Source: a virus. Taken from it: DNA of 36,761 nt. Where the stretch lies: positions 1 through 36,761 of IMG/VR virus record IMGVR_UViG_3300027852_000109; one strand, given 5' to 3'. This document shows, one piece after another, positions 1 to 36,761 of the stretch. Under the pieces are notes generated by a model. The model saw only the letters and a program-made list of their open reading frames with translations, was not told the DNA's origin and did no database searches. Each line of letters starts with the position of its first letter. Positions within the stretch are counted from its first letter, which is position 1. The position numbers and the translations under genes were made by a program.

Positions 1-209
1 GCGACTGGAATATCTTCGATAACCATGTAGTTGTCAAGTTCAATTTCCTTACCATCCCTTGTTCTTATCGTTACCCGATTAACCTTTGGGTGATATTCTG
101 TAACCATTACTCTCTCGCCATTTCTAGCGACTATATCTGCTCCAATTTCAACATTGTGACACAATGTCGCGTTTCTAATAAATTGTGGTTTATTCTCCTG
201 ATTCTCCAT
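1..209 (-). CDS. Hypothetical protein, 3' end cut by window edge
   Basis: Not recognised. An open frame on the minus strand starts with ATG at 209 and stays open for 69 codons to the window edge. The protein begins MENQENKPQFIRNATLCHNV and continues with alternating charged and beta-prone stretches (VMVTEYHPKVNRVTIRTRDG), which suggests a small beta-rich domain. The start lies inside the last 20 bases of the DnaA-domain gene upstream, the same kind of short overlap seen throughout this operon, which supports translation. No signal peptide or membrane segment is visible. Confidence 0.6.
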   Translation of the reverse strand, partial: MENQENKPQFIRNATLCHNVEIGADIVARNGERVMVTEYHPKVNRVTIRTRDGKEIELDNYMVIEDIPV

Positions 210-711
210 GTGTTTCTGTAATGAGTTCATCTTCGTTTTTGATTTTAATTTCTTGTTTAATTTTATCTTCTATCTTTTGTAATGTTTGGAATAAGTTCAT
301 GTCCGTCTCTTTCCAAGCCTCAATACATCTAAGGTGATAAATCACATTTGAATGTCCTTGATTAAATGAATCACCGATCTTTTGAAGGGATGCATCAGAG
401 TACTTATCCATGAACCAATAGCATAGTCTTCGAATGTCCACCAGTTTGCCAGTTTTAAGAAGTTTCCCTGACTCTCTCATTGTTCTGATAGTATCAGGTG
501 CTATTCTGTAATGGTTGCAAACAACCGCAATTATATGCTCCATTGACAAATAGTCATTAGCATATTTAGTTAAGTTCTCAAGATTGAATTTCTGAATGTT
601 GAATTTTGCAAACTCAGAAGGCGTCAGTTTCAGTTGAATTATAACTGTCTGGTCGTGTGTATTTTCTGCGTACTTTATCGCTCTCATTGTATTGTTGTTT
701 AAAATGTTCAA
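190..711 (-). CDS. DnaA domain IV-like DNA-binding protein
   Basis: A 173-residue protein whose residues 57-135 resemble the C-terminal DNA-binding domain (domain IV) of the initiator DnaA: a helix with IIAVVCNHYRI, then the signature-like GHSNVIYH (119-126) where DnaA has a D-H-T/S-T-V-x-H motif, then a closing helix. There is no AAA+ ATPase domain, so it cannot open an origin the way DnaA does. Likely roles are binding DnaA boxes at a phage or host origin, or transcriptional control. The first 32 codons overlap the end of the VRR-NUC gene in another frame. Starts at residue 9 (687) or residue 57 (543, directly at the domain) are possible alternatives. The family resemblance is read by eye. 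Confidence 0.72.
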   Translation of the reverse strand: MNILNNNTMRAIKYAENTHDQTVIIQLKLTPSEFAKFNIQKFNLENLTKYANDYLSMEHIIAVVCNHYRIAPDTIRTMRESGKLLKTGKLVDIRRLCYWFMDKYSDASLQKIGDSFNQGHSNVIYHLRCIEAWKETDMNLFQTLQKIEDKIKQEIKIKNEDELITETHGESGE

Positions 712-955
712 AGCCGTAGCTTATTAAAGATATTTGACCATGCTTGTAAAGAATTTCTTGCATAGCGTATTGTAATTGGCTTGGTGTACCGTCTTCCTTT
801 TTTACCTCACACCAAATATCGGGTAAAATTCGATGTACTCCTAATAAATCCGGAATACCATTCTTATTTGTTTGAATCAGTTTAACCACAAAGTATCCTT
901 CTTTCTCAAGATACTCTGTGATTTTCTTCTGATGCCATGACTCAGGCTTGTTCAT
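614..955 (-). CDS. VRR-NUC domain nuclease
   Basis: A compact 113-residue nuclease of the VRR-NUC branch of the PD-(D/E)XK superfamily. The active-site layout is visible: G33-x-P35-D36 (GIPDLL), then E50-V-K52 (WCEVKKEDGTPS), then Q62. VRR-NUC proteins of phages act as stand-alone structure-specific nucleases, for example on branched DNA. It sits next to an SF2 helicase and a DnaA-domain protein, which fits a replication or recombination module. The final 25 residues are polar and overlap the next gene, so they may be dispensable. The start ATG lies within the 3' end of the upstream 56-residue gene. Confidence 0.8.
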   Translation of the reverse strand: MNKPESWHQKKITEYLEKEGYFVVKLIQTNKNGIPDLLGVHRILPDIWCEVKKEDGTPSQLQYAMQEILYKHGQISLISYGFEHFKQQYNESDKVRRKYTRPDSYNSTETDAF

Positions 956-1112
956 CAGCCATTTCTAAAACGTCATCACCAGAAGACCGGTGATAAACTT
1001 GGTTACCTCTTTCATCATAAGCTAATTCTTCTGCCTCGATTAAGGTTAGAAGTGCAAACTCAAGTAGTTTGTCCTTTTGCACTGGTGATAGTTCGTCTAA
1101 ATATTTCTCCAT
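942..1112 (-). CDS. Small acidic protein, 56 residues
   Basis: Not recognised. The ATG at 1112-1110 overlaps the TAA of the helicase gene as TAATG, and its own TGA at 942 overlaps the start of the VRR-NUC gene, so the reading frame exactly fills the space between two real genes. The protein (MEKYLDELSPVQKDKLLEFA and onward) is acidic, probably all helical at the N-terminus, and has no cysteines or membrane segment. Its position suggests a partner or regulator of the helicase or nuclease, but this is only context. Confidence 0.7.
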   Translation of the reverse strand: MEKYLDELSPVQKDKLLEFALLTLIEAEELAYDERGNQVYHRSSGDDVLEMADEQA

Positions 1113-2380
1113 TACAGTTCCATTTTTAATTGTGGTTTCTTCTTTTTATTTAATCCAAAATCCCTTTTAAAGTAATAAGTAGTGTAGGATTTCTTTTTCA
1201 CTACCGTATTGTAAATCTTATCCTCAATACCACCTTCACTGAAAATCCAATAAACATCATTGAATTTCCTATCCATAGTTGTCATTCTGTCTCTTCCTTG
1301 CCAATAGCTTGTTGCAGAAAAGTCGATATTGTAGAATACAAGTACATCAGCATTCGCAAGTTTTGTTCCCTCTCGCCCTGACTGTATCTGGAGAGCGATA
1401 TGTTTTTCGGGATTGGCATCGAATGTAGCGATATCGTTGCATAGGTTGTCGCCAAACACTTCCTTAAGTATTTCATATTCAGCGATAAACTTGTAGAACA
1501 TGGCGATCTTTTTACCCTTGAAATGGCTTTTAATAAATTCTCCCTTTGTTCTGTCAAATCCGGTTCTTGTTCCATCTTCTAATTTTATTGAGCCAGAATA
1601 CATTTGGTGCAGCTTTGACTGTAATTTTACCGGAGTGTCAGCAATTACTCTGTCTCCGATTACCAAATTCTTCTTTAATTGATTAATAACTTTATATGTG
1701 CTATCCTTCATTTTCACCCTGAGGATATGCTCTTTAATTTCTCCTGAGAATCCCGCTTGTTTCTGAGAAAACTCAACAAACAAATGGCTAATCTTATCGA
1801 ATACCTCGTCCTTTCTGCAATCAGAATAATCATTGACAACTCTACCATATGCAATCGTCTTTTCCTTTTTATCTACATGATGATTAGCAAACTGATAAAA
1901 GTTCTTGTATGCTTTTGCCAATGGTGAATCTTGCTTAACCCAAAATTGGTGAAAGATTTGAGAATATGACTCAGGAGTTGGTGTTCCTGACAAGAAAATC
2001 ACTTTTGTTTTCGGTGACTTATCTAGCATATCTGCAATATCCCTTGCTCTTTTATTAGGTTTAGGAAATGCTCCAATGCCATGAGCCTCGTCCAGGATCA
2101 GTATATCAACATCTTCATGGTCAGCCTTGTGAAATGACTCATAATTGATAACCTCAAACTTATAATTCAATCCGGAAGTTTCATAATCGTCCTTGATGCT
2201 CGAAATTGCTTTCTTTTTCGTAACAAACAAGACCTTCTTTGCTCCTTCTGAACAGAATAATGCACAAAACGTTTTACCGGTTCGTACTTCCATCGCTAGG
2301 TAAAGCATATTGTGTGTATCCAATATTGCTTTACCTTTGTTTACTATTTCCTCTTGATAATCTCTTAGTTTGAATCCCAT
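1112..2380 (-). CDS. SF2 (SNF2/DEAH-like) DNA helicase
   Basis: A 422-residue two-domain SF2 ATPase. Visible motifs: Q-like region RDYQ near residue 6, Walker A EVRTGKT (31-37), Walker B DEAH (97-100), motif III SGTP (131-134), and the arginine-finger motif QGRDR (361-365). The motif VI form and the small size resemble phage SNF2-like helicases found next to VRR-NUC genes. The expected role is ATP-driven translocation or branch processing on double-stranded DNA during phage replication or recombination. The walker motif has R-T in place of the usual G-x-G but keeps the key GKT. It is joined to the downstream 56-residue gene by TAATG and overlaps the upstream membrane protein gene by 16 bases. 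Confidence 0.9.
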   Translation of the reverse strand: MGFKLRDYQEEIVNKGKAILDTHNMLYLAMEVRTGKTFCALFCSEGAKKVLFVTKKKAISSIKDDYETSGLNYKFEVINYESFHKADHEDVDILILDEAHGIGAFPKPNKRARDIADMLDKSPKTKVIFLSGTPTPESYSQIFHQFWVKQDSPLAKAYKNFYQFANHHVDKKEKTIAYGRVVNDYSDCRKDEVFDKISHLFVEFSQKQAGFSGEIKEHILRVKMKDSTYKVINQLKKNLVIGDRVIADTPVKLQSKLHQMYSGSIKLEDGTRTGFDRTKGEFIKSHFKGKKIAMFYKFIAEYEILKEVFGDNLCNDIATFDANPEKHIALQIQSGREGTKLANADVLVFYNIDFSATSYWQGRDRMTTMDRKFNDVYWIFSEGGIEDKIYNTVVKKKSYTTYYFKRDFGLNKKKKPQLKMEL

Positions 2381-2568
2381 AAGTCATCCCAAGCATCGCT
2401 TGTTTTTATACATGAAAATACAGTTCCTAAGATTCCTGATATGATAAGGAAGTACCAACCATCAGGTATCAATTTGTAAAGTGCTGCTATAAAATAAATG
2501 TAAGTAGTACACAATGACAAGACCGATACCATAAGCCATACGATTAATCTAAATGCTTTTTTCTTCAT
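2365..2568 (-). CDS. Small membrane protein, two predicted TM segments
   Basis: Not recognised. 67 residues with two hydrophobic stretches, about 7-30 and 37-53, and a charged tail ending DAWDDLWDSN. The basic N-terminus (MKKKAFR) and two-helix layout are compatible with a holin or an inner-membrane modulator of superinfection, but there is no endolysin next to it to support a lysis role. It lies between the helicase gene (16-base overlap) and another membrane protein gene (TAATG), so the two membrane proteins are probably made together. Confidence 0.7.
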   Translation of the reverse strand: MKKKAFRLIVWLMVSVLSLCTTYIYFIAALYKLIPDGWYFLIISGILGTVFSCIKTSDAWDDLWDSN

Positions 2569-2861
2569 TATTTCCTAAATCTCATTTTTTCCATTAAACC
2601 AAAGTAGCTTCCAATTAATCCACCAGTCAAGCTACCTACAATTACTGGTAAATATTTCCATTCAAAATCCGTTAGGATTGCTTTAAAGGATACCACACCA
2701 ATTGTGATTCCAACAAGCCAAGCGATGTGAACGACTGCACCGGAAAGAAGTACTCCTTTCAAATGGTTCATTGCAATCATTTTCACGTTCCATGTTCTTG
2801 CCCAGATAAAAATTAACTGGTTTACAAAAACTGTGATTGTCATTAATAATATATTATCCAT
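2568..2861 (-). CDS. Small membrane protein, three predicted TM segments
   Basis: Not recognised. 97 residues with hydrophobic stretches at about 4-21, 35-58 and 70-90; the last is glycine-rich (VGSLTGGLIGSYFGLM). It ends with a basic tail KMRFRK. It is coupled by TAATG to genes on both sides. The pair of membrane proteins in the middle of an early DNA-metabolism operon is unusual for lysis genes, which normally sit with late genes; membrane anchoring of replication or superinfection exclusion are alternatives. Confidence 0.75.
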   Translation of the reverse strand: MDNILLMTITVFVNQLIFIWARTWNVKMIAMNHLKGVLLSGAVVHIAWLVGITIGVVSFKAILTDFEWKYLPVIVGSLTGGLIGSYFGLMEKMRFRK

Positions 2862-2998
2862 TATCGCTGAGGGGATTTATACTTACCTCTTCTCTTGTTG
2901 GATAAAGAAGTAAAGTAATTCATACTCATTAACTTTTGGAATCTGTGAATCTCCTTGCCTTGAAGAAGATTTGACTTTAATAATGTTTGTTTGTTCAT
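2861..2998 (-). CDS. Small basic protein, 45 residues
   Basis: Not recognised. An ATG at 2998 opens a 45-codon frame whose TAA overlaps the ATG of the next gene as TAATG, the junction used repeatedly in this operon. The protein (MNKQTLLKSNLLQGKEIHRF and onward) is strongly basic, with a tail rich in Lys, Arg and Ser (NKRRGKYKSPQR), so it could bind nucleic acid. It fills an otherwise empty gap of 144 bases between two genes. Confidence 0.65.
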   Translation of the reverse strand: MNKQTLLKSNLLQGKEIHRFQKLMSMNYFTSLSNKRRGKYKSPQR

Positions 2999-3004
2999 GA
3001 TTGT

Positions 3005-4315
3005 TTATTTAAAAAAATATGGTTGAATTGTTTTATGCTCTCCGTCAAGATGTTGTAATACGAATCCTGATCGTCCTTTCTTAAAGTTGGTCTGTACCCA
3101 CTCACTTGATGGTGAGAATGCTAAGTAATTCATGTACTCGAAGTCATCACTTGATGCCATGTCCAAAATCAATTGGTGAGAATCTCCTTTAGAGAATTCT
3201 ATTTTCTTGCCGTCATATAATCCGTTCTGTTTCATATACTGGTCAATCTTTTCAATTTGCTTTGGGTCAAGGTTCGGTTTAAATCCGAACTTAAGATTCT
3301 TAGAATCCTTTCCATGAGTTATTACAAATGTATGATTAAATACTGAATAATGGTTGATAAATCTTTCGTGATTTGTCACAATAACTCTGTTTTGATACAG
3401 AATCTCTGCCATTTGCTTGAATGCTGAGTTAACAATGTACCCAAAAGCACCGGCATGATTGTCTTCACAAATGTTGTTACACTGTATGAAATCGTAATGT
3501 TTAACAAGTCTCGACAACATATGCATCTTGAATCTCAATGCTACATCAAACGCTTTCTTGTTATCCATGTTCTGAGGAAGTGAGTGTCCTTTCCTGACAG
3601 TCATTCCATCCCATCCATCCATAAGGTCACCAAGTTCATCGAGGATCAAAATGTCAGCCGTTTTGGTCTTTATAATATAGTCAACCATTTCGTCACATCT
3701 TTTCATCAATTCCTCTTCATTCCATTTCGTTGGATATAAAGCCGTTCCATCCTTGTCGGTATCCATTCCTATATGAACATCAGTATAAACACATCTGTCA
3801 GCCTTAGGTTTTATTTCCTTGTATTTCTCAGGTAGGTCTGGAGTGAACAATGGCTGAACATCTAAAGGCTTAATGTATTTAGCAATAATCTCTTCCATTG
3901 CATCCACACCAATTGAGTCAGCAATAATGTTTTTTACTTCTCTGAATACAGTGTTGTAAAAAGGTGTTCCAGTATGCGTCACCGCTTTCCAAGAACTGAT
4001 ATGCTCAAATGGTAAATTGTACTTCTTACAGTACTGCTCGATTGTCATGTTTGAGCCGTTGTCATAATCCCATGATGTCATAAGTACTTTACGACCATCA
4101 GGGTCTGTAGTTTTCTTATTTTGATAATCATTTGAATCTGACGTAGACTTTGACTTTTCTTCCGGTATTTGAGTGCCTCTGAGTTTGTGAATCTCCAGGA
4201 TCTGTGACTTGCTTACGCTATATCTTGCGTTACGACCATCATCATCTTTAGCTTTTAACTCTAGTCCTAGAATTTCTGCTTCTTCTGGCTTTAATCTCAT
4301 TCTCTTCTTTTTCAT
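3005..4315 (-). CDS. Calcineurin-like metallophosphoesterase, divergent
   Basis: A 436-residue protein whose central part follows the metallophosphoesterase order: D-V-H (179-181), L-G-D-L-M-D-G (228-234), N-x-x-E-D-N-H (281-287, in place of GNHD/E) and T-H-G-K-D (334-337). A possible last histidine lies in GDSHQ. Such phage enzymes are usually annotated as phosphoesterases or DNA-repair exonuclease-like proteins; the substrate cannot be read from sequence. Residues 88-110 (TIEQYCKKYNLPFEHISSWK) look like a helix-turn-helix, giving a possible DNA-targeting front end. The start at 4315 overlaps the previous gene by 68 bases; residue 6 (4300) is an alternative. Confidence 0.72.
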   Translation of the reverse strand: MKKKRMRLKPEEAEILGLELKAKDDDGRNARYSVSKSQILEIHKLRGTQIPEEKSKSTSDSNDYQNKKTTDPDGRKVLMTSWDYDNGSNMTIEQYCKKYNLPFEHISSWKAVTHTGTPFYNTVFREVKNIIADSIGVDAMEEIIAKYIKPLDVQPLFTPDLPEKYKEIKPKADRCVYTDVHIGMDTDKDGTALYPTKWNEEELMKRCDEMVDYIIKTKTADILILDELGDLMDGWDGMTVRKGHSLPQNMDNKKAFDVALRFKMHMLSRLVKHYDFIQCNNICEDNHAGAFGYIVNSAFKQMAEILYQNRVIVTNHERFINHYSVFNHTFVITHGKDSKNLKFGFKPNLDPKQIEKIDQYMKQNGLYDGKKIEFSKGDSHQLILDMASSDDFEYMNYLAFSPSSEWVQTNFKKGRSGFVLQHLDGEHKTIQPYFFK

Positions 4316-4460
4316 TTTCTTCTTTAATTTTAATTAATTCTTTTTCTTGCCACCTTTTAAAGTGAGGCGTATCACTTTTTCTGCTTAGGGTTACACACCG
4401 AGCATGACGTGAGCCATCAGGATATGTATAAATCCTAAAAATTGACTCAGACTTGCTCAT
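4248..4460 (-). CDS. Hypothetical protein, 70 residues
   Basis: Not recognised. The N-terminal half (FRIYTYPDGSRHARCVTLSR) is beta-like and contains a plausible fold; the C-terminal third is a charged helix of Glu, Lys and Arg ending in a basic tail, which overlaps the start of the phosphoesterase gene by 68 bases. The overlap is long for this operon, so either the tail of this protein or the first codons of the next gene may be misassigned. Confidence 0.55.
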   Translation of the reverse strand: MSKSESIFRIYTYPDGSRHARCVTLSRKSDTPHFKRWQEKELIKIKEENEKEENEIKARRSRNSRTRVKS

Positions 4461-4665
4461 GGATTACTTTTATATCGTTTATATGTTTTGTTAACATGAA
4501 TTTGATTTGTAGTACATCAGGTAACTCAGGCTTTATTCCTGACCTGATATTGCATTGAGTGTAGCCATACCTTTTCTTAAAAAAAATACCTAAGGTTCTA
4601 GCCTGAGTGATTAACTCTACAAACTCTGCATGAGTCTTTTTTGTTTTGAGATATATTGTTTTCAT
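4447..4665 (-). CDS. Hypothetical protein, 72 residues
   Basis: Not recognised. A small basic protein (MKTIYLKTKKTHAEFVELIT at the start) predicted to be mixed alpha/beta. Two cysteine-free halves surround RYGYTQCNIRSG. It overlaps the next gene by 14 bases and follows the 53-residue gene with no gap, consistent with a polycistronic message. Confidence 0.65.
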   Translation of the reverse strand: MKTIYLKTKKTHAEFVELITQARTLGIFFKKRYGYTQCNIRSGIKPELPDVLQIKFMLTKHINDIKVIHEQV

Positions 4666-4827
4666 TTAATGTATTTTTAGATTAACTGCTTTGCCCCAAG
4701 CTAATGCTTTGGCATAAAGGTTCTCAAGGATCGCCAATTCTCTAATATCTTTAGGCGGAACAATAACTACCTCACGATTTGTGAGGTAGTGTATCATTAT
4801 CTGAATGAGAGCAATCTTACTCTTCAT
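4666..4827 (-). CDS. Hypothetical protein, 53 residues
   Basis: Not recognised. The ATG at 4827 lies 11 bases inside the 3' end of the DUF1508-like gene and the TAA at 4666 directly abuts the start of the 72-residue gene. The protein (MKSKIALIQIMIHYLTNREV, then VIVPPKDIRELAILENLYAK) looks folded, with an N-terminal helix, a short strand and a second helix. The exact fit between neighbours is the main support for translation. Confidence 0.65.
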   Translation of the reverse strand: MKSKIALIQIMIHYLTNREVVIVPPKDIRELAILENLYAKALAWGKAVNLKIH

Positions 4828-5026
4828 TCGTCTTTAAAGTATTGTCTATAACCTTGATGACATTGTGATTACTAATGTCCTTGCAAATTGTAGAAATTGC
4901 GCTTACAACATTGTGCTTCTGAGTGTAGGTTTCAGAAGTACAAAGTATCTGTCCGTTTGACGCTAAATAATTGAAGTAGTATTCTCCATTTTTAGCTTTT
5001 TCGATAATCCAAGTTCCTCTATTCAT
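4817..5026 (-). CDS. DUF1508 (YegP-like) domain protein
   Basis: The 69 residues after the ATG at 5026 match the DUF1508 pattern: W-I-I-E-K-A-K-N-G-E-Y-Y-F-N then A-S-N-G-Q-I-L-C-T-S-E-T-Y. This domain of about 50-60 residues forms a small beta fold; its function is unknown, though it is common in bacteria and phages. A longer frame opens at 5134 but would overlap the PD-(D/E)XK gene by 116 bases, whereas the start at 5026 overlaps it by 8 and begins directly at the domain, so the shorter form is preferred. Confidence 0.78.
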   Translation of the reverse strand: MNRGTWIIEKAKNGEYYFNYLASNGQILCTSETYTQKHNVVSAISTICKDISNHNVIKVIDNTLKTNEE

Positions 5027-5768
5027 TTTCTCCAGTGAGTTTAAATTTATTTGGAAATGCCAAATTTTTTGGTTTGTAATCAGGATTCTCTTCATCCCAT
5101 ATTGCTCTTGTGTGACCGAATAACTTAAAGTCATCTTCGAAAAACTTCGTAAATTCCTTTATCTGCCATCCCTTTCCTTGCATTGGCGGTTTGTCAGTCC
5201 TTGTTGCAGCATTGAGCCAAAGTACACCATATCTGTCGATTTTCATCTTTGATTGGTTCTCAAACATTTGTTTGTACATCGCTAATTGCATTCTGTAGGT
5301 CTTATGGATAGCATTTGACGTCTTATAATCAATCAGCCATGTTTCTCCATTAATCTTACATACTAAATCCATTGTACCACCTAATTTCAATTTGTTGTCA
5401 AATACAATTGACTCAGATAAGAAACCGGTATTATCAACTACAGAGAAAAACTTCATAAATCTGTTTATCATCTGCCACTCTTTTAACGTGAAAAAAGCAT
5501 TTCCATTGTCGTCAATCCAAGTGACTGGTGAGCCTTTTAAAAAGTCATCGATAGCATTGTGAACCTTAGTACCTTGCTCACCGGCTTCTCGTAGAATCGT
5601 CTTACTGTTATTTCCGGTATCTCTCAGCCATTGCTCAAAAAATGCTCCCTTAGGATATGCATTTAATACTGTAGTTACCGATGGGTAAAAAATCTTGTTG
5701 TCTTGCGTGTAGAAACGTTCATCTAAAACGTTTGCTTGTTGCGTCTTTTCATCTAAATAAGTTAACAT
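5019..5768 (-). CDS. PD-(D/E)XK family exonuclease (RecB/Cas4-like)
   Basis: A 249-residue nuclease of the RecB-like type. Active-site order: G-T-K-V-H70, then G130-G-T-M-D134, then D147-Y-K149 (WLIDYKTS), then Q161-L-A-M-Y165, which is the RecB motif QxxxY. This set is typical of phage recombination or resection exonucleases that need Mg2+. Together with the SSB upstream it suggests a phage single-strand annealing or end-processing pathway, although no annealase was recognised. It starts at 5768, one base from the stop of the upstream gene. Confidence 0.88.
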   Translation of the reverse strand: MLTYLDEKTQQANVLDERFYTQDNKIFYPSVTTVLNAYPKGAFFEQWLRDTGNNSKTILREAGEQGTKVHNAIDDFLKGSPVTWIDDNGNAFFTLKEWQMINRFMKFFSVVDNTGFLSESIVFDNKLKLGGTMDLVCKINGETWLIDYKTSNAIHKTYRMQLAMYKQMFENQSKMKIDRYGVLWLNAATRTDKPPMQGKGWQIKEFTKFFEDDFKLFGHTRAIWDEENPDYKPKNLAFPNKFKLTGENE

Positions 5769-5769
5769 A

Positions 5770-6063
5770 CTATTTCTTCTTTTTTGCGTGAGTATTATTT
5801 TTTAAAGCATTCTCGATATTTTTAATGTTGTTCCGAGATTCAACATATTTTACAATCCATTCATCGATTGTTTTGCCCTCTTTCAGTTTAACCCTCAGGT
5901 CACCGTATTTAGGGAATAAATATAATGTAGGACTAATTTGGCGATACTCTCCTTTCATGTCCTCAATTTGCTTGTCAGCTAATTGTCTAGTGATTGCCGG
6001 AGTCTTCTTTTTTTGCTTAAATTCACCCTTGTCTTTTTTTTGTGCATAGGAACTCATATTCAT
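5770..6063 (-). CDS. Small basic protein, 97 residues
   Basis: Not recognised. The protein is strongly lysine-rich at both ends (QKKDKGEFKQKKKTPA and a KKKK tail) around a more normal core (ISPTLYLFPKYGDLRVKLKE). This suggests a nucleic-acid-binding or accessory role beside the exonuclease. The start at residue 3 (6057) is equally possible. It is the first gene after the terminator that follows the SSB gene, so it is expected to be expressed at a lower level than SSB unless a promoter was missed. Confidence 0.65.
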   Translation of the reverse strand: MNMSSYAQKKDKGEFKQKKKTPAITRQLADKQIEDMKGEYRQISPTLYLFPKYGDLRVKLKEGKTIDEWIVKYVESRNNIKNIENALKNNTHAKKKK

Positions 6064-6078
6064 AATTATGGGATATAA

Positions 6079-6106
6079 AAAAGGTAGCCGTTTAAAGCTA
6101 CCTTTT
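6079..6106 (-). terminator. Intrinsic terminator after the SSB gene
   Basis: On the minus strand GGTAGC and GCTACC form a 6-bp GC-containing stem extended by four A-T pairs, with an 8-base loop, followed by a T-run (TTTTTTATA). It lies 16 bases after the SSB stop codon and before the next co-directional gene, so it should end most SSB transcripts and let some read through. Confidence 0.8.
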
Positions 6107-6121
6107 GATTAATAAATTTGT

Positions 6122-6805
6122 TTAGAAAGGCATATCGTCAACCTCTTCTTCTGTAGGCTCTGGAGCATCAGTTGATGCCTCAGGCTTTACAATCCCTTTT
6201 GCAATTTCCTCTGCTTTGCCTTTTAAGAAAGCAAACTCAGTGATGAAGAAAATCTTCCAATAGTTTTTACCTAAGGCTTTTTTTTGAGCCTCGTCAACTG
6301 GTGGTAAACCATTGATTGAAGTTTTCTTTTTTGGGTCATAGAAGAATGAATAAACTTTCTCCCCTTCTTGCTCGATGCTTACACCGGTCTTTTTCTTCTC
6401 ACTTCCTTCCGGAGTAAAGTCGAACGTGTTAAAACAAATGTCTTTTGCAAGGTCTAAAGAAGGTAACTTCTTCAAAAAGTCAGTTCCATAGCGACCATCT
6501 GCTGCAGTTTGGATTTGGATATAAATATCGTCAACCTCATTATACAGTCTTAATTTTAATTGCTCTCCATACTTTGAATCAGCAAACTCAATTCCTACAA
6601 TACGTCCGAAAACATCAGTGTGTTGAAGTTCCCATTTGTGACCTTCTGTCACCGCTTGTGTCTTTGGGTCTGTAATCTCATAAGTACGCTTATTTGCGCC
6701 TTGAACCCCTTCATTTACTTTCTGCATCATGTCTCCTTTGATGATTGAAAGATAAATTGCTTTTTGTGTGTTACCGTCTCTTACAGTTGATGCACCTCTA
6801 CTCAT
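6122..6805 (-). CDS. ssb: Single-stranded DNA-binding protein
   Basis: A 227-residue protein ending in an acidic tail EEEVDDMPF, the tip used by SSB proteins to recruit partners. The body (about 1-200) is beta-rich (FGRIVGIEFADSKYGEQLKL, then LYNEVDDIYIQI) as expected for an OB fold, but is longer and unlike bacterial SSB, resembling instead phage-type SSB. It coats single-stranded DNA during replication and recombination. The gene is followed by an intrinsic terminator and preceded by a consensus promoter at 7434-7464, so it is placed for strong expression. A weaker promoter-like arrangement (TTG, 18 bases, TATATTTA) lies at 6827-6855, just before the gene. Confidence 0.8.
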   Translation of the reverse strand: MSRGASTVRDGNTQKAIYLSIIKGDMMQKVNEGVQGANKRTYEITDPKTQAVTEGHKWELQHTDVFGRIVGIEFADSKYGEQLKLRLYNEVDDIYIQIQTAADGRYGTDFLKKLPSLDLAKDICFNTFDFTPEGSEKKKTGVSIEQEGEKVYSFFYDPKKKTSINGLPPVDEAQKKALGKNYWKIFFITEFAFLKGKAEEIAKGIVKPEASTDAPEPTEEEVDDMPF

Positions 6806-6841
6806 TTTTTTTAATTTTTAAATTGATAAATATAATTAATA

Positions 6842-7288
6842 CTAAAATAACTCAATTCCTTCACTCACGTAGCTTTTCATTTTCTTTAGGACTTCGCCTT
6901 GAATGACGCTACTAGCAGTTAAGTCAATTGTGTTTTGTTCGAACTCAAACGATATCTTTGTGAATTCCACATGGACATTGCTGACTTCTTTTTCTATGCT
7001 TAAATCTCCCCAAATATTGTACTCAATATTAAGGAATGTTTGGCTATGCTCTTCGTTGATAATTTGATCTTCCATAGGCACATGGAAATCTCTGTCTCCC
7101 CATTCAACGTCCTCAATCGCATTTGCAATTAAGTCATCATGATGAAAATCCATGTCAGTACCCTTCTCTGAGAGAAAGGAGTGAGCCATGTTTTGAAAGA
7201 ATGTGTTAAGGATGTTGGTGGCAAGTGTATTGCCCATTGAAACTGATAAGTCTCTTAAATCTACTAAGGTAATAATTGAATTGCTCAT
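6842..7288 (-). CDS. Hypothetical protein, 148 residues, upstream of SSB
   Basis: Not recognised. An acidic protein with an N-terminal helical region (LVDLRDLSVSMGNTLATNIL) and a beta-rich second half containing EEHSQTFLNIEYNIWGDL. It has no membrane segment or cysteine. It is the first gene of a short transcription unit that begins at the promoter 7434-7464 and ends at the terminator 6079-6106, so its job is probably linked to SSB or to the same expression time. Its start is preceded by a long structured leader. Confidence 0.75.
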   Translation of the reverse strand: MSNSIITLVDLRDLSVSMGNTLATNILNTFFQNMAHSFLSEKGTDMDFHHDDLIANAIEDVEWGDRDFHVPMEDQIINEEHSQTFLNIEYNIWGDLSIEKEVSNVHVEFTKISFEFEQNTIDLTASSVIQGEVLKKMKSYVSEGIELF

Positions 7289-7329
7289 ACTAATTGTGTT
7301 TTGTGAGTTACTTATTTTTGTTATAAACC

Positions 7330-7418
7330 TCTAGGCTAGGCGATATTCCTGATGCTCTTGGTGAATCGCGTTTCTACAATATGTACTAGTATCATGTAGC
7401 GCATCATTCTAGCCTAGA
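7330..7418 (-). ncRNA. Candidate structured leader RNA (three-way junction)
   Basis: Transcribed from the promoter at 7434-7464. A 10-bp stem (7330-7339 with 7409-7418, core CTAGGCTAG/CTAGCCTAG, no mismatch) closes a region holding two more hairpins. One is CTACATG ... CATATTGTAG around 7374-7398. The other is GCGATTC ... GAATATCGC at about 7340-7370, with a two-base bulge. The structure would begin about 10 bases from the RNA 5' end and finish about 40 bases before the start codon at 7288. Function is unknown: an RNA stabiliser, a riboregulator or a cis-acting sensor are possible. Confidence 0.55.
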
Positions 7419-7433
7419 TGCTCATAACTGAGG

Positions 7434-7464
7434 CAAAGATAGTATAATATCTGAATATACCAAA
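7434..7464 (-). promoter_or_regulatory. Bacteroidota-type promoter for the SSB unit
   Basis: On the minus strand TTTG (7464-7461), a spacer of exactly 19 bases, then TATCTTTG (7441-7434), a perfect match to the Bacteroidota -7 element TAnnTTTG with standard spacing. Transcription should start near 7428-7431 and run left into the structured leader, the 148-residue gene and SSB. Confidence 0.82.
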
Positions 7465-7470
7465 CTTTCC

Positions 7471-7803
7471 CTAAATTTCTTTTAACATTTTATGTCTTAG
7501 CAACCTCGTCCACTGGATTAACATCTTCCGGATTTCCTTTGGTCGCTTTTCATCAAGCACTGCATCGAGTTTATCCAATTCTGATGCATTACTTTGCAGA
7601 ATATGGTTTAACTCATATGTGTGCTTAGAGTCTGTCAGGTAGCTTAACGCTGACAGATCCAGGATCCTACACTTCATTTCTCGGAAATTTTCACTCTTGT
7701 TTAAGTTCAATTCCGTTCCAAGTGTCTTCATGTGAGAGAGGATAAGCAAATCGATTAGCCTATCCCTCTCCTTTACTATTTCTAAGTGTTCTGATAACTT
7801 CAT
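7471..7803 (-). CDS. Hypothetical helical protein, 110 residues
   Basis: Not recognised. Charged and almost entirely helical by appearance (KLSEHLEIVKERDRLIDLLI near the start, RKMLIQWTRLLRHKMLKEI at the end). It is coupled to the SF3 helicase gene by TAATG at 7803, so it is probably made in step with the helicase and could be its loader or cofactor. Its stop codon lies only seven bases before the -33 element of the SSB promoter. Confidence 0.72.
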   Translation of the reverse strand: MKLSEHLEIVKERDRLIDLLILSHMKTLGTELNLNKSENFREMKCRILDLSALSYLTDSKHTYELNHILQSNASELDKLDAVLDEKRPKEIRKMLIQWTRLLRHKMLKEI

Positions 7804-9329
7804 TACATAAATGTATTTTCGTCTTCCTCAGTCCAAGTGTCATCTACTCTTGGCTCTTCTATTCTGAAATACTCTCGCTCAATTTTGTAGGCTCTACCGG
7901 TACGTTTAGCTGACATTGGTGAGTCAGTATCCATTGGTGAGTATCTGCGATTGCTACCCGCTTTAATATTGAATTCTTTAGCAAGTACAGAGCGAATGTA
8001 AGATGTGCCAATATTGTTATTGTGGCTATACCATCTATCCTTAATATCCTTAGGAATAAATTCCATGAATTTCAAACCGTCATTGTTGGCAAAGATGTCC
8101 TCAAACAAATCATAAATCTCTTTATACAATTGACTTTTTGATTCTTGCTTTACTACATCCAATGCCTCAGTCTGAATTTGGTCTGCTGAGAATAACATCC
8201 TTGACTTGCTAAAATCTAAGTCAGGCAATGCTAACAACTCATGAAGGAAATTTGGAATCTCTCTAACCATATCATCTAAGATATTGTGATTAGCTTTTCC
8301 GACAAGACTGGGAACTTTCCTTACCCAATATCGTATTTCCTTGTCATCAACCTTAGAGAACTTATTTTCATCATTACTTGTGATGATTAGCTTTCCAAAA
8401 AATGGTAAGGAATATGGTTGTTGGTGTTTAGGGTTGACTAAGATTTTCTTCTGCGTTGCTAAATTCTTTAGCTTCTCTGTTGTTTGTACAGAATCGAACC
8501 TTGACTCTTCAATACCAATAATGTTCTTGTCAGCATAGCTACTGTTAAAATCGCTCCCTATATCTTTAGGATTCGCTACAACCATATTCTCACCAAATAA
8601 CACCGTCAACCAATCTATGAAAGTTGATTTACCGGTTTGTCTTTCTTCCGACACAAGTACCAAAATTGGTAATGCTTGTTTCGGATACATATACAGACAC
8701 TGTAGGTACTGCATACCCTCTTCAATTTGTTCGCCAAAAACGTGTTCAAGTAATTGTTTAGTCCATTTGTAACTGCCACCATAAATATCCGGCTGATGAC
8801 TAAACTCTGAATGCTGATTATAACAGTTATCCACAATTGGCTCATAATCGATATTGTTAGGCTCTAAGCAAAAGTCATCATATCTAGGAATGTCATAAAT
8901 GATGTCCTTTCCATGAAATGGCTTTATCTCTGTCATCTTCCAGAGTTTCAACTTTGTCCTTTTAATGTTATACCGATCAGATTTTGTGATTACCTTGTAG
9001 TAATCTGTTCCGACACAAATGTATGGCAATGTATCTGAGTTCCATTCGTACTGTAACCAAGTCAATGTGCTTACGACATTGTTCTTGAATTTCACTGCGC
9101 ATATGAAGTCAAAATAACTATACGTTCCTTTCTCAATTACTGATGGCATATCCGCTTCAAGGATACACATACCGTCTTTAAATTGAATCAGGACATTGTT
9201 CTTTGCAACACTACAGATTGCATTCTTATCCATGTCATAATCAACGTCTCTACGCTTCGACTGAACAACCTCTACGATATCCATCAGGACACCGTTATCA
9301 CTATTAAATTCTCTTATTATATTGTTCAT
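7803..9329 (-). CDS. SF3 helicase (phage/plasmid primase-helicase type)
   Basis: A 508-residue protein with an SF3 AAA+ helicase domain at about 190-350: Walker A EERQTGKST (228-236), Walker B IIGIEES (270-276), motif C/sensor KLIITSN (313-319). The order and the DUF5906-like sequence after motif C (EIRYWVRKVPSL) are typical of helicases fused to or acting with primases in phages and plasmids. Residues 1-180 do not show a clear primase motif to the eye. The C-terminal part carries a winged-helix-like tail. It is the likely replicative helicase. It is followed by a TAATG-coupled helical protein and preceded by an HTH protein gene 11 bases away. Confidence 0.88.
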   Translation of the reverse strand: MNNIIREFNSDNGVLMDIVEVVQSKRRDVDYDMDKNAICSVAKNNVLIQFKDGMCILEADMPSVIEKGTYSYFDFICAVKFKNNVVSTLTWLQYEWNSDTLPYICVGTDYYKVITKSDRYNIKRTKLKLWKMTEIKPFHGKDIIYDIPRYDDFCLEPNNIDYEPIVDNCYNQHSEFSHQPDIYGGSYKWTKQLLEHVFGEQIEEGMQYLQCLYMYPKQALPILVLVSEERQTGKSTFIDWLTVLFGENMVVANPKDIGSDFNSSYADKNIIGIEESRFDSVQTTEKLKNLATQKKILVNPKHQQPYSLPFFGKLIITSNDENKFSKVDDKEIRYWVRKVPSLVGKANHNILDDMVREIPNFLHELLALPDLDFSKSRMLFSADQIQTEALDVVKQESKSQLYKEIYDLFEDIFANNDGLKFMEFIPKDIKDRWYSHNNNIGTSYIRSVLAKEFNIKAGSNRRYSPMDTDSPMSAKRTGRAYKIEREYFRIEEPRVDDTWTEEDENTFM

Positions 9330-9340
9330 CCGTTTACGTT

Positions 9341-9550
9341 TTATTTGGCTACTCCTATTTTAATACCAAGATAGTTTACTACTCTGAAAACAAACTCCAC
9401 ACTTGGAGCATTCTTTCTTTTTAATACCCTATTCAAATATGGTTGCCTTACTTCTAAGTCTTTTGCCATTTGAGTTTGTGTAATTTCTTTTTCTTGCATG
9501 ACCTCAACAATCGTGTCGAGTAATTCATACCATTCTGTTTGTCTAACCAT
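9341..9550 (-). CDS. XRE/Cro-like helix-turn-helix protein
   Basis: 69 residues with a single HTH: ITQTQMAKDLEVRQPYLNRV (about 23-42) and the following helix region SVEFVFRVVNYLGI, the usual five-helix XRE layout. It would bind DNA as a dimer. It is not a divergent repressor next to an operator; it sits inside the operon, coupled by TAATG to the small gene upstream and just before the helicase, so it may regulate the phage's own genes or act as an origin-recognition or antitoxin-like protein. Confidence 0.8.
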   Translation of the reverse strand: MVRQTEWYELLDTIVEVMQEKEITQTQMAKDLEVRQPYLNRVLKRKNAPSVEFVFRVVNYLGIKIGVAK

Positions 9551-9693
9551 TATACTATTGCGTTATCAAGTTTACCAATCATTTCTCTAATCTCCGACTT
9601 TTCCATATTCATGGATAGCTTTCCGTTACTACACTCAATGTGTACTAGAAAATTGTCTTTTGTTGTCGGCACTACTGTACAAAAATTTGTCAT
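9550..9693 (-). CDS. Small protein, 47 residues
   Basis: Not recognised. ATG at 9693, two bases past the methyltransferase stop codon, and TAA at 9550 overlapping the next ATG as TAATG. The protein (MTNFCTVVPTTKDNFLVHIE, then a helix MNMEKSEIREMIGKLDNA) looks like a small alpha/beta domain with two cysteines. The exact fit between two genes supports expression. Confidence 0.65.
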   Translation of the reverse strand: MTNFCTVVPTTKDNFLVHIECSNGKLSMNMEKSEIREMIGKLDNAIV

Positions 9694-9694
9694 C

Positions 9695-10801
9695 TTACTT
9701 TATGTTTTTTAATATGTGGGAAATTACTTTTACTGTCCATCCATTACCCAACATTTTGTATCGTTGGCTATTGCTTACTCCTTCTGTATAATTATCAGGA
9801 AGAGTTTGTAATCGTTCGCACTCTAATGGTGTGAGTCTTCGATATTCTAAATCATCTACCGCTACCTTTGGATGTCTATTGCCACCGGTCATTGTGTTTA
9901 GCGTAGGTGCTTTTCCGTATTTGGCATAAACTCTTTTGATACTATCGTGACCATTGATGTCTGTAGCATTGCCCAAATGTACTAAATTTTGACCAATTAA
10001 ATCCATGTCTGAGTGATTACCTCCGGAATTACCGCCACCGGATAGACATGATGCCTTATCTTGGAAGAGTCTGTACGTACCATTTTTCTGAATCTTAACG
10101 TAAGATCCTGGTGTTTCAAGTATGTCATTTAGGATAATTCCTTTATCCGTAGGTGCTTTTACGTCCGGAATATTTGTCCAATATAATCTCTTTCTGTTCT
10201 GAGCAGATACTAATGCAGAGTTAATCTGAATAGGTTTTACACCCAAAGCTGCAGAAATGATATCTTGCCATTCCTTCTTCATATACACGTTTTCAAGTAG
10301 AAAATACTTAGGCTTAAGTTCCTTTATGAGTCTTACAAACTCGAAGAACAAAGCAGATTTTCCATCGAATCCAGTACCATCACCGGCTACTGAGAATGAC
10401 TGACATGGTGAACCCGCAGTCAGCAAATCAATCTTGTGATGCGGTAGCATATACTTTGTCACAAACTGTACGTCACCTATTTGCTTTACATCAGGGTGAT
10501 TCTTTTTGGCTATCTGAATAGCATACTTATCAATCTCACTTGCAAAGTAATTTTTAACCTCTATGCCGGAGTCTTTTAAAGCCTGATAGCAACATCCCAT
10601 TCCATCGAATAAGGATAATACATTCAGTCCTTTTGGCTCTTCATAATCTACTGTCATTTCTGAGTCTTTAAGTGGTTGAACCAATTTGCCACACTCAGGA
10701 CAATTTTGAGCCTCATACCCATAAAATGGTGAAGCCGTTACGCAATGATGACAAATCTTAATATCTGATTTTGGCATCGTTAAATCCATGTGTATCTCCA
10801 T
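9695..10801 (-). CDS. C5-cytosine DNA methyltransferase with zinc ribbon
   Basis: A 368-residue S-adenosylmethionine-dependent cytosine-C5 methyltransferase. Motifs in order: I LFDGMGC (64-70), IV GSPCQSFS (130-137) with catalytic C133, VI ENV (170-172), VIII AQNRKRLYW, IX RRLTPLECERLQ, X MLGNGW. Motif VIII and the layout recall the DNMT3-type branch. The first 45 residues hold a zinc ribbon: C17-H-H-C20 and C34-P-E-C37. No restriction endonuclease gene is adjacent, so it is a solitary phage methyltransferase that probably protects the genome against host restriction or marks DNA for regulation. Confidence 0.93.
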   Translation of the reverse strand: MEIHMDLTMPKSDIKICHHCVTASPFYGYEAQNCPECGKLVQPLKDSEMTVDYEEPKGLNVLSLFDGMGCCYQALKDSGIEVKNYFASEIDKYAIQIAKKNHPDVKQIGDVQFVTKYMLPHHKIDLLTAGSPCQSFSVAGDGTGFDGKSALFFEFVRLIKELKPKYFLLENVYMKKEWQDIISAALGVKPIQINSALVSAQNRKRLYWTNIPDVKAPTDKGIILNDILETPGSYVKIQKNGTYRLFQDKASCLSGGGNSGGNHSDMDLIGQNLVHLGNATDINGHDSIKRVYAKYGKAPTLNTMTGGNRHPKVAVDDLEYRRLTPLECERLQTLPDNYTEGVSNSQRYKMLGNGWTVKVISHILKNIK

Positions 10802-10803
10802 AA

Positions 10804-11106
10804 TTATATTCTGTTTTTAATGTCTTCCATGTCTCTTACATGACCTTCCATTTTATCAAGCCATTTGTTTAGCATTCTTCTTTTTACATCAGGACGTTTT
10901 TTATACTCTGTCAGGAGTGAACAATACACTTCCTTATCCATTGACATTCTGTAGATATTTAGATGCTTTAAATCGTCTCTATCTGTAAGACCATATTTAT
11001 ACAATATGTCACCTATTTTTTGTGCGTGTTGCTTAATCTCTTCAATCATTTTCTTTTCCTGACTGATTAAGACTTGCTTCTCTAATTCTGAAAATTCTGT
11101 ATTCAT
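10804..11106 (-). CDS. Hypothetical helical protein, 100 residues
   Basis: Not recognised. Helical and charged, with a basic C-terminal half (KKRPDVKRRMLNKWLDKMEG). The start at 11106 (MNTEFSELEK) is preferred to an upstream ATG at 11151 because it gives an ATGA overlap with the preceding gene. It lies directly before the methyltransferase gene, two bases apart. Confidence 0.68.
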   Translation of the reverse strand: MNTEFSELEKQVLISQEKKMIEEIKQHAQKIGDILYKYGLTDRDDLKHLNIYRMSMDKEVYCSLLTEYKKRPDVKRRMLNKWLDKMEGHVRDMEDIKNRI

Positions 11107-11351
11107 ATCTGTTCTATATTTAATTCGTATAATATTGTGTTTAAATCCCATTCAAAAGGAAGATATTCCTCAGATGGAACAAATGTTGGTGGTGTGTAGC
11201 AAGTGGTGGTTATACCTTCTACAAAGAAAGCTATACCCTTGTGTGATTGTACTACTAATCTAAGGATATACCTTTCTCCAAAAATCAAATCAGTGTTTAC
11301 GTCATCGACACATACCATCGCCATACCTAATCTGAATTTCGGCTTATTCAT
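11103..11351 (-). CDS. Hypothetical protein, 82 residues
   Basis: Not recognised. Beta-rich, with segments such as GERYILRLVVQSHKGIAFFV, followed by TYTPP-like loops and an acidic helix. The start at 11351 (MNKPKFRLGM) overlaps the previous gene by 8 bases; a longer frame from 11381 would overlap it by 38. The SH3-like small beta fold seen in other proteins of this operon is a possibility. Confidence 0.65.
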   Translation of the reverse strand: MNKPKFRLGMAMVCVDDVNTDLIFGERYILRLVVQSHKGIAFFVEGITTTCYTPPTFVPSEEYLPFEWDLNTILYELNIEQI

Positions 11352-11703
11352 ACCCCATTTTTTTAAATTTACGTTTAGCATTCTTTTCGTTTATCGCCCA
11401 TACATGAGGATAATTTGGATTCATAAAACCTCTATGCTCTCCGGATGCACTCTGTAGTATTGGCACTTCTTCAATCTTGTCAGCCTCTAAATTGAATGCC
11501 CACATTTTTGTATTACCCTTATGTACCGAAGATCCTAAATGGCTAAATTTCTTGTCTAGGATGCTCTGTATTGCTACATCGGTCTGTACTTTAGACAATC
11601 TTACTTCCTCAGCCAATGGAGTGAATGCTTCTGCTGATTTTCCTTTTATTGAGAATACTATGTATACCCAAATTGCTTTTATAAAATTAATTACCGTTTT
11701 CAT
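11344..11703 (-). CDS. Hypothetical protein with N-terminal hydrophobic segment
   Basis: Not recognised. 119 residues. Residues 4-18 (VINFIKAIWVYIVFS) form one hydrophobic helix followed by KGK, suggesting an N-terminal membrane anchor with the rest in the cytoplasm, or an uncleaved signal. The remaining part is mixed alpha/beta and ends basic (NAKRKFKKMGYE). Confidence 0.65.
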   Translation of the reverse strand: MKTVINFIKAIWVYIVFSIKGKSAEAFTPLAEEVRLSKVQTDVAIQSILDKKFSHLGSSVHKGNTKMWAFNLEADKIEEVPILQSASGEHRGFMNPNYPHVWAINEKNAKRKFKKMGYE

Positions 11704-11713
11704 CTTTTCTAAT

Positions 11714-12127
11714 TTATATGTTAAAATCGTTTTTGTCTAATTTGTAGTCAGTGATAAGGTCTGCCATCATGTCTTTACCTTCCTGACTCAATCCATCACT
11801 GAAAAAGTTACCGGAATGGTCATGCCATTCTTGGAGCGCATTCATAAGCATAGGATTGTCAACTACAATCTTAGGCAATGTGAATTTATAACCCTTTTTC
11901 TCTCTTCTAAACTCTTGTATCAGGTCAACAACACCTATCGCTCCAAATGTCTCGTCAATTGTCTCTCTGTCTTCTTTCCTGAGGAAGAATCCAACGGCAC
12001 AACCTCGTCCTTGTATTTGCGCTTTCTTAGGTGAATAATAACATCCACCTGAGACATTACATCTTTTTTCCGGATTAGCAATAAAATAGTTTACGCTCTC
12101 AGCGATTCGTTTTGATAATGTTCTCAT
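11714..12127 (-). CDS. Conserved phage hypothetical protein with GCAVG motif
   Basis: 137 residues. The pattern R-C-N-V-S-G-G-C-Y-Y, G-R-G-C-A-V-G-F-F-L, and L-Q-E-W-H-D-H-S-G-N-F is one I associate with a widespread family of small phage proteins of unknown function. Three cysteines (about 23, 29, 43) could bind a metal. It follows a 79-residue gene with a 4-base ATGA-type overlap (12124-12127). Confidence 0.7.
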   Translation of the reverse strand: MRTLSKRIAESVNYFIANPEKRCNVSGGCYYSPKKAQIQGRGCAVGFFLRKEDRETIDETFGAIGVVDLIQEFRREKKGYKFTLPKIVVDNPMLMNALQEWHDHSGNFFSDGLSQEGKDMMADLITDYKLDKNDFNI

Positions 12128-12363
12128 GCTTTCTTGTCTTTTAAAAATTTAGTGATTTGTGTTGCCCAATAAAATGAAGTGTACTCTGATTCAAGTAGCA
12201 TTTCCATTTCTTTAATACCTACATCAGTATTTTGAAATATGTGTTTAAACAATTCCTTTTTACTCACATAGTCAAGTATCTTCATCGATATGATGACACC
12301 ATTCACGTCCAATTGAACGATACCACCGTAGCACCGTTCACCTATTTTAAATGTTTTTCTCAT
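12124..12363 (-). CDS. Hypothetical protein, 79 residues
   Basis: Not recognised. The first half (FKIGERCYGGIVQLDVNGVI) looks like a small beta barrel and the second half is helical (IKEMEMLLESEYTSFYWATQ). The start lies three bases after the stop codon of the zinc-ribbon gene. Confidence 0.7.
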   Translation of the reverse strand: MRKTFKIGERCYGGIVQLDVNGVIISMKILDYVSKKELFKHIFQNTDVGIKEMEMLLESEYTSFYWATQITKFLKDKKA

Positions 12364-12365
12364 AA

Positions 12366-12485
12366 TTATTCGCCTCTATCGTTTTCAAATGTTGTTCCAC
12401 AATTCCCGCAATATGCCGGATTAGAATTCTCTCTATCCTTTCCTAAATTATCCCAACAATTTGGGCATCTTAAATCTACTGCCAT
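12366..12485 (-). CDS. Mini zinc-ribbon protein, 39 residues
   Basis: ATG at 12485, TAA at 12366. The protein begins MAVDLRCPNCWDNLG and contains two CxxC knuckles, C7-P-N-C10 and C26-G-N-C29, separated by 15 residues, the spacing of a zinc ribbon. Such mini-proteins bind zinc and often nucleic acid or a protein partner. The neat fit between the 207-residue gene (start of spacing 3 bases) and the 79-residue gene supports expression. Confidence 0.78.
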   Translation of the reverse strand: MAVDLRCPNCWDNLGKDRENSNPAYCGNCGTTFENDRGE

Positions 12486-12487
12486 GA

Positions 12488-13111
12488 CTATACGTTTTTA
12501 TTTGTTCTAAACATATTTTTACCCTCTTTGATAAGATTGTCCATATCTCTACTCAAAGCCGTTAAGAGATTATCTAATTGGTTAAATTTCTCAAGTATCT
12601 GTTCACCCTCTAGCCTCTCATTTTTAGTAAGTCGAACATTGTCTTCATCAGCTAGAAATTCAGATAGGCACATTGGCTCACCTACAAATCCGTCTACAAA
12701 ATTATACGCTTCATCGTGTTGGTCACTTATCTTCTTTTCTACAATCTCAATTCTTTCACGCAATGCTCTTTTACCCTCATTCAGTTTTGCCCATCTATAG
12801 GCATCAAAATGCTCTTCTTTCTCTTCTCCGGATAACTCTGCCCACAATACAAAGAATGCAAATTCAGTCCATAGGCAATACTCAGCGTCCTCTCTATTAC
12901 TGAATTCCTTTAATTCATTTTTGCCTATCTGAACATGGAAATTCTTATTGCCATCCTCTAGGATATAGAATTGTGCAAAGTATACGTGTACATACCGGCA
13001 TAATTCATCGTTAGACGTTAAAATGTCTTCTTTCTCCATATTAAACTGTCTCAGCCATATGTATGGATTCGTTTGTACTCTCTGACTTCTAAATTGATTT
13101 AATGTTTTCAT
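12488..13111 (-). CDS. Hypothetical helical protein, 207 residues
   Basis: Not recognised. Glu- and Lys-rich; residues about 60-110 contain beta and aromatic residues (FHVQIGKNELKEFSNREDAE), while 115-200 look like long helices with possible coiled coil (KRALRERIEIVEKKIS and LEKFNQLDNLLTALSRDMDN). No catalytic motif seen. It belongs to the same polycistron as its neighbours. Confidence 0.7.
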   Translation of the reverse strand: MKTLNQFRSQRVQTNPYIWLRQFNMEKEDILTSNDELCRYVHVYFAQFYILEDGNKNFHVQIGKNELKEFSNREDAEYCLWTEFAFFVLWAELSGEEKEEHFDAYRWAKLNEGKRALRERIEIVEKKISDQHDEAYNFVDGFVGEPMCLSEFLADEDNVRLTKNERLEGEQILEKFNQLDNLLTALSRDMDNLIKEGKNMFRTNKNV

Positions 13112-13116
13112 GATGT

Positions 13117-13254
13117 TTAGTTTAAAATTTCTGATATTGGATTGTTATAATTCTTTTTGTCAAATTTGGTGATTACCTTATTCGCTTTTTCAAAGCCTAC
13201 CTTTTGTATTAGATAGGCTCTGTATCTGTCTCTTAATTTACCGATTCTTACCAT
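13117..13254 (-). CDS. Small basic protein, 45 residues
   Basis: Not recognised. With the start at 13254 the protein is MVRIGKLRDRYRAYLIQKVG followed by a basic segment ending in ISEILN. A longer frame from 13353 would overlap the upstream gene by 106 bases, so the short form (7-base overlap) is preferred. The Arg/Lys-rich helix may contact DNA or RNA. Confidence 0.6.
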   Translation of the reverse strand: MVRIGKLRDRYRAYLIQKVGFEKANKVITKFDKKNYNNPISEILN

Positions 13255-13667
13255 TGTGATGTGATGCTTTTTACTTCTTGGATTTGCTCTTGCAATTCTC
13301 TCACCTTTGCATTGGCAAGTTTTAGTGCATTCTTGTAATTTCTTAATTCGCATGAGTCAGTGATGTACCTATTTGCTCTCTTGACCTCATTAGCGTACAT
13401 TTCCCGATAGTTTGATGGTAGTTTGGTATACATCTTCCCCTTACCATCCTCAAGGCTCTCAGAAGTGATGCAATAACATTTTCCAACAACCTCAATATGA
13501 CCGTTCCTCTTCCACTGTTGGATGTTTGTGCCATAGTAACCTCTGTCATTATACTTGTCAAAAGGTATTTCTCTTTTGTTAATAACACTGATAATGTGTT
13601 CATTAAGTTGTGTTCTCGTTGGACTATTCCATTTTATGTATGTCCATATTGCGTGTACTTTGCTCAT
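13248..13667 (-). CDS. Hypothetical protein, possible winged helix plus coiled coil
   Basis: Not recognised. Residues 1-70 (IWTYIKWNSPTRTQLNEHII, then KRNGHIEVVGKCYCIT) have the rhythm of a winged-helix domain, helix, helix, then a beta hairpin. Residues 85-135 are helical with heptad-like spacing (NALKLANAKVRELQEQIQEV). A DNA-binding dimer is possible. The start at 13667 lies two bases from the next gene upstream. Confidence 0.65.
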   Translation of the reverse strand: MSKVHAIWTYIKWNSPTRTQLNEHIISVINKREIPFDKYNDRGYYGTNIQQWKRNGHIEVVGKCYCITSESLEDGKGKMYTKLPSNYREMYANEVKRANRYITDSCELRNYKNALKLANAKVRELQEQIQEVKSITSQW

Positions 13668-13668
13668 T

Positions 13669-13896
13669 TTATGACTGTTTTATGATTCTTGTTAATTCTT
13701 TTATTGCTAAGATACCCAAAAAGATCAAACTAGCTTGACCTAGATAAATTATCCAATTGATTAGATGTAGATTTGATAATAGTCTACCTTGATTTTTCAT
13801 TATCTCCATGTAGATGACAAATCCACTTACCCCAATTAAGGTAGCAAGTGAATGGTATGTCATATAGTTACTGAATATTGCTTTTATCTTTTTCAT
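13669..13896 (-). CDS. Small membrane protein, two predicted TM segments
   Basis: Not recognised. 75 residues, basic N-terminus (MKKIKAIF), hydrophobic stretches at about 15-33 (SLATLIGVSGFVIYMEI) and 46-66 (LINWIIYLGQASLIFLGILA), and a basic end. A holin-like or exclusion protein would look like this, but there is no lysis context. Confidence 0.68.
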   Translation of the reverse strand: MKKIKAIFSNYMTYHSLATLIGVSGFVIYMEIMKNQGRLLSNLHLINWIIYLGQASLIFLGILAIKELTRIIKQS

Positions 13897-13897
13897 C

Positions 13898-14221
13898 TTA
13901 GTTAAGGATTTGAATTAATGACTCGGCTTTGAAACATCTAATACCTTGTGCTTGTACATCAAAAAAGGTGATTACACCATTTTGCTTTAGCGTTTTTTGT
14001 TTTACTGTTCTTGCCTCACTTGTTGGCTCAAAGTTCATTGTAGTACCCTCAGCATATCGGATAGAACCATCTTTCTTCCTAAAGGAGAATTCAACAATTT
14101 CATTTGCCATTCTTTCTCTAATGCTCTCAGCCTTCCATGACTCAGTTAATGCTTGTTTCATTGATACTCTGTTTTGCTTGGCAATTGACCATGCTCTTAA
14201 AAATAGATTACGTTTTTTCAT
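13898..14221 (-). CDS. DUF2693-like SH3-fold protein
   Basis: 107 residues. N-terminal basic helix region (RAWSIAKQNRVSMKQALTES) then a beta-rich part with KKDGSIRYAEGTTMNF and TFFDVQAQGIRCFKAESLIQ. This matches what I know of DUF2693 proteins, common in Bacteroidota mobile DNA and phages and described as SH3 beta-barrel fold proteins of unknown function. It is a useful marker that the phage host is in this phylum. Confidence 0.78.
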   Translation of the reverse strand: MKKRNLFLRAWSIAKQNRVSMKQALTESWKAESIRERMANEIVEFSFRKKDGSIRYAEGTTMNFEPTSEARTVKQKTLKQNGVITFFDVQAQGIRCFKAESLIQILN

Positions 14222-14226
14222 GATGT

Positions 14227-14478
14227 TTATTTTAGTGTTATATTAGTTACTTTAATTTTTTTGTTGTAGAAGTACCCCATATGTGATGCTTCATCCATAG
14301 ACCATCCAACTAGGACAAATCTACCGTCTTTTCTCAAAGAGTATGTACCTTCACCGGTGTGACCGTCCTTCAATACCTTAACTTTGTTTTTCGCAATTGC
14401 TTTTACTGTTCCTCTTCTTTCCTTACCACAGTAGCCAAAAAATTGTACTCTGTCGCCTATGTTTAGATTGTGTGCCAT
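14227..14478 (-). CDS. Small SH3-like/KOW-like protein
   Basis: 83 residues. The N-terminus LNIGDRVQFFGYCGKERRGT followed by VKAIAKNKVKVL has the G-D-x-V and R-G-T-V spacing seen in KOW and SH3-like beta barrels, which bind nucleic acid or protein. Function not recognised. It is one of several small beta-barrel proteins in this half of the operon. Confidence 0.65.
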   Translation of the reverse strand: MAHNLNIGDRVQFFGYCGKERRGTVKAIAKNKVKVLKDGHTGEGTYSLRKDGRFVLVGWSMDEASHMGYFYNKKIKVTNITLK

Positions 14479-14480
14479 GA

Positions 14481-14609
14481 TTATAAGATTTTATGTCCTG
14501 ATGTCATCAGATATTTGTAGTAATTGTCTTTATGCGCCTGAGATACAAATCTCTTCGTAAATGTCTTGTATTTGCCGTATTTGGTTTTTATGTTAATCGT
14601 CTCTACCAT
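14481..14609 (-). CDS. Small basic protein, 42 residues
   Basis: Not recognised. ATG at 14609 overlaps the 3' end of the preceding gene by 7 bases; TAA at 14481 lies three bases before the next ATG. The protein (MVETINIKTKYGKYKTFTKR and onward) is rich in Lys and Tyr. The fit between neighbours is the main evidence. Confidence 0.62.
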   Translation of the reverse strand: MVETINIKTKYGKYKTFTKRFVSQAHKDNYYKYLMTSGHKIL

Positions 14610-14848
14610 GATAGCATATTGTCTAAGTTACTGAATTCAATATGGTCAAATGTCGGTGCGTCATCGTCATCCTCGTCATCTTCCCATGTAGTATAATAAT
14701 GGTCACCATCCTCATAAGATTGTTCTAGTGTCTTGCCATACTCATTAAAAGCATAGTCTTTTGCTCTCTGTTCACATCCGATATAGAATGTGTCATGGAA
14801 GAGAAAACCGTCATAGATTTTCTCTCCAGTTTGACTGTCTATCCTCAT
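14603..14848 (-). CDS. Hypothetical acidic protein, 81 residues
   Basis: Not assigned. The start at 14848 (MRIDSQTGEKIYDGFLFHDT) lies one base after the stop of the upstream gene; an ATG nine codons further up (14875) would overlap that gene. The opening I-D-x-x-T-G-E-K-x-x-x-G-F resembles small proteins I associate with Bacteroidota phages. A run of Asp/Glu (EDDEDDDDAP) follows in the last third, so the protein is highly acidic and could be a DNA mimic or binding partner, which is only speculation. Confidence 0.65.
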   Translation of the reverse strand: MRIDSQTGEKIYDGFLFHDTFYIGCEQRAKDYAFNEYGKTLEQSYEDGDHYYTTWEDDEDDDDAPTFDHIEFSNLDNMLSW

Positions 14849-14849
14849 A

Positions 14850-15182
14850 TTATAGTTGTTTAAATAAGTGTTCACCCATGTTTCTTTTTAACTTCTCGTC
14901 TTGCCATACATCCTCTCTAATTGCCGAACGTTCTTTTAAGAACCAATCTACAAAAAGTCTTTGGTCTTCGTCACCGTCACATCCCCATGTTTGTGCAACT
15001 TGCCCTTGATACGTCACATATATGACTATCTGAATAGGTGGAAACATACCGGAATGCATAGAAGAATGTAATTTTGTTCTGTAGGTCACTTTCCAATCAT
15101 CGTTGGATATTGTGTCATTGCCTTCTTTTGTGAAGTTGATATTGTTTAGTTTTTCGATGAAATCAGTCATTTTGTTTAGCAT
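14850..15182 (-). CDS. Hypothetical protein, about 110 residues
   Basis: Not recognised. Mixed alpha/beta, with a beta-rich centre (MFPPIQIVIYVTYQGQVAQT) and a helical end (FVDWFLKERSAIREDVWQDE). The start is uncertain: ATG at 15182 (MLNKMTDF) or 15170 (MTDF) are preferred to an in-frame ATG at 15233, which lies inside a palindromic regulatory element. The region before it carries a -7-like element and inverted repeats, so a separate promoter is possible. Confidence 0.62.
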   Translation of the reverse strand: MLNKMTDFIEKLNNINFTKEGNDTISNDDWKVTYRTKLHSSMHSGMFPPIQIVIYVTYQGQVAQTWGCDGDEDQRLFVDWFLKERSAIREDVWQDEKLKRNMGEHLFKQL

Positions 15183-15228
15183 AATATTGTTTTTAGATGT
15201 TGTTGTTTTATTGTTACTTGTCGAAATC

Positions 15229-15295
15229 CACACTAAGCAAATATATGCCTAGTGTGAAGATTATTGCTGATGCCGTTAACACTATGTTAGTGTTA
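15229..15295 (-). promoter_or_regulatory. Pair of inverted repeats around a -7 element
   Basis: Inverted repeat 1 is CACACTA (15229-15235) with TAGTGTG (15250-15256). Its 14-base centre contains TATATTTG on the minus strand (15245-15238), a perfect TAnnTTTG. Inverted repeat 2 is TAACACTA (15277-15284), three bases, TAGTGTTA (15288-15295). Both share the ACACTA/TAGTGT half-site. No -33 TTTG is seen at 17-23 bases. The arrangement resembles a repressible promoter with two operators in front of the 110-residue gene. Confidence 0.45.
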
Positions 15296-15521
15296 TGTGA
15301 ATGTTCGAACCATTGTAAACTAGGTCACATTGTAACCAATTGTCTTTTACACTAAAGACAAATTCAGCGTTTAAATGTCTTGCCAATCCTCTTGACGTCT
15401 CAGTGTTCATATGTCCTTGTAAACAAAGTCTTCTTTCCTCTACAGTGATACTATAGAAATCGTTTAATCTGATTAAACCATTATTTGAAAGGTCGTTTAA
15501 AAGTTGTGCATACTCAATCAT
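15282..15521 (-). CDS. Hypothetical protein, 79 residues, first gene of long early operon
   Basis: Not recognised. The protein (MIEYAQLLNDLSNNGLIRLN) starts with a helix and continues with strands (CDLVYNGSNIHITLT at the end). It is the first coding region after the promoter at 15825-15857 and the structured leader. Its last codons overlap an inverted repeat. Confidence 0.7.
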   Translation of the reverse strand: MIEYAQLLNDLSNNGLIRLNDFYSITVEERRLCLQGHMNTETSRGLARHLNAEFVFSVKDNWLQCDLVYNGSNIHITLT

Positions 15522-15540
15522 AATATAAAATTTTAAAGTT

Positions 15541-15824
15541 AGTGGAATGCTTAAGGAGTCGAACCTTAGCGTATGTGCCTTTATTCCTTTATGCCTATCT
15601 GTGTGGAGTCGGCAAATTACCCGATGACTCTTTTTGGTGTTGTCATTTCTACCTTTAGACTTTCCGTTCTAATGCGGTGCGATTATTCGAGATACCTTTT
15701 AGCCTATAGAAGCCGGTGGTTATTCAAGGGCGCAACCCCTCTCAATTATTATGTGATTATCCTCACCCATATTGGGTAGGTGAGTGTTAAGCTATTCAAA
15801 GAACGTTTCCCTCATTGGGATGAG
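15541..15824 (-). ncRNA. Candidate long structured leader RNA with T-arm-like hairpin
   Basis: No coding frame is seen here. The RNA would start at about 15819, with hairpin CTCAT/ATGAG (15811-15824) at the very start. Two mutually exclusive hairpins follow at 15762-15784 (CTCACC/GGTGAG, or ACCCA/TGGGT). Near the end, on the minus strand, TAAGG-TTCGACT-CCTTA is a perfect copy of a tRNA T-arm (5-bp stem, TTCGA loop). It is followed by AGCATTC, which can pair with GAATAGCT near the 5' end (15787-15797 with 15545-15554, one bulge) or locally with GGAAT (15583-15587). D and anticodon arms were not found, so it is not called a tRNA or tmRNA. Confidence 0.5.
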
Positions 15825-15857
15825 CAAATATACATAATTAAAAAGTTATAAAACAAA
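15825..15857 (-). promoter_or_regulatory. Leftward early promoter 1
   Basis: On the minus strand TTTG (15857-15854), a 21-base spacer, TATATTTG (15832-15825). This fits the Bacteroidota consensus and is 31 of 33 bases identical to the promoter at 17761-17793. It should drive the structured leader and the 79-residue gene, and through them the long early operon. Confidence 0.8.
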
Positions 15858-16038
15858 TTTATTTATAATTAATTTCAAATAATTTTGATATAACTAATTA
15901 AGTATACTGATAATCAATAAGTTATGATTATACTTTTTTTGTTATCGTGTTTTTAGTGTTAACAATAGGTATGTTACAACATTAGTTTAACGCTAGGCTT
16001 TATACTATAAGGGTTTAAGTATATAAGTATACCGGAAC

Positions 16039-16062
16039 GTAACAAAATAACGTGTAACATAG
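16039..16062. repeat. Upstream GTAACAAA/GTAACATA copies
   Basis: GTAACAAAA at 16039 and GTAACATAG at 16054, 15 bases apart, share the first six bases with the phased iterons at 16183-16215. They may be weaker sites for the same protein. Confidence 0.4.
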
Positions 16063-16182
16063 TATTCAACTTTCTATTATGTATTTTTAGAATATTACTA
16101 ATTATTACTATTATTTCTTTTTGTTACTTACTATAAAAAATGTTATAATGTTATAAAGACAGTAATAGCAAAGGATACGGAC

Positions 16183-16215
16183 GTAACAAAAAAGTAACAA
16201 AGGTGTAACAAATAA
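16183..16215. repeat. Three phased 11-bp GTAACAAA iterons
   Basis: GTAACAAAAAA, GTAACAAAGGT and GTAACAAATAA follow one another without gaps, starting at 16183, 16194 and 16205, so every copy is 11 bp and faces the same side of the helix. Just outside, AGGATACGG appears on both flanks (about 16172 and 16217). This arrangement is like replication iterons or an operator array. Confidence 0.68.
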
Positions 16216-16285
16216 GAGGATACGGTCTTCATACAAAATAGTTTTGATATATCCAAGACTTTTATTAAAAAATATGGCAAAATTA

Positions 16286-16363
16286 CGTTTAATGGACTTT
16301 CTCACCTATACCGGATATAATATACCTTATTGGTTATAAAAGTGTCTTAGAACGGCTTAAAAT
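16286..16363 (+). repeat. 78-bp direct repeat, copy 1
   Basis: Shares with copy 2 (16442-16520) the blocks CGTTTAATGGACTTTCTCA (19 bases), TATACCTT and GTTATAAAAGTGTCTTA, plus GGATA and TTAAAAT, at almost the same spacing. On the plus strand it contains TGGACT, 17 bases, TATAAT, which looks like a sigma70 promoter of the E. coli type. Confidence 0.75.
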
Positions 16364-16441
16364 CGATTTTAGGCTCATATGAATAATAATTGTAACTACC
16401 AAATAAATAGGCAATTATTTTCACTTTATACCCTGAATTTG

Positions 16442-16520
16442 CGTTTAATGGACTTTCTCAGGGTAACTGGATACTATATACCTTTTAAGTTATAAAAGTG
16501 TCTTAAAATAGCCTTAAAAT
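16442..16520 (+). repeat. 78-bp direct repeat, copy 2
   Basis: Second copy of the repeat at 16286-16363, 156 bases away. The promoter-like spacing is kept: TGGACT, 17 bases, TACTAT. Differences from copy 1 fall in the spacers rather than in the blocks, which suggests that the blocks are selected. Confidence 0.75.
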
Positions 16521-16646
16521 GCGAAATAAGGTATAAATGTACATAATCAAATAAGTCACATATATAGCCGGTGATTAATCCAAGTCATAAACTTATCTAA
16601 ACTACAGACTAGACAATTTTGATCTTAGTCACCACTAAAATATAAG

Positions 16647-16683
16647 TTAGACAAGCCTAACACTAATTTTTAGACAAGCCTAA
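16647..16683. repeat. TTAGACAAGCCTAA direct repeat
   Basis: The 14-mer occurs exactly at 16647-16660 and 16670-16683, 23 bases apart, with a partial copy CTAGACAA at 16609-16616. Each 14-mer has TTAG and CTAA at its ends in inverted order. A protein-binding site is likely. Confidence 0.65.
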
Positions 16684-16743
16684 AATCCTGGATCCAAGTT
16701 TTGCAGCTTCTATCGTAAAATTACGATGAACTAAAATAAGGCA

Positions 16744-16777
16744 CAAAAAAAGACCGGTCTAAATTAATAGCCGGTCT
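16744..16777 (-). terminator. Intrinsic terminator after the GP88-like unit
   Basis: On the minus strand AGACCGG and CCGGTCT (16771-16777 and 16751-16757) make a perfect 7-bp GC-rich stem with a 13-base loop, followed by TTTTTTTG. It lies 24 bases past the stop codon of the 34-residue peptide gene and shields the putative origin from leftward transcription. Confidence 0.85.
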
Positions 16778-16800
16778 ATAGTCTAAAGTTGTTTAAAGTA

Positions 16801-16905
16801 CTATCTAATGTAATTAACTTGGATATGTACTAACAAAGTGATTAATGTAATTGCAAAAAATGTAATTGTTAAAATAGTTCTTAAGTTGTTTTTGATATAA
16901 GTCAT
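16801..16905 (-). CDS. Single-span membrane peptide, 34 residues
   Basis: ATG at 16905 after an A-rich leader (TTAAAAATTAGAAATT), TAG at 16801. The peptide starts MTYIKNNLRTI, then has one hydrophobic helix of about 17 residues (LTITFFAITLITLLVHI) and a short polar end. It has the look of a small inner-membrane peptide such as those that modify host processes or block superinfection, or of a type I toxin-like peptide. It lies between the GP88-like gene and the terminator in the same transcription unit. Short length keeps confidence moderate. Confidence 0.6.
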   Translation of the reverse strand: MTYIKNNLRTILTITFFAITLITLLVHIQVNYIR

Positions 16906-16961
16906 AATTTCTAATTTTTAATTGATTTATTTATTTAACGTTTATTTATTTGATTTATTAT

Positions 16962-17702
16962 TTAGTCAACTACAAAGCCGGATATATCCTTCTTTCCTTC
17001 ACCTTTAGCTTTCAAGCCTAAGACTACATTTTTGTGTTTAATCATTTCTAAATCTGATTTATCACCGTCAACTACCTTATAGCCGTTCCAAGTCTTAGGT
17101 AATTCATTTCTAAACACAATTGCAACCGTTCCGCCGGACTTAAGTACTTCTAAACACTTATTTTCATTATTTTCAGAACGACTAAAGGCAACCGTATAAT
17201 TAGGATGATTAACATACTTTATAGCCTTTCCTTGAATTTTAGTATAATCATAAAATTGCACGTTCTTAAAGTCGGCAATATCTAAATTTGCATACTTCTT
17301 AAGCATATAAACTAAGTCTAAGTCAGCCGTTCCATTAAGCCTAAAAAATAAGTCGTTCCCCTTCTTTGCGTGGTATTTAGCTTTGTTTCTTATTTCAGTA
17401 GCTAAATGCAAAACAAAGGCTTTCTTATCATTAACATAGTAATTAGCTTTGTTTATCCTAGCTTGTTGCACGTTATTAAATTTACCGCGTCCGGCACTAT
17501 ATAAACAACTAAAAATGCACCCTTCACTTGCACCGGCACACAAATTGATATCTTTATTATTCATTCTATGTGGGGCAATATATAGTATAAACGTGATACC
17601 CTTGTTTTTGGCGGTCTTAGTGTTAGTTGTACCGGCACTTAATAGGCTAGAAACTAGGTGTTTAACTTTGCTTTCCGTTGTAATTTCTTTGTAAGTTCTC
17701 AT
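16962..17702 (-). CDS. GP88-family phage protein
   Basis: A 246-residue protein resembling the phage GP88 family (named after mycobacteriophage gene 88). Family-like features: C55-x-G-A-S-E-G-C62-x-x-x-C66-L-Y-S-A-G-R-G (a three-cysteine cluster that could hold metal or Fe-S), R121-L-N-G-T, F-Y-D-Y-T-K near 150 and F-S-R-S-E-N near 173. The biochemical role of the family is not established. Here it is the first gene of an isolated unit with its own strong promoter and terminator in the control region, so it is probably made very early. Confidence 0.8.
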   Translation of the reverse strand: MRTYKEITTESKVKHLVSSLLSAGTTNTKTAKNKGITFILYIAPHRMNNKDINLCAGASEGCIFSCLYSAGRGKFNNVQQARINKANYYVNDKKAFVLHLATEIRNKAKYHAKKGNDLFFRLNGTADLDLVYMLKKYANLDIADFKNVQFYDYTKIQGKAIKYVNHPNYTVAFSRSENNENKCLEVLKSGGTVAIVFRNELPKTWNGYKVVDGDKSDLEMIKHKNVVLGLKAKGEGKKDISGFVVD

Positions 17703-17760
17703 AATGTATTGATTTAGAGCCAGTTAAGTCTGGCGTGTGTCGTTGGCAATATTGCCTCTG
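17703..17760 (-). promoter_or_regulatory. Structured leader of the GP88-like gene
   Basis: The RNA from the promoter at 17761-17793 begins with GGCAATATTGCC, a perfect 12-base palindrome (17745-17756), directly at the expected start point. A second hairpin follows: GCCAG, 6 bases, CTGGC (17719-17734). The ATG at 17702 comes 16 bases later, after an A-rich stretch. The palindrome may be an operator, a 5'-protecting hairpin, or both. Confidence 0.6.
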
Positions 17761-17793
17761 CAAATATACATAATAAATAAGTTATAAAACAAA
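17761..17793 (-). promoter_or_regulatory. Leftward early promoter 2
   Basis: On the minus strand TTTG (17793-17790), 21 bases, TATATTTG (17768-17761). It is 31/33 identical to promoter 1 (15825-15857), including the spacer, which is far more than the sigma factor needs, so the two are duplicates or share a regulator. It drives the GP88-like gene. Confidence 0.82.
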
Positions 17794-17804
17794 TTATAAA
17801 TGGA

Positions 17805-17812
17805 TATCTTTG
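17805..17812 (+). promoter_or_regulatory. Possible rightward -7 element before the late genes
   Basis: TATCTTTG is a perfect TAnnTTTG on the plus strand, 12 bases from the -33 element of leftward promoter 2, so the two would overlap face to face at their upstream parts. No TTTG is present 17-23 bases upstream, so it would need an activator. It is 262 bases before the first late gene. Confidence 0.35.
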
Positions 17813-17984
17813 AATAAAAACAAAAAAATTTAATATCCTAATAATTTAACACTTTTCTTTCTGACTGACAGACTGGCAAATCCAAGTAAACCGGATGACA
17901 ATATGGCACAAAAAAAAAGCATCCTTTTCAGCCGTATGAAAAATGAAGCCAGGATCGTCTGAGTACCTCACAAAAATATCGTAC

Positions 17985-18058
17985 ATACAACCTCTATAAC
18001 TTATTTAGTATGGTGGTCTAACTAGAAAAATAAGAAGGATACAACCTCTATCACTTAT
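17985..18058 (+). repeat. 20-bp direct repeat upstream of the late operon
   Basis: ATACAACCTCTATAACTTAT (17985-18004) and ATACAACCTCTATCACTTAT (18039-18058) differ at one base and lie 54 bases apart, close to five helical turns. They end 16 bases before the first late gene and are placed where a late activator or a phage-specific promoter would act. No Bacteroidota-type promoter was seen in them. Confidence 0.65.
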
Positions 18059-18074
18059 ATATCATAGGGAAGGA

Positions 18075-18647
18075 ATGCAATATTGTGAAGCTATAGTACG
18101 TTTTGAAGCTATGACAAAGAAGAAAGAAACGACAGAAGAAGGGTTGCCCATTGTGAAGCAAGAGGTAGAGCCAGTCAAAAAACTAAAGAAGTTGTATTCT
18201 AAATTGAACAAAAGACCACCGGTCTACAATTCGGTTGAGGATATGATGACTATGGTGAGACAGTATGTTGATGTTGGGTGTAAGACTAAACTGATTAAGG
18301 TTGGAAAAGCACCAAACACCTTTGCCATTGAGGTAAAGATACTGACTCTTATGGGAATAGTGTTGCACTTAGGATTCACATCCAGAAAACAAATGTACCA
18401 ATATTCTGCTACCAATCCAGACTACTCGGAAGCGATAGCATATGCCAAGACACTTATAACACAGTACTACGAGGAAAAGATGCAAGAAGGAGTATCACCA
18501 ACTGCGATGATATTTATGCTACATAACTTAGATGGACTATCAATGAATAGCCAACAAGATACTGGAGACGCATCAGCACCAGTGCCAAAGTTAGAATTTA
18601 CTCGATCAGAAAACGCAAACAAAATACGCAAAATGAATGGCGGATAA
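18075..18647 (+). CDS. terS: Terminase small subunit (putative)
   Basis: 190 residues. It sits directly before and overlaps by 11 bases the terminase large subunit gene, the usual place for the small subunit, which recognises phage DNA and loads it on the packaging motor. The centre (VEDMMTMVRQYVDVGCKTKL and LGFTSRKQMYQYSATNPDYS) looks like the DNA-packaging gp3 type with a helix-turn-helix near 100-125, and the C-terminal half is helical. The first 12 residues may not be real: a second ATG at 18111 begins MTKKKETTEE. AGGGAAGGA lies right before the first ATG. Confidence 0.72.
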   Translation: MQYCEAIVRFEAMTKKKETTEEGLPIVKQEVEPVKKLKKLYSKLNKRPPVYNSVEDMMTMVRQYVDVGCKTKLIKVGKAPNTFAIEVKILTLMGIVLHLGFTSRKQMYQYSATNPDYSEAIAYAKTLITQYYEEKMQEGVSPTAMIFMLHNLDGLSMNSQQDTGDASAPVPKLEFTRSENANKIRKMNGG

Positions 18648-19956
18648 AATATCAATCTCGGAGAAGTACCAACCATTATTTGACTTCCCGAAAGCAAAAG
18701 CCGTAATCGAAGGAAAGTCGAGCGAACTTGATTTGGATTACGCAAGGAAATTAATTAAGGTAGATACTATTGTGGTTACTGGGGGAAGGAACTCTGGTAA
18801 ATCATTTGTAGTATCACTGGCAGCTGCTAATTGGGTAGCTGAATATATGCATAGGATTCTATTCACTAGATACACATTGGTATCAGCAGAGGACACAATT
18901 ATACCTGACTTTATGGAAAAGGTAGACTTATTGGGTTACTCTCCATACTTTAAAGTGCGTAAGGATAGAATCACATCCAAGAACAACAAGGGAAAGGTAG
19001 TATTTAAGGGGATTAAGACTTCTTCGGGCAACCAATCAGCAAATCTCAAATCGTTAAAAGATTTCTCTTGTTTTCTTACGGATGAAGCAGAAGAGATTCC
19101 AGATTTGAATACTTGGAAGAAAATTTACTTATCAATTCGTGTCAAAGATGTTCAAAATGTTTCTATTCTTTCTCTTAACCCATCCGATAAGGAGCATTGG
19201 ATTTATAAAGAATTTTATGAGAATCGTGGTATCAAGGGTGGTTACAATGGTATTGTTGGTAACGTCATGTACATTCATACTACTTACCTTGACTTGGATA
19301 GGGATGTCATTGCTGATAATGTCTGGAACGAGTTCAAGAGAATGGAAGAAAAAGAGCCTGAGGAATATAAGACTGTAGTACTCGGTGAATGGAGAGATAA
19401 TATTAAAGGTTCGTTGTTTTTCAAGAAAGATTTTGCAACTTTTACTCTTGAGGATATAAATTATAACAATATCAAAAAGAAAATTGGGTTTATAGATGTA
19501 GCAGACACTGGTACAGACTTCTTAAGTTTTCCAATTGGATATGAGATAGGACATTTTTTCTATGTTGTGGATTGGTATTTTACGGATGAATCCAGTCAGG
19601 TTACGATAGATGGGTGCGCTGAAATGATAATGCACCACAATCTTGACTACACTGCGATTGAGACAAACGGAATGGGTTCTATTTTTTGCAGTGAGGTAGC
19701 AAATAGAGTTCCAGACCACAATCAGATTATACAAGTAAATCAAAGTTCAAACAAACACACCAGGATCTTAACCAACTCTGCCGGAGTAAGGTTGAAAATG
19801 ATTCTAAGAACTGATGTAGAGTTTGGGTCTATGTACGACATGGCGACCAGACAAATGTTTAAGTATAACAAAGACAAAACCATTAATGACTGGGATGATG
19901 CTGCTGACAGTATTACTGGACTTAAGTTACTGGGTGAAGATTTAAAAGAATATTAG
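18637..19956 (+). CDS. terL: Terminase large subunit
   Basis: A 439-residue packaging ATPase and nuclease. ATPase domain: Walker A GGRNSGKS (49-56), Walker B FLTDEAEE (146-153), coupling motif near SLNPSD (179-184). Nuclease domain with an RNase H-like fold: FIDVADTGTDF (285-295), AIETNG (340-345) and a final acidic DDAADS near 425. The protein pumps DNA into the prohead and cuts it at packaging ends. Length is normal for the family. Its stop is directly followed by the portal gene. Confidence 0.93.
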   Translation: MADKISISEKYQPLFDFPKAKAVIEGKSSELDLDYARKLIKVDTIVVTGGRNSGKSFVVSLAAANWVAEYMHRILFTRYTLVSAEDTIIPDFMEKVDLLGYSPYFKVRKDRITSKNNKGKVVFKGIKTSSGNQSANLKSLKDFSCFLTDEAEEIPDLNTWKKIYLSIRVKDVQNVSILSLNPSDKEHWIYKEFYENRGIKGGYNGIVGNVMYIHTTYLDLDRDVIADNVWNEFKRMEEKEPEEYKTVVLGEWRDNIKGSLFFKKDFATFTLEDINYNNIKKKIGFIDVADTGTDFLSFPIGYEIGHFFYVVDWYFTDESSQVTIDGCAEMIMHHNLDYTAIETNGMGSIFCSEVANRVPDHNQIIQVNQSSNKHTRILTNSAGVRLKMILRTDVEFGSMYDMATRQMFKYNKDKTINDWDDAADSITGLKLLGEDLKEY

Positions 19957-21153
19957 ATGAATATTATAGAGAAGACTTGGAATTTTATCAGAAACAGAGA
20001 AGGTTCAACATTTTATGTGAGAGCCGGAAGTGGGAACGCTGACTGGAATGACATAGGTGACAAGCTAGTTGCCGGATATACTAATCCAATTTTATTACCC
20101 GCTATCCAGTTAATCGCTGATTATTTCTCGATGGCAAAATTTACTGATGGTGGAAAAGAAACTTCTCCGCTAATCGACCTACTTAATAAGCCGAATATTT
20201 ACCAGACCAGAGACGACTTCTTAAAGCAGTATATCTGGTACAAGTACTGTTCTGGATTCAACTACACTTACCCAGTGTATGCCGGAACTAATAATAAGAA
20301 CATCAATAGGGTTCAGAGTTTTCAGCACCTAGTTCCAAGCAAGATTTGGTTCGATGACAACTTTAAAACGCCTATTATCCAAACGAAAGGGGAAGGAGTT
20401 AATGTTCTAGGTCAACAAATCTTCTACGATAAGAACGAGCAGAACCTAAAGATTGCGATGAGTGAACTATTAACTTTCTACGACTTGGCAAACGGTCTTG
20501 AAAAGAATATGTTTACTGCTCCATCACGTTTGGATTCACTACAAATGCCACTTACGAACATTCACAAGTCATTTTCGGCTAAGAATATCGTACTTGACTC
20601 GAATGGTAAGGACATGATAACCAACAAAACTGTTGGAAATATCGCTAAGATGCCAATGAAAGAGAGCGAGAAAAAGGACATTGACAAGAAAATGTCAAGT
20701 GAATATGGTCTTGGTGGTGGTAGAAAACGAACAATTATCACAAATTCTGCCCTAGAATGGCAGTCTTTACACATAAAATTGAAGGAATTAGGCTTAGATG
20801 ACTCAGTTATTGCTGATGCAATGATAGTAATCAACGCTATTGGGATTCCACCAGAGTTATATTCGCTAAATGGATCAAGTTCGACATTTGAGAACCAATC
20901 CAAAGCAGTTATCCACTTCATCCAATCGAAAGTGCAAGGTGAATTAAATGATTTCTGTAATACGTACAATTTACAGTACGGAACGGATTTAAAAGCAGAT
21001 ATGACACATCTTCCTATGTTTAAGGAACTTGCAAAGTCAAAAGCACTTGCAGTTAAGTCACTTGCCGCAACTGGTAAGCAATTAGTTGACGCATTGATAT
21101 TCACACCGGCAGAAGCTAAGGCTATGTTTAACGAAATGAAAGACCAAATGTAA
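19957..21153 (+). CDS. Portal protein (HK97-like)
   Basis: A 398-residue portal, which forms the 12-subunit ring through which DNA passes. Recognised by position after the large terminase and by portal-like stretches: SPLIDLLNKPNIYQTRDDFL in the N-terminal clip/wing part, and GIPPELYSLNGSSSTFENQS followed by a helical crown-like part (KAVIHFIQSKVQGELNDFCN). The start codon is immediately after the terminase stop. The C-terminal end is helical and alanine-rich. Confidence 0.9.
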   Translation: MNIIEKTWNFIRNREGSTFYVRAGSGNADWNDIGDKLVAGYTNPILLPAIQLIADYFSMAKFTDGGKETSPLIDLLNKPNIYQTRDDFLKQYIWYKYCSGFNYTYPVYAGTNNKNINRVQSFQHLVPSKIWFDDNFKTPIIQTKGEGVNVLGQQIFYDKNEQNLKIAMSELLTFYDLANGLEKNMFTAPSRLDSLQMPLTNIHKSFSAKNIVLDSNGKDMITNKTVGNIAKMPMKESEKKDIDKKMSSEYGLGGGRKRTIITNSALEWQSLHIKLKELGLDDSVIADAMIVINAIGIPPELYSLNGSSSTFENQSKAVIHFIQSKVQGELNDFCNTYNLQYGTDLKADMTHLPMFKELAKSKALAVKSLAATGKQLVDALIFTPAEAKAMFNEMKDQM

Positions 21154-21275
21154 TGGAGAAAACAACAGAGAAATTAGAGAAAACTTTAGCAAAAAATCCT
21201 AGACTTCATATGTTTAAGGATATTCTGGAGAAGAAAATTGCAAAAGTGGGGAATAAAGAAGGAGTTATTAAATAA
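21153..21275 (+). CDS. Small basic protein, 40 residues, between portal and protease
   Basis: The ATG at 21153 overlaps the portal TAA as TAATG. The protein (MEKTTEKLEKTLAKNPRLHM and onward) is a charged helix with nine or more lysines. It ends 12 bases before the protease gene. Coupling to the portal suggests a head-assembly accessory protein such as a small scaffold or decoration factor, but nothing else supports this. Confidence 0.65.
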   Translation: MEKTTEKLEKTLAKNPRLHMFKDILEKKIAKVGNKEGVIK

Positions 21276-21287
21276 AATTGACATAAA

Positions 21288-22154
21288 ATGATTAAATGTG
21301 CCGTTCTTGGAAAGGATTTTTCCAGTAAAGAAGAGATGTATAAGGCTTTAAAAGACAATAAGTCTAAAATTATCTCGTTAAAAACATCAACAATCAAGAA
21401 TTCCGAAGGGATTTCATTCAAAACGATAAACGATGTTCAAAAGATTAAAGATAACTCCGGAGACGAGCAAAAGGGAGATCCTGGTAAGATTGACGGTGTT
21501 GAGTCTGGGTATATTTATCCAGTTATTAACTCCACCAATATTATGGATTCTCACAAGGATGTTCATTTTGACGGTATATGGGATAAGTCTATATCTGAGC
21601 AGAAGGGTAAAATCTTTTATGCAATTAATCACAAACTTGAGATAGGAAGTATTATTGCTTATCCAAAAGACGTAGAGGCATTTACGAGAACGTTAAAGTT
21701 CAGAGATTTAGGTAAAGATGTGGATGGGGAGACTCAGGCACTTATTTATAAAGTTAAGATGCAAGATTACGCTAATGAAGATGCTCGGAAGACAATAGAA
21801 GCGAAGTTACCGGCTCAGAATAGTGTGAGAATGCAGTATGTTAAGATAGAAATGGGGATTGATAGCGATAACCCTGACTACAAAGAAGAAAAGGCTTTCT
21901 ATGATAAGCACATAGCGAGTATCGTCAACAGAGAAGAAGTCTCTAAAGACGGTTATTTTTTCGGAGTAGCCGAAGCTAAGATTTACAAGGAGGGAAGTTT
22001 GGTTTTGTTCGGATCAAATAGCGTTACTCCAGTACTTCATGCCAGTGAGCCGGAGAAATCCACTCGCGAAAAGACTGACGCAGAATTGGAAGCCGAGAAA
22101 TCACTTCAAGAACAAAAAGAATTAAACGAATTTTTAAACTTATTAAATTTTTAA
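21288..22154 (+). CDS. Prohead protease (HK97/herpes-type)
   Basis: 288 residues between portal and capsid gene, the position of the prohead maturation protease. Candidate catalytic residues are H115 in FYAINHKLEIG and S179 in AQNSVRMQY, matching the His and Ser pair of the caudovirus prohead proteases. Residues 1-70 are a helical, possibly removable, N-terminal part and the last 40 residues are Glu- and Lys-rich, perhaps scaffold-like. The enzyme would cut the capsid protein N-terminus during maturation. Assignment combines position and motif. Confidence 0.78.
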   Translation: MIKCAVLGKDFSSKEEMYKALKDNKSKIISLKTSTIKNSEGISFKTINDVQKIKDNSGDEQKGDPGKIDGVESGYIYPVINSTNIMDSHKDVHFDGIWDKSISEQKGKIFYAINHKLEIGSIIAYPKDVEAFTRTLKFRDLGKDVDGETQALIYKVKMQDYANEDARKTIEAKLPAQNSVRMQYVKIEMGIDSDNPDYKEEKAFYDKHIASIVNREEVSKDGYFFGVAEAKIYKEGSLVLFGSNSVTPVLHASEPEKSTREKTDAELEAEKSLQEQKELNEFLNLLNF

Positions 22155-22164
22155 AACTGTAATT

Positions 22165-23376
22165 ATGACAGAAGCTGAAAAAAAAGCGAAAGCTATTAAT
22201 GATTCAATTGACGCTATGAAAAGTCAATTGGAAGGAGTTGCGACTCAAGAGGGTCTTGCAACTGCTATCAAAGATGCCTTTGGTGGGGTTGACCTTGCTG
22301 AGGTAGTAAAGAACGTTGCTGACGTTCAAGAATTAAACAATGACTTAGGTGCTGAACTTAAAGCGTTGAAAACTGCTAACGAAGAGCAAAAAGGTGACTC
22401 TTTCGAAGGTGTAATCAAAGGAAACTTTGAAAAAATCGTTGACGCAACGATTAAGGATGAAGTGAAGCACGAATTTACAATCGCTAAGAATGTACTTACG
22501 ACTGCCGTAACTTCTACAATCACTGCAAGAGATAACGCATTGTCTCCATTGGCATTCCGTAATCTTAAAATGAGAGATTTATGGAGAGCCGTAACTCTTG
22601 GAAAAGATAATGCCGGAACTGTTTCTTACATCGACTGGGATGTAGCTACAACTACAAGAGCTGCGTCTATGTTGGCTGAAGGTGATACCTTCCCAATATC
22701 TGATGCTGCTTGGGAAGAGTTCTCAATCAAATTGAAGAAAATTGGTGATACTATTCCAGTATCTGAGGAATTCACTGTAGACCAAGCACGTTTCAATGGT
22801 GAGTTACAAGCATTCTTATCTGATAACGTTAGTATCGTAGAAGATACTCAATTGTTAACTGGTGACGGAACTGGTAACAACTTAATCGGATTATTGACTA
22901 CTGCTCCAGTAATGGGTGTTGTATCAAGAGGTATTGTTGACGCAAGTGTATATGACTTGATTCCAATCATGAGAGAACTTATCGTAAAAGGTAAAGGTTC
23001 TAAATATCGTCCAAACTTTGTGATGATGAACTTGACTGAAATCAACAAATACAAGTTGAAGAAAGATGCCAATAACAACTACATCATGCCACCTTTCGTG
23101 AGTGCTGATGGTAATGTTATCGATGGTATTCCAGTTATCGAGAATAACGGAATGGCTGATGACACTCTTGTTATGGGAGATTCAAGATACGGTAGAATCT
23201 ATGACGGTGCGGAAGGTTACACTATCCAAATCGGTTACAAAGATGCTCAATTCGTACAAGACTTGAAAACTCTTAAAGCTAGAAAAAGACTTGCTCTTTT
23301 AATCAAGAACAGTGAGGCTGAGGCTTACTTACAAGTAACTTCTATCTCTACTGCTCTTACTAACTTAGCATTATAA
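22165..23376 (+). CDS. Major capsid protein (HK97 fold)
   Basis: 403 residues. The first ~115 residues are charged helices (AEKKAKAINDSIDAMKSQLE and on), the scaffold-like delta domain of HK97-type capsid proteins, probably removed by the protease. The rest has the HK97 capsid order: N-arm and E-loop region (LRNLKMRDLWRAVTLGKDNA, GDTIPVSEEFTVD), P-domain spine (VEDTQLLTGDGTGNNLIGLL) and A-domain (IPVIENNGMADDTLVMGDSR). Codon use is strict and AT-rich with few rare codons, as expected for the most abundant protein. Confidence 0.92.
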   Translation: MTEAEKKAKAINDSIDAMKSQLEGVATQEGLATAIKDAFGGVDLAEVVKNVADVQELNNDLGAELKALKTANEEQKGDSFEGVIKGNFEKIVDATIKDEVKHEFTIAKNVLTTAVTSTITARDNALSPLAFRNLKMRDLWRAVTLGKDNAGTVSYIDWDVATTTRAASMLAEGDTFPISDAAWEEFSIKLKKIGDTIPVSEEFTVDQARFNGELQAFLSDNVSIVEDTQLLTGDGTGNNLIGLLTTAPVMGVVSRGIVDASVYDLIPIMRELIVKGKGSKYRPNFVMMNLTEINKYKLKKDANNNYIMPPFVSADGNVIDGIPVIENNGMADDTLVMGDSRYGRIYDGAEGYTIQIGYKDAQFVQDLKTLKARKRLALLIKNSEAEAYLQVTSISTALTNLAL

Positions 23377-23379
23377 TAA

Positions 23380-23688
23380 ATGGCTAAGGTTAAGTTCTTA
23401 AAAACCTTTGCTCAAAACAAGGTAGGTTCAATCACAGAGTTCGACAAGGAACTCTGTGATAAACTTATCAAGAGAGGGGTAGCCGTTGCGCCATCGAAGT
23501 CAGACTTAGCAGAAGCTAAGAAAGTTGCCGATGCAAGAGAGAAGGAAGCACTTGCTCATATCAAAGCAGATAAAGAGCAAAAGGCTGAACTCAAGAAGTT
23601 ACACAAGCCAATTAGTATTATAGCAAACAGAAAAGCTATAAAACTGGCTCGTGAGGAAGCTAAGAAAAAAGCTAAAAAGAAAAAGTAA
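23380..23688 (+). CDS. Small lysine-rich virion-associated protein
   Basis: 102 residues. The N-terminal part (KVKFLKTFAQNKVGSITEFD, then KELCDKLIKRGVAVAP) resembles a small domain I also see in the 46-residue protein at 24874, suggesting a common fold used in head-tail proteins. The C-terminus is a long Lys/Ala helix ending KKKAKKKK. It follows the capsid gene by 3 bases. Likely a head accessory or head-tail joining protein; function not proven. Confidence 0.68.
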   Translation: MAKVKFLKTFAQNKVGSITEFDKELCDKLIKRGVAVAPSKSDLAEAKKVADAREKEALAHIKADKEQKAELKKLHKPISIIANRKAIKLAREEAKKKAKKKK

Positions 23689-23712
23689 TTTTAACAAACA
23701 CAGTCGTAAATC

Positions 23713-24387
23713 ATGCTTATAGACAATTCATATTTCAAAGGGGAACTTAAAGTTCCAAACTCGCAGTCATCATTAGCACCTCTGTCAGACAGAACTGGTA
23801 ATGTTCAAAAGATTGAAGAGTACATCCAACGGTATGAGCGTCAGGTATTGATTTACGCACTTGGTTTGACAAATTACAACGATCTTATTTCTTACATAGA
23901 CCCAATCACTGGAGACTGGATTGACGAAGGAGCAACGCCACAAAAATGGCTTGACTATGTTGACGGAACAGAATACCAGATTGATGGTGTCGATTTTGAG
24001 TGGAAAGGTATCCGCTTTGTTGAGGGAAACCAAAACTATAGCTTGATTGCTTATTATGTATTCGCTAAATTCTTGCCAGACATTTCTACTTCTTTCGGTT
24101 CTGCCGGAATTCAGAAGGAGAATACTAAATCAGCCAGAGGATACTCAAGTATCCCAAAGAGTGTTGATGCATGGAATGGATTTATAAAGTTGTATCAGGG
24201 TGATGAAATTGAAGGAACTGAAGGAGCAAAACTTTGGAGTTCCAGAGGTCTTGTAGGTCTTGACTACTACCAACGCGACCTTGTAGAAGGTGATGTTGAT
24301 ATGTACAAGTATCTTCAAGATAATGCCTCAGAATATCCGGGTGTTACAACTCAATTATTTGGTCACGTAAACAGTTTTGGAATATGA
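23713..24387 (+). CDS. Head-tail connector protein (putative)
   Basis: 224 residues, placed after the capsid block and before the tail genes, where siphoviruses keep gp6-like adaptors. The first half is helical (QKIEEYIQRYERQVLIYALG), followed by a long loop and YYVFAKFLPDISTSF, a pattern I link with Bacteroidota phage connector proteins. It ends with a 4-base overlap (ATGA type) with the next gene at 24384. No catalytic motif. Confidence 0.65.
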   Translation: MLIDNSYFKGELKVPNSQSSLAPLSDRTGNVQKIEEYIQRYERQVLIYALGLTNYNDLISYIDPITGDWIDEGATPQKWLDYVDGTEYQIDGVDFEWKGIRFVEGNQNYSLIAYYVFAKFLPDISTSFGSAGIQKENTKSARGYSSIPKSVDAWNGFIKLYQGDEIEGTEGAKLWSSRGLVGLDYYQRDLVEGDVDMYKYLQDNASEYPGVTTQLFGHVNSFGI

Positions 24388-24881
24388 TAATTGTAGAAGA
24401 TAGATTAAGAGAGATCCTGGCTTCACTTCCAGTAATACAAATCGATGGTGTGGATTTTCCTCATAGATTTGATTTCGGAAGTTCAGAAGACTTGAATATC
24501 TTAATTAAACAAGAGGAAAGGTTGTATCCATTGATATGGCTTGAGACTGGATTTGAAGAGACTCACAATCTCTCAAAGAACGAGGTTTCTGTCTCGCTAT
24601 CTTTAAAAATTGCAACATCTAGTCCGGACAATGCGTTATTAAACCAAGAAAGACTGAATTACACATTTAAAGAGGTGATTTTCCCTACTTTAGATAATGT
24701 AAGAAAGACATTCGAGAGAAGCAACGTTGTTCAGTTACAAGATACCGATTGGGATATCACAAAGTTCTACAACTACGGTTCTGGAACAAAGACTGAAACT
24801 ACCCATTTTTGGGATGCCGTTAAATTCGATGTTGACCTGACTATTAATAACGACTGTATAAAACCATTCAATTATGGCTAA
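24384..24881 (+). CDS. Tail-completion/tail-terminator-like protein (putative)
   Basis: 165 residues with alternating beta strands (NEVSVSLSLKIATSS, FWDAVKFDVDLTIN) and a helical start. Position between the connector and the major tail protein is where the head closure and tail terminator genes are found. It overlaps the next small gene by 8 bases. Assignment rests on order, not on a recognised motif. Confidence 0.6.
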   Translation: MIIVEDRLREILASLPVIQIDGVDFPHRFDFGSSEDLNILIKQEERLYPLIWLETGFEETHNLSKNEVSVSLSLKIATSSPDNALLNQERLNYTFKEVIFPTLDNVRKTFERSNVVQLQDTDWDITKFYNYGSGTKTETTHFWDAVKFDVDLTINNDCIKPFNYG

Positions 24882-25014
24882 GAAGAGTAAGAAGAAGTAT
24901 TATAAAGTAGTGAAGCCTTTCACTTATAAAGGCAAGTTCCATGAGGTAGGTACAAAAATCTATCTTGATGAAAAAAATAAAGAGGTATTAATAAATATAA
25001 ATTTAATTAAATGA
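24874..25014 (+). CDS. Small basic protein, 46 residues
   Basis: ATG at 24874, TGA at 25012-25014 overlapping the ATG of the major tail protein gene (ATGA). The sequence (MAKKSKKKYYKVVKPFTYKG and onward) has the same K-P-F-x-Y-K-G-K-F-H-E-V-G-T-K layout as the N-terminus of the protein at 23380, a small beta fold. It could be a minor head-tail joining protein. Both overlaps support translation. Confidence 0.68.
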   Translation: MAKKSKKKYYKVVKPFTYKGKFHEVGTKIYLDEKNKEVLININLIK

Positions 25015-25934
25015 GTATAGAAACTATTATGGGCGTTAGCTCTAAGTGTAGTGATGCTGCGATTGCCGGAGTTGGTTCTTACGGATGTCCTTTTAAATTT
25101 CAGTTACCTGACGGAATAATCCTTGTAAGAAAAGGATACTTCGTACCGGCTGCTGACGATTTCAATAAGGAGTATCTACAAGATTTAATCCAATCAGGTA
25201 TTGCAATTCCATTGCTAGATTCATTCGCATTCGAGCCAATCAATGAGGATGACGTGAAAGAAACATCAGTTACTGGTGTAAATGCTTTAGTAAGAAAAGG
25301 TTTGACTGAGTTGAACTTCACTTACAAGAAAGGTATCGAGTATGAAAAGGCTCTTGAAAAGTTACAATCTTTTGGTGCGTTTGACGTATGGGTTGTTGAC
25401 AAGTCTGGTAATTTCTTAGGTATTGAGAAGTCTGACGGATTTGGTGGTTTTACTGCCGGTCTAGTTCTTCCAAAATCAAGAATGTGGAATAACGGTTCTG
25501 AGTCAGAAGGAAAAGAATTAGAAGTTCAGTTAACTCAGCCTGGAGAGGTTGTTAACATGACTTGGATTGAAGCTAGTGCTTTAGACTTTTTCGCTCCAAC
25601 TGAAATCGATGGCGTTAACGCTACGAAAATGTCATATGCTGACTCAAGTGGAGCAGTTCCTCCAAGTTCTGGTTCTGAGGTGAAAGTAAGAGTTCTTGCT
25701 AGTGATGGTGTTACACCAATCATTGGATTAGCTGCTACTGACTTCATGATTAGCATTGATGGATTGGATATCGCTACTACTTCTACGGAAGATGGTGACG
25801 GTTACTACACTGTATCTGGAACAATTGTTGCCGGTGAGGTTAAGACAAGAATACACGATAGTGTAAATAGCTACGATTCTGCAAGTGTTTCTGGATTACT
25901 TTTTGGTGGTTCAGTTACTGCAACTGTAGTATAA
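25011..25934 (+). CDS. Major tail protein with C-terminal Ig-like domain
   Basis: 307 residues. Residues 1-200 form the tail tube domain (SYGCPFKFQLPDGIILVRKG and later LVLPKSRMWNNGSE). A linker DSSGAVPPSSGS (211-222) leads to a last domain of about 85 residues (EVKVRVLASDGVTPIIGLAA and the closing SVSGLLFGGSVTATVV) with Ig-like beta strands, common as a surface decoration on siphovirus tails. It is followed by a strong terminator, fitting its high dosage. Position and size fit the tube protein. Confidence 0.8.
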   Translation: MSIETIMGVSSKCSDAAIAGVGSYGCPFKFQLPDGIILVRKGYFVPAADDFNKEYLQDLIQSGIAIPLLDSFAFEPINEDDVKETSVTGVNALVRKGLTELNFTYKKGIEYEKALEKLQSFGAFDVWVVDKSGNFLGIEKSDGFGGFTAGLVLPKSRMWNNGSESEGKELEVQLTQPGEVVNMTWIEASALDFFAPTEIDGVNATKMSYADSSGAVPPSSGSEVKVRVLASDGVTPIIGLAATDFMISIDGLDIATTSTEDGDGYYTVSGTIVAGEVKTRIHDSVNSYDSASVSGLLFGGSVTATVV

Positions 25935-25940
25935 TATTAG

Positions 25941-25972
25941 GGATTCTCGGTTCGCGAATCGAGAATCCTTTT
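25941..25972 (+). terminator. Strong intrinsic terminator after the major tail gene
   Basis: GGATTCTCG (25941-25949) pairs perfectly with CGAGAATCC (25960-25968); the inner GTTCGCGAAT can add more pairs, and TTTT follows. It ends most messages after the structural proteins needed in many copies and lowers expression of the tape measure and tail tip genes. Confidence 0.88.
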
Positions 25973-26006
25973 AAGGTTGTTTGTTTGTTTTTGATTGTTG
26001 TTTGTT

Positions 26007-26465
26007 ATGCCGACTGTAAGTGACTTCTTGGAAAATGTGAAGAAGATTGATGTGAAGTCGCTTATTGAGGTATGTGTAGCAGAGAACGAAGTTAAAATCA
26101 TTAACTTAAACAGAGAAGACCAAATTTTTGATGAAGGGATTGACTCTAACGGTCAATCCTTTTTCAATTATGCACCAATGACTCAGAACTTCTATGATGA
26201 AAAACCACCTACGGATCATAAAGGGGAAAATAAAGGTGAGAACAGAAGATTCAATATGTTCTGGAGTGGAGACTCTTATTACTCATTTTATGCCTATGTA
26301 AAAGGCAACAAACTCTACATAACAACAAGTCGAAGAGGACGCAAACTATTGATGATGCATGGCGGAAAAGAGATTTTCGGATTAACAAACCGTAACTCTG
26401 AGATTGCGAACTGGGAGATTATAGCACCATGTTTCAATGAAAAAGTTAGAAAACAACTACTATAG
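26007..26465 (+). CDS. Hypothetical tail-region protein (chaperone position, first gene)
   Basis: 152 residues from the ATG at 26007 (MPTVSDFLEN); an in-frame ATG at 25995 adds four residues but the second fits the leader better. Acidic N-terminal helix, then an aromatic-rich beta region (FNMFWSGDSYYSFYAYVKGN). It lies just before the next gene, with a 29-base overlap, in the place of the tail assembly chaperones. No further motif. Confidence 0.62.
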   Translation: MPTVSDFLENVKKIDVKSLIEVCVAENEVKIINLNREDQIFDEGIDSNGQSFFNYAPMTQNFYDEKPPTDHKGENKGENRRFNMFWSGDSYYSFYAYVKGNKLYITTSRRGRKLLMMHGGKEIFGLTNRNSEIANWEIIAPCFNEKVRKQLL

Positions 26466-27066
26466 GTCTGGAAGCACACTTCCAATCTACAACTTCTACG
26501 AATTATTAAATACATCAGATTTACGTTGGCTACTCAAAGATTTTGAGGAAGGTGACGATATTACCTTGTCTGAGATCCAGGAGGCTCAATTCAAAGAAGT
26601 CTGGGAAAACATATACGAAAAATACACTGAGGACTTATCTGAGGGTAAAGGTGGTAAGGATTACATGATTCTAGCTGAAATAAGCACACTGGAGACTGAA
26701 TTATACATTGTTGGCACTCTTATGTCAGTTTATCTTAAAAGTCCGTCAGAAGCCGTTAAAAAGCAAATAGAGAAGTGGAGATACTACCCTGATGATTCAG
26801 AGAAGACTCTTAAGAAGATGGATTCAGTGAAATTCAGAATATCTATCATCAAGAGTAAGAACAAAGAACTGTTCACAAAACAAGAAGAAACTCAGGAGAA
26901 AATTGAATATGACCTCTATAAAGACGTTGTACTATTGGAACAGTCGTTTGGTGAAGGGAAAACTATAGATGTCAGGAAAACTGTTCTCTCTAAATGGGTA
27001 GTATACTGTAAGACTGCTCAAGAGAAAGTTAAAAAATTAAAAAAGAAAACTAAAAATGGCAGATAA
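26437..27066 (+). CDS. Hypothetical tail-region protein (chaperone position, second gene)
   Basis: 209 residues, helical (LSEIQEAQFKEVWENIYEKY, then EVALLEQSFGEG-like) with a Lys-rich C-terminal tail. It ends 11 bases inside the tape measure gene. Siphoviruses keep two chaperone genes, often joined by frameshift, exactly here. The reading frame relation (frame of gene 1 to gene 2 is +1) does not suit the usual -1 slip, and no convincing slippery site was seen. Function inferred from place. Confidence 0.6.
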   Translation: MKKLENNYYRSGSTLPIYNFYELLNTSDLRWLLKDFEEGDDITLSEIQEAQFKEVWENIYEKYTEDLSEGKGGKDYMILAEISTLETELYIVGTLMSVYLKSPSEAVKKQIEKWRYYPDDSEKTLKKMDSVKFRISIIKSKNKELFTKQEETQEKIEYDLYKDVVLLEQSFGEGKTIDVRKTVLSKWVVYCKTAQEKVKKLKKKTKNGR

Positions 27067-30000
27067 AGGTGCGATAGATTTAGTTGTTTCGGAAGCTGCG
27101 TTTAAGCAACTGGACGAACTAAAGAAGGATTTGAAGCAGATTGAGAAAGAGATTGTCAGTTTGTCTGAGAAAGGTTTGATTGGCAAGGATGCATTCAAGG
27201 GTGCAAACAAATCTTCTGAACTCAAGAAAGCATTGAAGGAGCAACGCGATGTAATCGCCTCTCTTGAAAAGGCTTACAAGGAAATGGAGAAGAAGCAGAG
27301 AGCCTTTATTGCTGAGGCTGAACGCGAAGCCAAAGCCATTACCAAAGGAAACAAGGAAAGAGTAAAAGAGGCTGACTTAATTGAGAGAAACAAAAAGGCA
27401 CTTGCTAAACAAAAAGCAGAAGTGCTTGGAAGTGTAAAATCAAAAGGTCAGTTAAGAAGAGAGACTACAAAGTTAAATAAGGAAAGAGTTAAGGAAGCTG
27501 ACCGTATTTGGAAGAATAAGAAGGCTCTGGACGCTCAGAGAAAGTCAGCACTAAACGCTGCAAAGGCTCAGTCTGGACTTACCAAAAGAATCGGTTCGTT
27601 CTTCAAGACTTTGGTTGCTTTTGACTTGGCGAGACGTGGTGTGCAATTATTCTACGATGCTATCCGTAATGGATTCCAAGCATTGAAAGATTTGGAGTCT
27701 ATCTCACTTCAATTCCAGTACTTGGTTCAAGATACAAGAGAAGCCGCTATCACGCAAGGATTTTTAGCAAACGTATCTGAGGAACTGGGTGTGAATCTTG
27801 TTGACCTTTCTAAATCATATTTAGCATTCCGTAAGTCAGCCGAATTGGCGAATTTAAGTGCTGAGGATTCTAGGATTGTATTTGAGGAAGTAACTAAAGC
27901 CGCATCTTTACTTGGTAAATCTGATGCTGAAATTAGAAACGTGCAAGTCGCTCTTGAACAAATGTTATCGAAAGGAACAGTACAAGCGGAAGAATTAAAG
28001 AAGCAGTTAGGTAACGTACTTCCAGGATCATTCGAGATTATGGCAAAGGCGGTTGACAAACTGAACCCTGATTTGGATGTGACAAATGCTGAATTCAATA
28101 AAATGTTGAAAGCCGGTAAGATTATAGCTGCTGACGTTCTTCCAGAATTCTCTAAGCAATTGACTAAGGCATACGGTGTTGAGAATGTAGATAGAATTGA
28201 AACAATGTCAACTGCAACAATCAGATTGGATAACGCATTCGTTAGCTTGGTTGACAATATGAATAAAGGTGTATCCGGATTTGCTTTGGGTATCACTACG
28301 GTTATTAATTCCATGACTCAAATCATTAATGGATTAGGTCTTGCATTTCTTGACCTTGACCAGATAATTGAGGATAGAGCAACAAAAGGATATGCAGAAG
28401 GTGTGCAATCAGGAATTGATGGTATTGCTGAACTTACTGAGGAATACGGAAGTCTTCAAGCGGTAATAGACTCTGATATATTTAGATGGAACATTGCTGA
28501 AGAGCAAAAGAGAATCGAGAGATTGTCTACGGCACTTGAGGAAAACAAAAAGGAGATTTCTGAACTGTCTTGGTGGACTAAAAACTTCTCTTCTACGCAA
28601 GGTGAGTTGGAAGCTACTCAGGTTCAATTGAACAAAGCCATTGCTTTCTCTACTGGTGTAATTGACGAGTACACTAATGCGTGGGAAGGAGCAAACAAAG
28701 AAACTGACAAAGCTACTGAGGAAGAAGGGAATGTACACAAGTTTCTTGAGGGTACTGTAGGTTGGTTGAAGGAAGTAATTAAATTCAATAATGAGAAGAT
28801 TCAGAATTCTGACAATAGAGAAGTTATTGCCGGTATACAAGAAGAGAACAAAATTCTTGAACAACAAATTGGATTATTGCTTGAAGGATCAAGAGTCGCC
28901 AAACAATACTTGAATGCTAGGTCTGTAGGAATAGTTACAGAACTTGCCACTGGAGAGAAAGCGTACTTAGATGTTGTTAAGGATAATACTGAGGCACTTA
29001 AGAAAAGACAAGAGGCTAGTCAGGATGTTACTGTAATTGAGAATACTCAGAAGCAAATCCAGTTGTTTGGTCAACTCGGAACTGCATTGCAGAATAATGA
29101 CTTCTCAAGTTTTGCTACTGCATCTGCGAAATCTCTTCAAGAGTTTTACGATTCAATTGCTGATACAAATCCTGAGTTAGCTATTTATATTCAGTTACTT
29201 ATCGATGCCGAAAAGGCTCAGAAAGACCTGAATGATGCTAATGCAAATAACGAGGCTAATCTTGATGCCGCTGCATCTAAGACAATTGAAAAGTTGCAAA
29301 TTTTGGGTATGGCACTTGATGAATTGACTGCCATTGGTTCTGGATTATTTGATAGACGTATCCAAGAATTAGAGACTGAAATGGATAAGAGGCAAGAGGC
29401 TTATGATTCTCAAAGAGCATTGATTGAGGCAGAAGTTGGTGACGAGGAAGCAAAGCAAGAAAGACTTCGCCAATTAGATAAGCAAAAGGAGATTGATGAC
29501 AAGAAGATACAGAAGAGGATTGCTAAGGAGAAGACCAAACAAGCGCAGTTAGATAAAGCTAATGCATTGATACAGATAGCGATAAACACTGCCGTATGGG
29601 CAACTGCCGTTGGTAGAGATTCTGGTCTTGGTGGATTTGTTACTGTACCAATTGTTCTTGGAATAGGAGCGTTACAAGCTGCAGCCGTTTTGGCTCAACC
29701 AATTCCTAAATTCAAGGATGGTCACTTAGCCGGAACTCATGAAGGACTTGCCCTTGTAAATGATGGTGGAAGACCTGAGGTTATTGAGAGAAAAGATGGT
29801 TCTCTGGAAATGTCATCAATGGCAAACCAGTTAATTAATATGAATAAAGGTGATAAGGTTCACAAGAGTTTTAGTAGCTTTGCAAATCAGAATCCAGATA
29901 TAGGACTTGACCAAGTTGAAGGTGCTAAAAATCTAGTTACTGTTAAAATGAATCAGCAAATGATTCAAGGAATGAAGCAGAATAAGATTGCCAACGATTC

Positions 30001-30133
30001 ATTAAAAGGCATTCTATCTGGTGAGATAAAGAAAGGATTCGACAAGGTTCGAATTAGTAATGATAATTCTTCTGTTGGAAGCGCGGTTGCAAGAGCGTTG
30101 GCTGATGACAGATACACAAATAGATTCTTATAA
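27056..30133 (+). CDS. Tape measure protein
   Basis: 1025 residues, long and mostly helical. About 1-150 is a Lys/Glu coiled coil, 190-370 has the conserved tape measure region (ALEQMLSKGTVQAEELKKQL and GNVLPGSFEIMAKAVDKLNP), and 840-890 is hydrophobic (NTAVWATAVGR, VPIVLGIGALQAAAVLAQPI) as expected for the part that enters the host membrane. The end (GGRPEVIERKDGSLEMSSMA) is typical of tape measure C-termini. At about 0.15 nm per residue, a rule known for siphoviruses, it predicts a tail near 150 nm. Confidence 0.93.
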   Translation: MADKGAIDLVVSEAAFKQLDELKKDLKQIEKEIVSLSEKGLIGKDAFKGANKSSELKKALKEQRDVIASLEKAYKEMEKKQRAFIAEAEREAKAITKGNKERVKEADLIERNKKALAKQKAEVLGSVKSKGQLRRETTKLNKERVKEADRIWKNKKALDAQRKSALNAAKAQSGLTKRIGSFFKTLVAFDLARRGVQLFYDAIRNGFQALKDLESISLQFQYLVQDTREAAITQGFLANVSEELGVNLVDLSKSYLAFRKSAELANLSAEDSRIVFEEVTKAASLLGKSDAEIRNVQVALEQMLSKGTVQAEELKKQLGNVLPGSFEIMAKAVDKLNPDLDVTNAEFNKMLKAGKIIAADVLPEFSKQLTKAYGVENVDRIETMSTATIRLDNAFVSLVDNMNKGVSGFALGITTVINSMTQIINGLGLAFLDLDQIIEDRATKGYAEGVQSGIDGIAELTEEYGSLQAVIDSDIFRWNIAEEQKRIERLSTALEENKKEISELSWWTKNFSSTQGELEATQVQLNKAIAFSTGVIDEYTNAWEGANKETDKATEEEGNVHKFLEGTVGWLKEVIKFNNEKIQNSDNREVIAGIQEENKILEQQIGLLLEGSRVAKQYLNARSVGIVTELATGEKAYLDVVKDNTEALKKRQEASQDVTVIENTQKQIQLFGQLGTALQNNDFSSFATASAKSLQEFYDSIADTNPELAIYIQLLIDAEKAQKDLNDANANNEANLDAAASKTIEKLQILGMALDELTAIGSGLFDRRIQELETEMDKRQEAYDSQRALIEAEVGDEEAKQERLRQLDKQKEIDDKKIQKRIAKEKTKQAQLDKANALIQIAINTAVWATAVGRDSGLGGFVTVPIVLGIGALQAAAVLAQPIPKFKDGHLAGTHEGLALVNDGGRPEVIERKDGSLEMSSMANQLINMNKGDKVHKSFSSFANQNPDIGLDQVEGAKNLVTVKMNQQMIQGMKQNKIANDSLKGILSGEIKKGFDKVRISNDNSSVGSAVARALADDRYTNRFL

Positions 30134-32307
30134 TGGGAGTAAGCATACCACAAGCATACGATTTATTCGAGTATTCATTAAGTCATCCACAATACGGCAC
30201 TTTAATAGTTGAAGAGCCGATTGGATGGCAAAATGATTTAGTGAACATCAAGAGAAGTGAAAAGAACTTTTCTGTTGTCACTGTGTACAATCTAAACTTA
30301 GAATTCATTCTTAATGGTGCTGACTACCTGAGAAATGTTTACAAGGAATTTGGATTACAAGCACAAGTGAAACTAATCAAGCGTGTTGTTCATCCAACAG
30401 AGCAAGAAATAGTTATTCAGTACCAGTCGATCCTGGACGGATACTCTTATGAGCGTTCTGGTCAAAAGGTAAAGGTGAATACACTTGAGTCAGAAATCGT
30501 ATCTCAGATTAAAGGATATGGAAATGAGCAAGTTGAGATAAGCAGAACTGACTCCATATCTGGAGTTGACATTGGCAAGACTCCGGAAGTTAATACAGTA
30601 ATTGACGGTAAGCAAATTTTACGAGTTACAAAGTGGAATCAACAGAATGACACTCAGAAGCAAGAACTTGGTGGTTCAAACGACCTTGAGTCTATGGCTT
30701 TACTGATGGACGAAGTTGCTAATTCAGATACACAAGCATTTCCTCAAACAACGCAAAAAATTACTGATGGCGGATATGGTTTTCCGGGTGACGGAGTTAC
30801 TGGCAATATGTTCTATGCGATTGCAAAAGAGGATGTTGTAGTTTCTTTGGATATAAAAATGCCAAGAACATTAGTGACTGCTCATTACAATTTCAGTGAT
30901 AATATCGTATTAAATGGGTTGAAATACGTATCTGCAAACCTTTACCTATTTAGATTTGAGGACGAGTCTGATTTAGGAAGAGATCAGTATGAGTATAAAG
31001 GTCAAATTCTATTAGCAAGTCTTGAGGTTGACCCTGACTTGGATGGAAATACATATAAGGTATTGAAATACGATAGAAGGATATCGTCATTCCCAATAAA
31101 GAAGGGTGAGTCTTGGTGTTTAGGCATAAGAAGTGCATCCTACGGAAATAGTTATGATGTGAATTATGACTGGTCTGAGTTTGGATTCAGTATGGAAATG
31201 ACTCAGGATAGTTTCTTCGAGGCGAGTACAGTTAAAGTTACTCAGCCATTTGAATTGTTTGATAAGTTACTCAGGATAATGACTGGAAATACCGGTCTTC
31301 AATTAGTTTCTAATTATTTCGGAAGAACTGATTTAGGATATGATGAAGATGGAGAAGGAGCATATATGTGTATTGCCAATGGATTTAAAGCCAGAGGATT
31401 TAAAGATAAGCCAATTACAACATCTTGGGCGGATGCATTACAATCTTATTCAGCAATAAGAAACATATCATACGGAATTGAGACAAGAGGTCTTCAAGAG
31501 TTCGTTAGGATTGAGCCATTAGAATACTTCTTTCAAGAAGGAACTCTCAGGTTTGATAGGGTGGTAAATTCTAATGACATTAAAATCAGTGTTGAGAATC
31601 AGTACTCTTATTCTGGAATTGAGATAGGAGCTGCGAAAGGTGGTGACGAGTACAAAGAGGCGGTAGGTCTTGATGAACCAAACGGAAAAGGAACTTGGAC
31701 GACTCCATTATCCAGAGCGGAAGGTAATTACTCAAAAGTTTCTAAATACAGACTTGACATGACTGGGTTTGAATTCGCAAGAAGAAAGCCTGAGTATGAC
31801 TATGGAACTGAGGATACAGATTATGATTCTGACGTATTTGTTCTTGACCTAAAACCTGACCCAAGTTCGTCTTCATATTTGCAAAGAAAATGGCAAGATG
31901 ACTTTTCAGAAGAGCCAAGAGGCATCTATTCTCCTGAGACTGCAACGAATTTGAGATTTTCACCAAGACAATTATTTAAGCAACATGAGTGGTTTATAAA
32001 AAATTGTTTAGTATCCTACCCAACATTAGAAGTGAAATATGGTTCTATTATAGGAAATGATACTTTGTCACTTGATGGTGAAGGAACTAAAGACCCTTTC
32101 TTAATTGGAGAAATGGCTCGTCATCAGTTTCAAAATTTAACGATAGAGTGGAAGTATGATACTGACTATGAGTTAGAACAGAAAATATTAGATAACATTT
32201 ACGGAGTATTTGAGATAACTGACGAGCGAGGTTTAACCTACAGAATTAGATTATTTGATTTCAAAGAAGGTAAATATAAAGGACTTATTATAAATGGCAT
32301 TCAGTAA
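30133..32307 (+). CDS. Tail tip/baseplate protein
   Basis: 724 residues starting in TAATG with the tape measure gene. Beta-rich throughout with little helix. It lies where siphoviruses keep the distal tail and tail-associated hub proteins. The first part (LFEYSLSHPQYGTLIVEEPI) resembles a hub-like domain in outline only. A middle domain (about 225-360) with GYGFPGDGVTGNMFYAIAKE looks like a carbohydrate-binding beta sandwich inserted in the hub. Assignment by gene order. Confidence 0.68.
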   Translation: MGVSIPQAYDLFEYSLSHPQYGTLIVEEPIGWQNDLVNIKRSEKNFSVVTVYNLNLEFILNGADYLRNVYKEFGLQAQVKLIKRVVHPTEQEIVIQYQSILDGYSYERSGQKVKVNTLESEIVSQIKGYGNEQVEISRTDSISGVDIGKTPEVNTVIDGKQILRVTKWNQQNDTQKQELGGSNDLESMALLMDEVANSDTQAFPQTTQKITDGGYGFPGDGVTGNMFYAIAKEDVVVSLDIKMPRTLVTAHYNFSDNIVLNGLKYVSANLYLFRFEDESDLGRDQYEYKGQILLASLEVDPDLDGNTYKVLKYDRRISSFPIKKGESWCLGIRSASYGNSYDVNYDWSEFGFSMEMTQDSFFEASTVKVTQPFELFDKLLRIMTGNTGLQLVSNYFGRTDLGYDEDGEGAYMCIANGFKARGFKDKPITTSWADALQSYSAIRNISYGIETRGLQEFVRIEPLEYFFQEGTLRFDRVVNSNDIKISVENQYSYSGIEIGAAKGGDEYKEAVGLDEPNGKGTWTTPLSRAEGNYSKVSKYRLDMTGFEFARRKPEYDYGTEDTDYDSDVFVLDLKPDPSSSSYLQRKWQDDFSEEPRGIYSPETATNLRFSPRQLFKQHEWFIKNCLVSYPTLEVKYGSIIGNDTLSLDGEGTKDPFLIGEMARHQFQNLTIEWKYDTDYELEQKILDNIYGVFEITDERGLTYRIRLFDFKEGKYKGLIINGIQ

Positions 32308-34300
32308 AATAGATTTAATATTCTCAAGGAAGGTTGAGATAGGTGAGTCAATAACGTTTACGTTTAGAGACTTGGACATACCGGGCAGTGACATCTTGTC
32401 AGACATGACTTGTCAGTTTGTTCGTCAGGGAAAGGATCAGTTCGCGGTAGCCACTGTTAACGAACTTCATGTTAGTTTGCTTAACTATTTTGACGCATTC
32501 ACTGTTGATTACAATTCAACCAACAAGTTCAAGTTAGCTGCGGGATACCAAGTACTTACAATTACGGCTGAGAAGTCCAATATGGAATTCTTAAACTTTA
32601 GTTCCAATGCGGGGGTTACTGCCGATATTACTAACGAACCTCAAGTACCAACTTTCAAATTAGACTCTCTGGCTTATGGTCAGGCGAGTGCTAACTTTTG
32701 TGATAATGTTCGAGTTATTGTTGACACTACATCTCCAATGGTTGGAATATCCTCACCGGTATTCGATAATGCAATTAACAATTCTCATTATGAGTTTGAT
32801 TGGGTTAGAGGCGCGACTGTATTTTTGAGAGTTTATGATGACAATTCTGAGATTGTTCAAATAATAAACACTCCGGCATTCCTGATAGAACCGACTGTAG
32901 CAATTACATCTACTCCAACCGGAGCGAATGTAACTGTTTCTCAGCAAACCAATTTATCTGGAAATTTATACTCTTTGGATAACATCACATTCCAGAACTC
33001 AAATGTGTTTTTTGGTATCTTACCAGGATCATACACTGCTTATGTGAAAGATGTCTATGGATGTACTAAGCAAAAGGCATTTACTGTAACTGAATTTGAA
33101 GAGGGTACTGTTCCAACGATTCCAGTTGCGTTTATTTCGAATACAAACTCTTTAAGATTTAAAACTAATGAAGCGTGGGATAACCTTACTGTCTACAAGA
33201 ACGATGAAAATACTTTATCATCCGAGGAAAAAGTATCACTTGCTTATCCTTACATACAAAAGTATCAAAATACGGATGTGGTACGGACGCAACTCAAAAC
33301 GAATTACGATACACTCACTGGGAAAGTCACAGACTGTGATGGAAATATCTCACCAATCCTCTTCCACCAATTAACAAATAATCTGGATAAGGTTGACAAA
33401 CGTGACGGTATTGGGTATACGTTCACCGATGGTACTGACCGTTTTGGGTATTACTTTCAGAGTGGCAACACTTATGACCCGACTCAGAATCCTATCAACA
33501 TTGTTAATGGTACTTATGAGTTATTTGGAAAGACTCCATCTTGGGCAAAGGTAGGTCAATACGTGTCTGTCAATGGCGGAGCATACTATCAAGTGATTGA
33601 TGTTGTTTATGTAGCTGCAATTCAATCCGATGTGATTGTGATTAGTTCTGCATTAACTGACGGAACTCAGATTCTTCAAGCGACTTACAATGTATTCAAT
33701 TGGGATGCATACGAGTTTGATATAGATATGGGTTCTTTTCAAAATGAAAGAATACAGATAGAGGTTACTTTCGAAGATTCAAACGGAGAGTTTCCGACTG
33801 TAGTTAAGACATCTGAGTTTATTGAGACTTACGATTTGCTTGATGATTTTATAACAATTCAAGCTACCAATTCGTTTAACAACGAGATTGTTTATCAGGA
33901 AGGTATGACTCACTTGTTGAGATTACCATTTGATTCATTTGGTTCAAGTTCTGAATCAGAATTGGAAGTTGAGAAAACTGACCAGTACGTTTACAGTTTA
34001 GATGCCAAGTCTTACATAAAAAAGACAATCGTGTTTAATTACTTGTCAACTAAGATGGAGCAGAAGGTAAGACAGATAATGTCTCTTGATGAAATAAAAA
34101 TGAATGGTCTTGGATATACTGTAGAATCGATGGAAGAGCCTGAGAGACTCGGTGTTACGAACCTATACAAATTAACTGTTGTTCTTTATGAAGTTGGTGA
34201 GAAGCCAGAAGGAACTCTTGTTGATACGAATGTTGACCTTGACATAGTTGATGTTCCGGCACTAATTGTTAATAATGATGAATTTATAAAATACCAATAA
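32294..34300 (+). CDS. Tail tip protein with SprB-like repeat domain
   Basis: 668 residues, overlapping the previous gene by 14 bases. Beta-rich. Residues about 200-268 read like one repeat of the flavobacterial gliding adhesin SprB: G-N-L-Y-S-L-D-N-I-T-F-Q-N-S, then G-I-L-P-G-S-Y-T-A-Y-V-K-D, then Y-G-C-T. The first 190 residues and the last 200 are other beta domains. A role in attachment to the host surface is likely; a receptor cannot be named. Confidence 0.68.
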   Translation: MAFSKIDLIFSRKVEIGESITFTFRDLDIPGSDILSDMTCQFVRQGKDQFAVATVNELHVSLLNYFDAFTVDYNSTNKFKLAAGYQVLTITAEKSNMEFLNFSSNAGVTADITNEPQVPTFKLDSLAYGQASANFCDNVRVIVDTTSPMVGISSPVFDNAINNSHYEFDWVRGATVFLRVYDDNSEIVQIINTPAFLIEPTVAITSTPTGANVTVSQQTNLSGNLYSLDNITFQNSNVFFGILPGSYTAYVKDVYGCTKQKAFTVTEFEEGTVPTIPVAFISNTNSLRFKTNEAWDNLTVYKNDENTLSSEEKVSLAYPYIQKYQNTDVVRTQLKTNYDTLTGKVTDCDGNISPILFHQLTNNLDKVDKRDGIGYTFTDGTDRFGYYFQSGNTYDPTQNPINIVNGTYELFGKTPSWAKVGQYVSVNGGAYYQVIDVVYVAAIQSDVIVISSALTDGTQILQATYNVFNWDAYEFDIDMGSFQNERIQIEVTFEDSNGEFPTVVKTSEFIETYDLLDDFITIQATNSFNNEIVYQEGMTHLLRLPFDSFGSSSESELEVEKTDQYVYSLDAKSYIKKTIVFNYLSTKMEQKVRQIMSLDEIKMNGLGYTVESMEEPERLGVTNLYKLTVVLYEVGEKPEGTLVDTNVDLDIVDVPALIVNNDEFIKYQ

Positions 34301-34303
34301 GAA

Positions 34304-35836
34304 ATGGCTCAAATAGATGAAGTATACAAAATAGCGTTAGAGAACAGAACTGCGCTTAACACGATAAAAGATTTATCGAAAGAGACTGATGACTTTAGTG
34401 ATGCGGGAACTCTTCTTGACACTGACGGATTGAGAGTAGTGAGAAATGGACAATCATTAAAAACCACTGTTGCAGAAGTTAAGTCTGCATCAGGTGGTGG
34501 TGATGATAACGTACAATCTGACTGGCTTAATGCTGACGGAGCTGCTGACGAGTTTATAAAGAATAAACCTACAAAACTTTCTGATTTTGAGAACGATATT
34601 GAGAGTGAAGTATCTGCTGATGCTTACTCAAATCTTGATACCGGTCTTATTACTGGTGGTGTGGTTACTATAAATAGTGGAGACAATACCAAGTTTGATG
34701 TTAGTGCCGGAACTGGAGTATTGATAGATTGGACTGACCCACTTAATCCAAAGAGAGATTTGCTTTCTTGGAACTCATTTACTGCTGAGGCAGTACCAGA
34801 CATTAGCGAACCTTTTACTTCGCTATACATTGGAAGTGGAGCTGCTTTAATTAAGGTGTCAGGAGTACTGTCTACTCCAGAGACTAGACGTACAAGAATA
34901 GAGTTGCAGGTTGTTGAACACGCTAATGGATTTTTCATATCCAACGTTGCGGGTTCTTCTCGTCCGGCTTACCAAGTTGTTGATTCAATATTAGATTATC
35001 TTGATTTCAATGGAAACTTGAACAGAGGAAACATTGCAGAGCCAAACGGTGCTAACTTGTTTCTAAACAAGACTGCGGGAGAAACTTGTAGTCCATTTAT
35101 AAACAGAAAGAATAGCTTACAGAATCCTACGATCCTGGCTAACGCATCTTTAACTGCTCTTGACTTCTTTTATATGTACAGAGATGGGGTTGGTGGATTC
35201 AATATTGTTCCGGCAAGTGAGATTAATCCTAATTTTTGGGATGATGGAACTGGGGTTTTGAATGCCATGACAAATCAAGAGTTTTCTGTACAGAGGTTTT
35301 ATTACATTGGTGGAACAAACCAAGTATTTGTAACTTATGGTCAACAAGAATATCAGTCGTTAGAAGAGGCGTCACAAAGTATATGGGGCGAGAATCCTGA
35401 GTTGTCAACTCTTGTTAATGTAGCTACTTTCACAACGGCAATAGTTGTCAAGGATAATACAAATGACCTGACAGATACGGATGATGCTGAGTTTGTGGAT
35501 ATCACAATACCGGGTGCGGGTGGTGGCTCTGGTGGTGGTGGTGGCGATATGAATAAAGCCGACTACGACACATTAAATACTGGCAACTCCGTAGATACTG
35601 CTCAGTCATTAAACGGATTCACAGAAGCTGACTTTGTTCTTATTGATGAATTCTCTTTTGATGTAGAGAAAAGAGTTTCAAAATATCCGGGCAATGTCGC
35701 CGCAAGTTTAGAAGTTAATGATATGATTGTCAACTATTGGTGGAATACAACATTGTTCATAAAACAAGCGCAATACAATGGTGGAGATGATACTTTATTA
35801 GCTTCTTACACAATTATTGACTCAATTGAATATTAA
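34304..35836 (+). CDS. Tail fibre-like protein
   Basis: 510 residues. The N-terminal helix (MAQIDEVYKIALENRTALNT) is the kind of virion-attachment coiled coil found at the start of fibres; this is followed by a glycine-rich hinge SGGGDDN, long beta-rich parts with LSDFENDIES (a motif common in fibre proteins), and a second hinge (GAGGGSGGGGGD, about 406-417) before a C-terminal domain of about 90 residues. The layout suggests a flexible host-binding fibre. No intramolecular chaperone domain was seen. Confidence 0.72.
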   Translation: MAQIDEVYKIALENRTALNTIKDLSKETDDFSDAGTLLDTDGLRVVRNGQSLKTTVAEVKSASGGGDDNVQSDWLNADGAADEFIKNKPTKLSDFENDIESEVSADAYSNLDTGLITGGVVTINSGDNTKFDVSAGTGVLIDWTDPLNPKRDLLSWNSFTAEAVPDISEPFTSLYIGSGAALIKVSGVLSTPETRRTRIELQVVEHANGFFISNVAGSSRPAYQVVDSILDYLDFNGNLNRGNIAEPNGANLFLNKTAGETCSPFINRKNSLQNPTILANASLTALDFFYMYRDGVGGFNIVPASEINPNFWDDGTGVLNAMTNQEFSVQRFYYIGGTNQVFVTYGQQEYQSLEEASQSIWGENPELSTLVNVATFTTAIVVKDNTNDLTDTDDAEFVDITIPGAGGGSGGGGGDMNKADYDTLNTGNSVDTAQSLNGFTEADFVLIDEFSFDVEKRVSKYPGNVAASLEVNDMIVNYWWNTTLFIKQAQYNGGDDTLLASYTIIDSIEY

Positions 35837-35869
35837 AAACATATATTAGCACAAATTAAATTTATAAAG

Positions 35870-36761
35870 ATGAAAAAAATATTTGCATTATTATTGATAC
35901 TTGCCTCAACTACAATGTTTGGGCAAGTAATCGTTCACAATCAACCGGTCAGATTAAAGGAAGTTCCTTTGGGTACTCAGGCTGATAGTTTGGTTATTAT
36001 TGATGGGGTAGGGAATTTGAAACACATACCTATTTCCGACATTCAAATCTCTCCTGAGGTAGCAATTATCTCTAAAGACGAAGGAAACGGTGAGACATTC
36101 TATCCACAAACCTATCCAAGAGATTTCACTGGAATTGGTGGTGCGGGAGCATTGGACTTATCTTACGCTGATGGTCTTTCAGGTGGATTTGGAACTGACT
36201 ACGGTGGTATAGGTTCTCAGTCATTGACAATGGGTTATAATAACCAAAATCAAGGATACGGAGCGTTCCTAATTGGTGAAGAGAATAGAACCACTACAAC
36301 TGGTACTTATGGATTTAATATGGGTTATGCAAATGTAATGGGTGGATACTTATCATTTGCTCATGGTGTAGAAAATAATGTTTCTGCAAATTATAGTTTT
36401 GTTGTAGGTAATTCGAACGATCTTTTAAATGGCGGAGCAAACATAATGTTGGGTACTGCATTGCAGAGTTCTGTAACTCAGGTTGATAAGACTGTTTTCT
36501 TAGGGGTTAATAATATTCAACCGGCTGACTATTCACCCGGAAATAATTTAATTATGATTGTTGGTAACGGAGATGTGACTGAAAATCAAGGTTCGTTCAC
36601 AAGAGGTGTATCTTCTGATGCAATGAGAATTTGGAAGTCAGGTCTTGTTGAAGCACCGAGTTTAACAAACGTCTTGATTGATGCTGATGATGATGCATTA
36701 ATAACTAAAAGATATTTCGATGCAAATAAAGGTGCTTCTCTTGTTCAAGGGAATTGGAAAT
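35870..36761 (+). CDS. Signal-peptide fibre-like protein with YadA-head-like repeats, cut by window edge
   Basis: The frame opens with ATG at 35870 and stays open to the edge (297 codons). Residues 1-19 (MKKIFALLLILASTTMFGQ) are a classical Bacteroidota signal peptide, basic start, hydrophobic core, cleavage after FGQ. Residues 115-182 contain about five 14-16 residue repeats with the YadA/Hia-head rhythm (GSQSLTMGYNNQ, YGAFLIGEEN, TYGFNMGYANVM, YLSFAHGVEN, YSFVVGNSN). Near 275-285 ALITKRYFDAN resembles the fibre-end motif TKEYVD. A spacer of 33 bases separates it from the fibre gene. A secreted phage fibre relative is unusual. Confidence 0.75.
   Translation, partial: MKKIFALLLILASTTMFGQVIVHNQPVRLKEVPLGTQADSLVIIDGVGNLKHIPISDIQISPEVAIISKDEGNGETFYPQTYPRDFTGIGGAGALDLSYADGLSGGFGTDYGGIGSQSLTMGYNNQNQGYGAFLIGEENRTTTTGTYGFNMGYANVMGGYLSFAHGVENNVSANYSFVVGNSNDLLNGGANIMLGTALQSSVTQVDKTVFLGVNNIQPADYSPGNNLIMIVGNGDVTENQGSFTRGVSSDAMRIWKSGLVEAPSLTNVLIDADDDALITKRYFDANKGASLVQGNWK

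Follow-up and report, generated by a model that had tools for sequence, protein, structure and literature searches.

The stretch at positions 15541-15857 (minus strand) of a virus record from IMG/VR, whose full length of 36,761 nucleotides is referred to here as the window, encodes, to judge from the pattern of changes between two related phages, what is nearly certainly a conserved, multi-hairpin structured RNA of approximately 280 bases. The stretch is strongly supported as the 5' leader of a 15-kb leftward early operon, since promoter, position and direction are conserved, nine compensatory changes were found and no coding frame is shared between the phages. The source is best explained as a siphophage of Bacteroidota, with the leader representing the 5' untranslated part of the leftward early transcript. 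Regarding function, a boxA-nucleated, nut/put-like processive antitermination element acting in cis is tentatively proposed, being the likeliest of the readings considered, at somewhat below an even chance.

Within the window, packaging and structural genes are located on the right, and a run of minus-strand genes extends from position 15521 to 190; the leader lies upstream of this run. Two features frame it:

15825..15857, minus strand: early promoter, composed of a -33-like TTTG (15857-15854), a 21-nt spacer and the -7 box TATATTTG (15832-15825)
15282..15521, minus strand: first early gene (79 aa), with its start codon at 15521

The arrangement TTTG-21-TATATTTG fits the Bacteroidota sigma-A promoter consensus TTTG / TAnnTTTG (PMC7366714), and since the -7 box of this phylum sits at -12 to -5 (PMC9723704), the transcription start was placed at about 15820. 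Transcription of the leader would thus run from about 15820 to just before the start codon at 15521. A 36-nt block comprising the promoter (15824-15859) is duplicated at 17760-17795 with 94% identity, the second copy also preceding a minus-strand gene. This copy serves the gene of a gp88-family protein (PF17338; 16962-17702, minus strand), which lacks the structured leader. These results agree with the preliminary description of this DNA, in which the stretch had been placed between a strong promoter and the first early gene and interpreted as a structured leader of the early operon.

Likewise, the statement that no gene fills the stretch was borne out. No minus-strand open reading frame of at least 40 aa fills 15541-15857; the sole frame of at least 40 aa across it, encoding 68 aa on the plus strand (15573-15779), has no counterpart of at least 50 aa in the related phage L001 introduced below, and any reading frame shared across the leader is broken by indels, so that no coding frame is conserved between the two phages. 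For the first early gene, neither a family match nor, on using it as a search probe, any relative was found. A terminator-like site on the minus strand was not detected between 14500 and 17000, and hence neither in the leader nor before the first gene, which disfavours a simple attenuator. Further elements of the window include a terminator-like hairpin of ten pairs within the early operon (4790-4766, minus strand), two 83-nt direct repeats with 78% identity (16280-16362 and 16436-16518) in the non-coding region of about 1 kb to the right of the early promoter, and two 36-nt direct repeats (78%; 17972-18061) immediately ahead of the packaging and structural genes that run rightward, the latter repeats possibly being late promoter or operator elements.

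The IMG/VR relative L001 (contig L141) was found by a terminase search, its terminase protein being 81% identical to that of the window, while the nearest cultured terminases, from phages of Leeuwenhoekiella, Olleya and Nonlabens, reached only about 40%. Between the window and L001, the leaders share 72% identity over 230 nt, comparable to the DNA of the terminase-portal region (71%), and the first genes behind them (79 aa in the window versus 67 aa in L001) show no detectable similarity. In the leader alignment, identical blocks of 20, 19 and 14 nt are separated by variable stretches, and conservation continues as far as the 3' end of the element, which lies some 17 bases short of the first start codon:

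15787..15806, minus strand: 20-nt block ACGTTCTTTGAATAGCTTAA, identical in L001, including the boxA-like sequence GTTCTTTGAAT
15594..15612, minus strand: 19-nt block CCGACTCCACACAGATAGG, identical in L001 in the alignment
15565-15552, minus strand: 14-nt block GGTTCGACTCCTTA, identical in L001, part of the T-arm-like hairpin
15552..15568, minus strand: T-arm-like hairpin TAAGG-TTCGACT-CCTTA, stem imperfect in L001
15538..15545, minus strand: conserved 3' end of the element in the alignment, CCACTAAC, followed by an AU-rich stretch and the first start codon

The changed stretches between the identical blocks correspond largely to the arms of hairpins. The alignment was built from sequence alone. 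The following hairpins were recognised:

15762..15784, minus strand: hairpin A, 7 pairs and a 9-nt loop, directly 3' of the boxA block; three compensatory double changes and one one-sided change (U-G/U-A)
15727..15740, minus strand: hairpin B, 4 pairs; one compensatory change, no broken pair
15655..15672, minus strand: hairpin D, 5 pairs; three compensatory changes, no broken pair
15624..15646, minus strand: hairpin E, 5 pairs; two compensatory changes; its 13-nt loop AACACCAWAAAGA differs by one base between the window and L001
15610..15623, minus strand: hairpin F (weak), 3 pairs with the loop GTAATTTG; one one-sided change, C-G to U-G

In total, nine double-sided pair changes and no broken pair were counted in hairpins A, B, D, E and F. 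This number was reached in none of 500 shuffles, and sliding the pairing partners left only zero or one such change. When local helices carrying two or more double changes were searched for blindly, four were found in the leader, compared with a mean of 0.135 and a maximum of three in 200 column shuffles; as a control, the terminase region of the same two phages gave 0.27 to 0.41 such helices per equal length, none of them with three double changes. Three G-U pairs (alignment columns 62-78, 65-75 and 220-233) would be A-C mismatches on the plus strand, indicating that the folded molecule is the minus-strand RNA, and hairpin A was lost when the helix finder was run on the plus strand. Folding energies were no better than those of shuffled sequences (z of -0.17 for the window and -0.57 for L001), and the structure, which an energy criterion by itself would not have revealed, is thus supported by the covariation. 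Two hairpins described previously as mutually exclusive at 15762-15784 were separated by this analysis, as hairpin A covaries, whereas the inner ACCC/GGGU hairpin has no counterpart in L001. The hairpin suggested at the transcription start point has none there either, and the proposal that alternative hairpins form a switch is not supported, only one of the two being conserved and the leader containing no minus-strand terminator-like site.

A boxA-like sequence in the leader had been missed in the preliminary description. Bacterial RNA polymerase is kept going through rRNA genes by a signal known as boxA. The boxA-like sequence, GTTCTTTGAAT, is located at 15804-15794 (minus strand), some 17 bases downstream of the presumed start and within the 20-nt block identical in both phages. 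The boxA is the binding site of NusB-S10, with a gammaproteobacterial consensus GYTCTTTAANA (PMC5725501). Among 27 Bacteroidota rrn loci scanned, several of them truncated, GTTC(T/A)TTGANA or a close variant was present in 17 of the 16S leaders and 14 of the 16S-23S spacers. The place and form of this motif are those expected of a boxA; it recurs among the rrn loci L178-L207, for instance as GATCATTGACA in Chryseobacterium. The phage sequence matches it at 10 of 11 positions, the 11th base being T for A. None of the 23 distinct rrn boxA sites gathered has this T, but the pattern used to gather them itself demanded A at this position. In a ranking by a matrix derived from these rrn sites of sampled Bacteroidota, the phage site came fourth among the window's roughly 73,500 positions and second in contig L141. 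It lies 28 (window) and 44 (L001) bases past the start of the -7 box, which places it between 17 and about 33 bases from the 5' end of the RNA in the two phages. A chance match at such a place was estimated at approximately 0.3% (4/73,500 over about 50 positions), its conservation not yet being weighed in this value. The shorter string GTTCWTTGA is by itself not rare in the window (two found, 1.63 expected). Hairpin A follows the boxA-like site at a distance of 9-10 nt without an indel. A second copy of TTGAATA (CCTTGAATA), situated after hairpin B, was considered as a second boxA and rejected, as its rrn score was far below that of the first.

Under the antitermination reading, the boxA-like GUUCUUUGAAU, located some 17 bases from the start of the RNA, would be bound by the host NusB-S10 pair. 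The downstream hairpins and conserved loops might bring in further elongation factors or make direct contact with the polymerase, which, thus modified, would then read through the 15-kb early operon. Transcription, the antitermination step and the function of the boxA are all inferred; the long run of genes in the same direction downstream of the leader is cited in favour of this reading. The element resembles the lambda nut sites (boxA plus boxB, acting with NusB/NusE and the phage N protein) in its position directly after an early promoter, in the succession of a boxA-like site, a short spacer and a hairpin, and in the long early operon downstream. The lambda boxB is a short hairpin; in contrast, hairpin A is built of 7 pairs closing a 9-nt loop, its stem and loop are unlike boxB, and about 200 further structured bases follow in the leader. 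N-like or Nus-like phage proteins were not recognised among the nearest early genes tested, and proteins of the N type are short and diverse. With the antiterminator RNA of the HK022 putL and putR sites, the leader shares an early-promoter-proximal position and a multi-hairpin architecture. The put RNA is about 70 nt long, forms two stem-loops and contacts RNA polymerase with no dedicated trans-acting protein factor (PMC9378689), whereas the phage leader is about 280 nt long, begins with a boxA-like sequence and contains four or more covarying hairpins. Compared with the boxA of Bacteroidota rrn leaders and spacers, found near the 16S/23S genes at most loci checked, the phage site differs in its 11th base, in the absence of rRNA downstream and in an unrelated surrounding structure. 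Counted against antitermination were the unremarkable folding energy and a length far exceeding that of nut or put sites. Confidence in this reading was held below even because only two sequences carry the element, three cultured relatives have no comparable site and no phage factor was recognised. A bolder version, which we consider doubtful, is that the leader belongs to an undescribed class of large phage RNAs: the boxA would recruit the antitermination machinery that serves host rRNA, and a folded 200-base body including a T-loop module would take the role played elsewhere by N proteins or put RNAs.

In the searches run, the element was found only in the window and L001. Searches for DNA homologues of the leader in phages and plasmids gave nothing meaningful. 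A covariance model of its 83-nt core detected nothing in 395 Bacteroidota genomes, an empty result that shows little in a set lacking a positive control, and among the terminase relatives it returned only the window and L001. Near promoters, neither the three cultured relatives (L227-L229) nor most of the distant relatives showed a boxA match of comparable quality. IMG/VR pattern scans with five conserved strings gave, beyond the contig of L001 and a group of four related contigs, apparent chance matches that were mostly tRNA-like or coding. These contigs belong to a different group of Bacteroidota-like phages and repeat a 16-mer of the leader, CGACTCCACACAGATA, at L006 8123-8138, L008 1184-1199, L009 930-945 and L010 1264-1279, where it falls in conserved non-coding DNA flanked by a terminator and a gene. 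The flanking structure is unlike that of the leader, and given the size of the collection a chance match is possible. Matches of the same 16-mer in species genomes fell within apparent coding sequence and were judged to be chance.

Among the alternatives to antitermination, another type of cis-regulatory leader, one that sets translation or stability of the early mRNA by binding a small molecule or a protein of phage or host origin, was regarded as rather unlikely but the most serious competitor. The boxA likeness would then be due to chance or to Nus-mediated repression, as at E. coli suhB; indeed, repression is another known function of a boxA located in a 5' UTR (PMC5725501). Conservation up to the end of the element, so close to the first start codon, speaks for such a role, but no known riboswitch or leader family was matched, the minus strand offers no terminator, and the first gene differs between the two phages, which makes gene-specific control less likely. 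A separate non-coding RNA acting in trans, such as a decoy or an antisense RNA, appears improbable, whether cut out of the early transcript or terminated ahead of the first gene. It would account for the long conserved 19-nt and 14-nt blocks outside the hairpins and for the conserved T-loop string; in this reading, the T-loop part would assist in processing or in the binding of a tRNA-handling protein. Against it stand the missing terminator between element and first gene and the failure of L001 to keep the closing helix and the T-stem. That the inverted repeats only resemble RNA hairpins and belong to a DNA element (repeated operator, origin or attachment-type site) is very improbable: such repeats can be kept in DNA too, and the T-arm string resembles the tRNA 3' ends used as attachment sites, but the three G-U pairs are consistent only with a minus-strand RNA, hairpin A is lost on the plus strand, the arms comprise just 4-7 bases with loops of 6-13 bases, and no integrase was recognised among the subset of window proteins scanned. 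Group I/II introns and a phi29-type pRNA were dropped by eye, as no conserved core was visible.

A tRNA-like or tmRNA-like RNA, the fold favoured in the preliminary description, is hardly credible, and its tRNA/tmRNA identity was rejected since ARAGORN found no tRNA or tmRNA gene in the window or L001, Rfam 15 gave no family at the gathering score and no tRNA, tmRNA or other meaningful match up to an E-value of 10, and covariation kept neither closure nor T-stem. The string described as a perfect T-arm is present at 15568-15552, with a 5-bp stem and a TTCGACT loop (GGTTCRANTCC occurs once in the window, 0.10 expected), and its T-loop letters are kept in L001, but the T-stem there has one U-U mismatch without compensation. 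Similarly, AGCATTC (15551-15545) is able to pair with GAATAGCT in the window, as proposed for closure of the whole RNA, but this acceptor-like helix breaks in L001, where four of seven pairs are lost (two unpaired, two deleted) with no compensation. The spacing from the T-arm to CCA differs between the two phages and fits a tRNA in neither; moreover, the leader has no acceptor, D or anticodon arm. These losses, together with the silence of ARAGORN and Rfam, the absence of the inner alternative hairpin and the start-site hairpin from L001 and the lack of a terminator-like site, argue against both a tRNA-like RNA and a terminator switch. Rather than being part of a tRNA, the T-loop motif probably provides a local contact, either tertiary or to a protein.

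The passage of RNA polymerase through the long early operons of Bacteroidota phages is little described, and a full-text literature search retrieved no paper on boxA-based antitermination in these phages. Even if it is not an antiterminator, the leader represents a new covarying RNA without an Rfam entry. If the antitermination reading is true, the leader would, as far as the literature searched shows, be without precedent as a processive antitermination RNA of Bacteroidota phages; it would extend the theme known from lambda and HK022 into a dominant gut and marine phylum, and would provide both a test bed for Nus function in Bacteroidota and a part for the expression of long operons.
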